A DNA stretch of 36,504 bases from Actinomycetota bacterium (GTDB lineage Bacteria > Actinomycetota > Aquicultoria > Aquicultorales > JAMCWL01): the NCBI GenBank assembly GCA_023481285.1, contig JAMCWL010000081.1, positions 8,342 to 44,845 of the forward strand, given 5' to 3'. Under the pieces are notes generated by a model. The model saw only the letters and a list, made by a program, of their open reading frames with translations. It was not told where the DNA came from and searched no databases. The stretch's first letter is position 1. The number at the start of each line of letters is the position of its first letter. Shown piece by piece: positions 1 to 36,504 of the stretch. Made by a program: the position numbers and the translations under genes.

Positions 1-1135
1 GGTCAATCTCCTGCTTACCCAGGCCGTTCGCGATCGAGCAAACGACGTTCACATCGAACCGCAGGAGAAGGATGTCAAAATACGCTTTCGCATAGATGGC
101 GTCCTTCACGAGATCATGAGGTCCCCGAAGAAAATCCAACCCGGCATGACCTCTCGCGTCAAGATAATGGCGAACATGGATATCGCGCAACGACGTACTC
201 CGCAGGACGGGCGGTTCGGGCTGACCGTCGACGGTAAAGCGATCGACTTCCGCGTGGCGACCATCCCGACGATTCACGGTGAGAAGATCGTCCTCCGCCT
301 TCTCCAGCGGGAGAGCGTCATGTTGAACCTCGACGACCTGGGTTTCGCCGCCGGCACCCTTGAATTCTTCAAGAGCTCTCTGTCCAGGCCTTACGGTGCG
401 ATCCTGGTCACCGGACCGACCGGCTCCGGCAAGACGACCACCCTTTACGCCGCTCTCAACATTCTCAACTCGATCGAGCGGAACGTCATTACCGTCGAGG
501 ATCCGGTCGAGTACCGCCTGGCCAGTTTGAGCCAGGTTCAAGTGAACACGAGGACCGGTCTCACGTTTGCGGCGGCCCTACGCTCAATCCTCCGCCATGA
601 CCCCGACATTGTAATGATCGGTGAGATAAGGGATGGCGAGACCGCTCTCATAGCAATCGAGTCGGCTCTGACCGGGCATTTGGTGCTTACGACGCTTCAC
701 ACGAACGACGCGCCAAGCGCGATTACGAGGATAACCGAGATGGGCGTCGAGCCGTTCCTCATATCATCGGCGGTCGATTGTATCGTAGGGCAGAGATTGG
801 CAAGGAGGCTCTGCGTTCACTGTCGGCAACCGCACGAACCCGATCCGGATGTTGTCGCCGAGGCCAACCTTCCCACACTTGACCTGCCGGAGAAGTTTTA
901 TCGGGCCAAGGGGTGCAAGATGTGCGGTGAGACGGGATACCGGGGGCGCGTGGGCCTATACGAGGTGCTCCTGATGAACGAAGAGATAGAGCGGTTGACC
1001 GTAGAGCGAGCAAGCTCAGAAGATATTTACCGGGCGGCTACCAAAGCAGGCATGAGATCTCTCAAGCTGGACGGCTTCGAGAAGGTCAAGCAGGGGATAA
1101 CCTCTTTAGAGGAACTTATGAGGGTGACGATTTAG
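1..1135 (+). CDS. pilB: Type IV pilus extension ATPase PilB/GspE family, first paralogue (5' end outside window)
   Basis: The reading frame is open from base 2, so the N-terminus is cut by the window edge; 377 residues are visible. This is a secretion-type hexameric ATPase that powers pilus extension at the inner face of the membrane. Visible motifs are the Walker A GPTGSGKTT (visible residues 138-146), the Asp box ITVEDPVEYRL, the Walker B region MIGEIRDGET, the His box TLHTNDAPS, and a C4 zinc motif (CVHC then CKMC) near the C-terminus. It ends two bases before the start of a very similar ATPase, so the two are co-transcribed tandem paralogues. It could also be called GspE or MshE; the pilus context favours PilB. 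Internal ATGs near base 116 are not the true start because homologous sequence (VHIEPQEKDVKIRFRIDG) continues upstream. Confidence 0.93.
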   Translation, partial: VNLLLTQAVRDRANDVHIEPQEKDVKIRFRIDGVLHEIMRSPKKIQPGMTSRVKIMANMDIAQRRTPQDGRFGLTVDGKAIDFRVATIPTIHGEKIVLRLLQRESVMLNLDDLGFAAGTLEFFKSSLSRPYGAILVTGPTGSGKTTTLYAALNILNSIERNVITVEDPVEYRLASLSQVQVNTRTGLTFAAALRSILRHDPDIVMIGEIRDGETALIAIESALTGHLVLTTLHTNDAPSAITRITEMGVEPFLISSAVDCIVGQRLARRLCVHCRQPHEPDPDVVAEANLPTLDLPEKFYRAKGCKMCGETGYRGRVGLYEVLLMNEEIERLTVERASSEDIYRAATKAGMRSLKLDGFEKVKQGITSLEELMRVTI

Positions 1136-1137
1136 GA

Positions 1138-2808
1138 ATGGTATCCAGAATCGACGAGCTCTTGCAAGATCAATTGGTCGGCAAGGGTATCCTGACAAAA
1201 GACGAGATCGATAAGATTTGGGATGGACGCGAACCCGGTCAGTCCTTCGTTCAGGTGCTCATTGCCAGCGGAGCCGTTGACCGCAAGACGGTAAATGCGC
1301 TGCTGGCCCAGAAAGGGTACATCTACGTTGACCTCGCCAATTACCAGATCAACAGCGCGGCGGTCTCCATCGTACCGGAGCAAATCGCTCGCAAGTTCAT
1401 GGTCATTCCGATCGACTTTGAAGGGGAGAAGCTGGTCGTGGCCATGGCAAATCCCTCGAACGTCGTCACCGCGGACGATCTTCATATCATGACGGGATAT
1501 GCGATCAAGCCCGTCATGAGCGAAGAGTCGGAAATCGTAGAGGCCATCAACCACTACTATAAGATGTCCGAGTCGGTTCAGCAGGAGGTCGACGAGATCC
1601 TCGGGGATGATGTGGATACCGCGTCGCTCTCCAAGCTCCGAGAGGTGACCGAAGAGGCGCCCACCGTCAAGCTGGTAAACCACATCATCATGAGGGCGGT
1701 CAACGAGCGGGCCAGCGACATCCACATAGAGCCCCAGGAAAGAGATTTGAGGGTGCGCTACCGCATAGACGGCGTTCTGCACGACATCCTGCACTCTCCG
1801 AAGGCCATTCAAGCGGGCGTTATATCACGCTTTAAAATCATGTCCTCGCTCGACATCTCCGAGGCTCGAAAGCCACAGGACGGCCATTGCGATCTGAGCG
1901 TGGCCGGTCGTATGGTCGACTTCCGCGTCGCGACCCTGCCGACCGTCTTCGGAGAGAGGATCACCCTGCGCGTTCTTGAAAAAGAGAGCATCATGCTGAG
2001 GCTCGACGACCTGGGTTTCTTGCCGGAGAGCCTGGAGCGCTTCCGCAGCGCGTTCACGAAGCCTTATGGTGCGATCCTAGTCACCGGACCGACCGGTTCA
2101 GGCAAGTCGACGACCCTGTACGCGACGCTTAACGTCCTGAATCAGGAGTCGAAGAACATCGTGACCATCGAGGACCCGGTCGAGTACCGCCTACCCGGCA
2201 TAAACCAGATTCAGATCGAGGCGAGGTCCGGCCTTTCCTTCGCCAGGTGTCTCCGGTCCGTCTTAAGAACCTCCCCCGACATCATCATGGTCGGCGAGAT
2301 CAGAGATAGAGAGACCTCTCAGATAGCAATCGAGGCGGCGCTCACCGGCCACCTTGTCCTCTCGACCCTTCACACGAATGACGCACCGAGCGCCATCTCA
2401 AGGCTGACCGAGATGGGGATACCGCCTTTTCTCATCTCGTCCGCCATCTCCTGTGTCCAGGCCCAGAGGCTCGCCCGGCGGCTTTGTAAAGAGTGTAAGG
2501 AGCCATACCAACCATCGACTGCGGCGCTCGAGCGCGTCGGCTTCCCGGTCGGCGACGGCGTTCCAACTCTGTACAAGGCGAAAGGGTGTCCGAGTTGTAA
2601 TGGCACAGGTTATAAGGGTCGGGTCGGCGTCTACGAAGTGATGGTTGTTTCGGAGGAGATCAAGAACCTCTGCATCAAGCATGCCACGTCGGAAGCGATC
2701 AAGAAGATAGCCGTCGAGCAAGGAATGCTCACCCTGCGCCAGGACGGCTTCGAGAAGGTTCGCCTTGGGACGACCTCCGTTGAGGAAGTGCTCAGGGTCA
2801 TCGTGTAG
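1138..2808 (+). CDS. pilB: Type IV pilus extension ATPase PilB, second paralogue
   Basis: A 556-residue PilB/GspE ATPase of normal family length. The N-terminal part (about 1-150) resembles the MshEN/GSPII_E N-terminal domain, including a stretch ending in LIASGAVDRKTVNALLAQ; such domains bind cyclic-di-GMP in some PilB/MshE proteins, though binding here is inference. The catalytic part has Walker A GPTGSGKST (317-325), the Asp box IVTIEDPVEYRL, Walker B MVGEIRDRET, His box STLHTNDAPS and a four-cysteine zinc site (CKEC and CPSC). Its start lies 2 bp after the first pilB stop. The catalytic domains are closely alike, so this is probably a duplication. The division of labour between the copies cannot be read from sequence. 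Confidence 0.95.
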   Translation: MVSRIDELLQDQLVGKGILTKDEIDKIWDGREPGQSFVQVLIASGAVDRKTVNALLAQKGYIYVDLANYQINSAAVSIVPEQIARKFMVIPIDFEGEKLVVAMANPSNVVTADDLHIMTGYAIKPVMSEESEIVEAINHYYKMSESVQQEVDEILGDDVDTASLSKLREVTEEAPTVKLVNHIIMRAVNERASDIHIEPQERDLRVRYRIDGVLHDILHSPKAIQAGVISRFKIMSSLDISEARKPQDGHCDLSVAGRMVDFRVATLPTVFGERITLRVLEKESIMLRLDDLGFLPESLERFRSAFTKPYGAILVTGPTGSGKSTTLYATLNVLNQESKNIVTIEDPVEYRLPGINQIQIEARSGLSFARCLRSVLRTSPDIIMVGEIRDRETSQIAIEAALTGHLVLSTLHTNDAPSAISRLTEMGIPPFLISSAISCVQAQRLARRLCKECKEPYQPSTAALERVGFPVGDGVPTLYKAKGCPSCNGTGYKGRVGVYEVMVVSEEIKNLCIKHATSEAIKKIAVEQGMLTLRQDGFEKVRLGTTSVEEVLRVIV

Positions 2809-2813
2809 CGGTT

Positions 2814-2906
2814 ATCAAGAAATCTGGGGGTCTTGATTTATCGAAACCTTGGCGTAAGCGGGTCACCGCCGGTCGGCACAGTGCTTCGTGCCTAAAGGTC
2901 CGACCG
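2814..2906 (+). other. Structured segment after pilB (two inverted repeats)
   Basis: Just after the pilB stop, ATCAAGA (2814-2820) pairs with TCTTGAT (2831-2837). Further on, CGGTCGG (2870-2876) pairs with CCGACCG (2900-2906), with a small CAC/GTG hairpin inside. The first may be a weak terminator or mRNA end. I recognise no known RNA family. Confidence 0.3.
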
Positions 2907-2962
2907 TCACTAAGGTGCTCCTGCATTCCATTATCCATCGATTGTTCCATCGCTTTAAAAGA

Positions 2963-2994
2963 TTATGGGCCGCTTTCCTTAAAGCGGCCCATAA
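2963..2994 (+). terminator. Strong palindromic hairpin between pilB and pilT
   Basis: A perfect 14-bp inverted repeat (2963-2976 and 2981-2994, TTATGGGCCGCTTT on the left arm) encloses a CCTT loop. It is followed only by TTCTTG, so it is not a textbook T-run terminator, but the stem is very stable and would form in RNA from either strand. It probably ends the pilB transcript. Its right half overlaps the -35 box of the candidate sigma-28 promoter for pilT. Confidence 0.6.
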
Positions 2995-3007
2995 TTCTTG
3001 CCGATAG
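2980..3007 (+). promoter_or_regulatory. Candidate sigma-28 (FliA/SigD-type) promoter for pilT
   Basis: TAAA (2980-2983), a 16-base spacer and GCCGATAG (3000-3007). The -10 matches the sigma-28 consensus GCCGATAA at 7 of 8 positions; the spacer is one base longer than the classic 15. The pilT ribosome site lies about 25 bases downstream. It is weaker than the pilin and pilM sites, but stands at an equivalent place. Confidence 0.4.
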
Positions 3008-3041
3008 TAACCTCGAACCCGCTTCGTTTGGAGGTATAAGA

Positions 3042-4106
3042 GTGCCCGAAATAAACGAAATTTTGATGGAAGTTCTTGAAAGGGAGGCATCGGATCTCCA
3101 TCTTACCGTTGGAATACCTCCGACGGTGAGAATCAACGGCGTGCTCGCACCCCTTGACCATCCCAAGCTGATGCCGAATGATACGAAGGAATTGGTTTAC
3201 AGCATTCTCTCTCAGGACCAGCGGGAGCAGCTCGAACGAAACTGGGAGTATGACTTCAGCTATTCGCTTCTGGGCAAGGCCCGCTTTCGTGTGAACGCCT
3301 ACTACCAGAGGAACAGCGTCGGGGCGGCATTCCGGGTCATCCCGTTTGAGATCAAGAAATTGCACGAGCTCGGCTTGCCGAGGGCTCTGGAGATAATGGT
3401 CAAAAAGCCCCGGGGATTCATTCTCGTGACCGGTCCCACCGGTTCAGGCAAGTCGACGACGCTGGCAAGCCTCGTTGATTTGATCAACGAGACGCACGCG
3501 CTTCATATCATAACGATCGAAGATCCGATAGAATATCTACATGCCCACAAACGGTCGATTGTCAACCAGCGTGAAGTCGGGGCGGACACCAAGTCGTTTT
3601 CGAATGCTTTGAAATACGTCTTGCGGCAGGATCCGGACGTCATACTCATAGGCGAGATGCGCGATCTGGAAACGATTTCTGCGGCTCTGACGGCGGCCGA
3701 GACCGGTCACTTGGTCTTCGCGACCCTTCATACGCAGGATGCTCCACAGACGGTCGATCGAATCATCGACGTCTTCCCGGCCCACCAGCAGCAGCAGATC
3801 AGGATGCAGTTGTCCGGTGCGCTTCAAGGGATCGTTTCGCAGCAGCTCTTGCCGACCCGGGACAATATGGGTCGGGTCGTCGCCTGCGAGGTGCTGGTGC
3901 CGACGCCGGGCGTTCGAAACATGATTCGGGAAGCGAAAACTCATCAGATATATAATGCTATGCAGACGGGTGAGAAGTATGGTATGCAGACGATGGATCA
4001 ATCGTTGGCCGATCTTTACCGCCGGGGACTGATCAGCTTCGACACGGCCGTCGCGAAGGCGATCGACCCCAACGACCTCAAGCAGATGCTTGGTCGACCT
4101 GCGTAA
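3042..4106 (+). CDS. pilT: Type IV pilus retraction ATPase PilT
   Basis: A 354-residue PilT, the hexameric ATPase that depolymerises pili and drives twitching and DNA uptake. It has the PilT-type N-terminal domain (SDLHLTVG at about 17-24), Walker A GPTGSGKST (131-139), Asp box ITIEDPIEYLH, Walker B LIGEMRDLET, His box ATLHTQDAPQ and the PilT signature region VRNMIREAKTHQIYNAMQTG (from 291), which corresponds to the AIRNLIRE retraction motif. It lacks the C4 zinc motif of PilB, as expected. The GTG start is chosen because GGAGG lies 7 bases upstream (3030-3034). A hairpin and a candidate sigma-28 promoter separate it from pilB, so it may be expressed independently; pilC follows 40 bp later. 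Confidence 0.96.
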   Translation: MPEINEILMEVLEREASDLHLTVGIPPTVRINGVLAPLDHPKLMPNDTKELVYSILSQDQREQLERNWEYDFSYSLLGKARFRVNAYYQRNSVGAAFRVIPFEIKKLHELGLPRALEIMVKKPRGFILVTGPTGSGKSTTLASLVDLINETHALHIITIEDPIEYLHAHKRSIVNQREVGADTKSFSNALKYVLRQDPDVILIGEMRDLETISAALTAAETGHLVFATLHTQDAPQTVDRIIDVFPAHQQQQIRMQLSGALQGIVSQQLLPTRDNMGRVVACEVLVPTPGVRNMIREAKTHQIYNAMQTGEKYGMQTMDQSLADLYRRGLISFDTAVAKAIDPNDLKQMLGRPA

Positions 4107-4146
4107 AAGGCGCGTGAATTCAGGCCCGATGCTTTTGGGGTGAACA

Positions 4147-5361
4147 ATGGCAAGCAGTTTCGTCTATAAGGTGAGGGACAAGCAGGGCAAGTTGATATCC
4201 GGCTCCCTCGAGGGAGATTCGATGACCGCCGTCGTGACCAAGCTCCGTCAGATGGGCTACGTCGTCGTCGACGTCAGTGAGAAGAGCCTTACCTCAAAAG
4301 AACTGACCATCCCGGGTTTATCGAATCGGATAAAATCGAAAGATCTCACGATTTTCAGCCGGCAGTTCGCAACTATGATCAACGCCGGCCTTTCGCTCAC
4401 CAAATCCCTGGCCATACTAGCCGAGCAGACGGAGAGCAAGGCGCTTCGGAAGATCGTCGGGGAGATTCTCCAGGATGTGGAGAAAGGACGGGCGCTTTCA
4501 GAGGCGCTGATCAAAAATGCGCGCGTCTTCCCGTCGATCTTCATCAACATGGTCAAGGCCGGGGAGGCCGGAGGCGTTCTCGACGAGGTCCTGTTGAGGG
4601 TCGCCGATCACTTTGAGAGCGAGGCGGCCATCAAATCCAAGATCAAATCGGCGATGGCCTACCCTACGGTCATGTTCGGGATGTCGATGCTCATAACTTT
4701 CGTTCTCATCACCTTCATCGTACCGATTTTCGCTAAGATGTTCACCGAGATGGGCGGTTCGCTACCAGCGCCAACGGCGTTCCTCTTGGCCCTCAGCGCT
4801 TTCATGCAGAGATTCTGGTGGCTCATGTTCATCTTAGGCATAGGCGCGTACCTGGCGTTCCGGTCGTACAAGAGGACGGAAAAGGGCCGGACGAACGTGG
4901 ACAACATCAAATTGAAGCTCCCCATCTTTGGGAAGCTGACCCAGAAGATGTCGATCGGGCGCTTCAGCCGGACGCTGGGCACCCTTCTCACCAGCGGTGT
5001 TCCGATTCTCCAGGCGCTTGATATTGTGGCCGACAGCGCCGGGAACGCCATCGTCGCCAGGGCGGTAAAGGCGACGAGGGCCAGCATCAAAGAGGGCGAG
5101 ACGATCGCCAAGCCGCTCACGGGCGAGAAGGTCTTCCCGCCGATGGTCGTCCAGATGATAGCGGTTGGCGAGGAGACGGGCGCTCTCGACACGATGCTCT
5201 CGAAGATCGCCGATTTCTATGACGCGGAGGTCACGACGACCGTCGAAACGCTCACCTCGGTCCTCGAGCCCGTCCTGATCGTCTCGATGGGTCTCATAAT
5301 CGGTGGCGTCCTCATCTCGCTTTACATGCCGATGTTCAGCATTATTTCGCTAATTAAGTAA
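4147..5361 (+). CDS. pilC: Type IV pilus inner-membrane platform protein PilC
   Basis: A 404-residue PilC/GspF protein, the polytopic platform on which PilB and PilT act. It shows the two tandem T2SSF domains with the family's repeated pattern: FSRQFATMINAGLSLTKSLA near residue 75 and FSRTLGTLLTSGVPILQALD near residue 275. Each is followed by a KAGEAGG or AVGEETGAL segment. Membrane segments lie near 171-195, 222-240 and at the C-terminus (about 374-398). The ATG is preceded by GGGGTGA. The last 12 bases overlap the 3' end of the convergent STT3-like gene. Confidence 0.96.
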   Translation: MASSFVYKVRDKQGKLISGSLEGDSMTAVVTKLRQMGYVVVDVSEKSLTSKELTIPGLSNRIKSKDLTIFSRQFATMINAGLSLTKSLAILAEQTESKALRKIVGEILQDVEKGRALSEALIKNARVFPSIFINMVKAGEAGGVLDEVLLRVADHFESEAAIKSKIKSAMAYPTVMFGMSMLITFVLITFIVPIFAKMFTEMGGSLPAPTAFLLALSAFMQRFWWLMFILGIGAYLAFRSYKRTEKGRTNVDNIKLKLPIFGKLTQKMSIGRFSRTLGTLLTSGVPILQALDIVADSAGNAIVARAVKATRASIKEGETIAKPLTGEKVFPPMVVQMIAVGEETGALDTMLSKIADFYDAEVTTTVETLTSVLEPVLIVSMGLIIGGVLISLYMPMFSIISLIK

Positions 5362-7695
5362 GGGAGCTTCCAACACTATCGACTTGCCCTGTGAGACGTC
5401 GCTTTCCGCTATATCGACGGGATAGGTCTTGCCGGCTATCGACACCTTGAAGGTGTCCGCTTTGACCGGATAGCGGCCGCTTTTCGTGGCATAGGGTAGA
5501 AAGATTTCGAACCTCCCGTCAGCCCCGGCTTTTCTCGTTAACTTCCAGTCGACCGCTTTAGCGCCCTTCGGCCTTATCTTGGTACTTATTGCAGCCACGG
5601 TACCGGGAGCCGCCTTAACGCTGAGCCGTGCTCCTTCAACCAGCTCGAAAAGCATAGTGGCGTACTCGGAGTCTCCACCTGTCACATTGATCAGGCGAAA
5701 GCGTTGGAGGGGCTCGGCCCCTTCCTTCTCGTTGCCCGCGCCCCAAAAGCGGTGCATGCGGACGTTGGTAAGTTGCATGTAGTCACGCCGGGTGATGTCC
5801 TGTTTAGTCGCCAGGTGAGCTCTCTTGTATGGATCCGGCCCGGATTCCCCGATCTCCTCGACCTTGCCCGTCCATGGGCTAAGCTCGTCCTGGAGTATTA
5901 TATAGCGTAGGCGAAGTTCCTTCATGAGCTTGACCGCCTCGGCTTCGGTTCTCGACTGGAAAATCCGGTTCGAAGCGATGATCCCGTCGATTCCCGTCTC
6001 GTGGTTCCCGGTCGTCAGAGTTGGTCGCTCCGCAATGAGCTCGACCAATTCACCATAGCTCCACTCGGCGACAATGCCGTATTCAGGCGAGCGGTTTGGC
6101 TCATAGTAATTGCTCACCTTCGGGGTGTTTTCCCTGATCCATTCGAGCATCTTAACGCGGTTGACGTCTACCATGTATCCGGACGCTGACATCCAGAAGA
6201 TAAGGTAACTGGAGAAGGCGATTGTTGCGACAAGCCATGCAGTGGTGGTCGCCGGTCGCTCCAGTCGCTCTCCGCCAATAGCTCCGACAATCTTCCCTAC
6301 CGACTCGGAGAGCTTGGCGATGAGGAGGGCGAAAGAGAGGACGATGACCGGAGTGAAAAGAAATACATAGTATCGGACCATGAGGGCATAGAACCCTGCG
6401 ATTATGAACCAGATGAAAAAAAGCAGTCTCCCAAAGCCCAGCCGGCGGCTGACGATCGCCTCGCGAGCACCGACAATTAATCCGAGAGGGAGAAGATATA
6501 CGAGCGCCGAGAGGGAGACGAAGACGTTTTGCGGTCCGTCGGCAAAGAGAGGCTTAAGTTGCTGGGTAACTCTCCCCAATGGATAGTAGGCAATGCTTCT
6601 GTAGAAGCCTCGAACGATCTGTTCGCCGAGACCGGGGAGGAAGAGAGGGATCGCAGCTATGACGAGATAGAGGCCGAATAAAGCCGCTACTCGTATTATC
6701 TGACGATTAACCAGAGAGGCATCAATAGCACGGGATAGGACGAGTATGCCCGCCAGGCCGATAAGTAGGACCGGCTGGAAAAGGGAGAGCCCCGAAAAAG
6801 AGAGGCGATTCTCAAACCAGGGCGTGGCCAAGTAGAGCATGAGCATCGAAAGACCCGACGAAGCCATAGTCAGCCCGCCTATCCGGGAGACATGCCGCCT
6901 CTCGTCTTCCGCCAGGACGAGAAGGCCGATCATGAAGGCGACTCCAAGAATGGCGATGACCAGTATTGCGCTTAAGGATATGAGCAGCGTGAAGGTGACT
7001 GTTAATCCCGCAAGCACGGCTAGCGCTCCGGCTCTCCGGCTCTCGCCACTCGAGTAGTAATGGTGCGAGCCGACGAGGAGTGCGATGGTCGACATGTAAA
7101 GAAGAATATCCGCGAGGTGATGATCGACCATCCCGAGCGACGAGACGGCACTTGCCACCGGGAGATAGAGGCTGACGAAAACCGCCGCATGTCCAGCTCG
7201 CCTGCCAAATAAACGATTTCCGGCATAGTAGGCAGGGAAAACGAAAAAGAGGCCGAGGATCAAGGGGAAAAGGGCGGCGGCCGATGGGATTGACATGTTC
7301 GTTGCGCGATTAACCGCCAGGGCAAAGCTCGCCTCGATGAAGGCCCATATCGGCGGGAGCTGCTGCTTCATTCCCCAGGGAAAGTTGGCGAACGAATCGA
7401 ACATCGGCAGGCTCGGGTATTTGCGCGAGATCAGATCGATCAAGCGGAAAAAGCGAGCGGCATCGGAGTCCAAAACATTTGTGTGGGGGTTGCCGAGGGC
7501 GCCGGGGATGAAGAAGGTCCTCACGTAGACGGCGTAAACCAGGGCTAATGTGTATCCGGCCTTAACCACAACGCCTTTAATACGGTCAAGGCGGATGACG
7601 GGCCTCTCCTCGACCGGTCTCTCTTGAGCGTCTATTGCCATAATCTGAGGCACCCGTTTGGTTTCATTGTCGGGCTTAGCATATATCATTGGCAC
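5350..7695 (-). CDS. STT3/PglB/AglB-family oligosaccharyltransferase-like membrane protein
   Basis: A 781-residue GT-C protein with about a dozen hydrophobic segments (about 45-470, plus one at 485-503) and a soluble C-terminal domain, the layout of STT3/AglB oligosaccharyltransferases that move a lipid-linked glycan to Asn of secreted proteins. Visible motifs: DSD (76-78), corresponding to the first DxD-type motif; SLGMVDHH (about 186-193), like the archaeal AglB second acidic motif; and EWSYG (544-548), a variant of the WWDYG acceptor motif followed by the family-like stretch ELVELIAERPT. The usual luminal SVSE/TIXE glutamate may be Gln (VTQQ, 376-379). The end looks like a beta-sandwich. 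The GTG start at 7695 is uncertain; ATG at 7689 or the ATG of MAIDAQERP are alternatives. It is convergent with pilC and divergent from the pilin, which suggests pilin or surface-protein glycosylation (inference). Confidence 0.78.
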   Translation of the reverse strand: MPMIYAKPDNETKRVPQIMAIDAQERPVEERPVIRLDRIKGVVVKAGYTLALVYAVYVRTFFIPGALGNPHTNVLDSDAARFFRLIDLISRKYPSLPMFDSFANFPWGMKQQLPPIWAFIEASFALAVNRATNMSIPSAAALFPLILGLFFVFPAYYAGNRLFGRRAGHAAVFVSLYLPVASAVSSLGMVDHHLADILLYMSTIALLVGSHHYYSSGESRRAGALAVLAGLTVTFTLLISLSAILVIAILGVAFMIGLLVLAEDERRHVSRIGGLTMASSGLSMLMLYLATPWFENRLSFSGLSLFQPVLLIGLAGILVLSRAIDASLVNRQIIRVAALFGLYLVIAAIPLFLPGLGEQIVRGFYRSIAYYPLGRVTQQLKPLFADGPQNVFVSLSALVYLLPLGLIVGAREAIVSRRLGFGRLLFFIWFIIAGFYALMVRYYVFLFTPVIVLSFALLIAKLSESVGKIVGAIGGERLERPATTTAWLVATIAFSSYLIFWMSASGYMVDVNRVKMLEWIRENTPKVSNYYEPNRSPEYGIVAEWSYGELVELIAERPTLTTGNHETGIDGIIASNRIFQSRTEAEAVKLMKELRLRYIILQDELSPWTGKVEEIGESGPDPYKRAHLATKQDITRRDYMQLTNVRMHRFWGAGNEKEGAEPLQRFRLINVTGGDSEYATMLFELVEGARLSVKAAPGTVAAISTKIRPKGAKAVDWKLTRKAGADGRFEIFLPYATKSGRYPVKADTFKVSIAGKTYPVDIAESDVSQGKSIVLEAPLLN

Positions 7696-7786
7696 AGACC
7701 AGGCAAGGAGCCGGTTATCGTGTTGACTTTCCGGCGCTACTAATTCGTGTGCATATCTACTTGCCGGAAAAAAGTTTTCGAGCCGC

Positions 7787-7813
7787 TAAAGGTTTGTCTG
7801 GTGTTGCCGATAA
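7787..7813 (+). promoter_or_regulatory. Sigma-28-type promoter for the major pilin
   Basis: TAAAGGTT, 11 bases, GCCGATAA. This matches the FliA consensus TAAAGTTT-N11-GCCGATAA at 15 of 16 positions with exact spacing. The predicted transcript start near 7820 lies just upstream of the c-di-GMP riboswitch (7839). No competing sigma-70 site is obvious. Confidence 0.75.
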
Positions 7814-7838
7814 TAACGCTAGCGAATGCAGGTCCGCA

Positions 7839-7931
7839 CCTTGTCAGGTCACGAAAGGGCAAACCCGTCGCAAGACGGGGACGCAAAGCCACGGAGCTCA
7901 ACGAGCTGGCCGGGTTGCCGAAGTAACAAGG
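7839..7931 (+). ncRNA. Class I cyclic-di-GMP (GEMM) riboswitch in the pilin leader
   Basis: The sequence reads GGTCACGAAAGGGCAAACC then, after a GCAA-capped hairpin (CCCGTC/GACGGG), the conserved GGACGCAAAGCC, then a second hairpin (GAGCTC/GAGCTG region) closing with GCCGGGTTGCCGAAG. The order of conserved blocks, the GNRA loop and the closing stem CCTTGT (7839-7844) with ACAAGG (7926-7931) are those of GEMM/c-di-GMP-I aptamers such as Vc2 of Vibrio cholerae. The run GGG before CAAACC keeps the G typical of c-di-GMP binding rather than the A common in cGAMP-responsive variants. It lies in the 5' leader of the pilin gene, so pilin output should respond to c-di-GMP; whether ON or OFF cannot be told. 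Confidence 0.93.
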
Positions 7932-7946
7932 CAAGAGCCAATCACC

Positions 7947-7972
7947 CAAGTCCGTGGGAGCCCGCGGACTTG
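7947..7972 (+). terminator. Hairpin downstream of the aptamer, candidate expression platform
   Basis: CAAGTCCGTGG (7947-7957) pairs with CCGCGGACTTG (7962-7972) with one G-U wobble and a four-base loop, followed by CTTTGCG. It sits between the aptamer and the pilin ribosome site, where a riboswitch-controlled terminator is expected. The T-run is only three bases, so intrinsic termination is not certain. Confidence 0.5.
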
Positions 7973-8024
7973 CTTTGCGAAAAGAACGAAAGTTTCGGAG
8001 TCTAATGAAGGGGAGGTGAAAAAG

Positions 8025-8411
8025 ATGCTTACGAAGCTTAGGAGCGAGCGGGGCTTTACGCTCATCGAATTGATGGTGGTCATCCTTATTATCGGTATTT
8101 TGGTCGCTATCGCCGTCCCCGTCTTCTCGGCCGCTCGCGAGAACGCCTACAGGAGGACCTGCCAGGCTAACCTGAGAACGCTCGACGGCGCGGTCCAGAC
8201 CTTCAAGGCGAACAGCACAAACGAAAGGTGGCCGGATGCGCTGGTCGATCTCTCGAGCAATAACTATATCAAGTCGGTGCCGACCTGTCCGAAGGCCGGA
8301 GGTACAGCATACGCTTATACCATTACATCGAACACCCAGTCGAACTCACCGACGATCCGTTGCCCGGGTATCGTGAACAGCAACGCCGAGTTCACCGGTC
8401 ACACCTACTAA
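8025..8411 (+). CDS. pilA: Major type IV pilin (PilA-like)
   Basis: A 128-residue prepilin. The leader MLTKLRSERG is followed by the prepilin-peptidase site G10|F11 (GFTLIEL), Glu at mature position 5, and a hydrophobic helix to about residue 33. The globular part has three cysteines (C46, C88, C113), of which C88/C113 could form the C-terminal disulphide loop. A single N-X-S/T sequon, NST at residue 63, is present without an acidic residue at -2. The start is the ATG 8025 with GGGGAGG upstream; the longer upstream reading frame runs through the riboswitch and is not real. Control: sigma-28-like promoter, c-di-GMP riboswitch and a strong terminator after the gene. Small size, dedicated leader and monocistronic layout indicate the main pilus subunit. 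Confidence 0.92.
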   Translation: MLTKLRSERGFTLIELMVVILIIGILVAIAVPVFSAARENAYRRTCQANLRTLDGAVQTFKANSTNERWPDALVDLSSNNYIKSVPTCPKAGGTAYAYTITSNTQSNSPTIRCPGIVNSNAEFTGHTY

Positions 8412-8427
8412 AAGCGGACGGCAACAG

Positions 8428-8461
8428 AAAAGCGGCGGCCGAAAGGTCGCCGCTTTTTTTT
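8428..8461 (+). terminator. Strong rho-independent terminator of the pilin gene
   Basis: A 13-bp stem with a GAAA tetraloop (left arm from AAAAGCGGCGG, right arm to CGCCGCTTTT) runs straight into a tract of eight Ts. It ends the pilin transcript 16 bp after the stop, consistent with a highly expressed monocistronic gene. Confidence 0.93.
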
Positions 8462-8533
8462 GGGAAGCAAAGAAAGTCGGGCGAGGTCCATCTCATTGAA
8501 AGACCATTCTTCCTGCTGTGATAGTCTAAGAAC

Positions 8534-8566
8534 ACAGATTAACGACGGCCGTCGCTAAAACAGATT
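8534..8566 (+). promoter_or_regulatory. Palindrome between direct repeats upstream of the ligase gene
   Basis: A perfect 12-bp palindrome CGACGGCCGTCG (8543-8554) lies between two copies of ACAGATT (8534-8540 and 8560-8566). It is 57 bp before the next start codon and could be an operator. No regulator is identified. Confidence 0.3.
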
Positions 8567-8610
8567 GCAAGGCTGGTGGGCGTCGGTTAAAGTATGATCG
8601 GAGGTAGTAG

Positions 8611-10614
8611 TTGGCCGAAGCCGTTGAGTCGCAGCATCAAGCCGATAGCGCCACCTATGATGTCGGGCGAATTCTCGATCGTATCGGCGCCGGCTTTATC
8701 TACCTGGCCGTGGTCCTGATACCGCTTGCAGTAGCACCTTTTGCTCAGGACCAGGTGATGGGCGCGAAGCTTATCACCATGCGCATCCTCGTATCTCTTG
8801 CCGCCTTTACCTGGTGCCTTAAGGGGATGGCCGAAGGATTCCGAGTAAGGTGGAGCGTCGTTTTCTGGCCGGCTCTTTGCTTTCTTGTGCTGTCGCTCAT
8901 TTCAACCGCTTTTTCGATCAGCCCGTTGACAAGCATTTTCGGTACTTACCAGCGGTACGAAGGCTTTTTAAGCTTACTCACCTACACCACACTCCTTTTC
9001 CTAAGCGTTCAATATTTTGACGAGGAGCAAAAGGTTTTTGGTCTGGCGAAGGTCATGGTGGTCACCGCCGTCGCCGTCTCCATTTACGGGCTTCTTCAGT
9101 TCGCCGGCTACGATCCGATAGCCTGGGGAGCGGCGAGCTTTGAAAAGAGCCGTACCATCGCCACCTTGGGAAACCCGATCGTCCTCGGCGGTTACCTGGC
9201 GGTCTCGCTAACTGTTTCTGTCGGTCTCTTAATAACCGCTAGAAACGCAAGGTGGGTGGCAGTATGGGCGGCTGCCAGTACGGTTATCGCTGCTTCGCTC
9301 CTTGTGACTCTCTCACGCGGAGCGTGGCTGGGGGCGCTCGCAGGTGTTGCTTTAGCGATTATCTTAACAGCCAGGGCTCACAAGAATCGCCGTCGATGCG
9401 TGATGACCGGGGTGGCCATAGTGGCGATCCTGATTCTAATCACCAGTTTTACCCTTGTTATCGGGGACAAAACGATAGTCGGGTCGAGATTGCTCTCGCT
9501 GGCAAATCCGCTCACCGGAAGCGGGGAAAGCAGGGTAGAAATCTGGAAAAGCGCGCTCTCAATGACGAAGGAGCGCCCGGTCTTTGGGTATGGTCCCGAC
9601 ACCTTTAAGCTCGCTTTCCCGCTCCACGAGACGCTCGCCTCAGCGAGGTTGTTTCCCCAGACGCTCGCCGACAACGCGCACAACATCATTTTGCAAACCG
9701 CCGCTACCCTGGGGATTCCGGCGCTTATAGCCTTCCTTGCGATTTTTCTCATCTTCTACGTTGAGTTGTTTAGGAAGAGAGCGGTCACTGCCGGGGCGGC
9801 TCTTTTTGTGGCCGCCGTCGCCGCCTACTTCGTCCAGGGGCTTTTAAGCGTTACCGCCGTCGCCACCTCCTTCTTGCCGTGGCTTGCCATGGGCGTGGCT
9901 CTCTCCCCGGGCGCCAAGGAGATCACGGCAACTTCACGCTCGACCATCTTGAAGTACGCCGCCATGTTTGCCGGCATCCTCTCCGTTGCTTCGATAGCTC
10001 AGTCGGCGTTCTTTTTTGCAGCCGACGTCGAGTCCGGCCAGGGCATTATGGCTATCGGCCACGGCGACCTGCAAAACGGTTTCGCTAAACTTACAACAGC
10101 GGCGAGCCTTAACCCCTTCAGCGATCTTTATGTCAGGCAGCTTGCCGGTGTGATGCAGGGGGCGGCAAGGGCCGATGAGAACCGAGAGCGTTATAACGAG
10201 TCACTGACGACGATCAAGCGTGCGGTAAAGCTTGCCCCTGATGACGTCGATAACTACATCGCGCTTGGGGATTTTTACGCTTACGGCGGTGTGACGTATG
10301 ACTCCAAGTATTACGACCGGGCGATCGAAGCTCTAGACAAGGCGGTTGAGCTAAGAAAGTACTCGCCTTCGGGTCACCGAATTCTGGGTTTGGTCTACTT
10401 GAAAACGGGGGAGGCGCGTAAGGCGCTATCTGAACTGAACAAAGCCCTGGAAGTCGATCCCCGAGACGCCCGCGCCCTCCTCTATGAGGGCCAAGCTTAT
10501 GAAAAAGTCGGTGATAAACGAGGGGCCCTTGAAGCTTACCGGACATCGTTCAAGGCCCGCCCGGATTTTATCGAGGCCAAAAAGGCGCTGGACAGGCTGG
10601 AGAAGGAAATTTAG
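8611..10614 (+). CDS. O-antigen ligase/Wzy_C-type membrane protein with C-terminal TPRs
   Basis: A 667-residue polytopic protein with about 12 hydrophobic segments in residues 28-470 and TPR-like repeats in the last 140 residues (ALDKAVELRKYSPSGHRILG, ALSELNKALEVDPRDARALL, ALEAYRTSFKARPDF). The Wzy_C/O-antigen ligase region shows RGAWLGALAGV, GYGPDTFKLAFP and DNAHNIILQTAATLGIPAL, the His-containing signature of this superfamily. Members polymerise or ligate undecaprenyl-linked sugars, and the PglL/TfpO subgroup transfers them to Ser/Thr of pilins. The place right after the pilin gene and within the pilus operon suggests a pilin O-glycosyltransferase, but a surface-polysaccharide ligase is possible. 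The TTG start is supported by GGAGG at 8600-8604. Confidence 0.8.
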   Translation: MAEAVESQHQADSATYDVGRILDRIGAGFIYLAVVLIPLAVAPFAQDQVMGAKLITMRILVSLAAFTWCLKGMAEGFRVRWSVVFWPALCFLVLSLISTAFSISPLTSIFGTYQRYEGFLSLLTYTTLLFLSVQYFDEEQKVFGLAKVMVVTAVAVSIYGLLQFAGYDPIAWGAASFEKSRTIATLGNPIVLGGYLAVSLTVSVGLLITARNARWVAVWAAASTVIAASLLVTLSRGAWLGALAGVALAIILTARAHKNRRRCVMTGVAIVAILILITSFTLVIGDKTIVGSRLLSLANPLTGSGESRVEIWKSALSMTKERPVFGYGPDTFKLAFPLHETLASARLFPQTLADNAHNIILQTAATLGIPALIAFLAIFLIFYVELFRKRAVTAGAALFVAAVAAYFVQGLLSVTAVATSFLPWLAMGVALSPGAKEITATSRSTILKYAAMFAGILSVASIAQSAFFFAADVESGQGIMAIGHGDLQNGFAKLTTAASLNPFSDLYVRQLAGVMQGAARADENRERYNESLTTIKRAVKLAPDDVDNYIALGDFYAYGGVTYDSKYYDRAIEALDKAVELRKYSPSGHRILGLVYLKTGEARKALSELNKALEVDPRDARALLYEGQAYEKVGDKRGALEAYRTSFKARPDFIEAKKALDRLEKEI

Positions 10615-10627
10615 GGGTGAGGCGACT

Positions 10628-11428
10628 TTGACGGCATTTTTTTATCTGGTTGCATTTCTATTCGGCCTGGCCATCGGGAGCTTTTTAAACGTCTGCATCT
10701 ACCGGATTCCGGCCGGGCTGTCGCTTGTGCATCCTCCATCGCGCTGCCCGGCATGCGAGACTCCGGTCCGGCCCGTGGACAACGTGCCGCTCTTGAGCTT
10801 CCTGCTCCTCAAAGGGAAGTGTCGTTCATGCGGGGCTCCGATCTCCTGGCGCTACCCGGCGGTCGAAGCGCTGACTGGCGTGGTGTTCGTGCTGCTCTAC
10901 GCGAGATTTGGGATGTCGATTAATGCGCTCGCTGGGATCTTCTTCGCCAGTGTGGTTATCGTCGTCTCTTTCATCGATCTTGATACCGAACGGATACCCA
11001 ATAAGGTCATCCTGCCGGCCATCGCGGCGGGAGCGGCTCTGATCGTCCCCGACTTTGTGGGCTACAAGATTCTCCCCCTGGTCGGAGGCGGGGCTCTTCA
11101 CTCAATCGCCGGCTTTTTCGTTGGCGGCGGCTCGCTTTTGATCATTGCCCTGGCCGCCCCGCTCTTTTTTAAAAAGGATGCTATGGGCGGAGGGGATATC
11201 AAGTTGGCCGCCTTCATCGGTCTTTTTCTCGGCGTCTACTCGCTTCTCGCCCTCTTCTTCAGCTTCCTCATCGGAGCGATCGCGGGCGTCTTTTTGCTGG
11301 CAAGAGGCTCCCGTGGGAGGAGCGACACCATACCATTCGGTCCCTATTTGGCCATCGGCGCCATAATCGTGACGCTCGGCGGTCCGGAACTTTGGCGCTT
11401 CTACCTGGCGGCGTCCGGGTTGGCGTAA
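10628..11428 (+). CDS. pilD: Prepilin peptidase / N-methyltransferase PilD
   Basis: A 266-residue A24-family aspartic peptidase that removes prepilin leaders and methylates the new N-terminus. The N-terminal domain has the motif GSFLNVCIYRIP and the zinc-type cysteine pairs C40/C43 and C65/C68, a mark of bifunctional enzymes. The catalytic aspartates lie in FIDLDTERIPN (about D117) and in GGGD (D190 in AMGGGDIKLA). Eight hydrophobic segments are visible. TTG 10628 is chosen because GGGGTGAGG lies just upstream and the family N-terminus begins there; a longer frame overlaps the previous gene. The substrates are next door: the major pilin and the minor pilins downstream. Confidence 0.95.
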   Translation: MTAFFYLVAFLFGLAIGSFLNVCIYRIPAGLSLVHPPSRCPACETPVRPVDNVPLLSFLLLKGKCRSCGAPISWRYPAVEALTGVVFVLLYARFGMSINALAGIFFASVVIVVSFIDLDTERIPNKVILPAIAAGAALIVPDFVGYKILPLVGGGALHSIAGFFVGGGSLLIIALAAPLFFKKDAMGGGDIKLAAFIGLFLGVYSLLALFFSFLIGAIAGVFLLARGSRGRSDTIPFGPYLAIGAIIVTLGGPELWRFYLAASGLA

Positions 11429-11499
11429 GCATAGCAAAGCGCTCTCGATTCAAAATACCTCTTGAAAGCTAAAGTTCCTCGATAATGACGTTGTCGGCC

Positions 11500-11527
11500 T
11501 AAAGTAAAGGCGCCTGTTTGTCGATAT
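11500..11527 (+). promoter_or_regulatory. Candidate sigma-28-type promoter before the minor pilin operon
   Basis: TAAA (11500-11503), a 16-base spacer and GTCGATAT (11520-11527), a 6/8 match to GCCGATAA (7/8 to the Gram-positive SigD form GCCGATAT). The spacer is one base over the classic length. Start of the minor pilin gene lies 30 bp downstream. Confidence 0.35.
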
Positions 11528-11556
11528 ATAACAGGGTGATATGGAGAGGAGCTGCC

Positions 11557-13050
11557 ATGGAAGCCGCCATCGGCGCGCTTTCAACGACTCTTAAAAACGA
11601 GAGGGGTTCTTTTTATCTGGAAATTATGATCGGGACCCTTATATTTTTCTTTGCGATGGTAGCGCTCCTGGGGCTTTTCGCCGGCGGCGCCCAGCTTATG
11701 GCTTCCGGGAGGATAGACGTGGTCGCCCTCCAGATCGCGAATGAACTTCTCGAGCAGGTAAGGCTGACCAAGTACGAAAATATCGGTTTGACGGACGCCA
11801 CGGGTAATGAGCCGTCCGGGATTTTTCTGAGGGAGGAAAACACGACGACGGCCGATGGAGCTCTCTACAATATTCGCCGTGATATCGCCAAGGTTGACGA
11901 TCCGGGAGATGGAACGTCAACCAGCACGCCGGCGGACGCCACGCCGGAAGATTACAAGCGGGTGGTTATAAACGTGCGGCGGCCCGGCAGAGCGTGGGTC
12001 AAGCTGGCCTCGGACGTCAAGCTCATGACTCTGGCGGCGACGCAGCCGACGGTCGAGTTCAAAGAACCCTCTCCTGACGCGGGCAGCACGAAAGTCATCG
12101 GCGGTCCGAACAGCGGGTATTCCGACGCGAGCCTGACGCCTTTACTCCAGGTGCCGATCACCGTCGACGCGTGGGACGCCTCGTCGACGTCGAGCGGCTT
12201 GACCACCATCGGTTTCTACATAAACGGAGCCATTCTCGACGTCGTCTCCGGGCCGTTGGCGGGGCGCCGGGCGTCGATAATCTTCAATCCCACCGTGACA
12301 ACGTGGACGGACTGGAGCAACGGGGAGACCAGCCAGACGGTCTACTGGAATCCCTTCTACGAGCTATCCGGCCGGGTTTATCCGGACAGAACGTATGAGA
12401 TATCGGTTCAGGTTTGGAACATCGCCGGCGGGCGGGACCAGAGGTCGATCACGTACATCCTTGACAAGGACGCGCCTTACTGGCCGGACGGCTCCTGGAT
12501 CACTGCGGAGCCCTGGCAGGATCCGAGCACGATCAAATTGACCTGGAGTCCGGCGCTTGACAGTATAGACGATACGAGCGTCTACTCGACTACATACAAG
12601 ATTTATCGAGACGGCTCTTATCAGCAGACCGTACAAGGCACCGCCAGGGTCGCTTACGATACCGGGCTGGGGCAGTGGACGACGCACAGCTATAAGATCG
12701 TCGCCGTCTCACCGGGGGGCCGCACGTCGCCCGAGTTCAACGGCGGTTCGCCGACCGCCACCACATGGATCAATCTCTCGGTGACCAAGGCCAAGGTGTC
12801 CGGCAAGTGGAGGACCACTCTCTCCTGGACGAAGCCGCAAGGCGTTTCCGTGGACAAATATCAGGTCTTCCGAGGGGTGAACGGCGGCGCGCTCTCGCTC
12901 TACGCCGACAACATATCGGGCGGCAGCGCGAGCTATATCGACAATCCCGGTGGCGGTCTGGATGACGGCACGTACACCTATCGGCTTATCGCCGTGCTGT
13001 CCGGCGGGGGCACGAACAGGAGCCAGGACGTCTCCATAACGATACCTTAG
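11557..13050 (+). CDS. Large minor pilin-like protein with Ig/fibronectin-III-type domains
   Basis: A 497-residue protein whose start has a prepilin-like site: G17|SFYLEIMIGTLIFFF, with Glu at +5 of the mature form but Ser instead of Phe/Met at +1. The N-terminal helix (about 18-50) is followed by a PilV/PilJ-like stretch, then beta-rich repeats. One domain spans about 165-305 (LLQVPITVDAWDAS, IGFYINGAI). Two fibronectin-III-like domains follow at about 310-405 (IKLTWSPALDS, TYKIYRDGS, HSYKIVAVSPGG) and 410-497 (TTLSWTKPQGVSVDKYQVFR, YTYRLIAVLSGGG). It is several times larger than a usual minor pilin and could sit at the pilus tip as an adhesin (inference). The ATG is chosen for the GGAGAGGA site 6 bp upstream. 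First gene of a three-gene minor-pilin set. Confidence 0.75.
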   Translation: MEAAIGALSTTLKNERGSFYLEIMIGTLIFFFAMVALLGLFAGGAQLMASGRIDVVALQIANELLEQVRLTKYENIGLTDATGNEPSGIFLREENTTTADGALYNIRRDIAKVDDPGDGTSTSTPADATPEDYKRVVINVRRPGRAWVKLASDVKLMTLAATQPTVEFKEPSPDAGSTKVIGGPNSGYSDASLTPLLQVPITVDAWDASSTSSGLTTIGFYINGAILDVVSGPLAGRRASIIFNPTVTTWTDWSNGETSQTVYWNPFYELSGRVYPDRTYEISVQVWNIAGGRDQRSITYILDKDAPYWPDGSWITAEPWQDPSTIKLTWSPALDSIDDTSVYSTTYKIYRDGSYQQTVQGTARVAYDTGLGQWTTHSYKIVAVSPGGRTSPEFNGGSPTATTWINLSVTKAKVSGKWRTTLSWTKPQGVSVDKYQVFRGVNGGALSLYADNISGGSASYIDNPGGGLDDGTYTYRLIAVLSGGGTNRSQDVSITIP

Positions 13051-13052
13051 CG

Positions 13053-13595
13053 GTGGTCTATATGCTCAGGGACGAGCGGGGTATGACGCTGACGGAGCTG
13101 ATGGTGACGACCGTCATTATGGTCGTCGTAACGCTGGGCATATACTCGGCTTTTGAGTACGCCATCTTCAACTACAACTATTTGGAGGGGCGAGCGGTCG
13201 TTCAGCAGGAGGGAAGGACGGCGGTCGACTTGATGTCGAGGTACGTCAGAATGTCGGAAACGCTCGTCGACGGAGTAGGCAACGACCTTACGATTCAAGC
13301 CGACGCCGACGATGATACGCAGTGGGAGACCATCCGCTTCTACGTGGTCGGGACCACTCTCTTTATGGATTATACCGACAACGCGGTTGTAACGACGAGA
13401 CGGCTGGTGGATAACGTGCGGAATGTTGACGTCTTCACATATTTCGATTCGAACGGCGCGGTCATTACGGATCAATACGAGCGGCCCACCAAGACGAAGC
13501 GCGTAACCATGAAGCTTGTCGTCGACGACAATCCGAATCAGCCGCTCGGGGCTCTGACGCTCAAGACGGCCGTCGAGATGAGGAATCGCCAGTAG
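13053..13595 (+). CDS. PilW/PulJ-like minor pilin
   Basis: A 180-residue prepilin: leader MVYMLRDERG, cleavage G10|M11 in GMTLTELMVTT, Glu at mature +5, and one hydrophobic helix. The remainder is a pseudopilin-like domain with a heptad-like helix (VVQQEGRTAVDLMSRYVRMS) typical of PilW/GspJ members, then beta strands. It starts 2 bp after the preceding stop. The start may be GTG 13053 or ATG 13062; GGTGG at 13052-13056 would serve the ATG. Likely part of the priming complex that starts pilus assembly. Confidence 0.8.
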   Translation: MVYMLRDERGMTLTELMVTTVIMVVVTLGIYSAFEYAIFNYNYLEGRAVVQQEGRTAVDLMSRYVRMSETLVDGVGNDLTIQADADDDTQWETIRFYVVGTTLFMDYTDNAVVTTRRLVDNVRNVDVFTYFDSNGAVITDQYERPTKTKRVTMKLVVDDNPNQPLGALTLKTAVEMRNRQ

Positions 13596-13615
13596 GTAAA
13601 GGAATCGCCAGTAGG
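13581..13615 (+). repeat. 16-bp tandem direct repeat over a stop codon
   Basis: AGGAATCGCCAGTAGG occurs at 13581-13596 and again at 13600-13615, three bases apart. The first copy encodes the last residues and TAG stop of the PilW-like gene; the second is noncoding spacer. It looks like a recent 19-bp tandem duplication. Confidence 0.9.
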
Positions 13616-13625
13616 GGTGAGTGAA

Positions 13626-15197
13626 ATGATCAAGAAGATTGCAGAACGATTGTCGGACGATTCGGGCGTTACGGTGATACTGGTCGTCGGGGTGGTTCTC
13701 GTCATGACGATCCTTGGTTTTGCGATCATCGCCCGGGGCTCCAGCGAACAGATGGTTTCCGGCAAGAGCATTGAGGGAACGAGAGCGCTGCACGTGGCCG
13801 ACGCCGGGGTTCAGCAGGCGGTCTGGCGAGTGGAGCGGAACTTGGCCAGTACGACGACGGCCACCAATTTCTCGCTCACCGTCGACGAAGTGAAGGGAAG
13901 CGCGGACGTTACAATCGCACAGAACGTAGGCAGTAGCTGGTACTGGACGATAACGTCAAAAGGAACGGTGGGGAACGCCAGCCGAACGGTCAAGGTCACG
14001 CTTTTCAACTTCAGCATTTGGGATACGAGCATGGGTACCGGCGAGGGCGACGACCAGGGCATCGAAGGCGGCAACGAAAGCGGCGCCATCAACGGAAATG
14101 CCTCCTTTACCGGCCCGCTTTACGTCAGGGGCGGTTTGGCCCTGAGCGGAAACGCTGTTTTCGAGAAGGGACCGCTGATGATTTACGACGGCAGTCTCCA
14201 GATAGGCGGTTCCGCCCGCGTGGGGTCGCCGGACACCTCCACCGCCGGTTGGTATGGTCCGATAGAGGCGTACATCCACCCGACCGGAAATCCCCCCGTT
14301 TACGAATTGCGCCGGCCCGACAGACCGATAACCAGCACCACCGGTCCGCAGCTCTACGCGAAAAAGCTGTCGACGAACGTTCCCAAAGTAACCCTTCCGA
14401 GAATGGATTCGACGAGCACCTACAAGACCAATTCGAGCAAACAATCGGTTTGGACTGCCGATACCGGGACCAACACCGTCTATCGACGCCCCGACGGGTC
14501 GCATCCGGTCAACTGGGACTACAATTCCGGGCCGTACGGGGAGAAAGTATGGGACACCGGCGATACGACGTACACGATCAATTCGGCCACTCCCAGGTTC
14601 GGCTTCAGCCCGTCGACCGGGCAGCAGATATCGGGGACGCCCAAGGACTCGTCGTTGGGCACCATGGACGCTATCGCGTGGAGCTGGGATGCGACCAGCT
14701 CTGCGGGTACTCTATACTTTACACAGAGCAAGACGGGCAAGCCCATGACCGTATTCGTCAACGGCGATCTGACAATCGGGGACAATGAAAACAGCACGAC
14801 ATACTTCAAGGGCAGGGGGACGCTGGTCGTCAACGGAAAGATCAAGATATTGGGAAGGTTTGTGGCGAGCAACCGGGCCGACTTTCCGATCAATCCGAGC
14901 ACCAAGGAGTCGAGCTCGGTCGGTCTGGTCGCGGCTGAAGAGATTGAGGCGTACAGCGGCGGCCACATGGTTGAATCCGATCCCGACTATCAAGGCGCCT
15001 GGTATGCGGCTGAGGAGATCGAGTTCAAGCGCAACAACGTCGGGTTTAAAGGTACGTTAATGACGAGCGAGCTGAACTTTGAACAGAACGCGCACGTCTG
15101 GACGACAGGCGATCTCTCGGCCAATTTGCCGCCGAGCCTTCCCGGGGCGGACACTCGCATAACTCTTCTTAGCGGCTGGCGAGAGGTCATCAAATAG
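13626..15197 (+). CDS. PilX_N-type minor pilin with large beta-rich C-terminal region
   Basis: A 523-residue protein. The N-terminus has the PilX_N pattern: a short charged leader, G|VTVILVVGVVLVMTILGFAI, then ALHVADAGVQQAVWRVER, which matches the family's conserved AEA-type helix. It lacks Glu +5, as is common in PilX-like proteins. The rest is glycine/asparagine-rich, with repeated strand patterns (SGNAVFEKGPLMI, GSLQIGGSARV, FVNGDLTIGDN, GTLVVNGKIKI) suggestive of a beta-helix or bactofilin-like fold. ATG 13626 is preferred because GGGGTGA lies 5 bp upstream; GTG 13617 has none. It closes the minor pilin set and probably sits at the pilus tip or priming complex (inference). Confidence 0.7.
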   Translation: MIKKIAERLSDDSGVTVILVVGVVLVMTILGFAIIARGSSEQMVSGKSIEGTRALHVADAGVQQAVWRVERNLASTTTATNFSLTVDEVKGSADVTIAQNVGSSWYWTITSKGTVGNASRTVKVTLFNFSIWDTSMGTGEGDDQGIEGGNESGAINGNASFTGPLYVRGGLALSGNAVFEKGPLMIYDGSLQIGGSARVGSPDTSTAGWYGPIEAYIHPTGNPPVYELRRPDRPITSTTGPQLYAKKLSTNVPKVTLPRMDSTSTYKTNSSKQSVWTADTGTNTVYRRPDGSHPVNWDYNSGPYGEKVWDTGDTTYTINSATPRFGFSPSTGQQISGTPKDSSLGTMDAIAWSWDATSSAGTLYFTQSKTGKPMTVFVNGDLTIGDNENSTTYFKGRGTLVVNGKIKILGRFVASNRADFPINPSTKESSSVGLVAAEEIEAYSGGHMVESDPDYQGAWYAAEEIEFKRNNVGFKGTLMTSELNFEQNAHVWTTGDLSANLPPSLPGADTRITLLSGWREVIK

Positions 15198-15238
15198 GCA
15201 ACCGGATTATCAACTCTCCTGCTTGCCGGCGATTCTGC

Positions 15239-15265
15239 TAAAGTTTACGCCCCTATTGCCGATTC
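15239..15265 (+). promoter_or_regulatory. Sigma-28-type promoter for pilMNOP
   Basis: TAAAGTTT, 11 bases, GCCGATTC: the full -35 octamer of the FliA consensus, exact spacing and 6 of 8 in the -10. The predicted start near 15272 gives a leader of about 145 bases before pilM. Confidence 0.7.
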
Positions 15266-15271
15266 TATCTA

Positions 15272-15416
15272 CTGCGCGGTAAAATAACCGAGAAACTAAA
15301 GAGCGTTACTTTTTAAGCTGACCGATGCCCCGCCTAAAGCAGTCGTAGCTTAAGTTCGGCATAACCGAATAGCGATTTCGGGATGTTCGAATGATCGTAA
15401 CAGGAGGTATAGCGTT
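15272..15416 (+). other. Long untranslated leader before pilM
   Basis: No gene is seen here. Possible pairings are CGGT/ACCG near 15277-15290, AAGCT/AGCTT at about 15315-15354 and CCGAA/TTCGG at about 15365-15381, before the GGAGG site (15403-15407). I do not recognise a known riboswitch family, and no GEMM motif is present. Confidence 0.3.
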
Positions 15417-16550
15417 TTGGGCATCTTCTATTTTGGCCAGGGCACGCCGGTTGGTTTGGATATCGGTACGAACACCTTCCGTGTCGCCCAGCTTAAGCCA
15501 GCCCAAGATAGACCAATCCTCGTGAATTCTGGTTACATCCGCATATCCCCCGGTATAGTGTCGGAGGGAGAGATTCTCGACACCAAAGCGGTAGCCGAGG
15601 CCCTTTCCGACCTGTGGCGAAGCCTGCGCCTCTCCGAAAAGAAGGTCATCATCGGAGTGGCCAACCAAAAGGTGGTCGTGCGCCTCGTCGAAATGCCTTA
15701 CATAGAGAAGACCGAGCTCAAACACGCGCTAAACTACCAGGCCCAGGATTATATCCCGATACCGATCGATGAAGCCATCATGGACTTCGATATCGTCGGA
15801 GAGCATACCAGTGAAGATGGCGAGCGCATGATGGAGGTGCTTCTCGTTGCCGCCCAACGGGATATGGTGAACAACCACATCGAGGCCATTCAAGCCGCCG
15901 GTTTGAAGCCGGTCGCCATCGACGTCTCCTCCTTGGCTTTCGCCAGGTCGATACTTACCAACCAGCCGTCACTGCCCATCAACAATGACGGCCTTAGCGA
16001 ATTCGAGGCGCTGGCGCTCATCAATATCGCGGGCGGGACGACGAACATCGTCGTTCTCGAAAACGAGGTTCCGAGGTTCACGAGGATAAGCTCGTTCGCG
16101 GCCAACTCGTTTACCGAGGCGCTGAAGGATAAGCTTCGTCTAACTTACGAAGAGGCTGAAGAGCTCAAGATGAGGGTTGGCTTGCCGCCCCTCAAGGGCC
16201 GCAAGACCTCCGAGGCGCCGGACGAGACCGCCGCTCAGACGGAGATCGCCCAGTCTATTCTCGAGGAAGAGATGGGCGCGTTCATCGCCGAAATCAGGCG
16301 CTCTCTCGATTACTACCTGGCTCAGGCTACAAGGATCAGGAGCATCAACCGGGTAATCATCTCCGGGGGTGGCGCCAAGATGGCGAACTTCCCGGAATAC
16401 CTTGCTGACGGTCTCCAGCTTGACGTTGAGATCGGGCATCCGCTGGCCAGGATAAAGCTGTCGAATAAGCTCAGCGCTCAGGAAGTCGCCGACGATGAGC
16501 TTTCGATGGCCGTCTGCCTTGGCCTTGCTTTGAGGGGGTTGGAAGGTTAA
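15417..16550 (+). CDS. pilM: Type IV pilus assembly protein PilM (actin-like)
   Basis: A 377-residue PilM, a cytoplasmic actin/FtsA-fold ATPase that recruits PilN and links the ATPases to the alignment complex. It shows the phosphate-1 region VGLDIGTNTFRVAQL (residues 12-26), the PilM stretch KVIIGVANQKVVVRLVEMP, ALNYQAQDYIPIPIDEA, phosphate-2 region LINIAGGTTNIVVL, and the C-terminal adenosine motif VIISGGGAKMANFPEYL. Length is normal. The TTG start has GGAGG 9 bp upstream. It heads the pilM-N-O-P operon. Confidence 0.95.
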   Translation: MGIFYFGQGTPVGLDIGTNTFRVAQLKPAQDRPILVNSGYIRISPGIVSEGEILDTKAVAEALSDLWRSLRLSEKKVIIGVANQKVVVRLVEMPYIEKTELKHALNYQAQDYIPIPIDEAIMDFDIVGEHTSEDGERMMEVLLVAAQRDMVNNHIEAIQAAGLKPVAIDVSSLAFARSILTNQPSLPINNDGLSEFEALALINIAGGTTNIVVLENEVPRFTRISSFAANSFTEALKDKLRLTYEEAEELKMRVGLPPLKGRKTSEAPDETAAQTEIAQSILEEEMGAFIAEIRRSLDYYLAQATRIRSINRVIISGGGAKMANFPEYLADGLQLDVEIGHPLARIKLSNKLSAQEVADDELSMAVCLGLALRGLEG

Positions 16551-17146
16551 TGGTCACCAGGATAAACCTCCTGCCGCCCGAGATACGGCAGAGAGACAGA
16601 AAAGACAGGATAATAGTCTACATGTTTCTCAGCCTTATCGTGCTGGCCTTCGTGATGTTCGGGGTGAAGCTGCTGAGGGATTACCAGATTAATGAAGCCA
16701 AGGCAAAGCTCGACGAGGTACGGGCGGAATCTAGTAGCGTAAATCAGCGTATAGTTCAGCTCAAGGCTTACGAGGATCGGGAGAAAGAGCTCGTGCGCCT
16801 GAACGGCGTCTTGAGCACCGCCATGGCCGAAGCGATGACCTGGAGTAAGGTCTTGAACGATATCAGCATTATCACGCCGAACGACGTGGTTATTAAACAG
16901 ATGAGCGGCAACAAGGATGGCATGAACTTTAAGGCTGAGGTGACCATCGCCGCCAACAATGCGGCGGGGCATAAACCGGTTGCCAAGTGGCTTATAAACC
17001 TGAGGAGAGTACCCTCGTTTGGCTATGTCTGGCTGGGGTCTTCAACCAAGGCCGGCAATACTCTCGGAGCCGACGCGACGGTGAAGTTCCAGGCCCAGCA
17101 GGCCAAGGAGCAGGCTCCGAAGGTGCCGCCGGTCAAAGGAAAGTAG
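16550..17146 (+). CDS. pilN: Type IV pilus assembly protein PilN
   Basis: A 198-residue bitopic membrane protein. The N-terminus RINLLPPEIRQRDRK is the conserved INLLP motif that docks into PilM. It is followed by one membrane helix (about 23-42), a coiled coil (about 48-90) and a small alpha/beta domain outside the membrane. The ATG overlaps the pilM stop (TAATG), indicating translational coupling. Confidence 0.94.
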   Translation: MVTRINLLPPEIRQRDRKDRIIVYMFLSLIVLAFVMFGVKLLRDYQINEAKAKLDEVRAESSSVNQRIVQLKAYEDREKELVRLNGVLSTAMAEAMTWSKVLNDISIITPNDVVIKQMSGNKDGMNFKAEVTIAANNAAGHKPVAKWLINLRRVPSFGYVWLGSSTKAGNTLGADATVKFQAQQAKEQAPKVPPVKGK

Positions 17147-17154
17147 AGGGCACG

Positions 17155-17745
17155 GTGAATAAGCTGAACTTTCAGCAACAATTGATAGCCTTCGCGGTCC
17201 TGCTGGTTAGCGCTCTGGCCCTCTTCTACTACTTTGCGTGGAAACCGCAGTCGACCGAGCTCGAGACGATCAACAACCAGCGCCAGCAAGAGGAGCAGAA
17301 GATCCAGTCGGCAAGAGCAACCCTTGCCAGGCTTGAGGCGGTCAAGAATGAAGCGCCAAGGATTGAAGCGAAGATCATAAAAATAGGTCGGAAGATGCCC
17401 AAGGAGCCCCAGTTGCCGGAGCTTATCGTCCATATCCAGAATATGGCCAACGATGCGGGCGTAGACGTGGCGACGCTCCAACCGCGCGAACCGACGAGCC
17501 TTTCAGGTTACTCTCAGATGGATATAACCTTGAGCATCGAGGGTACTTACATGCAGATAGACGATTTTCTCTATCGCATTGAGAACTCACCCCGGGCGAT
17601 GAGGGTCAACGACTTCAGTATCTCGGGATCCGCTCATCCGAAGCTTAAAAGCGGTCTTACCATCTCGACCTTCATTCTGAACGAAGGGGCGCCAGCGCCG
17701 GCCGTGCCGCCGGTTGCACCCCAGGGTAGCCCAGGGAAAACTTAA
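17155..17745 (+). CDS. pilO: Type IV pilus assembly protein PilO
   Basis: A 196-residue PilO-like protein: membrane helix at about 10-28 (LIAFAVLLVSALALFYYFAW), coiled coil at about 32-75, then a PilO domain with RKMPKEPQLPELIVHIQNMA and a ferredoxin-like beta-alpha-beta region (DITLSIEGTYMQIDDFLYRI). It pairs with PilN in the alignment complex. The GTG start at 17155 follows AGAGGG; a longer in-frame extension into pilN is not needed. Confidence 0.9.
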   Translation: MNKLNFQQQLIAFAVLLVSALALFYYFAWKPQSTELETINNQRQQEEQKIQSARATLARLEAVKNEAPRIEAKIIKIGRKMPKEPQLPELIVHIQNMANDAGVDVATLQPREPTSLSGYSQMDITLSIEGTYMQIDDFLYRIENSPRAMRVNDFSISGSAHPKLKSGLTISTFILNEGAPAPAVPPVAPQGSPGKT

Positions 17746-17762
17746 CTACGTCGGAGAAGAGT

Positions 17763-18407
17763 ATGGCGGAAGGCCTCAACCTCGATAAAATAAGAGATTT
17801 CTTGGAGACGGGCAAAGGAAAGGCTGCGGTCGTCGGCGTGGCGGCCATCCTGCTCATCGCGATCGGCTCGGCCGCATACCTTATGCTTGCCGGTGGATCA
17901 TCCAAAGACGTCCAGCCAACGGGTCCGGTAGCCAAGCAGCCGGCGTCCAAAGCGGGGAGCGTGGCCACGGGGACCCCTGAACCGATGGAGCCCCCGGTTG
18001 CCGTCGATTCGTACGCGCAAGAGCAGTTCCGCGATCCGTTCAAGCCGATAGAAGAGACCACGGCCGGTGTGGTGCCTGGATACCCGAACCCAGTTCAGCC
18101 AGTGGCCTCCGGACAGGCGGGAGCGCCCGTTAATCCACCGTCGAGTCCACCTGAGGGTCCGCCTGAGAGTCCACCAGCCCCACCAGCGCCGGCGCGTCCA
18201 CCGTCGCTCAAACTCATATCGATATACGTCAGCGACGGCGCTCGCGTTGCTCTGATGAGCTACGGCGATACGCAGTACAGGGTCAAGGTTGGCGACAGGA
18301 TTGACGGCTCTTCATACCAGGTGGTAGAGATCGAGGACGGCACCGTCACGCTTCTTTTTGGGGATGACCGCATTGTGCTCTCCGTTGGAGAAAGTATAAC
18401 GAAGTAA
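17763..18407 (+). CDS. pilP: PilP-like membrane-anchored protein with proline-rich linker
   Basis: A 214-residue protein: cytoplasmic N-terminus, membrane helix (about 21-43), a linker with the PilP-type motif FRDPFKP (about 89-95), a proline-rich segment (PPSSPPEGPPESPPAPPAP, about 124-142), then a small beta domain (about 149-214) like the PilP/GspC homology region. It has no lipobox, unlike Gram-negative PilP lipoproteins. PilP normally contacts the secretin PilQ, which is absent here, so its partner is unknown. It ends the pilMNOP operon. Assignment to PilP rests on context and the RDPF motif rather than strong overall identity. Confidence 0.65.
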   Translation: MAEGLNLDKIRDFLETGKGKAAVVGVAAILLIAIGSAAYLMLAGGSSKDVQPTGPVAKQPASKAGSVATGTPEPMEPPVAVDSYAQEQFRDPFKPIEETTAGVVPGYPNPVQPVASGQAGAPVNPPSSPPEGPPESPPAPPAPARPPSLKLISIYVSDGARVALMSYGDTQYRVKVGDRIDGSSYQVVEIEDGTVTLLFGDDRIVLSVGESITK

Positions 18408-18637
18408 CCGGTATCATGGTTTACCGGCCACCGATCACCGACCGCAGACCGCCGCTAAAGTACGAGAATGCATCCGCTGGGAAAACGTCGGTGCCGGTTA
18501 GCGGCAGTCTTTCTGCTCAGCAACCTACCTTCAATATTCATTGCTGCCTCAAGTTTCTAGTTTCCAGTTTCCAGTTTCGTTATACTACGTCTAGCAGTTG
18601 TTTGTGGGCATGTGTTAATAATAAGCAGGTGTTTTAG
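18408..18637 (+). other. Intergenic region with heptamer repeats before aroC
   Basis: It contains a GACCGCCGCT intergenic motif (about 18448-18457) and four tandem heptamers of the AGTTTCC type (18552-18579). Directly after lies TATACT (18581-18586), a 5/6 match to a sigma-70 -10 box that could drive aroC; no good -35 is seen. A small open frame here (18416-18637) looks spurious. Confidence 0.55.
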
Positions 18638-19792
18638 TTGATTGAATATAGTACTGCTGGAGAATCGCACGGCAAAGCATTGATCGCGCTTGTCCAGGGA
18701 GTGCCAAGCGGTGTTGCGTTGACGCCCGACATGATAGCTCGAGACCTGGCCAGACGCCAGTTGGGTTATGGACGCGGCGGCCGAATGAAAATAGAGCGCG
18801 ATGAGGGAGAGATTTTAAGCGGCGTCAGATTTGGCTTGACCATCGGCAGCCCGATAACCGTTCTGATCAAGAACAGGGATTGGGAGAATTGGCGTATTGA
18901 GATGTCCGTTGAGGCGCCCGCCGTGCCTCCGAAACCGCTGACCAAAGCCAGACCCGGGCATGCCGATCTGCCCGGAGCCTTAAAGACCGGCCAGGGTGAC
19001 ATCCGAAACGTCCTGGAGAGGAGCAGCGCTCGCGAGACGGCCGCCAGAGTAGCCGCCGGTGGCGTTGCGAAAGCTCTTCTTGCCGAATTGGGGATCAAAG
19101 TTGTGAGTCACGTCGTTGCAATAGGAGGGATCCGCTCCAACGAGCGGCGGCCGCTCCCCGGTGATCTGGACGAGGTCGACAGTTCGCCGGTCCGCTGTCT
19201 TGATGAGGAGGCGTCCGCCAGGATGGTTGAGGCCATAGACTCGGCCGGTAACGATGGGGATACCGTGGGAGGTATTTTTGAGATTATCACCTACGGTTGT
19301 CCTCCTGGATTGGGTGACTACTCTTCTTGGGAGCGACGCCTCGACTCCCGAGTGGCCGGCGCTCTCATGAGCATACAGGCGATAAAAGGGGTTGAGATCG
19401 GCGATGGTTTCAGCCTCGCGGCCATGAGGGGCAGCCAGGCACATGATGAGATATTTTACGCTCTCCAAAAGGGTTATTACCGGGAGTCGAATCGGGCGGG
19501 CGGCATCGAAGGGGGGTTGACGAACGGTGAGCCGGTCGTTGCCAGGGCCGCTATGAAACCGATACCAACGCTGGCTAAGCCCCTTCGGACCGTGGATATA
19601 TCAACCAAGAAAGCGGCAACCGCTTTTAAGGAGCGGGCGGATGTCTGTGCAGTGCCGGCGGCGGCGGTTGTCGGAGAGGCCGTAGTCGCGCTCGAGCTGG
19701 CGAACGCCATAGTTGAGAAGTTCGGCGGCGACTGCTTAGAAGATATTATGGCCGCGTGGAAGCAGTATATTGGGAGGATAAATAAGGCGTAG
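18638..19792 (+). CDS. aroC: Chorismate synthase
   Basis: A 384-residue chorismate synthase, which converts EPSP to chorismate using reduced FMN. Family motifs are seen at the N-terminus (TAGESHGKALIALVQGVPSG), ARRQLGYGRGGRMKIERDE, RPGHADLPGALKTG, RSSARETAARVAAGGVAK, and near the C-terminus RADVCAVPAAAVVGEAV. Length is normal. The TTG start is supported by CAGGTG 7 bp upstream. It is separated from aroK by a repeat element, although the two are usually adjacent in this kind of cluster. Confidence 0.97.
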   Translation: MIEYSTAGESHGKALIALVQGVPSGVALTPDMIARDLARRQLGYGRGGRMKIERDEGEILSGVRFGLTIGSPITVLIKNRDWENWRIEMSVEAPAVPPKPLTKARPGHADLPGALKTGQGDIRNVLERSSARETAARVAAGGVAKALLAELGIKVVSHVVAIGGIRSNERRPLPGDLDEVDSSPVRCLDEEASARMVEAIDSAGNDGDTVGGIFEIITYGCPPGLGDYSSWERRLDSRVAGALMSIQAIKGVEIGDGFSLAAMRGSQAHDEIFYALQKGYYRESNRAGGIEGGLTNGEPVVARAAMKPIPTLAKPLRTVDISTKKAATAFKERADVCAVPAAAVVGEAVVALELANAIVEKFGGDCLEDIMAAWKQYIGRINKA

Positions 19793-19818
19793 AAATGACC
19801 GTCGACCGCCGCTTTTAA

Positions 19819-20070
19819 GCCGTCAGCTATCGCGTCAGCTAAAAGCTTCACGTGCGATTTGGTTTCCTGGTTTCCTGGTTTCTTGGTTTCCTGGTAACCC
19901 CATTCACCGCGAATAGCGCCTCATATATCCAAGCTTTATAGCGGCGGGCGGCGGACGGCCGACGGCGGTCGTTTATAGCGCCTCCAATAAGCACAAAGAG
20001 ATTCCAAGAAACTAAGAAACTTGGAGACTAAGAAACCAGGAGACTAAGAAACCAGCAGAGCGACGAGGCA
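19819..20070 (-). repeat. Composite foldback repeat element, copy A
   Basis: Read on the minus strand it matches copy B (24025-24447) in order. It has GCCTCGTCGCTCT, an arm of GGTTTCTTAGTCTCC-like units, TTGGAATCTC...GCTTATTGGAGGCGC, then GCGGTGAATGGGGTTACC, four ACCAGGAA-type 8-mers, CGCACGTGA and an AGCTGAC heptamer. The two arms are complementary, so a single strand can fold back. On the plus strand the 8-mer array is 19861-19894. The centre holds a 62-bp insert. No open reading frame is convincing. Confidence 0.85.
19913..19984 (+). repeat. GC-rich insert flanked by 10-bp direct repeats inside copy A
   Basis: ATAGCGCCTC occurs at 19913-19922 and again at 19975-19984, bracketing 52 bp. 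Within this, TTTATAGC at 19935-19942 and 19972-19979 brackets a GC-only stretch rich in GGCGG and GACGG. The outer repeats look like a target-site duplication, because removing one copy and the insert restores the arrangement expected from copy B. Confidence 0.6.
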
Positions 20071-20155
20071 GGAATACACGATAACCGTCAAGGTAAGCTA
20101 ATAGCTCAAAGCTCAGGGCTCATGCTGAGAGCTGATGGCTGGCTAAAACATCACT

Positions 20156-20668
20156 ATGGCGAAGAATATTGTTCTTATAGGTTTCATGGGTTCGGGCAAA
20201 TCTACTGTCGGTCGCCGTCTGGCGAGGCGGATAGGATACGGCTACGTCGATACCGATCAGATGATCGAGGCGAAGGTCGGCAAGAAGGTGGCCGAGATAT
20301 TTGATGGCGAAGGCGAGGCTGTCTTTCGGGCCTTGGAGCGCCAGGCGGTGGAGAAAGCATCGTCAGGCAAGGTTAGGGTGATCGCCTGCGGTGGAGGGGC
20401 CGTGTTGGACCCGGAGAATGTGAAGATGCTCAAGCAAAACGGCGTGCTCATCTACCTCAAGGCGTCGCAGAAGTCGCTAATGGAGCGCCTGGAGAGGGGT
20501 CTGGCCAGAAGGCCTCTCTTAAGGGCGGAGAACGCCGAAGAACGCGTTAAGGAGCTGCTGGAAGAGCGCGTTAAAACATACGAGTCGGTGGCCGACGACA
20601 TTATCGACACCGATGGGCTTTCGCCGGCAAGGGTCGTCGACGAAATCGTTGCTCGAAAGATAGGGTGA
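20156..20668 (+). CDS. aroK: Shikimate kinase
   Basis: A 170-residue NMP-kinase-fold enzyme phosphorylating shikimate. It has the P-loop GFMGSGKS (9-16), the substrate motif VDTDQMIE (D32, D34), ACGGGAV, and the lid with RRPLL. Length is normal. No clear Shine-Dalgarno precedes the ATG: the bases before it (GATGGCTGGCTAAAACATCACT) are flanking sequence of the repeat element. Translation may be weak or leaderless-like. aroB follows after 7 bp. Confidence 0.95.
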   Translation: MAKNIVLIGFMGSGKSTVGRRLARRIGYGYVDTDQMIEAKVGKKVAEIFDGEGEAVFRALERQAVEKASSGKVRVIACGGGAVLDPENVKMLKQNGVLIYLKASQKSLMERLERGLARRPLLRAENAEERVKELLEERVKTYESVADDIIDTDGLSPARVVDEIVARKIG

Positions 20669-20675
20669 ACAGGAA

Positions 20676-21773
20676 TTGGCATACAGCGCGAGTATCCAGG
20701 TTAATCTTGGACAGCGCTCGTACGAGGTCAAAATCGGCTCCGGCCTTCTTGACCGTTTTGGAGAGGTGCTTGCCGAAAGTCTTGCCCCTCGGCGGGCGGC
20801 GCTCATCACCAACGATGAGATATGGTCGCTCCATGGGGGCCGGCTGGGCAAGAGCCTTGACGGGTCGTGCATCCGCTATCAAAAGATAACAGTTCCGGAC
20901 GGGGAGAGCGCCAAATCCTTACCCATTGCCGAAGAGGTGTACGGACAACTGATCGAGGCTGGATTCGAGCGCGGTGAACCAATCGTCGCCTTCGGCGGGG
21001 GCGTCGTTGGCGACCTCGCCGGTTTTTTAGCCGCCACCTATCTCCGGGGGGTTCCGCTGGTTCACGTCCCGACAACCCTTCTTGCCCAGATCGATTCGAG
21101 CATTGGCGGAAAGGTGGCCATCAACCATCCGAGGGGAAAGAACCTCATCGGTATGTTTTACCAACCAACCTTTGTCTTTTCCGATGTGGACGTTTTGCGG
21201 ACGCTGGATTTGAGCCAGCTCAGGAACGGGTTGGCGGAGGCCATCAAGTATGGATTTATCTGGGAGAACGGTCCTTTGGACTATATCGAAGAGCACCTTG
21301 ACGCAATTCTTGACGCCGATGCGGCCGTGATCGCGCCCCTCGTTAGAGATTGCTCTGCGATAAAAGCCAGGATTGTGGAGATCGACGAACGGGACCGTGG
21401 CTTGAGGGCTATCTTAAATTATGGGCATACCTTCGGACATGCGATTGAAACCTCTTCTCACTATGCCTTCAGTCACGGGGAGGCTATATCGATAGGGATG
21501 CATTTTGCGGCCCGGCTATCCGCAAAGCTTGGAATGGTTGACGAGAGCGTCGTCCAGCGCCATGACAAGCTGCTTACCAGGGCGGGTCTGCCTACGAAGG
21601 CCAGCCGGGTCAATATCGAATCGGTCATCAGGGCGATGTCGGTGGATAAGAAAAGACAGGGCGGTGAGAATCTCTTCGTTTTGCTTGAAGGGATAGGGAG
21701 ACCCGTGGTTAGGCCTGTCCCGGACGACGTCGTCATAGAGTTGATAGTCGAACTTACGGGAGTTGTTCACTGA
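20676..21773 (+). CDS. aroB: 3-dehydroquinate synthase
   Basis: A 365-residue AroB, which cyclises DAHP to 3-dehydroquinate with NAD and a metal ion. Motifs: PDGESAKSL near residue 74, AFGGGVVGDLAGFLAATYLRG (105-125), VPTTLLAQIDSSIGGKVAIN, NLIGMFYQP, and the metal-binding GHTFGHAIE and SHGEAISIGM regions. The TTG start has GGGTGA 7 bp upstream and lies 7 bp after aroK, so the genes form one operon. Confidence 0.96.
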   Translation: MAYSASIQVNLGQRSYEVKIGSGLLDRFGEVLAESLAPRRAALITNDEIWSLHGGRLGKSLDGSCIRYQKITVPDGESAKSLPIAEEVYGQLIEAGFERGEPIVAFGGGVVGDLAGFLAATYLRGVPLVHVPTTLLAQIDSSIGGKVAINHPRGKNLIGMFYQPTFVFSDVDVLRTLDLSQLRNGLAEAIKYGFIWENGPLDYIEEHLDAILDADAAVIAPLVRDCSAIKARIVEIDERDRGLRAILNYGHTFGHAIETSSHYAFSHGEAISIGMHFAARLSAKLGMVDESVVQRHDKLLTRAGLPTKASRVNIESVIRAMSVDKKRQGGENLFVLLEGIGRPVVRPVPDDVVIELIVELTGVVH

Positions 21774-21787
21774 GAGGGGGGTTTAAG

Positions 21788-22231
21788 TTGAAGAGGGTTT
21801 TGGTTATCCACGGACCGAATCTTAACCTATTGGGTGAGCGCGAAGCGACTATTTATGGGACGGAAACTCTGGAGACGATCGACGGTAAAATCAAAGAAGC
21901 AGCTTCTCAGCATCAACTTGAAGTAGAGACATTTCAGTCAAATCATGAAGGAGCGATTGTTGATAAATTGCAAGAATCGCGCGGCGCGTTCGATGCAGTG
22001 ATTATAAATCCAGCGGCTCTGTCGCACTACTCAATCGCCATTCGGGATGCGATCGCTGCGACCGATCTTCCGGTCGTCGAAGTCCATCTCTCCAACATCT
22101 ATCGGCGGGAGAAGTTTCGAAAGACTTCGGTCATCGCTCCGGTTGTTGTCGGCCAGATCACCGGTTTTGGCTCGGACGTCTACATTCTGGCCCTTCAGGC
22201 CGTAGTCCAGCTTTTCCGGACGGTCGTCTGA
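21788..22231 (+). CDS. aroQ: 3-dehydroquinate dehydratase, type II
   Basis: A 147-residue type II dehydroquinase (small dodecameric form). Conserved segments are IHGPNLNLLGERE, IYG with the catalytic tyrosine, FQSNHEGAIVDKLQ, IINPAALSHYSIAIRDA with the catalytic histidine, and VEVHLSNIYRREKFR. The TTG start is preceded by a GAGAGGGGGG tract. Its TGA overlaps the ATG of the peptidase gene. Confidence 0.96.
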   Translation: MKRVLVIHGPNLNLLGEREATIYGTETLETIDGKIKEAASQHQLEVETFQSNHEGAIVDKLQESRGAFDAVIINPAALSHYSIAIRDAIAATDLPVVEVHLSNIYRREKFRKTSVIAPVVVGQITGFGSDVYILALQAVVQLFRTVV

Positions 22232-23304
22232 TGTACGACGGCCGTCTAAGGAAGCTCGAGTTAAAGCTTGCAGAGAGCGGCTTGGACGCCTTTCTGATCT
22301 CGAATCCGCACAACGTCTATTACCTGACCGGTTTTTACGGGGCATTGGGGGGAGACCAATTCTTTCTACTGGTGGCGCCCGGGGAAGCGGTGCTGCCCGT
22401 AGATTTCCGCTATCTTGAGGAGGCGATGGAGGAGGCCTCGGTCAGGGTTGTCGAGTGGAAGGAGCGCACTTTCAATGAGCTGGTCCTGCTCTTACCTGAG
22501 GGGACGAGAAGGTTGGGGTTCGAAGCCGACGCTCTTACCGTGGACCAACACCGGAGGCTCGAGGAGACGGCGGAAGTTGAGCTTGTGCCAACATCAAGGG
22601 TTGTCGGTTCCTTGAGACTACATAAAGATCAAGTGGAGATTGAGAGAATAAGCATGGCCGCAGCCCTGGCTGACGCAGCTTTCGAGCATGCCGTTGGGAT
22701 TCTGGAACCCGGGTTGACCGAGCGTGATGTTGCTTCCGAGATCGAGTGCTTCATGAGGCGGAGAGGCGCTGACAAACCAAGCTTCGAGACTATCGTGGCT
22801 TCAGGAAGCCGCTCGGCGATCCCTCATGCATGTTCCACCGGAAAACCGATCGCCGTTGGGGACTTCGTCAAGATCGATCTGGGGGCTTCGATTGCCGGCT
22901 ACTCTTCGGATATGACCCGCACGGTCGTTGTTGGTGAAGCCGCGGCGGAGCAGCGGAAGATTTATAAAACGGTACTAACGGCTCAGGCGGCGGCTTTAGA
23001 GCTTATCGGTCCCGGAGTTTCCTGCCGGGAAGTTGATGCAGCGGCCCGTAGTATAATTGATGGGGCCGGCTATGCCGGACGTTTTGCGCATGGATTGGGC
23101 CATGGAGTCGGACTCGAAGTGCACGAATCTCCGACCCTGTCCCCCAAGAGCGATGAGGTTCTGGAGCCGGGCGTGGTCGTGACGATCGAGCCCGGGGTTT
23201 ACGTCGCGGGCCTTGGGGGCGTCAGGATCGAGGACATGGTACTCGTCACCGGAGATGGCAAGGAAATTTTGAGTCACGCGCCAAAAGAATTGATCCAAAT
23301 CTAA
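22231..23304 (+). CDS. pepP: Xaa-Pro aminopeptidase (M24 family)
   Basis: A 357-residue creatinase-fold peptidase that removes N-terminal residues before proline. It has an N-terminal creatinase domain (about 1-125) and the M24 catalytic domain with the five metal ligands in DLGASIAGYSSDMTRT (two Asp), GLGHGVGLEVHE (His), TIEPGVYVAG (Glu) and VRIEDMVLVT (Glu). It is translationally coupled to aroQ (ATGA overlap) and precedes efp, the usual aroQ-pepP-efp order. The gene's role beside efp may relate to proline-rich peptides (inference). Confidence 0.93.
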   Translation: MYDGRLRKLELKLAESGLDAFLISNPHNVYYLTGFYGALGGDQFFLLVAPGEAVLPVDFRYLEEAMEEASVRVVEWKERTFNELVLLLPEGTRRLGFEADALTVDQHRRLEETAEVELVPTSRVVGSLRLHKDQVEIERISMAAALADAAFEHAVGILEPGLTERDVASEIECFMRRRGADKPSFETIVASGSRSAIPHACSTGKPIAVGDFVKIDLGASIAGYSSDMTRTVVVGEAAAEQRKIYKTVLTAQAAALELIGPGVSCREVDAAARSIIDGAGYAGRFAHGLGHGVGLEVHESPTLSPKSDEVLEPGVVVTIEPGVYVAGLGGVRIEDMVLVTGDGKEILSHAPKELIQI

Positions 23305-23346
23305 AATCCAGCGCCTAATTGCTAATTGCCGATAAAGCGAGGAAAA

Positions 23347-23904
23347 ATGATATCCACAAACCAATTCAAGAACGGGATGACCATCGAAGTCGAAGGGAAG
23401 CTTTATACGATCTTAGATTTCCAGCACGTCAAGCCGGGTAAGGGTGGGGCGTTTGTCAGGACAAAACTGAAGGACGTTAAGAGCGGCGGGGTTATCGACA
23501 AGACCTTCCGCGCGGGGGAGAAATTCGAGCAGGCGCGGATGACCCGGCGGCAGATGCAGTACTTATATAGCGACGGCGCGAATTATGTTCTCATGGATAC
23601 CGAGACTTACGACCAGCTCAGCCTTGGTGTCGATGTGATCGGAGAAGCCATCCCCTTCCTCAAGGAGAACGAGGTCGTTCTCATAGTTTTCACCAATGGA
23701 ACTCCGATAGGCGTCGAACTGCCGACCGCCGTCGAGCTGGAGGTCGTCAAAACGGACCCTGGCATCCGGGGCGATACCGCGACGGGAGGGACGAAACCGG
23801 CTACCCTGGAGACCGGTACCGTCGTACAGGTTCCCCTCTTCGTCCAGGTGGGCGAGAGGATAAAAGTGGACACGAGAACTGGAGAGTACATAACAAGAGC
23901 GTAA
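23347..23904 (+). CDS. efp: Translation elongation factor P
   Basis: A 185-residue EF-P that relieves ribosome stalling at polyproline. It has the three-domain length of the family. The loop KPGKGGAF places the residue that is often modified at K32. The C-terminal OB motif ([23 protein letters not shown]) is typical. ATG 23347 is chosen for GCGAGGA just upstream; a longer TTG-started frame is less likely. A proline-rich PilP-like protein is encoded in the same window, a plausible client. Confidence 0.96.
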
Positions 23905-24024
23905 AGGAGACGCGGATGTTAGTGCTTCACCGATTTACATCTCTACTCGATCAACACAGGTGCCTTTAGCTTCTAGCCACCAGCCACCAGCTTCCAGCTT
24001 TTTGGAGGCTGATCCTTGATTATC
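23905..24024 (+). other. Intergenic flank of repeat copy B
   Basis: No gene is seen. The stretch carries AGCT-containing short repeats (GCCACCAGCCACCAGC, CCAGCTT) that look like degenerate outer-arm heptamers of the neighbouring element. Confidence 0.5.
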
Positions 24025-24447
24025 GCCTCGTCGCTCTTCTGGTTTCTTAGTCTCCTAGTTTCTTGGTTTCTTGGAATCTCCGTATGCTTATTGGAGGCGC
24101 CTCTGGTCTCTTAGTACCATAGTACCCTGGTACCATAGTAGATAGTTGGGTGATGTACCAAAATTTAAGTGCACATAAGCTAGCCGACTGCTATAGCGAG
24201 GCAATAAAGATTTATCTTCTGCCGAATGGTTAAGTTGGTGCACCTAAGATGGGTTATGCACGAAACTTTCTACCAAGGTACCAAGGTACCAGGATACCAA
24301 GATACCAGAAGCGGTGAATGGGGTTACCAAGAAACCAGGAAACCAGGAAACCAGGAAACCAGGACACCAGGAAACCAGGAAACCAGGAAACCAAAGCGCA
24401 CGTGAGGTTCTTAGCTGACAGCTGACAGATGATAGCTGATAGCTGAT
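24025..24447 (+). repeat. Composite foldback repeat element, copy B
   Basis: Order: GCCTCGTCGCTCT, a left arm (24037-24081) of TTTCTTAG/TTTCTTGG units, GCTTATTGGAGGCGC (24086-24100), an insert of about 210 bp, GCGGTGAATGGGGTTACC (24311-24328), eight ACCAGGAA-type 8-mers (24326-24389), CGCACGTGA, and five AGCTGAY heptamers (24413-24447). The left and right arms are mutually complementary. It is the reverse complement of copy A in position and order, but with eight 8-mers instead of four and a different central insert. Confidence 0.88.
24101..24309 (+). repeat. Nested foldback insert inside copy B
   Basis: Imperfect inverted arms of about 45 bp rich in GTACC (left 24101-24150, right 24263-24309) surround a unique core (about 24151-24262). 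The core contains AAGAT-TT-ATCTT and two GTGCAC-centred hexamers. No convincing open frame is present. It occupies the same central point as the unrelated 62-bp insert of copy A. Confidence 0.6.
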
Positions 24448-24484
24448 TCAGTATCCGGAGTCCAGAGACCGCTTTTCTTGGTTC

Positions 24485-24514
24485 TTCCCCGTGCAGTCGG
24501 CTGTAGGGTATAAT
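24485..24514 (+). promoter_or_regulatory. Sigma-70-type promoter for the carboxylase operon
   Basis: A perfect -10 box TATAAT (24509-24514) with a weak -35 TTCCCC (24485-24490) at 18 bp. The predicted start near 24521 is about 35 bp before the gene. It lies downstream of repeat copy B, so transcription of the following operon starts afresh here. Confidence 0.6.
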
Positions 24515-24555
24515 TACTTAACCTTGAGCCAACGGGAGACTAGAGGAAATCGCCG

Positions 24556-26397
24556 ATGGAAGCAAAATCCGTAAAGATCTGCGACACCACGCTTCGCGAC
24601 GCCCACCAGTCACTGTGGGCGACTCGTATGAGAACGGATGACATGCTGCCGATTCTCGAGAAAATCGACGAGATCGGCTACTACTCGGTCGAGATGTGGG
24701 GCGGTGCAACGTTCGACGCTTGCCTTAGATTCCTCGATGAGAACCCCTGGGACAGGCTTAGAGTTGTAAAAAAGCATATGAAGAAAACTCCCTTGCAGAT
24801 GCTTCTGCGCGGGCAGAACCTGGTCGGTTACCGCCAGTATCCCGACGATATAGTCCGCCGTTTCATCATCCACGCGGTCAAGAACGGAATGGACATATTC
24901 CGCTGCTTCGATGCGCTGAACGATACGAGAAATCTCAAGACCTCAATAGAAGCGGTCAAAGAGGCTGGGGCGCACGCCCAGGGCGCGGTCTGTTATACGA
25001 TAAGCCCAGTTCATACGCTTGAACATTACGTCGAGACGGCGCACGAGCTGGTCGAGATGGGCGTCGACTCCATATGCATCAAGGATATGGCGGCTCTGCT
25101 GTCGCCCTATCGCACGTTCAAGCTGGTTGAGCGCTTGAGAAATGAGATAAAACTCCCGATACATCTGCACTGCCACTATATCGGCGGCATGGCGCCCATG
25201 AACTATCTGAAGGCCATAGAGGCGGGAGTGGATATAATCGACACCGCGACGACGCCGCTCGCCTTCGGCAACTCCCAGCCGGCCGTGGAAATGATTGCTG
25301 CAGCTATCAAGGATACGCCCTACGATTCGGGAATAGACATTGAGAAACTCTATGAGATTGCTCAATACTTTGAAGGGGTACGGGCGAAAAGGGGATTCCA
25401 GCGAGGCGTAACGTCTCTCACACATATGCAGGTCTTCTCCCATCAGGTGCCCGGCGGCATGATTTCAAACCTGATCAGCCAGTTGGAGCAGCAGAAGGCG
25501 GTAGATCGACTAGACGAAGTCCTGCAAGAGATCCCCAGGGTGCGCGCTGAGGTTGGCTACCCGCCGCTCGTTACCCCGCTGTCGCAGATAGTCGGCACCC
25601 AGGCGGTTTTGAATGTTCTTTCCGGCAAGCGTTGGGCCATCATACCAGACGAGTTGAAGCAGTATATAAAGGGGCTGTATGGAAGGCCTCCGGGGCCCAT
25701 GGCCCCGGAAATTGAGGAGAAAGTCCTTAATGGATCAAAGCCGATTGACCGCCGGCCTGCCGATCTCTTGACCGAGACTCTTACGGATTACGAGAACGAT
25801 ATCGGAGACCTTGCGAAAGATGAAGAAGACGTTCTATCCTATGCTCTCTTCCCAAAGGAAACCCGTGCCTATCTTGAGCTACATAAAGAGGGTGCTGAGA
25901 AGGCGGTCTTCATGATGAGCGAGGAGATCAGGGCCGTCAAGGAGGATGGGTACATGGATGTAAATCAAATAAGGGACCTGGTCAAGCTGGTCGAGCAGAG
26001 CGATGTAAACGAAGTTGTTGTTGAGGAAGCCGGTGTTAAGATCGCCGTCCGCAAGGGCGGGCAGGTTGTGGTCGACGCTCAAGGCTCTCAACCCTCGTCC
26101 CCTGCGATCCAGGCTGATGATGGGTCCAACGAGAAGGCTGTCGAGCATCCAAATCACTGGAAGAAAATAACTTCGCCGATGGTCGGCACCTTCTACATGG
26201 CGCCGGCTCCAGGTGCTGATCCCTTTGTAGGCATAGGGGATGTCGTTGAGCCCGGGCGGACGGTCTGCATCGTGGAGGCCATGAAATTGATGAACGAGAT
26301 CTCTATGGAAGAGTCCGGAATCATCCAAGAAATTCTGGTTGAAAATGGACAACCGGTAGAGTATGGGCAAGCCCTCTTTCTTTACGAACCAAGCTAA
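24556..26397 (+). CDS. Pyruvate/oxaloacetate carboxyltransferase (PycB/OadA type) fused to AccB-type biotin carrier
   Basis: A 613-residue fusion. Residues 1-460 are an HMGL-like carboxyltransferase of the PycB/OadA/transcarboxylase-5S family: [14 protein letters not shown] (7-20), CIKDMA with the carboxylatable Lys (K176), and the metal site HLHCHYIGG (203-211; family members usually read H-x-H-D-T-S/A-G). Residues 467-613 look like an entire acetyl-CoA carboxylase BCCP: N-terminal helix [15 protein letters not shown], linker, then [16 protein letters not shown] and EAMKLM with biotinyl Lys K577. The usual OadA/PycB carrier is a short domain, so this resembles fusion to a complete accB, in the very position (efp-accB-accC) where accB normally lies. 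With the following AccC it could make a pyruvate carboxylase, an acetyl-CoA carboxylase, or both. Confidence 0.9.
25939..25946 (+). promoter_or_regulatory. Perfect internal Shine-Dalgarno before the AccB part
   Basis: AAGGAGGA lies inside the fusion gene, with GGAGG ending 8 bp before an in-frame ATG (25954). That ATG begins exactly at the first residue of a typical AccB (MDVNQIRDL). It is a stronger ribosome site than that of the fusion itself. Confidence 0.65.
25954..26397 (+). CDS. accB: Candidate internally initiated free biotin carboxyl carrier protein
   Basis: The in-frame ATG at 25954 would give a 147-residue protein of normal AccB length with the complete N-terminal helix, linker and biotinyl domain (biotin Lys at residue 111 of this product). 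The start is supported by AAGGAGGA at ideal spacing. Whether both the fusion and the free protein are made is inference; the alternative is that the ribosome site is a fossil from before the fusion. Confidence 0.45.
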
Positions 26398-26447
26398 AAA
26401 CGAGCGATGACACTCAGAGCAGCTCTCGACTGACAAATGGGGTTCTA

Positions 26448-27797
26448 ATGTTCAATAAAGTCCTCATAGCTAATCGTAGTGAAATTGCCGTCCGTGTCAT
26501 CAGGGCTTGCAAGGAGCTCGGGATCGCGACGGTCGCCATATACTCCGAGGCGGATGCGGAGTCACTCCATGCCAAGCTGGCCGATGAGGCGGTCTGCATC
26601 GGTCCGGCGCCCAGCCAACGCAGTTACCTCATGATACCCAACATCATCAGCGCCGCGGAAGTGACTGGGGCCGAGGCGATCCATCCGGGCTATGGTTTTC
26701 TGGCGGAAAACGCTCACTTTGCCGAGGCCTGTGAAACATGCGGTATAGCATTCATCGGACCGCCCGCGGAGGTCATCGAAGCGATGGGGCACAAGGCGGA
26801 AGCGCGCCGTCGAATGCTTGAGGCCGGCGTCCCGGTAACTCCAGGGAGTTCGGGGTCGGTTAGGGACGAATGGGGAGCGATTGCTGCAGCCACGGAAATC
26901 GGTTATCCGGTCATGCTCAAGGCGTCGGCGGGCGGAGGAGGGCGCGGCATCCGGATCGCCGGAGACGACGAGGAGCTCGCCAAGCTGTTTTCGATAGCTC
27001 AGGTCGAGGCTTATTCGGCATTTGGAAACGGCGAGCTTTACGTGGAAAAGTACATCTCCAAACCGAGGCATATCGAATTCCAGATACTTGCCGATTCTCA
27101 CGGAAACGTCATCCATCTTGGCGAGAGAGACTGTTCGATCCAGAGGCGTCACCAGAAGCTCATCGAAGAATCCCCATCGACCTTCTTAACTCCCGAGCTG
27201 AGAGCGGAGATGGGTGAGGTGGCCGTCAAGGCGGCGAAGGCGGTTGGCTATGTAAATGCGGGAACGATCGAGTTTCTCGTCGACGGCGAGGGCCATTACT
27301 ACTTCATGGAGATGAATACGCGAATTCAAGTAGAGCACCCCGTTACCGAGATGGTTACAAGAACGGATATTATCAAGGAGCAGATAAGGATCGCCGCGGG
27401 CGAGACGCTCGATCTGCCGCAGGAAGAGGTTGTCCTGGAAGGACACGCCATCGAATTTCGCATAAACGCCGAGGACCCTGAGCGTGATTTCATACCGGCC
27501 GGAGGCAAAATTACCCTCTACAACCCTCCGGGAGGGCCTGGAGTGCGGGTCGACAGCCACCTATATACCGGCTATGAAGTGCCCGCGTTTTACGATTCTC
27601 TCCTTGCCAAGCTTGTCGTCTGGGGAAGGGACCGGGCGGAAGCTATTGCCCGGGGCCGCCGGGCGCTTGACGAGATGGTGATCATGGGCTTGGCTACTAC
27701 GACGGATTTTCACCTTAAGGTTCTGGACGAGGAATCGTTCAAGACCGGGGATATCTATACCGATTTTATCTCGGCGCGTATCTTAAGCGAGGTGTAG
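26448..27797 (+). CDS. accC: Biotin carboxylase (AccC / PycA type)
   Basis: A 449-residue ATP-grasp biotin carboxylase of normal length. It shows the N-terminal [22 protein letters not shown] (most relatives have RGEIA; here Gly is Ser), [17 protein letters not shown], the glycine loop [13 protein letters not shown], the catalytic region [19 protein letters not shown] and [15 protein letters not shown]. It carboxylates the biotin of BCCP with bicarbonate and ATP. It lies 50 bp after the carboxyltransferase-BCCP gene, so it likely serves that protein. No accA/accD genes are in the window. Confidence 0.96.
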
Positions 27798-27802
27798 TTC
27801 GA

Positions 27803-28147
27803 GTGGTGACCGAAATTGGAGATGTAAAAATCGCACTCGGTGTTTTGGAGCTGATTGTTGGCCTGGCAGCGACCGAAGTCGAGGGTGTCTCAGGCTTAAG
27901 CGGCGGCATGATCGGCAGCATCTCCGATTGGCTTAAACAGGGGCCGACAAAAGGTGTTAAGATAAATTTCGACGATTCGACGGTCGATATCGATCTCCGT
28001 CTCGCTGTAAATTATGGTATTTCCATCCCTAAGCTGGGCAAGGCCGTCCAGGAGAACGTAAGAAAAGCTGTTGAGTCGATGACGAGTTGCAAGGTAAGGG
28101 TCGTAAACGTCTACATCGACCGGTTGTCGGGTCCTACTTCTTCATAA
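27803..28147 (+). CDS. Asp23/Gls24 family envelope-stress protein
   Basis: A 114-residue member of the Asp23 family (small alpha/beta proteins, membrane-associated in staphylococci; molecular role unclear). Typical features are the start IGDVKIALGVLELIVGLAATEVEGVSGL and the strand VDIDLRLAVNYGISIPKLGKAVQENV. The location between accC and nusB is the usual one in Gram-positive bacteria. GTG 27803 is preceded by GAGGTG; GTG 27806 is an equal alternative. Confidence 0.9.
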   Translation: MVTEIGDVKIALGVLELIVGLAATEVEGVSGLSGGMIGSISDWLKQGPTKGVKINFDDSTVDIDLRLAVNYGISIPKLGKAVQENVRKAVESMTSCKVRVVNVYIDRLSGPTSS

Positions 28148-28156
28148 GGGGTTTTT

Positions 28157-28576
28157 ATGCGTGCCCGTCACAAGGCGCGAAAAGACGCACTCGAGGTGCT
28201 CTTTCAAAAAGAAATAACCGGCGAATCCGTCGACGAGCTCGTCCTTCACCGGGAAGTTGCTTTCGGTGGTACCCCGAGCGAGTTCTCCATGACTCTGATC
28301 AACGGTGTGATTGAACACCAGTCGGAGATTGATACCATAATAAGGGCTCACGCCGATCATTGGGCTCTTGAGCGGATGTCGCTGGTCGATCGGAACATAA
28401 TCCGGATCGGTCTGTATGAGATGCTTTATGAGCCCGAGATTCCCACGAGTGTCTCGATAAACGAAGCGGTGGAGCTTGCCAAGGTCTACGGTGATATGGA
28501 GGACTCCAGCAAGTTTGTCAACGGTATACTGGGAAGAGTAGCGTCTGAACTTAAGGGTGGAGCGAAGGAAGCATAG
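28157..28576 (+). CDS. nusB: Transcription antitermination factor NusB
   Basis: A 139-residue NusB, the all-helical protein that binds boxA RNA with NusE for rRNA antitermination. It has RHKARKDALEVLFQKEIT at the start and LYEMLYEPEIPTSVSINEAVELAKVYGD in the C-terminal half, both characteristic. It follows the Asp23 gene by 9 bp. Its TAG stop is the first part of a hairpin repeat. Confidence 0.95.
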   Translation: MRARHKARKDALEVLFQKEITGESVDELVLHREVAFGGTPSEFSMTLINGVIEHQSEIDTIIRAHADHWALERMSLVDRNIIRIGLYEMLYEPEIPTSVSINEAVELAKVYGDMEDSSKFVNGILGRVASELKGGAKEA

Positions 28577-28615
28577 GCGCGCTGAGCGCGCCGCTATCAG
28601 CTATCAGCTATCAGC
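28574..28615 (+). repeat. Stop-codon hairpin plus three heptamers after nusB
   Basis: TAG (28574-28576) leads into GGCGCGC-TGA-GCGCGCC (28576-28592), a perfect 7-bp hairpin. Then GCTATCA is repeated three times (28593-28613). The heptamer is the reverse complement of the AGCTGAT unit in repeat copy B. No T-run follows, so it is not a classic terminator. Confidence 0.8.
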
Positions 28616-28665
28616 AAAATATTGTGAGGTATAAGCTGTATATGTGATAAGGAGATGGCCACACC

Positions 28666-28890
28666 ATGCGCGAAGAAATTGCATTTGAGGTGGCGCGCGA
28701 GCGTCTCGAAAGCATAATCAAGCAAGTCAAGAATGGAGAGACCGGGCTCGACGAAGCGATTGAGCTGCTCGAAGAGGGCGTGAGGCTCGCAAACCGTTGT
28801 ACGGAGAAGTTAGCCGAAGAAGCGACCGTTCCGATCGAGGGGGACGGTCTCGACCGGACGGCACTAGAAAGGGAGGTCGCCCCGGAGTAA
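28666..28890 (+). CDS. xseB: Exodeoxyribonuclease VII small subunit
   Basis: A 74-residue XseB with the typical core FEVARERLESIIKQVKNGETGLDEAIELLEEGVRLANRC, a coiled-coil that binds the large subunit. Length is normal. AAGGAGATGG lies upstream of the ATG. The partner xseA, usually next to it, is not in the window. Confidence 0.93.
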   Translation: MREEIAFEVARERLESIIKQVKNGETGLDEAIELLEEGVRLANRCTEKLAEEATVPIEGDGLDRTALEREVAPE

Positions 28891-28909
28891 TGTTTTCGGG
28901 ACGCCAAGC

Positions 28910-29788
28910 GTGAGAGTCAAATATCCAGAAGAGACCAGAGAACTAGTCGAGGCCGGCCTCGAGCGTTACTTCCCTGCGGGCAAGCGACCGGACATTTTAT
29001 ATGAGGCGATGTCCCACAGCCTCTTTTCCGGAGGCAAGCGGTTCAGAGGCATCCTCGTCATCGAAACGGCCAAGACGTTTGGTGTATCTCCCAAGAAGGC
29101 TCTGCCTACCGCCTGCGCCGTAGAGTTTATCCACACCTACTCTCTCATCCATGACGACCTACCGGCGATCGACAATGATTATTTAAGGCGGGGCCAGCCG
29201 ACCTGCCACGTTCTCTTCGGAGAAGACATTGCCATCCTCGCGGGCGACGCTCTTTTCGCGGAGGCTTTCAACCTGATTGCCAGAGAACAGGCGGCCGACG
29301 ATCCAGCAGGCGTCTTGAAAGTCGTCGCCGAAATTGCCGGCGCTACCGGGGTGTGCGGTATGGTCGGGGGCCAGGCTGTCGACGTTGTTTCATCCGGCAA
29401 GCAGGTAGACGCGGAAACACTCGAATACATACATCATAACAAGACGGGGGCTCTAATCAGGGCCTCTACCGTCTCCGGGGCGATTCTAGGGGGAGCTGAC
29501 GAGAAGTCGTTAAGGTCTATTACCGAATACGGGGTGAGCCTCGGTTTGGCGTTTCAAGTGACCGATGATATTCTAGACGTAATTGGTGACCCCGGTCTTC
29601 TGGGTAAGACTCCTGGAAGCGACGAGCGGGCCAAAAAAGCCACTTACCCGGGCATATGCGGGCTTGAACGAGCGCAGGAATTCGCCCGGGAAAGGGTCGA
29701 AGCCGCCAAGGCGTCGCTCTCAAATCTCGACTCGAGAACGTCAGTCTTAAGAGACCTGGCTGATTTCGTTTTTGAAAGGCAATGGTAG
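28910..29788 (+). CDS. ispA: Polyprenyl (farnesyl/geranylgeranyl) diphosphate synthase
   Basis: A 292-residue all-helical prenyltransferase. It has the isopentenyl-binding SGGKRFRG, the first aspartate-rich motif HDDLPAIDND (D82, D83, D88), and the second FQVTDDILD (D219, D220, D223). The two residues inside the first Asp-rich motif (bacterial DDx4D type) suggest farnesyl or geranylgeranyl diphosphate as product. The GTG start lacks a strong Shine-Dalgarno, suggesting coupling to xseB. It overlaps dxs by 7 bp. Confidence 0.94.
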   Translation: MRVKYPEETRELVEAGLERYFPAGKRPDILYEAMSHSLFSGGKRFRGILVIETAKTFGVSPKKALPTACAVEFIHTYSLIHDDLPAIDNDYLRRGQPTCHVLFGEDIAILAGDALFAEAFNLIAREQAADDPAGVLKVVAEIAGATGVCGMVGGQAVDVVSSGKQVDAETLEYIHHNKTGALIRASTVSGAILGGADEKSLRSITEYGVSLGLAFQVTDDILDVIGDPGLLGKTPGSDERAKKATYPGICGLERAQEFARERVEAAKASLSNLDSRTSVLRDLADFVFERQW

Positions 29789-31716
29789 TGGATTATTCTC
29801 TGCTCGATGGGATCAACAGCCCACGCGACGTCAAGAACTTGCGGCCAGAGAAGTTGAAGGATTTGGCCGAGGAAATCCGCATGAAGATTATCGAGACGGT
29901 AGCGGTGAATGGGGGGCACCTCGCTCCAAACCTCGGCGTTGTTGAGCTGACTATCGCGTTGCACCGCGCGCTTGAGTGCCCGAAGGACAAGATCGTCTGG
30001 GATGTCGGTCATCAATGCTACGTACATAAGCTTTTAACGGGCCGGCGCGGTCAATTTGAGACGCTCCGCCAATACGGCGGAATTGCGGGATTTCCGAAGC
30101 GGTCGGAAAGCCCGCATGACGTTTTCGACACCGGTCATGCCAGCAACTCCCTTTCCGTGGCGCTAGGGCTTGCCGAGGCACGGGACAAGCGCGGCGGAGA
30201 CGAGGCGATAACGGCCGTCATCGGGGACGGCGCGCTCACGGGCGGAGAGGCTTTTGAGGCCCTCAATCAAATTGGCCACCACGGGACGAAGCTTGTGGTC
30301 ATCCTTAACGACAACGAGATGTCCATCGCGAGCAACGTGGGGGCGCTATCGCACTACCTGGCGAGGCTCCGCCTCGACCCGGTGTACAGCCGGTTCCGTG
30401 AAGGGGTCGAGGAGGGACTTAAGAAGATACCCGCAATCGGCGAGCACCTCTTTGAGGTTGGGAAACACGTCAAAGAGAGCATGAAGGCTCTTGTTGTGCC
30501 GGGGATGATCTTCGAAGAACTAGGTTTCCGCTACATTGGACCGATCGACGGTCATGACATTGAGGAGCTGGAACTCAATATCAGGCTTGCCTCCCAATCG
30601 AACAAGCCGGTCGTCCTTCACATCTTGACCAAGAAGGGCTCGGGCTACGCTCCGGCCGAACTGGAGCCAGATCGCTTCCACGGTACGCCGCCCTTCGAGC
30701 GGGAGAACGGCAAGGCAAAAAAGGGTAGCGACGTTCCGACATACACCGAAGTCTTCGGCGATACCGTAATTGAGCTCGCGAAAACAAACGAGTCCATTCT
30801 GGCCATAACGGCGGCGATGCCTTCGGGAACGGGTCTCGATGCTTTCGCGGCTGCTTATCCTGAGCGCTTCTACGACGTCGGCATAGCCGAACAGCACGCC
30901 GTAACCTTTGCGGCCGGCCTGGCTCTCGGCGGTTATCTCCCAATCGTCGCCATCTACTCGACCTTCCTCGAAAGAGCATACGACCAGTTGATTCAGGACG
31001 TTTGTCTTCAAGGTCTTCATGTGGTGTTCGCGATCGACCGGGGCGGCATCGTCGGCGAGGACGGCCCCACCCATCACGGCGCGTTTGACCTCTCCTATTT
31101 AAGGCACATCCCGGAGATGGTCGTCATGGCGCCGATGGATGAAGCCGAACTCAGGCAGATGCTCTATACAGCGACCAACCTCAAGGGGCCCGTTGCCATC
31201 CGCTATCCACGGAGCAAGGGCGTGGGTGCTGATCTTGCCCAACCTCTTACCGATCTGCCGGTGGGACAAGCCGAAATCATCAGGGAGGGTTCGGATGTCT
31301 GCCTCTTCGCCATCGGGCGGATGGTTAAGAATGCGCTTGCCACTGCGGACCTTTTGGCCGGGCGGGGCGTTCTGGCCTCCGTTGTCAACGCCAGGTTTGC
31401 AAAGCCCCTCGATGAAGAGGCGATAAGCTGGGCGGCCAAGAACCACGAGCTCATCGTTACAGTGGAGGACAACAGCGTCGTCGGTGGATTTGGGAGCGGT
31501 GTCCTGGAGGTCGTATCATCACGGCGGCTGAAGCGTGAAGTCCTCTGTCTGGGATTGCCTGACGAGTTCATTCCCCACGGCCCGATAGATCGTCTACATG
31601 CCGACGTCGGTCTCGATCCTAAAGGAATCGCCAGCTTTGTAATGGGTCGCCTTGATAAGGCGAGGGGCGGAGTTAAGGAAGAGGACCGGTCGATTAATAT
31701 AGTAGCCGAGATTTGA
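29782..31716 (+). CDS. dxs: 1-deoxy-D-xylulose-5-phosphate synthase
   Basis: A 644-residue thiamine diphosphate enzyme and first step of the MEP isoprenoid pathway. Visible are the catalytic start segment GGHLAPNLGVVELTIALH, WDVGHQCYVHKLLTGR, the ThDP motif GDGALTGGEAFEALN through NDNEMSI, the transketolase domain DVGIAEQHAVTFAAGLA and DRGGIVGEDGPTHHG, and the C-terminal domain VEDNSVVGGFGSGV. Length is normal. Its start lies within ispA, so the two isoprenoid genes are coupled. Confidence 0.97.
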   Translation: MVVDYSLLDGINSPRDVKNLRPEKLKDLAEEIRMKIIETVAVNGGHLAPNLGVVELTIALHRALECPKDKIVWDVGHQCYVHKLLTGRRGQFETLRQYGGIAGFPKRSESPHDVFDTGHASNSLSVALGLAEARDKRGGDEAITAVIGDGALTGGEAFEALNQIGHHGTKLVVILNDNEMSIASNVGALSHYLARLRLDPVYSRFREGVEEGLKKIPAIGEHLFEVGKHVKESMKALVVPGMIFEELGFRYIGPIDGHDIEELELNIRLASQSNKPVVLHILTKKGSGYAPAELEPDRFHGTPPFERENGKAKKGSDVPTYTEVFGDTVIELAKTNESILAITAAMPSGTGLDAFAAAYPERFYDVGIAEQHAVTFAAGLALGGYLPIVAIYSTFLERAYDQLIQDVCLQGLHVVFAIDRGGIVGEDGPTHHGAFDLSYLRHIPEMVVMAPMDEAELRQMLYTATNLKGPVAIRYPRSKGVGADLAQPLTDLPVGQAEIIREGSDVCLFAIGRMVKNALATADLLAGRGVLASVVNARFAKPLDEEAISWAAKNHELIVTVEDNSVVGGFGSGVLEVVSSRRLKREVLCLGLPDEFIPHGPIDRLHADVGLDPKGIASFVMGRLDKARGGVKEEDRSINIVAEI

Positions 31717-31722
31717 TGACCG

Positions 31723-32526
31723 ATGGCCAAGAAGAGAGCGGACATTTATCTCGTCGAGAGCGGGATCGTTGAGAGTCGTGAGAAAGCGAGAGAGCTTATC
31801 GATGAGGGCAAGGTTTTTGCCGACAGACGCCTCGTCTTCAAGCCGAGCACCTTACTTGAAGAGGGCATCCATCTTGAGGTTGAAAGCCGCCCACCATACG
31901 TCTCTCGTGGCGGAATCAAGCTCGAAAAAGCCATCCACCTTTTCAATATCGATATACGGGGAAAAGACGCCTTGGACGTCGGCGTGGGCACTGGTGGTTT
32001 TACCGATTGTCTTCTCAAGCACGGCGCGGCCACGGTGATTGCGGTCGACGTCGGGTACGGACAGGTCGCTTGGAGCATCAGGACCGACCCCCGGGTAACC
32101 CTCTTTGAGAGAACCAACTTTCGCGATCTCTCCGCGAACGAGCTTCCCCGCCGGGCGGATGTAGCGACGGTCGATCTCTCTTTTATCTCGGTCAAGAAGA
32201 TATTCGATAAACTTGCCGAGCTGGTGAAGCCCCGCGGTGAGCTCGTGATTCTCGCCAAACCCCAGTTTGAAGCGGGACGAGAGTTCGTCGGAAAGAAGGG
32301 CATCGTGCGCGACCAAGCGGTTCACCGGAGAGTTCTCACAGAGTTGGTCGAGTTCGTAAACGCCGGGAGCGCTCATGTGAAAGGCATCACTTGCTCGCCT
32401 ATCAAAGGCGCTAAAGGCAACGTGGAGTTTCTTATCTACGCTGTTTTCGAGCGGTGCGAGACGCCGGTCGACTGGTCTGATAGGATAAGAGGTGTCGTAG
32501 AAAGCGCTCACCGGGAGCTAAAATGA
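31723..32526 (+). CDS. tlyA: TlyA family rRNA 2'-O-methyltransferase
   Basis: A 267-residue protein: N-terminal S4 RNA-binding domain (about 4-65; RADIYLVESGIVESREKARE) and an FtsJ-like methyltransferase with SAM motif DVGVGTGGFTDCLLKHGA (about 86-103), the VDVGYGQ segment and a DLSFIS motif. TlyA of mycobacteria methylates 16S and 23S rRNA and affects capreomycin sensitivity. It lies between dxs and nadK as in many Gram-positive bacteria. TGA/ATG overlap with nadK. Confidence 0.94.
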   Translation: MAKKRADIYLVESGIVESREKARELIDEGKVFADRRLVFKPSTLLEEGIHLEVESRPPYVSRGGIKLEKAIHLFNIDIRGKDALDVGVGTGGFTDCLLKHGAATVIAVDVGYGQVAWSIRTDPRVTLFERTNFRDLSANELPRRADVATVDLSFISVKKIFDKLAELVKPRGELVILAKPQFEAGREFVGKKGIVRDQAVHRRVLTELVEFVNAGSAHVKGITCSPIKGAKGNVEFLIYAVFERCETPVDWSDRIRGVVESAHRELK

Positions 32527-33410
32527 GCGATACCAGAGCGAAAATCACGAGGGTAGCCATCGTGCCCCACCTTGGAAAAGCCAAGGTGGGTGAGGTGGCG
32601 AACCAGATGATAAGCTGGTTGGAGGAGAGAAAGATAAAGGTCTTCCTTTCCGCCGCGGAAGCGGCGCAACTGGGAAGAGACGAGCTGGGTCAGGCGGAGG
32701 GGATATTTCCGGACGCCGACATTCTTGTCTCGCTCGGAGGTGACGGGACGATATTGCGTTCGGTACGTCTGCTTCGAGGCAAGAAGATCCCGATCATCGG
32801 CGTGAATCTGGGGACTCTCGGCTTTCTCTCGACCGTTGAGGTGAGCGAACTCTTCTGGGTCATGGAAAAGGTTCTCTCCGGCGACTACGTGGTTGATGAG
32901 CGCATGATGCTGGAGTGCAGAATTTTTTATGCTTCCGGAGAGCAGAAGCGCCTGCTGGCCCTCAATGAGGTGGTTATCGAGCGTGGAGAGCGCCAGAGGA
33001 TGATTCAGATAGACGTCACCATAAACGGCGACTTCTTCAACAAGTACACCGCCGACGGGTTGATACTGGCTACTCCCACCGGATCTACCGCCTATTCTTT
33101 CTCGGCCGGTGGTCCGGTGGTTGCCCCAACCAACGAGGTGGTGGTCATGACGCCCATAAGTCCGCACTCCCTCTTTGGTAGGTCGGTAATCCTTCATCCT
33201 AACGATAAAGTTAAGATTGATATACCGGAGGCGATAGAGACGAGCGTCGGGATCGACGGCATCGTTGTGGCAAAGAGCGCTTTAGTGGAGGGCATAACCG
33301 TCAAACGAGCGGATGAAAAGACGCTGCTTGTCAGGGTGAATGGCCCTGACTTTTACAGCACCTTCAGGAAGAAGTTGAGGTTCTGGGATTTCTGGACGGA
33401 AACGACATAG
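32523..33410 (+). CDS. nadK: NAD kinase
   Basis: A 295-residue NAD kinase making NADP. It has the signature GGDGT (72-76), ALNEVVIERG, the nucleotide-binding ADGLILATPTGSTAYSFSAG, and FGRSVILHPNDKVKI. The ATG overlaps the tlyA stop by 4 bp. Its TAG stop is the first base triplet of a hairpin repeat. argR, often found between nadK and recN in Gram-positive clusters, is absent. Confidence 0.96.
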   Translation: MSDTRAKITRVAIVPHLGKAKVGEVANQMISWLEERKIKVFLSAAEAAQLGRDELGQAEGIFPDADILVSLGGDGTILRSVRLLRGKKIPIIGVNLGTLGFLSTVEVSELFWVMEKVLSGDYVVDERMMLECRIFYASGEQKRLLALNEVVIERGERQRMIQIDVTINGDFFNKYTADGLILATPTGSTAYSFSAGGPVVAPTNEVVVMTPISPHSLFGRSVILHPNDKVKIDIPEAIETSVGIDGIVVAKSALVEGITVKRADEKTLLVRVNGPDFYSTFRKKLRFWDFWTETT

Positions 33411-33490
33411 GGCGAGCCGGTGGCTCGCCTGACCGATGACGGACGACCGACGACCGCCGCTGTAGGGGCACGCCGGTGGCGTGCCCGACC
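33408..33490 (+). repeat. Two related hairpin repeats after nadK
   Basis: Hairpin 1: TAG stop, then GGCGAGCC-GGT-GGCTCGCC (33411-33429). Hairpin 2: GGGCACGCC-GGT-GGCGTGCCC (33466-33486). Both have the same GGT loop and are followed by GACC. Between them are GACCG-type short repeats and GACCGCCGCT. A half copy of hairpin 2 lies at 36113-36128. Confidence 0.85.
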
Positions 33491-33567
33491 AGCTCCAGAG
33501 TCTCATATCCTAATAGAGTAGTCTGTCGATTTACGGTCATGGTCTTATTTGTCAAGAAAGGTTACCT

Positions 33568-35295
33568 GTGCTGCTGGAACTTCGGATAAAAGATCTAGCT
33601 CTCATAGACGAAGTATCCGTTGAGTTTGGCCCGGGGCTGAACGTCTTGACCGGCGAGACGGGTGCCGGTAAGACGGTCGTGGTAGAGGCGATTAATTTGC
33701 TAACGGGAGGAAGGGCTGATTCTGCTCTCGTCCGCTCCGGAGCCGAAAAGTCCAGAGTGGAGGGGAGGTTCTCCTTGGTCTCCACGCTCCTCCGTGGCGA
33801 GCTGGCGGATTTTGCCGATGGCGGCGAATTGGTCGTCGCGCGAGTCCTGGGCAAAGACGGCAAGAATCGGTGTTACTTGAACGGCAGCCCGGTAACCGTG
33901 GGCCAACTATCAAGCCTCGGCGCCACCTTGATTGATCTTCACGGCCAGCACGACCAGCAATCTCTATTCAGGACCACGTCTCACCTTGACTTTCTCGATC
34001 ACTTTGCCGGACCAACGGTTCTCGCTATGAGGGAGAAGTGCGGCGAGTTGGTCGGCAGGCGAAGAAGGATCGCGCGTGATATCGAAAGACTGACCGCCGA
34101 GGAGCGGGATATACTGGCTAAAAAGGATCTACTTGAATTCCAAGTGGCCGAGATAGAGAGGGCAAACCTTGAGGTTGGCGAGGAAGAGAGATTGCAAGAG
34201 GAAAGGGAGCTGCTGCGCCATCTCGAAAAGATATTTGCCGCCGTTGACGCGGCCGACACGGCGATCGCCAGGGAGAGGGAAGCGAGCTCAGCGATCGACC
34301 GCATTGCGGAGGCCCTTGGCGCCGTTAAAAGGGTGACCGATATAGACGCGAGGCTTGACGAATTGACCGACAGGCTGTCCAGCATTTATTATGAGCTGGA
34401 GGAGTGGGCCGGGGAAGTAAAAAGCTACGCAGAGGAGCTCACCGTCTCACCCGGCCGCCTCGATGAGGTCGAAGATAGGCTCGCAGAGCTGGCGCTGTTG
34501 AAGCGAAAGTACGGGCGGGACACGGATGAGGTCCTCTCGTACAAGGATAAGGCTAAACAAGAGCTAGAGGTTATTTCGAATAAAGACGCGAGAAAAGCTG
34601 AACTGGCGGATGAGATTGCGCAGGTTGAGAGTGAGTTAAGCAAAATCGCGGTTGAACTCTCCACCGAGAGAAAAAAGGCGGCTTTTAATTTTGAGAGAGC
34701 GGTCGCCAAAGAACTGGCCGATCTGAGCATGGCGGATGCTCGGTTTAGGGTGGAACTTGGATGGCGGGAGAGCGCTGAAGGTCTTATAGTGGACGGCCGG
34801 ATGACGGCGGTTGATGAGCGGGGCGTGGACAAGGTGGAGTTCCTCATCTCTACGAACGCTGGGGAGGCGGTAAAGCCGCTGACGAAGATAGCGTCGGGAG
34901 GCGAGATCTCGCGCGCTATGCTCGCTCTAAAAATCGTTTTATCCGGGGCGGATCCGGTGCCTACTCTTATTTTCGACGAAATAGACGCGGGGATAGGCGG
35001 GGAAGTGGCAAACGGCGTCGGGCAAAAATTGCGCGATCTGGGAGGGGAACACCAGGTGTTTGTCGTGACGCATCTAGCGCAGATTGCGCGCTTTGCCGAT
35101 GAGCATTACCGCGTTACGAAGGGTAGGGCGGGCGGCCGCACGTTGACGAGCGTCGTCCGGCTCGACGAGGAGAGCCGAGTTCTGGAGATCGCCAGGATGC
35201 TTAGTGGGGAGATGGCCTCAGAGGTGGCTCTTTGTCACGCCGCTGAACTGCTCGCCGTGACCGGCGAAGCAGGTGAAATCCTTTCGGAGAGTTAG
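33568..35295 (+). CDS. recN: DNA repair protein RecN
   Basis: A 575-residue SMC-like ATPase acting in double-strand-break repair. N-terminal LRIKDLALIDEVSVEFG and Walker A GETGAGKT (29-36) are followed by DLHGQHDQQSL, a long coiled coil (about 155-390, rich in Glu/Arg/Leu heptads) and the C-terminal signature LTKIASGGEISRAMLALK with Walker B PTLIFDEIDAGIGGEVA. Length is normal. The GTG start is preceded by AAGAAAGG. Its TAG overlaps the GTG of the next gene. Confidence 0.96.
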   Translation: MLLELRIKDLALIDEVSVEFGPGLNVLTGETGAGKTVVVEAINLLTGGRADSALVRSGAEKSRVEGRFSLVSTLLRGELADFADGGELVVARVLGKDGKNRCYLNGSPVTVGQLSSLGATLIDLHGQHDQQSLFRTTSHLDFLDHFAGPTVLAMREKCGELVGRRRRIARDIERLTAEERDILAKKDLLEFQVAEIERANLEVGEEERLQEERELLRHLEKIFAAVDAADTAIAREREASSAIDRIAEALGAVKRVTDIDARLDELTDRLSSIYYELEEWAGEVKSYAEELTVSPGRLDEVEDRLAELALLKRKYGRDTDEVLSYKDKAKQELEVISNKDARKAELADEIAQVESELSKIAVELSTERKKAAFNFERAVAKELADLSMADARFRVELGWRESAEGLIVDGRMTAVDERGVDKVEFLISTNAGEAVKPLTKIASGGEISRAMLALKIVLSGADPVPTLIFDEIDAGIGGEVANGVGQKLRDLGGEHQVFVVTHLAQIARFADEHYRVTKGRAGGRTLTSVVRLDEESRVLEIARMLSGEMASEVALCHAAELLAVTGEAGEILSES

Positions 35296-36116
35296 TGAAC
35301 GAATATGAAGCGGCCGATGGGGCCGTCCTCGAGAATACGACGCGGTCCAGGATAGCAGCAAAGCGGCGGGCGGCTAGAAAGCACCGCCTGCTAAAGAGAT
35401 TGAAGTTCGTCGGGTTGACGACGCTCTCCATCCTGATTGGCTTCGCCGGTTATTCAGCGGTTACGGGGAAGAATAAGAAGGAGGACCGGGAAGGCTATGG
35501 TCGCATTGGGCAGGCCAGCGGCGTAACCGAGCGCAACCGTCCTCGCTATCTCGTCTCGGTCGCCGGCACATCGTTGAAACTTGCCGAGCTCGTTGCCCGC
35601 GAAGACCTCGTCGGAATCGGTTTTCACGAAGCCGAGAATCCCCAAGCTAGGCGGATGGATCCGCCCGGTGGTTATCTGTCCGACGAGACGACGGGCAGCG
35701 TGGCCAGGGAGTACAAGAAGAAGAAAGGCCCCGTGGTCTTTGTCATGAACACCCGGGATCGAGGAACGGATTCCAAATCGGCCGTTGATATCGCGGTGAG
35801 GGCCGGCTCGGCAATCAAGAGCCCTGTAACCGGCGTGGTTTCGAGGATAAAGGAGTACTATCTTTACGACCAGTACCTGGACTACCACCTCGAGATTACA
35901 CCGGACGGCTACCCGGACTTGAGGGTGGCGATCATCCACGTCGACAAAGTGACCGTCTCCGTTGGAACGAGAGTCGAGGCCGGCGTGACGAAGATCGGTG
36001 TGATACGCGTCTTGGAGGGTCTCGACACGCAGATCAACGAATACCTGCCAAAAGCCTCCGACCACTTCCACATCCAGGTGAATCCTGCATTGCAAGATGG
36101 GCCGGTAGCACAGTAG
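35295..36116 (+). CDS. Membrane-anchored degenerate LytM/M23-like protein
   Basis: A 273-residue protein. A basic N-terminal segment (about 18-36) precedes a membrane helix (about 37-57). An intermediate region follows, then a domain at about 160-270 resembling LytM/M23 peptidases: VDIAVRAGSAIKSPVTGVVSR and HFHIQVNP (an HxH motif). The first zinc-ligand histidine expected before GxD is missing (SKSAVDIA), so it may lack endopeptidase activity and act as a regulator. It is coupled to recN (TAGTG overlap) and precedes steA, whose product works with cell-envelope proteins, so a role in cell-wall remodelling or division is plausible. Assignment is moderate. Confidence 0.6.
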   Translation: MNEYEAADGAVLENTTRSRIAAKRRAARKHRLLKRLKFVGLTTLSILIGFAGYSAVTGKNKKEDREGYGRIGQASGVTERNRPRYLVSVAGTSLKLAELVAREDLVGIGFHEAENPQARRMDPPGGYLSDETTGSVAREYKKKKGPVVFVMNTRDRGTDSKSAVDIAVRAGSAIKSPVTGVVSRIKEYYLYDQYLDYHLEITPDGYPDLRVAIIHVDKVTVSVGTRVEAGVTKIGVIRVLEGLDTQINEYLPKASDHFHIQVNPALQDGPVAQ

Positions 36117-36150
36117 GGGCACGCCGGTTTAAGGCGGCGGTCGGCGGCCG
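36113..36150 (+). repeat. Half copy of the GGGCACGCC hairpin repeat
   Basis: GTAGGGGCACGCCGGT (36113-36128) is identical over 16 bases to 33462-33477, and contains the TAG stop of the upstream gene. The second hairpin arm is missing; GGCGG/GTCGG-rich sequence follows instead. Confidence 0.75.
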
Positions 36151-36174
36151 GAAAGCTACCAGAGGTTTCAAAAC

Positions 36175-36504
36175 ATGCACATCGCTGGCGTGGCCAAACT
36201 CGATAGGCGAACAAAGAACTTGGTCAAGCGGTTGAAAGATGGAGACATCGCCATCGTCGACCATCAAGACTTCGACCGCATTACCGCTGAATCGCTCGTC
36301 GAGACGGGCGCGTCGGCGGTCATAAATGCCAGCAACTTCATCTCCGGTCGCTATCCAAATATAGGACCGCTTATTCTGTCGGCGGCGGGTATCCTTCTCA
36401 TCGACGGCGTCGGGCCGGACGTTTTTGGGATGATCGCCGAGGGCGATGAGGTCGTCGTTAAAGGCGGCTCGGTTTTCAAGGGGGGAAAGCTGGTCGTAAA
36501 GATA
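36175..36504 (+). CDS. steA: SteA-like cytokinesis protein (3' end outside window)
   Basis: The first 110 residues of a protein open to the window edge. The start MHIAGVAKLDRRTKNLVKRL, GDIAIVDHQDFDRITAESLV and INASNFISGRYPNIGPLILS match the N-terminal domain of SteA, a thiamine-pyrophosphokinase-like protein that in corynebacteria acts with SteB in cell separation. AGAGG lies 9 bp upstream of the ATG. Position after recN is usual in Actinobacteria and some Firmicutes. Confidence 0.87.
   Translation, partial: MHIAGVAKLDRRTKNLVKRLKDGDIAIVDHQDFDRITAESLVETGASAVINASNFISGRYPNIGPLILSAAGILLIDGVGPDVFGMIAEGDEVVVKGGSVFKGGKLVVKI

Follow-up and report, generated by a model that had tools for sequence, protein, structure and literature searches.

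The gene at 5350..7695 of a 36,504-nucleotide stretch of actinobacterial DNA (the window) lies among pilus genes and raises the question of what an STT3-type protein with a changed WWDYG motif can do. A first-pass annotation saw in it either a divergent oligosaccharyltransferase (OST) with a different acceptor rule or a related GT-C enzyme, and named pilin residue Asn63 as a site to be checked for glycosylation. The descent of the protein, the state of its motifs, its relatives and its genomic setting are examined here in turn.

Identity and ancestry of the protein

The positions of the gene and of its peripheral domain are as follows.

5350..7695, minus strand: polytopic glycosyltransferase gene of the AglB/STT3 family, 781 codons when read from the GTG at 7695
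5377..5634, minus strand: AglB_L1 (P1 peripheral) domain, residues 688-773 (PF18079, 1e-11, 45.2 bits against a cut-off of 23.6)

Translation could begin equally well at an ATG at 7687-7689. In the product, a simple scan for hydropathy shows about 13 hydrophobic segments. Pfam matches of the 781-residue protein were obtained for AglB_L1 (1e-11), AglB_core-like (7.3e-9) and STT3 (3.6e-8), each above the curated cut-off, and can be taken as not due to chance; no PMT or ArnT family was matched at E up to 1. The gene is also the only STT3 Pfam match of its genome. TIGR04154 (archaeosortase-associated STT3) covers residues 51-655 at 1.4e-68, and since its score of 232 bits is below the model's own cut-off of 450 bits, the protein is a relative of that subfamily and not a member. 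Among the sequences of solved structures, the only matches at E <=1 were 3waj and 5gmy (Archaeoglobus fulgidus AglB) and the short chains 3vgp and 3vu0, with no match to PglB at E up to 1. When a profile of the five family members described below was used, the match to A. fulgidus AglB improved to 1.7e-38. Homology to the STT3/AglB/PglB oligosaccharyltransferases (GT66) extends over the full length, and the AglB_L1/P1 domain of the AglB-Long architecture is present. The product is best described, on these matches, as a full-length AglB-type STT3 protein with an AglB_L1 P1 domain, an AglB core and an STT3 N-terminus.

The AlphaFold model, built on four sequences, was poor (mean pLDDT 47.3), as was a second model of residues 510-781 (46.3), and the acceptor pocket was therefore judged from sequence alone. 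With the poor model, Foldseek placed A. fulgidus AglB first (3.5e-14), followed by eukaryotic STT3 and then by DPY19, ArnT and PglB. The VIA-align Z scores of the same poor model were 28.7 for AglB (456 aligned, rmsd 12.0, a value that is large because the model is poor), about 24 for STT3, 22.7 for DPY19 and about 16 for PglB, ArnT and PMT, so that PMT and ArnT rank below AglB, STT3 and DPY19. The C-terminal domain alone was aligned to 3wai with a VIA-align Z of 9.2 over 93 residues at an rmsd of 2.6. The 13 hydrophobic segments, and AglB as the top match of a model with a mean pLDDT of only 47, would be compatible with an OST fold of about 13 TM helices and a C-terminal globular domain. The STT3-type identity given in the first-pass annotation agrees with these results. 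AglB is the closest relative by sequence and the motif regions align with it; the structural comparison with PglB and AglB that had been suggested ranks AglB first and PglB well below, on the poor model; and neither a best match to ArnT or PMT nor a failure of the motifs to align was found.

AglB_L1 occurs in 4/396 genomes of the phylum, where it is confined to the five family genes, and also in 2/14 control genomes, both of them euryarchaeal (Haloferax volcanii and Methanosarcina acetivorans). In passages of Lombard 2016 (PMC4973528), bacterial homologues fall within the euryarchaeal portion of the tree. A euryarchaeal origin of this AglB-Long-type enzyme is likely from the domain and profile matches, which are not a tree, and from these we infer the direction of transfer. 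Archaeal contamination of the window was considered and rejected, as the contig has the bacterial pil-aro gene order common to relatives.

Catalytic and acceptor motifs

The motifs were placed against A. fulgidus AglB (AfAglB) by three MAFFT modes, all of which agreed.

7462..7470, minus strand: first DXD, DSD (residues 76-78); D78 corresponds to the AfAglB metal ligand D47 and is Asp in 5/5 members
7117..7128, minus strand: second DXD, V-D-H-H (residues 190-193); D191 corresponds to D161 and H193 to H163
6559..6570, minus strand: TIXE place, VTQQ (residues 376-379); Q379 corresponds to AfAglB E360
6052..6066, minus strand: WWDYG place, EWSYG (residues 544-548); W545 alone is invariant, in 5/5
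5974..6009, minus strand: family-specific loop GNHETGIDGIIA (residues 563-574); N564, E566, G568, G571, I573 and A574 are invariant in 5/5
5863..5874, minus strand: WTGK (residues 608-611); W608 and G610 are invariant, and the fourth residue is K in the window protein and D in the remaining members

According to passages of PMC8342417, D47, D161 and H163 of A. fulgidus AglB are metal ligands and E360 works via water, and activation (twisting) of the Asn amide is proposed to depend on the Asp of the first DXD together with the Glu of TIXE. Passages of PMC3703281 describe the WWD part and the second DK/MI residue as forming the pocket that takes the +2 Ser/Thr. WWDYG is reported as strictly conserved in N-OSTs in passages of PMC3527161 and as present in all AglBs in passages of PMC4287180, and the former also records inactive clones of Campylobacter PglB with single changes at each WWDYG position. 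No AglB without WWDYG is described in the passages of PMC3703281, PMC3527161, PMC4287180, PMC8342417 and PMC12153357, which does not in itself show that none has been published.

The metal-ligand residues of the two GT66 DXD motifs are present as D78, D191 and H193, in agreement with the DSD and VDHH motifs of the first-pass annotation; across the family the Asp of the second DXD is kept in 5/5 members and the third ligand is His in 4/5 (Ile in L005). The two departures listed in the same annotation were likewise reproduced. E544-W545-S546-Y547-G548 aligns without gaps to W550-W551-D552-Y553-G554 of AfAglB in all three modes, and 0/5 family members carry WWDYG, while the Glu of TIXE/SVSE is replaced in the window protein by Q379. 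K611 was aligned with the TGK of AfAglB (K618) in one pairwise alignment, in a region without a confident model, and WTGK is a possible, though uncertain, remnant of the DK motif of the kinked helix. The R426 place is ambiguous, since MAFFT sets Y442 there and R441 is one residue off; an Arg near this place is absent in L003 and L005. Because two defining motifs (WWDYG and the TIXE Glu) are altered, the window protein can be assigned to the STT3/AglB superfamily by descent and is not a demonstrated N-oligosaccharyltransferase.

A small family in Ca. Aquicultorales

Among 60 relatives searched, 4 genomes, the window's own included, contained homologues, and the same 4 full-length carriers, with five genes, were recovered from 396 sampled genomes of the phylum, in keeping with the rarity that had been claimed for such enzymes. 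All carriers belong to the order Ca. Aquicultorales (Actinomycetota), where they make up 4/12 genomes. One of them, G005, has two copies. Additionally, G004 has a relic some 60 codons long, whose closest family member is L003 at 43.5% identity. No relatives were found in genome contigs by a single-protein scan, in viral contigs by a scan with the family alignment or on plasmids by tblastn.

The five members form two branches. The window protein and L002 (47% identity) make up one, and L003, L004 and L005 (43-46%) the other, with 27-29% between them. At the WWDYG place the members read EWSYG, DWFSG, NWDQS, NWSWS and SWADA, so that only the second Trp is constant. At the TIXE place Gln is found in the window protein and L002 only, and Glu in L003, L004 and L005. 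D78, D191 and H192 are invariant in 5/5 members and H193 in 4/5.

Mean conservation was 0.314 over 711 ungapped columns. The four WWDYG positions other than the second Trp had a mean of 0.049, compared with 0.319 for comparable sets. Of the 688 comparable sets in the whole protein 14.8% were as low or lower, and of the 180 from the globular domain 14.4%. Taken as a whole, with its constant second Trp, the five-residue motif does not stand out: 36.9% of 686 stretches of five residues are as low or lower. Conservation at the WWDYG place is low but not extreme; it carries weight because this motif is conserved almost universally elsewhere.

All 5/5 members have full-length open frames and match both AglB_L1 and AglB_core. 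Between the window gene and L002, third codon positions differ at 0.675 and the others at 0.423 and 0.274; third positions differ most in all ten family pairs. This excess indicates that the protein is maintained by purifying selection. To judge from these comparisons, a small, maintained, WWDYG-less AglB family exists in Aquicultorales, with five genes and one relic; in it the acceptor pocket drifts while the metal Asp residues and the following N-x-E-x-G loop stay fixed.

The pilus locus and the donor side

The window gene converges with pilC, their ends sharing 12 bases, and is divergently oriented to the pilin gene. Elsewhere in the order, the pilin gene comes 116-363 bases after pilC (measured between blast-match ends) and no gene of this kind separates the two (11/11 other genomes; one contig of this set, L080, ends inside the pilin). 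The other four homologues sit in unrelated neighbourhoods, and tblastn with 16 window proteins gave no match to pil genes in the stretches examined around them. The description of the surroundings as a pilus locus is true of the window genome but does not extend to the other four homologues. The insertion between pilC and pilin is unique to the window genome (0/11 others), which weakens the case for an enzyme dedicated to the pilus. Since the gene is absent from this gap elsewhere, the pilus locus is the location of this copy and not evidence on its substrate.

The window pilin has the sequon NST at 63, and the pilins of the other three carriers have theirs elsewhere. Pilins with N-X-S/T were found in 4/4 OST-carrying genomes and in 3/7 examined non-carriers, numbers too small to serve as evidence (the G011 pilin is cut off and was excluded). 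G005 and G010 have a pilin sequon at another place, which is also present in the OST-less G006. The position of the window sequon is not common to other pilins, and Asn63 was dropped as a conserved pilin site. The pilin is one candidate acceptor among many surface proteins.

Four PF02397 initiating transferases are encoded in the window genome, so lipid-linked sugars are probably available in the cell. The relative in G003 adjoins a gene for decaprenyl-phosphate phosphoribosyltransferase, an enzyme of the donor pathway of arabinosyltransferases. This adjacency exists in G003 only, and matches to the enzyme above the cut-off were found in G001, G003 and G006 with none in the window genome (G000). 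Decaprenyl-phosphoribose was accordingly rejected as the donor.

Possible functions

The reading that we prefer, with a probability of about 0.5, is that the protein is a GT-C enzyme of the AglB-Long type, with a probable euryarchaeal origin, which would have kept the donor half of an OST and lost the sequon-reading half. Its most likely activity would be that of a polyprenyl-linked-glycan transferase with an acceptor outside the Ser/Thr pocket, perhaps not Asn. As in AglB, a polyprenyl-(pyro)phosphate-linked sugar would be bound at the outer membrane face with a divalent metal, and would then be transferred to this acceptor. In the window protein and L002, a hydroxyl of protein, glycan or lipid would be a more likely acceptor than an Asn amide, because the TIXE carboxylate proposed to twist the amide is missing. 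For the window branch, Gln379 casts doubt on Asn as the acceptor; the Glu is retained in the second branch. More tentatively, an acquired archaeal N-OST may have been retooled, with the window protein and L002 becoming O-linked STT3 enzymes (from Asn to hydroxyl) and the sister branch retaining the Glu and abandoning the sequon. The idea of a different acceptor rule could still hold in general terms, but the motif positions drift among relatives and no new motif has settled, so that loss of the pocket fits better than a re-coded one.

The same drift at the WWDYG place would suit a dead enzyme no less than a re-purposed one, and a catalytically dead or decaying remnant of an AglB gained by horizontal transfer, or an enzyme limited to hydrolysis of lipid-linked glycan, has to be weighed. 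Patchy presence (4/12 genomes), the relic of about 60 codons in G004 and the lost acceptor motifs are in line with decay, which would also fit the missing third metal ligand of L005 and the missing Arg near the R426 place in L003 and L005. Moreover, hydrolysis of the lipid-linked glycan by OSTs without an acceptor is known from passages of PMC8342417. We nevertheless consider decay or mere hydrolysis unlikely, though a serious rival, as 5/5 frames are open over the full length with the codon-position pattern of purifying selection, and D78, D191 and H192 are invariant, as is much of the loop beside the lost motif. A working N-oligosaccharyltransferase with a relaxed or different sequon, in which W545 with E544, S546 and K611 would hold the peptide and Gln379 would tolerate Asn chemistry, is unlikely. 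It would agree with the invariant W545, the kept metal ligands and the TIXE Glu of 3/5 members, while the pilin sequons of carriers are far too few to count. The strict conservation of WWDYG in N-OSTs and the inactivation of PglB by single changes, as given in passages of PMC3527161, stand against it, as do the unsettled motif positions and a window pilin sequon not common to other pilins.

Very improbable is the alternative of a non-OST GT-C enzyme (ArnT-, PMT- or arabinosyltransferase-like) whose likeness to STT3 is superficial. A weak PMT_2 Pfam match in 2/5 members (best 4.8e-5) and the phosphoribosyltransferase gene beside the G003 relative would suit such an enzyme, but AglB_L1 and AglB_core match in 5/5 members, the Z scores on the poor model are 26-29 for AglB against about 16 for ArnT and PMT, and the window genome is without a phosphoribosyltransferase match. 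The related GT-C option of the first-pass annotation, in its non-OST sense, is disfavoured, the best match being AglB by both sequence and fold.

Comparison with known systems and significance

AglB-Long of A. fulgidus (PDB 3WAJ, 5GMY, 7E9S) is similar to the window protein over the whole length and in its metal ligands, DHH second motif, AglB core and P1 domain; the window protein differs in EWSYG, in Gln for the TIXE Glu, in its size (781 versus about 870 residues) and in its actinobacterial host. Bacterial PglB of Campylobacter (PDB 3RCE, 5OGL) shares the GT-C fold and is also a single-subunit bacterial STT3-type protein, yet its Z score to the poor model is 16 against 29 for AglB, and WWDYG is kept in it, as stated in part of PMC3527161. 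Eukaryotic DPY19, a C-mannosyltransferase, has an STT3-like fold (Z 22.7, poor model) that serves a non-Asn acceptor according to passages of PMC10154233, a precedent for such a relative of OSTs. Unlike the window protein, which keeps the OST metal ligands, DPY19 is reported to be metal-independent, and no sequence membership is claimed. Another actinobacterial STT3-like family, represented by L012 of genome G362, also lacks WWDYG (NWSRG) and keeps the second DXD as DTD. It is, however, distant, with a profile match only (hhalign probability 95.6, 381 columns), outside the five-member family, and its genome is not among the 4/396 with AglB_L1.

If the proteins are inactive, they form an instructive decay series of modest interest. 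A maintained WWDYG-less family with its metal site would separate, within one fold, the residues that handle the lipid-linked sugar from those that read the sequon, and would put the amide-twisting proposal to the test through its natural differences at the TIXE Glu. Such a family would also offer a starting point for enzymes of other acceptor ranges.

STT3-like proteins elsewhere in Actinomycetota

Outside the order Aquicultorales, one further STT3-like protein of the phylum departs from WWDYG, the acceptor-pocket motif of oligosaccharyltransferases.

L012 79-2319 (-): STT3-like protein of 747 residues (genome G362, another actinobacterial family)

NWSRG stands in the place of WWDYG in this protein and its second DXD motif reads DTD; it is possible that WWDYG was lost here independently. 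An intact WWDYG was found in two STT3/AglB pieces from one other family of the phylum (L011 of G383 and L017 of G296), both incomplete and running off the ends of the stretches examined. These pieces could be archaeal contamination of the two assemblies.

Neighboring genes in the order

L060 9822-10784 (+): decaprenyl-phosphate phosphoribosyltransferase (NF008977, 300 bits against a cut-off of 234; genome G003)
L062 4897-5088 (-): relic of the AglB-like gene, about 60 codons (genome G004)

The phosphoribosyltransferase gene directly follows the AglB-like gene in G003, and matches to NF008977 above the cut-off occur in only 3 of the 12 genomes of the order. The relic in G004 is adjoined by a second Wzy_C-TPR gene.

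The pilus locus

Window 7849-7923 (+): c-di-GMP-I-GGC riboswitch (RF03167, 70.3 bits, E 7.5e-15)
Window 8611-10614 (+): O-antigen-ligase (Wzy_C) and TPR protein

The riboswitch lies in the intergenic stretch between the divergent AglB-like and pilin genes, about 100 bases upstream of the pilin start at 8025. The Wzy_C-TPR gene is flanked by pilin and pilD. Among the order's other genomes, 10 have contigs spanning this site, and 5 of these 10 carry the gene there. Independently of the AglB-like gene, its product is a candidate O-linked pilin glycosyltransferase.

Follow-up and report, generated by a model that had tools for sequence, protein, structure and literature searches.

We analyzed a 36,504-nt window of DNA from an uncultured Actinomycetota bacterium (assembly GCA_023481285.1, contig JAMCWL010000081.1, positions 8,342-44,845 of the forward strand), and studied the interval 7787-8411, which begins with a promoter and ends with the stop codon of a pilin gene. 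The pilin gene lies inside a type IV pilus cluster that also encodes PilB, PilT, PilC and PilM. In the 5' to 3' direction, the interval contains a sigma-28 site, a predicted transcription start, a c-di-GMP aptamer, a hairpin, a Shine-Dalgarno (SD) sequence and the prepilin gene (Table 1). Because a strong intrinsic terminator follows the gene, the pilin probably forms its own transcription unit.

Table 1. Features of the pilin leader and related elements, numbered from the first base of the window.
Feature	Position	Strand	Details and basis
Second WhiG-type site, TAAA-N16-GCCGATAG	2980-3007	+	One mismatch; 34 nt upstream of pilT
Sigma-28/WhiG-type promoter, TAAAGGTT-N11-GCCGATAA	7787-7813	+	-35 at 7787-7794, -10 at 7806-7813; sequence
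Predicted transcription start	7820-7821	+	About 7 nt past the -10; from promoter position
Possible antiterminator strand, GCAGGTCCGC	7828-7837	+	Complementary to 7964-7973, 10 bp with one G-U
Outer P1 helix closing the aptamer (inferred)	7839-7844 (CCTTGT) with 7926-7931 (ACAAGG)	+	Sequence complementarity
c-di-GMP-I-GGC aptamer (class I c-di-GMP riboswitch)	7849-7923	+	Rfam RF03167; conserved core
Terminator-like hairpin, putative expression platform	7948-7971	+	Arms 7948-7957 and 7962-7971, 10 bp, loop GAGC; weak U-tract 3' of it (GCTTTGCG)
Good Shine-Dalgarno region, GGGGAGGTG	8013-8021	+	ggggaggtg; sequence
Type IV prepilin gene, 128 aa (KLRSERGFTLIELMVVILIIG...)	8025-8411	+	ATG at 8025; PF07963, TIGR02532; in the order, orthologs follow the same leader
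Intrinsic terminator past the pilin, AAGCGGCGGCC-GAAA-GGTCGCCGCTT + T8	8430-8461	+	Sequence

With the Rfam covariance model RF03167, the aptamer scored 70.3 bits (E=7.5e-15), where the gathering score is 59. This was the best model of the c-di-GMP-I clan (CL00126), and one more family of the clan also scored above its own threshold. The core GGCAAACC...GACGCAAAGCC is conserved, including the G and A positions that contact the ligand, i.e., the G before GC and the A after GACGC, which we take from Vc2 to be the canonical c-di-GMP-type positions. Together with the many GGDEF domains encoded in the genome, they point to c-di-GMP as the ligand and speak against recognition of another cyclic dinucleotide, e.g., 3',3'-cGAMP. 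The latter is very unlikely, even though the GGC variant fitted better than the canonical c-di-GMP-I model and Geobacter relatives of the GEMM-I type sense cGAMP (PMC9262584).

The downstream protein carries the class III signal (N-terminal methylation motif) of type IV prepilins, as is apparent from matches to PF07963 (N_methyl, 36.3 bits) and TIGR02532 (34.3 bits, cut-off 16.3). Its scores with equivalog models were all below cut-off. A role as major pilin is plausible, and the single-gene transcript is at most suggestive of it.

The promoter has 15 of 16 consensus bases at exact spacing, and the leader contains the pattern of WhiG-regulon promoters, TAAA-N15/16-GCCGATAA. The chance of finding such a sigma-28 site within a 300-nt leader is about 4e-5. 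When a spacer of 14-16 was allowed (TAAA-N14-16-GCCGATAA), the 2.17-Mb genome (115 contigs, 92% complete) gave seven matches versus about 0.5 expected from base composition, and the reversed control pattern gave one. The first-pass annotation had listed a near-perfect FliA-type promoter, a c-di-GMP-I aptamer for which it expected a covariance-model hit, a downstream hairpin and a pilin, and all of these parts are indeed present.

The same annotation linked pilin synthesis to the motility sigma factor and proposed a search for fliA or sigD. Only one protein of the FliA/WhiG family scored over the cut-off in this genome, so a sigma-28-family gene exists. It encodes a WhiG ortholog (NF004935, 381.6 bits, cut-off 343; closest PDB entry S. 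venezuelae WhiG 6pfj, E=3e-91), and it adjoins xerC and rpsB-type genes of the ribosomal/elongation-factor region. Neither flagellin (PF00669) nor FlhA (PF00771) gave a match in the 92%-complete genome, and coupling to a flagellar FliA was rejected on this basis.

WhiG is the actinobacterial relative of sigma-28, and RsiG is an anti-sigma factor whose capture of WhiG depends on c-di-GMP. A search with the motif E-X3-S-X2-R-X3-H-X3-D identified an RsiG of 101 aa (EEKISFRRRVLHGKID), a link that the first-pass annotation had left out. The protein scored 60.8 bits with PF22802 (cut-off 27), its closest PDB entries are the Rubrobacter RsiG structures 7lq2-7lq4 (E=3e-9), and it contains a single c-di-GMP motif of the form E-X3-S-X2-R-X3-[QH]-X3-D. 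By analogy with the homologs described in PMC8325347, it would bind both c-di-GMP and WhiG. The 11 GGDEF matches in the genome indicate that the host probably makes c-di-GMP. We infer that WhiG uses the pilin promoter and that RsiG controls this use. With a WhiG ortholog and RsiG present and flagellin and FlhA lacking, the leader would join two c-di-GMP inputs and would not tie c-di-GMP to flagellar motility.

The arrangement recurs in related genomes. RF03167 was found in 8 of the 12 genomes of the order, and in all eight a WhiG-type promoter precedes the aptamer and a prepilin follows it (in G001 the contig end falls within the pilin). In an alignment of these eight, CTAAAG and CCGATA are invariant and both the spacer and the promoter-to-aptamer stretch vary in sequence and length, which argues for promoter boxes rather than a part of the RNA.

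RF03167 was present in 157 of the 397 Actinomycetota genomes sampled. A WhiG-type site scoring at least 10.5 out of 13 was present within 80 nt upstream of 56 of 94 aptamer loci, compared to 0/94 for matched control stretches 160 nt further upstream and 0.6% for dinucleotide shuffles; percentages for the phylum are only indicative, since the loci are best-scoring matches and related genomes are not independent. The spacer was always 15 or 16, though 14 was allowed, and 19 of 25 families were represented. Genes downstream of the WhiG-type promoters encode a prepilin N-terminus in 18 of 54 cases, and others resemble secreted proteins. RsiG occurred in 146 of the 157 genomes with RF03167 and in 100 of the 240 others, in counts that ignore phylogeny.

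The remaining 38 of the 94 loci lack a good WhiG site, some having TATAAT-like boxes instead, so the aptamer does not require WhiG. Such boxes before the same aptamer would also fit a leader that is read by a housekeeping sigma factor, in which the sigma-28 site is a decoy and only the riboswitch matters. That possibility appears highly improbable for the pilin leader, in which no sigma-70-like site was reported; moreover, the sigma-28 boxes do not vary within the order and show strong enrichment across the phylum. In Rubrobacteraceae (G208, G250 and G372), a genome can have as many as 11 c-di-GMP-I-GGC matches, some of which are located behind TATAAT-like boxes and not behind WhiG sites.

When the GTDB genome collection was scanned with the pattern, at least 117 loci outside and inside the phylum were returned. 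A covariance model built from 18 aptamers and run on the 117 loci listed recovered class I aptamers in 22 of them, and the aptamer was at the position given by the pattern in 14 of 14 loci whose positions were checked among the matches listed. The aptamer-bearing loci listed belong to Desulfobacterota, Pseudomonadota (Thiobacillus), Nitrospirota, Armatimonadota (Fimbriimonadales), Planctomycetota, Bacillota and Actinomycetota. In four loci from Armatimonadota, mostly Fimbriimonadales (L076, L087, L105 and L112), a class I c-di-GMP aptamer follows an exact sigma-28 site. When pattern-scan matches were set aside, a sigma-28-type site was found at 10 of 60 non-actinobacterial aptamers, all in Desulfobacterota-type genomes. 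A coupling restricted to Actinomycetota is ruled out by the exact examples in several other phyla.

We know of no report of RsiG in the other phyla that carry the promoter-aptamer arrangement. RsiG is therefore not needed for the arrangement, and the association of promoter and aptamer is broader than RsiG. The first-pass annotation, which did not consider recurrence, had called the joint arrangement unusual; its presence in 8/8 aptamer-bearing members of the order, at 56/94 phylum loci and in several other phyla contradicts this.

The direction in which the riboswitch acts is clearest in a sister family (f2), where strong intrinsic terminators lie between aptamer and SD, at the same place as the hairpin in the window. 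In predicted folds, enforcing the aptamer increased the terminator probability in four of the five genomes examined (0.05 to 1.00, 0.30 to 0.99, 0.60 to 1.00 and 0.52 to 0.75), and the fifth genome kept a value of 1.0. The case of L152 is the clearest: without ligand, its predicted fold has the 3' strand of the aptamer paired with the 5' arm of the terminator. Since aptamer enforcement raises the terminator probability, the modeling predicts an OFF riboswitch in this family, with the same sign as RsiG.

An aptamer-coupled expression platform of this kind is clear in the sister family, not in the window. There, the hairpin is less terminator-like, with a weak U-tract and a near-zero probability in equilibrium folding with or without the aptamer, so the folding predicts neither OFF nor any other direction; an OFF step in the window too is a guess by analogy with the relatives. 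The SD directly adjoins the aptamer in many other families, which suggests translational control. For loci of this kind, an SD hidden in P1 was rejected as a general translational OFF switch, as only 8 of 38 cases were significant and the mean was no better than that of shuffles. Pairing of the aptamer core through CGCAAAGC/GCTTTGCG was rejected as a conserved switch as well, being present in the minimum-energy fold of the window and not conserved in relatives.

The two c-di-GMP inputs might also have opposed signs: RsiG-WhiG would shut initiation at high c-di-GMP and the riboswitch would be ON, giving a pilin peak at intermediate c-di-GMP (band-pass). This would agree with C. difficile pilA1, which c-di-GMP activates through a class II riboswitch (PMC6200980), and with G. 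metallireducens pilM, where an ON switch belongs to the same aptamer family (PMC9262584). In the window, GCAGGTCCGC could pair with 7964-7973, which comprises the hairpin's 3' arm and two further bases, and this 10-bp pairing would break the hairpin and could form beside the folded aptamer; it appears in the predicted fold both with and without the aptamer enforced. On the other hand, the folds of the sister family point to OFF, and the long-range pairing is absent in relatives and may reflect chance complementarity. We regard opposed signs as rather unlikely.

Our preferred reading, to which we assign a probability of roughly 70%, is that the pilin leader is a serial c-di-GMP checkpoint, with RsiG-WhiG acting at initiation and the riboswitch acting afterwards. 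Judging from homologs, RNA polymerase with WhiG would start transcription near 7820, and single-motif RsiG loaded with c-di-GMP would capture WhiG, shutting the pilin promoter along with the remaining WhiG regulon. Transcripts that are nevertheless started would carry the class I aptamer and, with c-di-GMP as the presumed ligand, read the same messenger again ahead of pilin synthesis. If the ligand frees an intrinsic terminator, as folds predict for the sister family, both steps would repress at high c-di-GMP, and the pilin would be made only at low c-di-GMP.

The genome has further exact WhiG-type sites, which lie upstream of genes for a GGDEF protein, a response regulator and an NlpC/P60 protein, and also upstream of a PilS-like kinase with an NtrC-like regulator and of a Tad pilus operon. 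In the window, the one-mismatch site before pilT (TIGR01420, 512.9 bits) suggests that the WhiG regulon includes another unit of the pilus cluster. The Tad/Flp operon has its exact site near 9430 of L019 (minus strand), and WhiG may therefore control two pilus systems that are unrelated to each other. The GGDEF gene (L021, 1193-2752, minus strand) lies directly behind its exact site, and feedback of the WhiG regulon on c-di-GMP through this gene is possible.

Two neighbors of the pilin were also inspected. Divergent from the leader, positions 5350-7695 (minus strand) encode an STT3-type oligosaccharyltransferase, for which the best NCBIfam model was archaeal STT3 (TIGR04154) with 232 bits, below the cut-off of 450; glycosylation of the pilin by this protein is possible. 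Directly after the pilin, positions 8611-10614 (plus strand) encode a membrane and TPR protein with weak matches to O-antigen ligase/IctB-like proteins.

The closest known system is that of Rubrobacter, where the RsiG-WhiG pair was proposed to control type IV pili (PMC8325347). The R. radiotolerans pair binds c-di-GMP, and WhiG-type promoters with mapped starts occur upstream of DGC/PDE genes and within the type IV pilus cluster; according to the same work, no other sigma/anti-sigma pair is known to be a target of c-di-GMP (PMC8325347). The organism studied here resembles this unicellular actinobacterium in having WhiG, a single-motif RsiG, and WhiG-type promoters on type IV pilus and diguanylate cyclase genes. 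It differs from that account, in which riboswitches are unmentioned, in that the pilin transcript carries a c-di-GMP aptamer and in that WhiG-type sites also precede Tad pilus genes (PMC8325347).

A cyclic-dinucleotide riboswitch before pilus genes is shared with C. difficile pilA1 (Cdi-2-4; PMC6200980) and G. metallireducens pilM (PMC9262584). Unlike the aptamer here, that of pilA1 is class II and that of pilM has cGAMP as ligand, both switches being ON, and the accessible text of these papers describes no c-di-GMP input through a sigma-28/anti-sigma pair for either leader. The C. difficile flgB operon leader (Cdi-1-3/Cd1) likewise links class I c-di-GMP sensing with a sigma-28 factor. In that case the sigma factor is made under the control of the riboswitch, which governs flagellar genes including sigD, whereas here the sigma factor drives the riboswitch transcript.

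The aptamer itself is a full-length RF03167 match over the gathering score, and the RF03167 literature found, as far as its text was accessible, does not mention an association with sigma-28/WhiG promoters. Each part was already known. For the combination of a sigma-28 promoter with a c-di-GMP aptamer, we found no published description in the searched part of the literature on RF03167 or on riboswitches with WhiG/FliA. We give even odds to the idea that bacteria generally use, as a module so far undescribed, a class I c-di-GMP riboswitch placed directly behind a sigma-28-type promoter, which in Actinomycetota would serve as a two-gate c-di-GMP filter for pilins and secreted proteins.

If WhiG targets commonly carry c-di-GMP riboswitches, one second messenger would check the same gene twice through unrelated sensors. 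With two gates, the response could become sharper or band-pass, and the riboswitch's sign would decide between these outcomes. The purpose of such a double check, whether a sharper threshold, lower leak or a band-pass, could be tested in cultivable Rubrobacteraceae. If the coupling is true, RF03167 would become a marker of the WhiG regulon and no longer be just an entry in a catalogue, and the coupling would help to explain the role of WhiG in non-sporulating actinobacteria.
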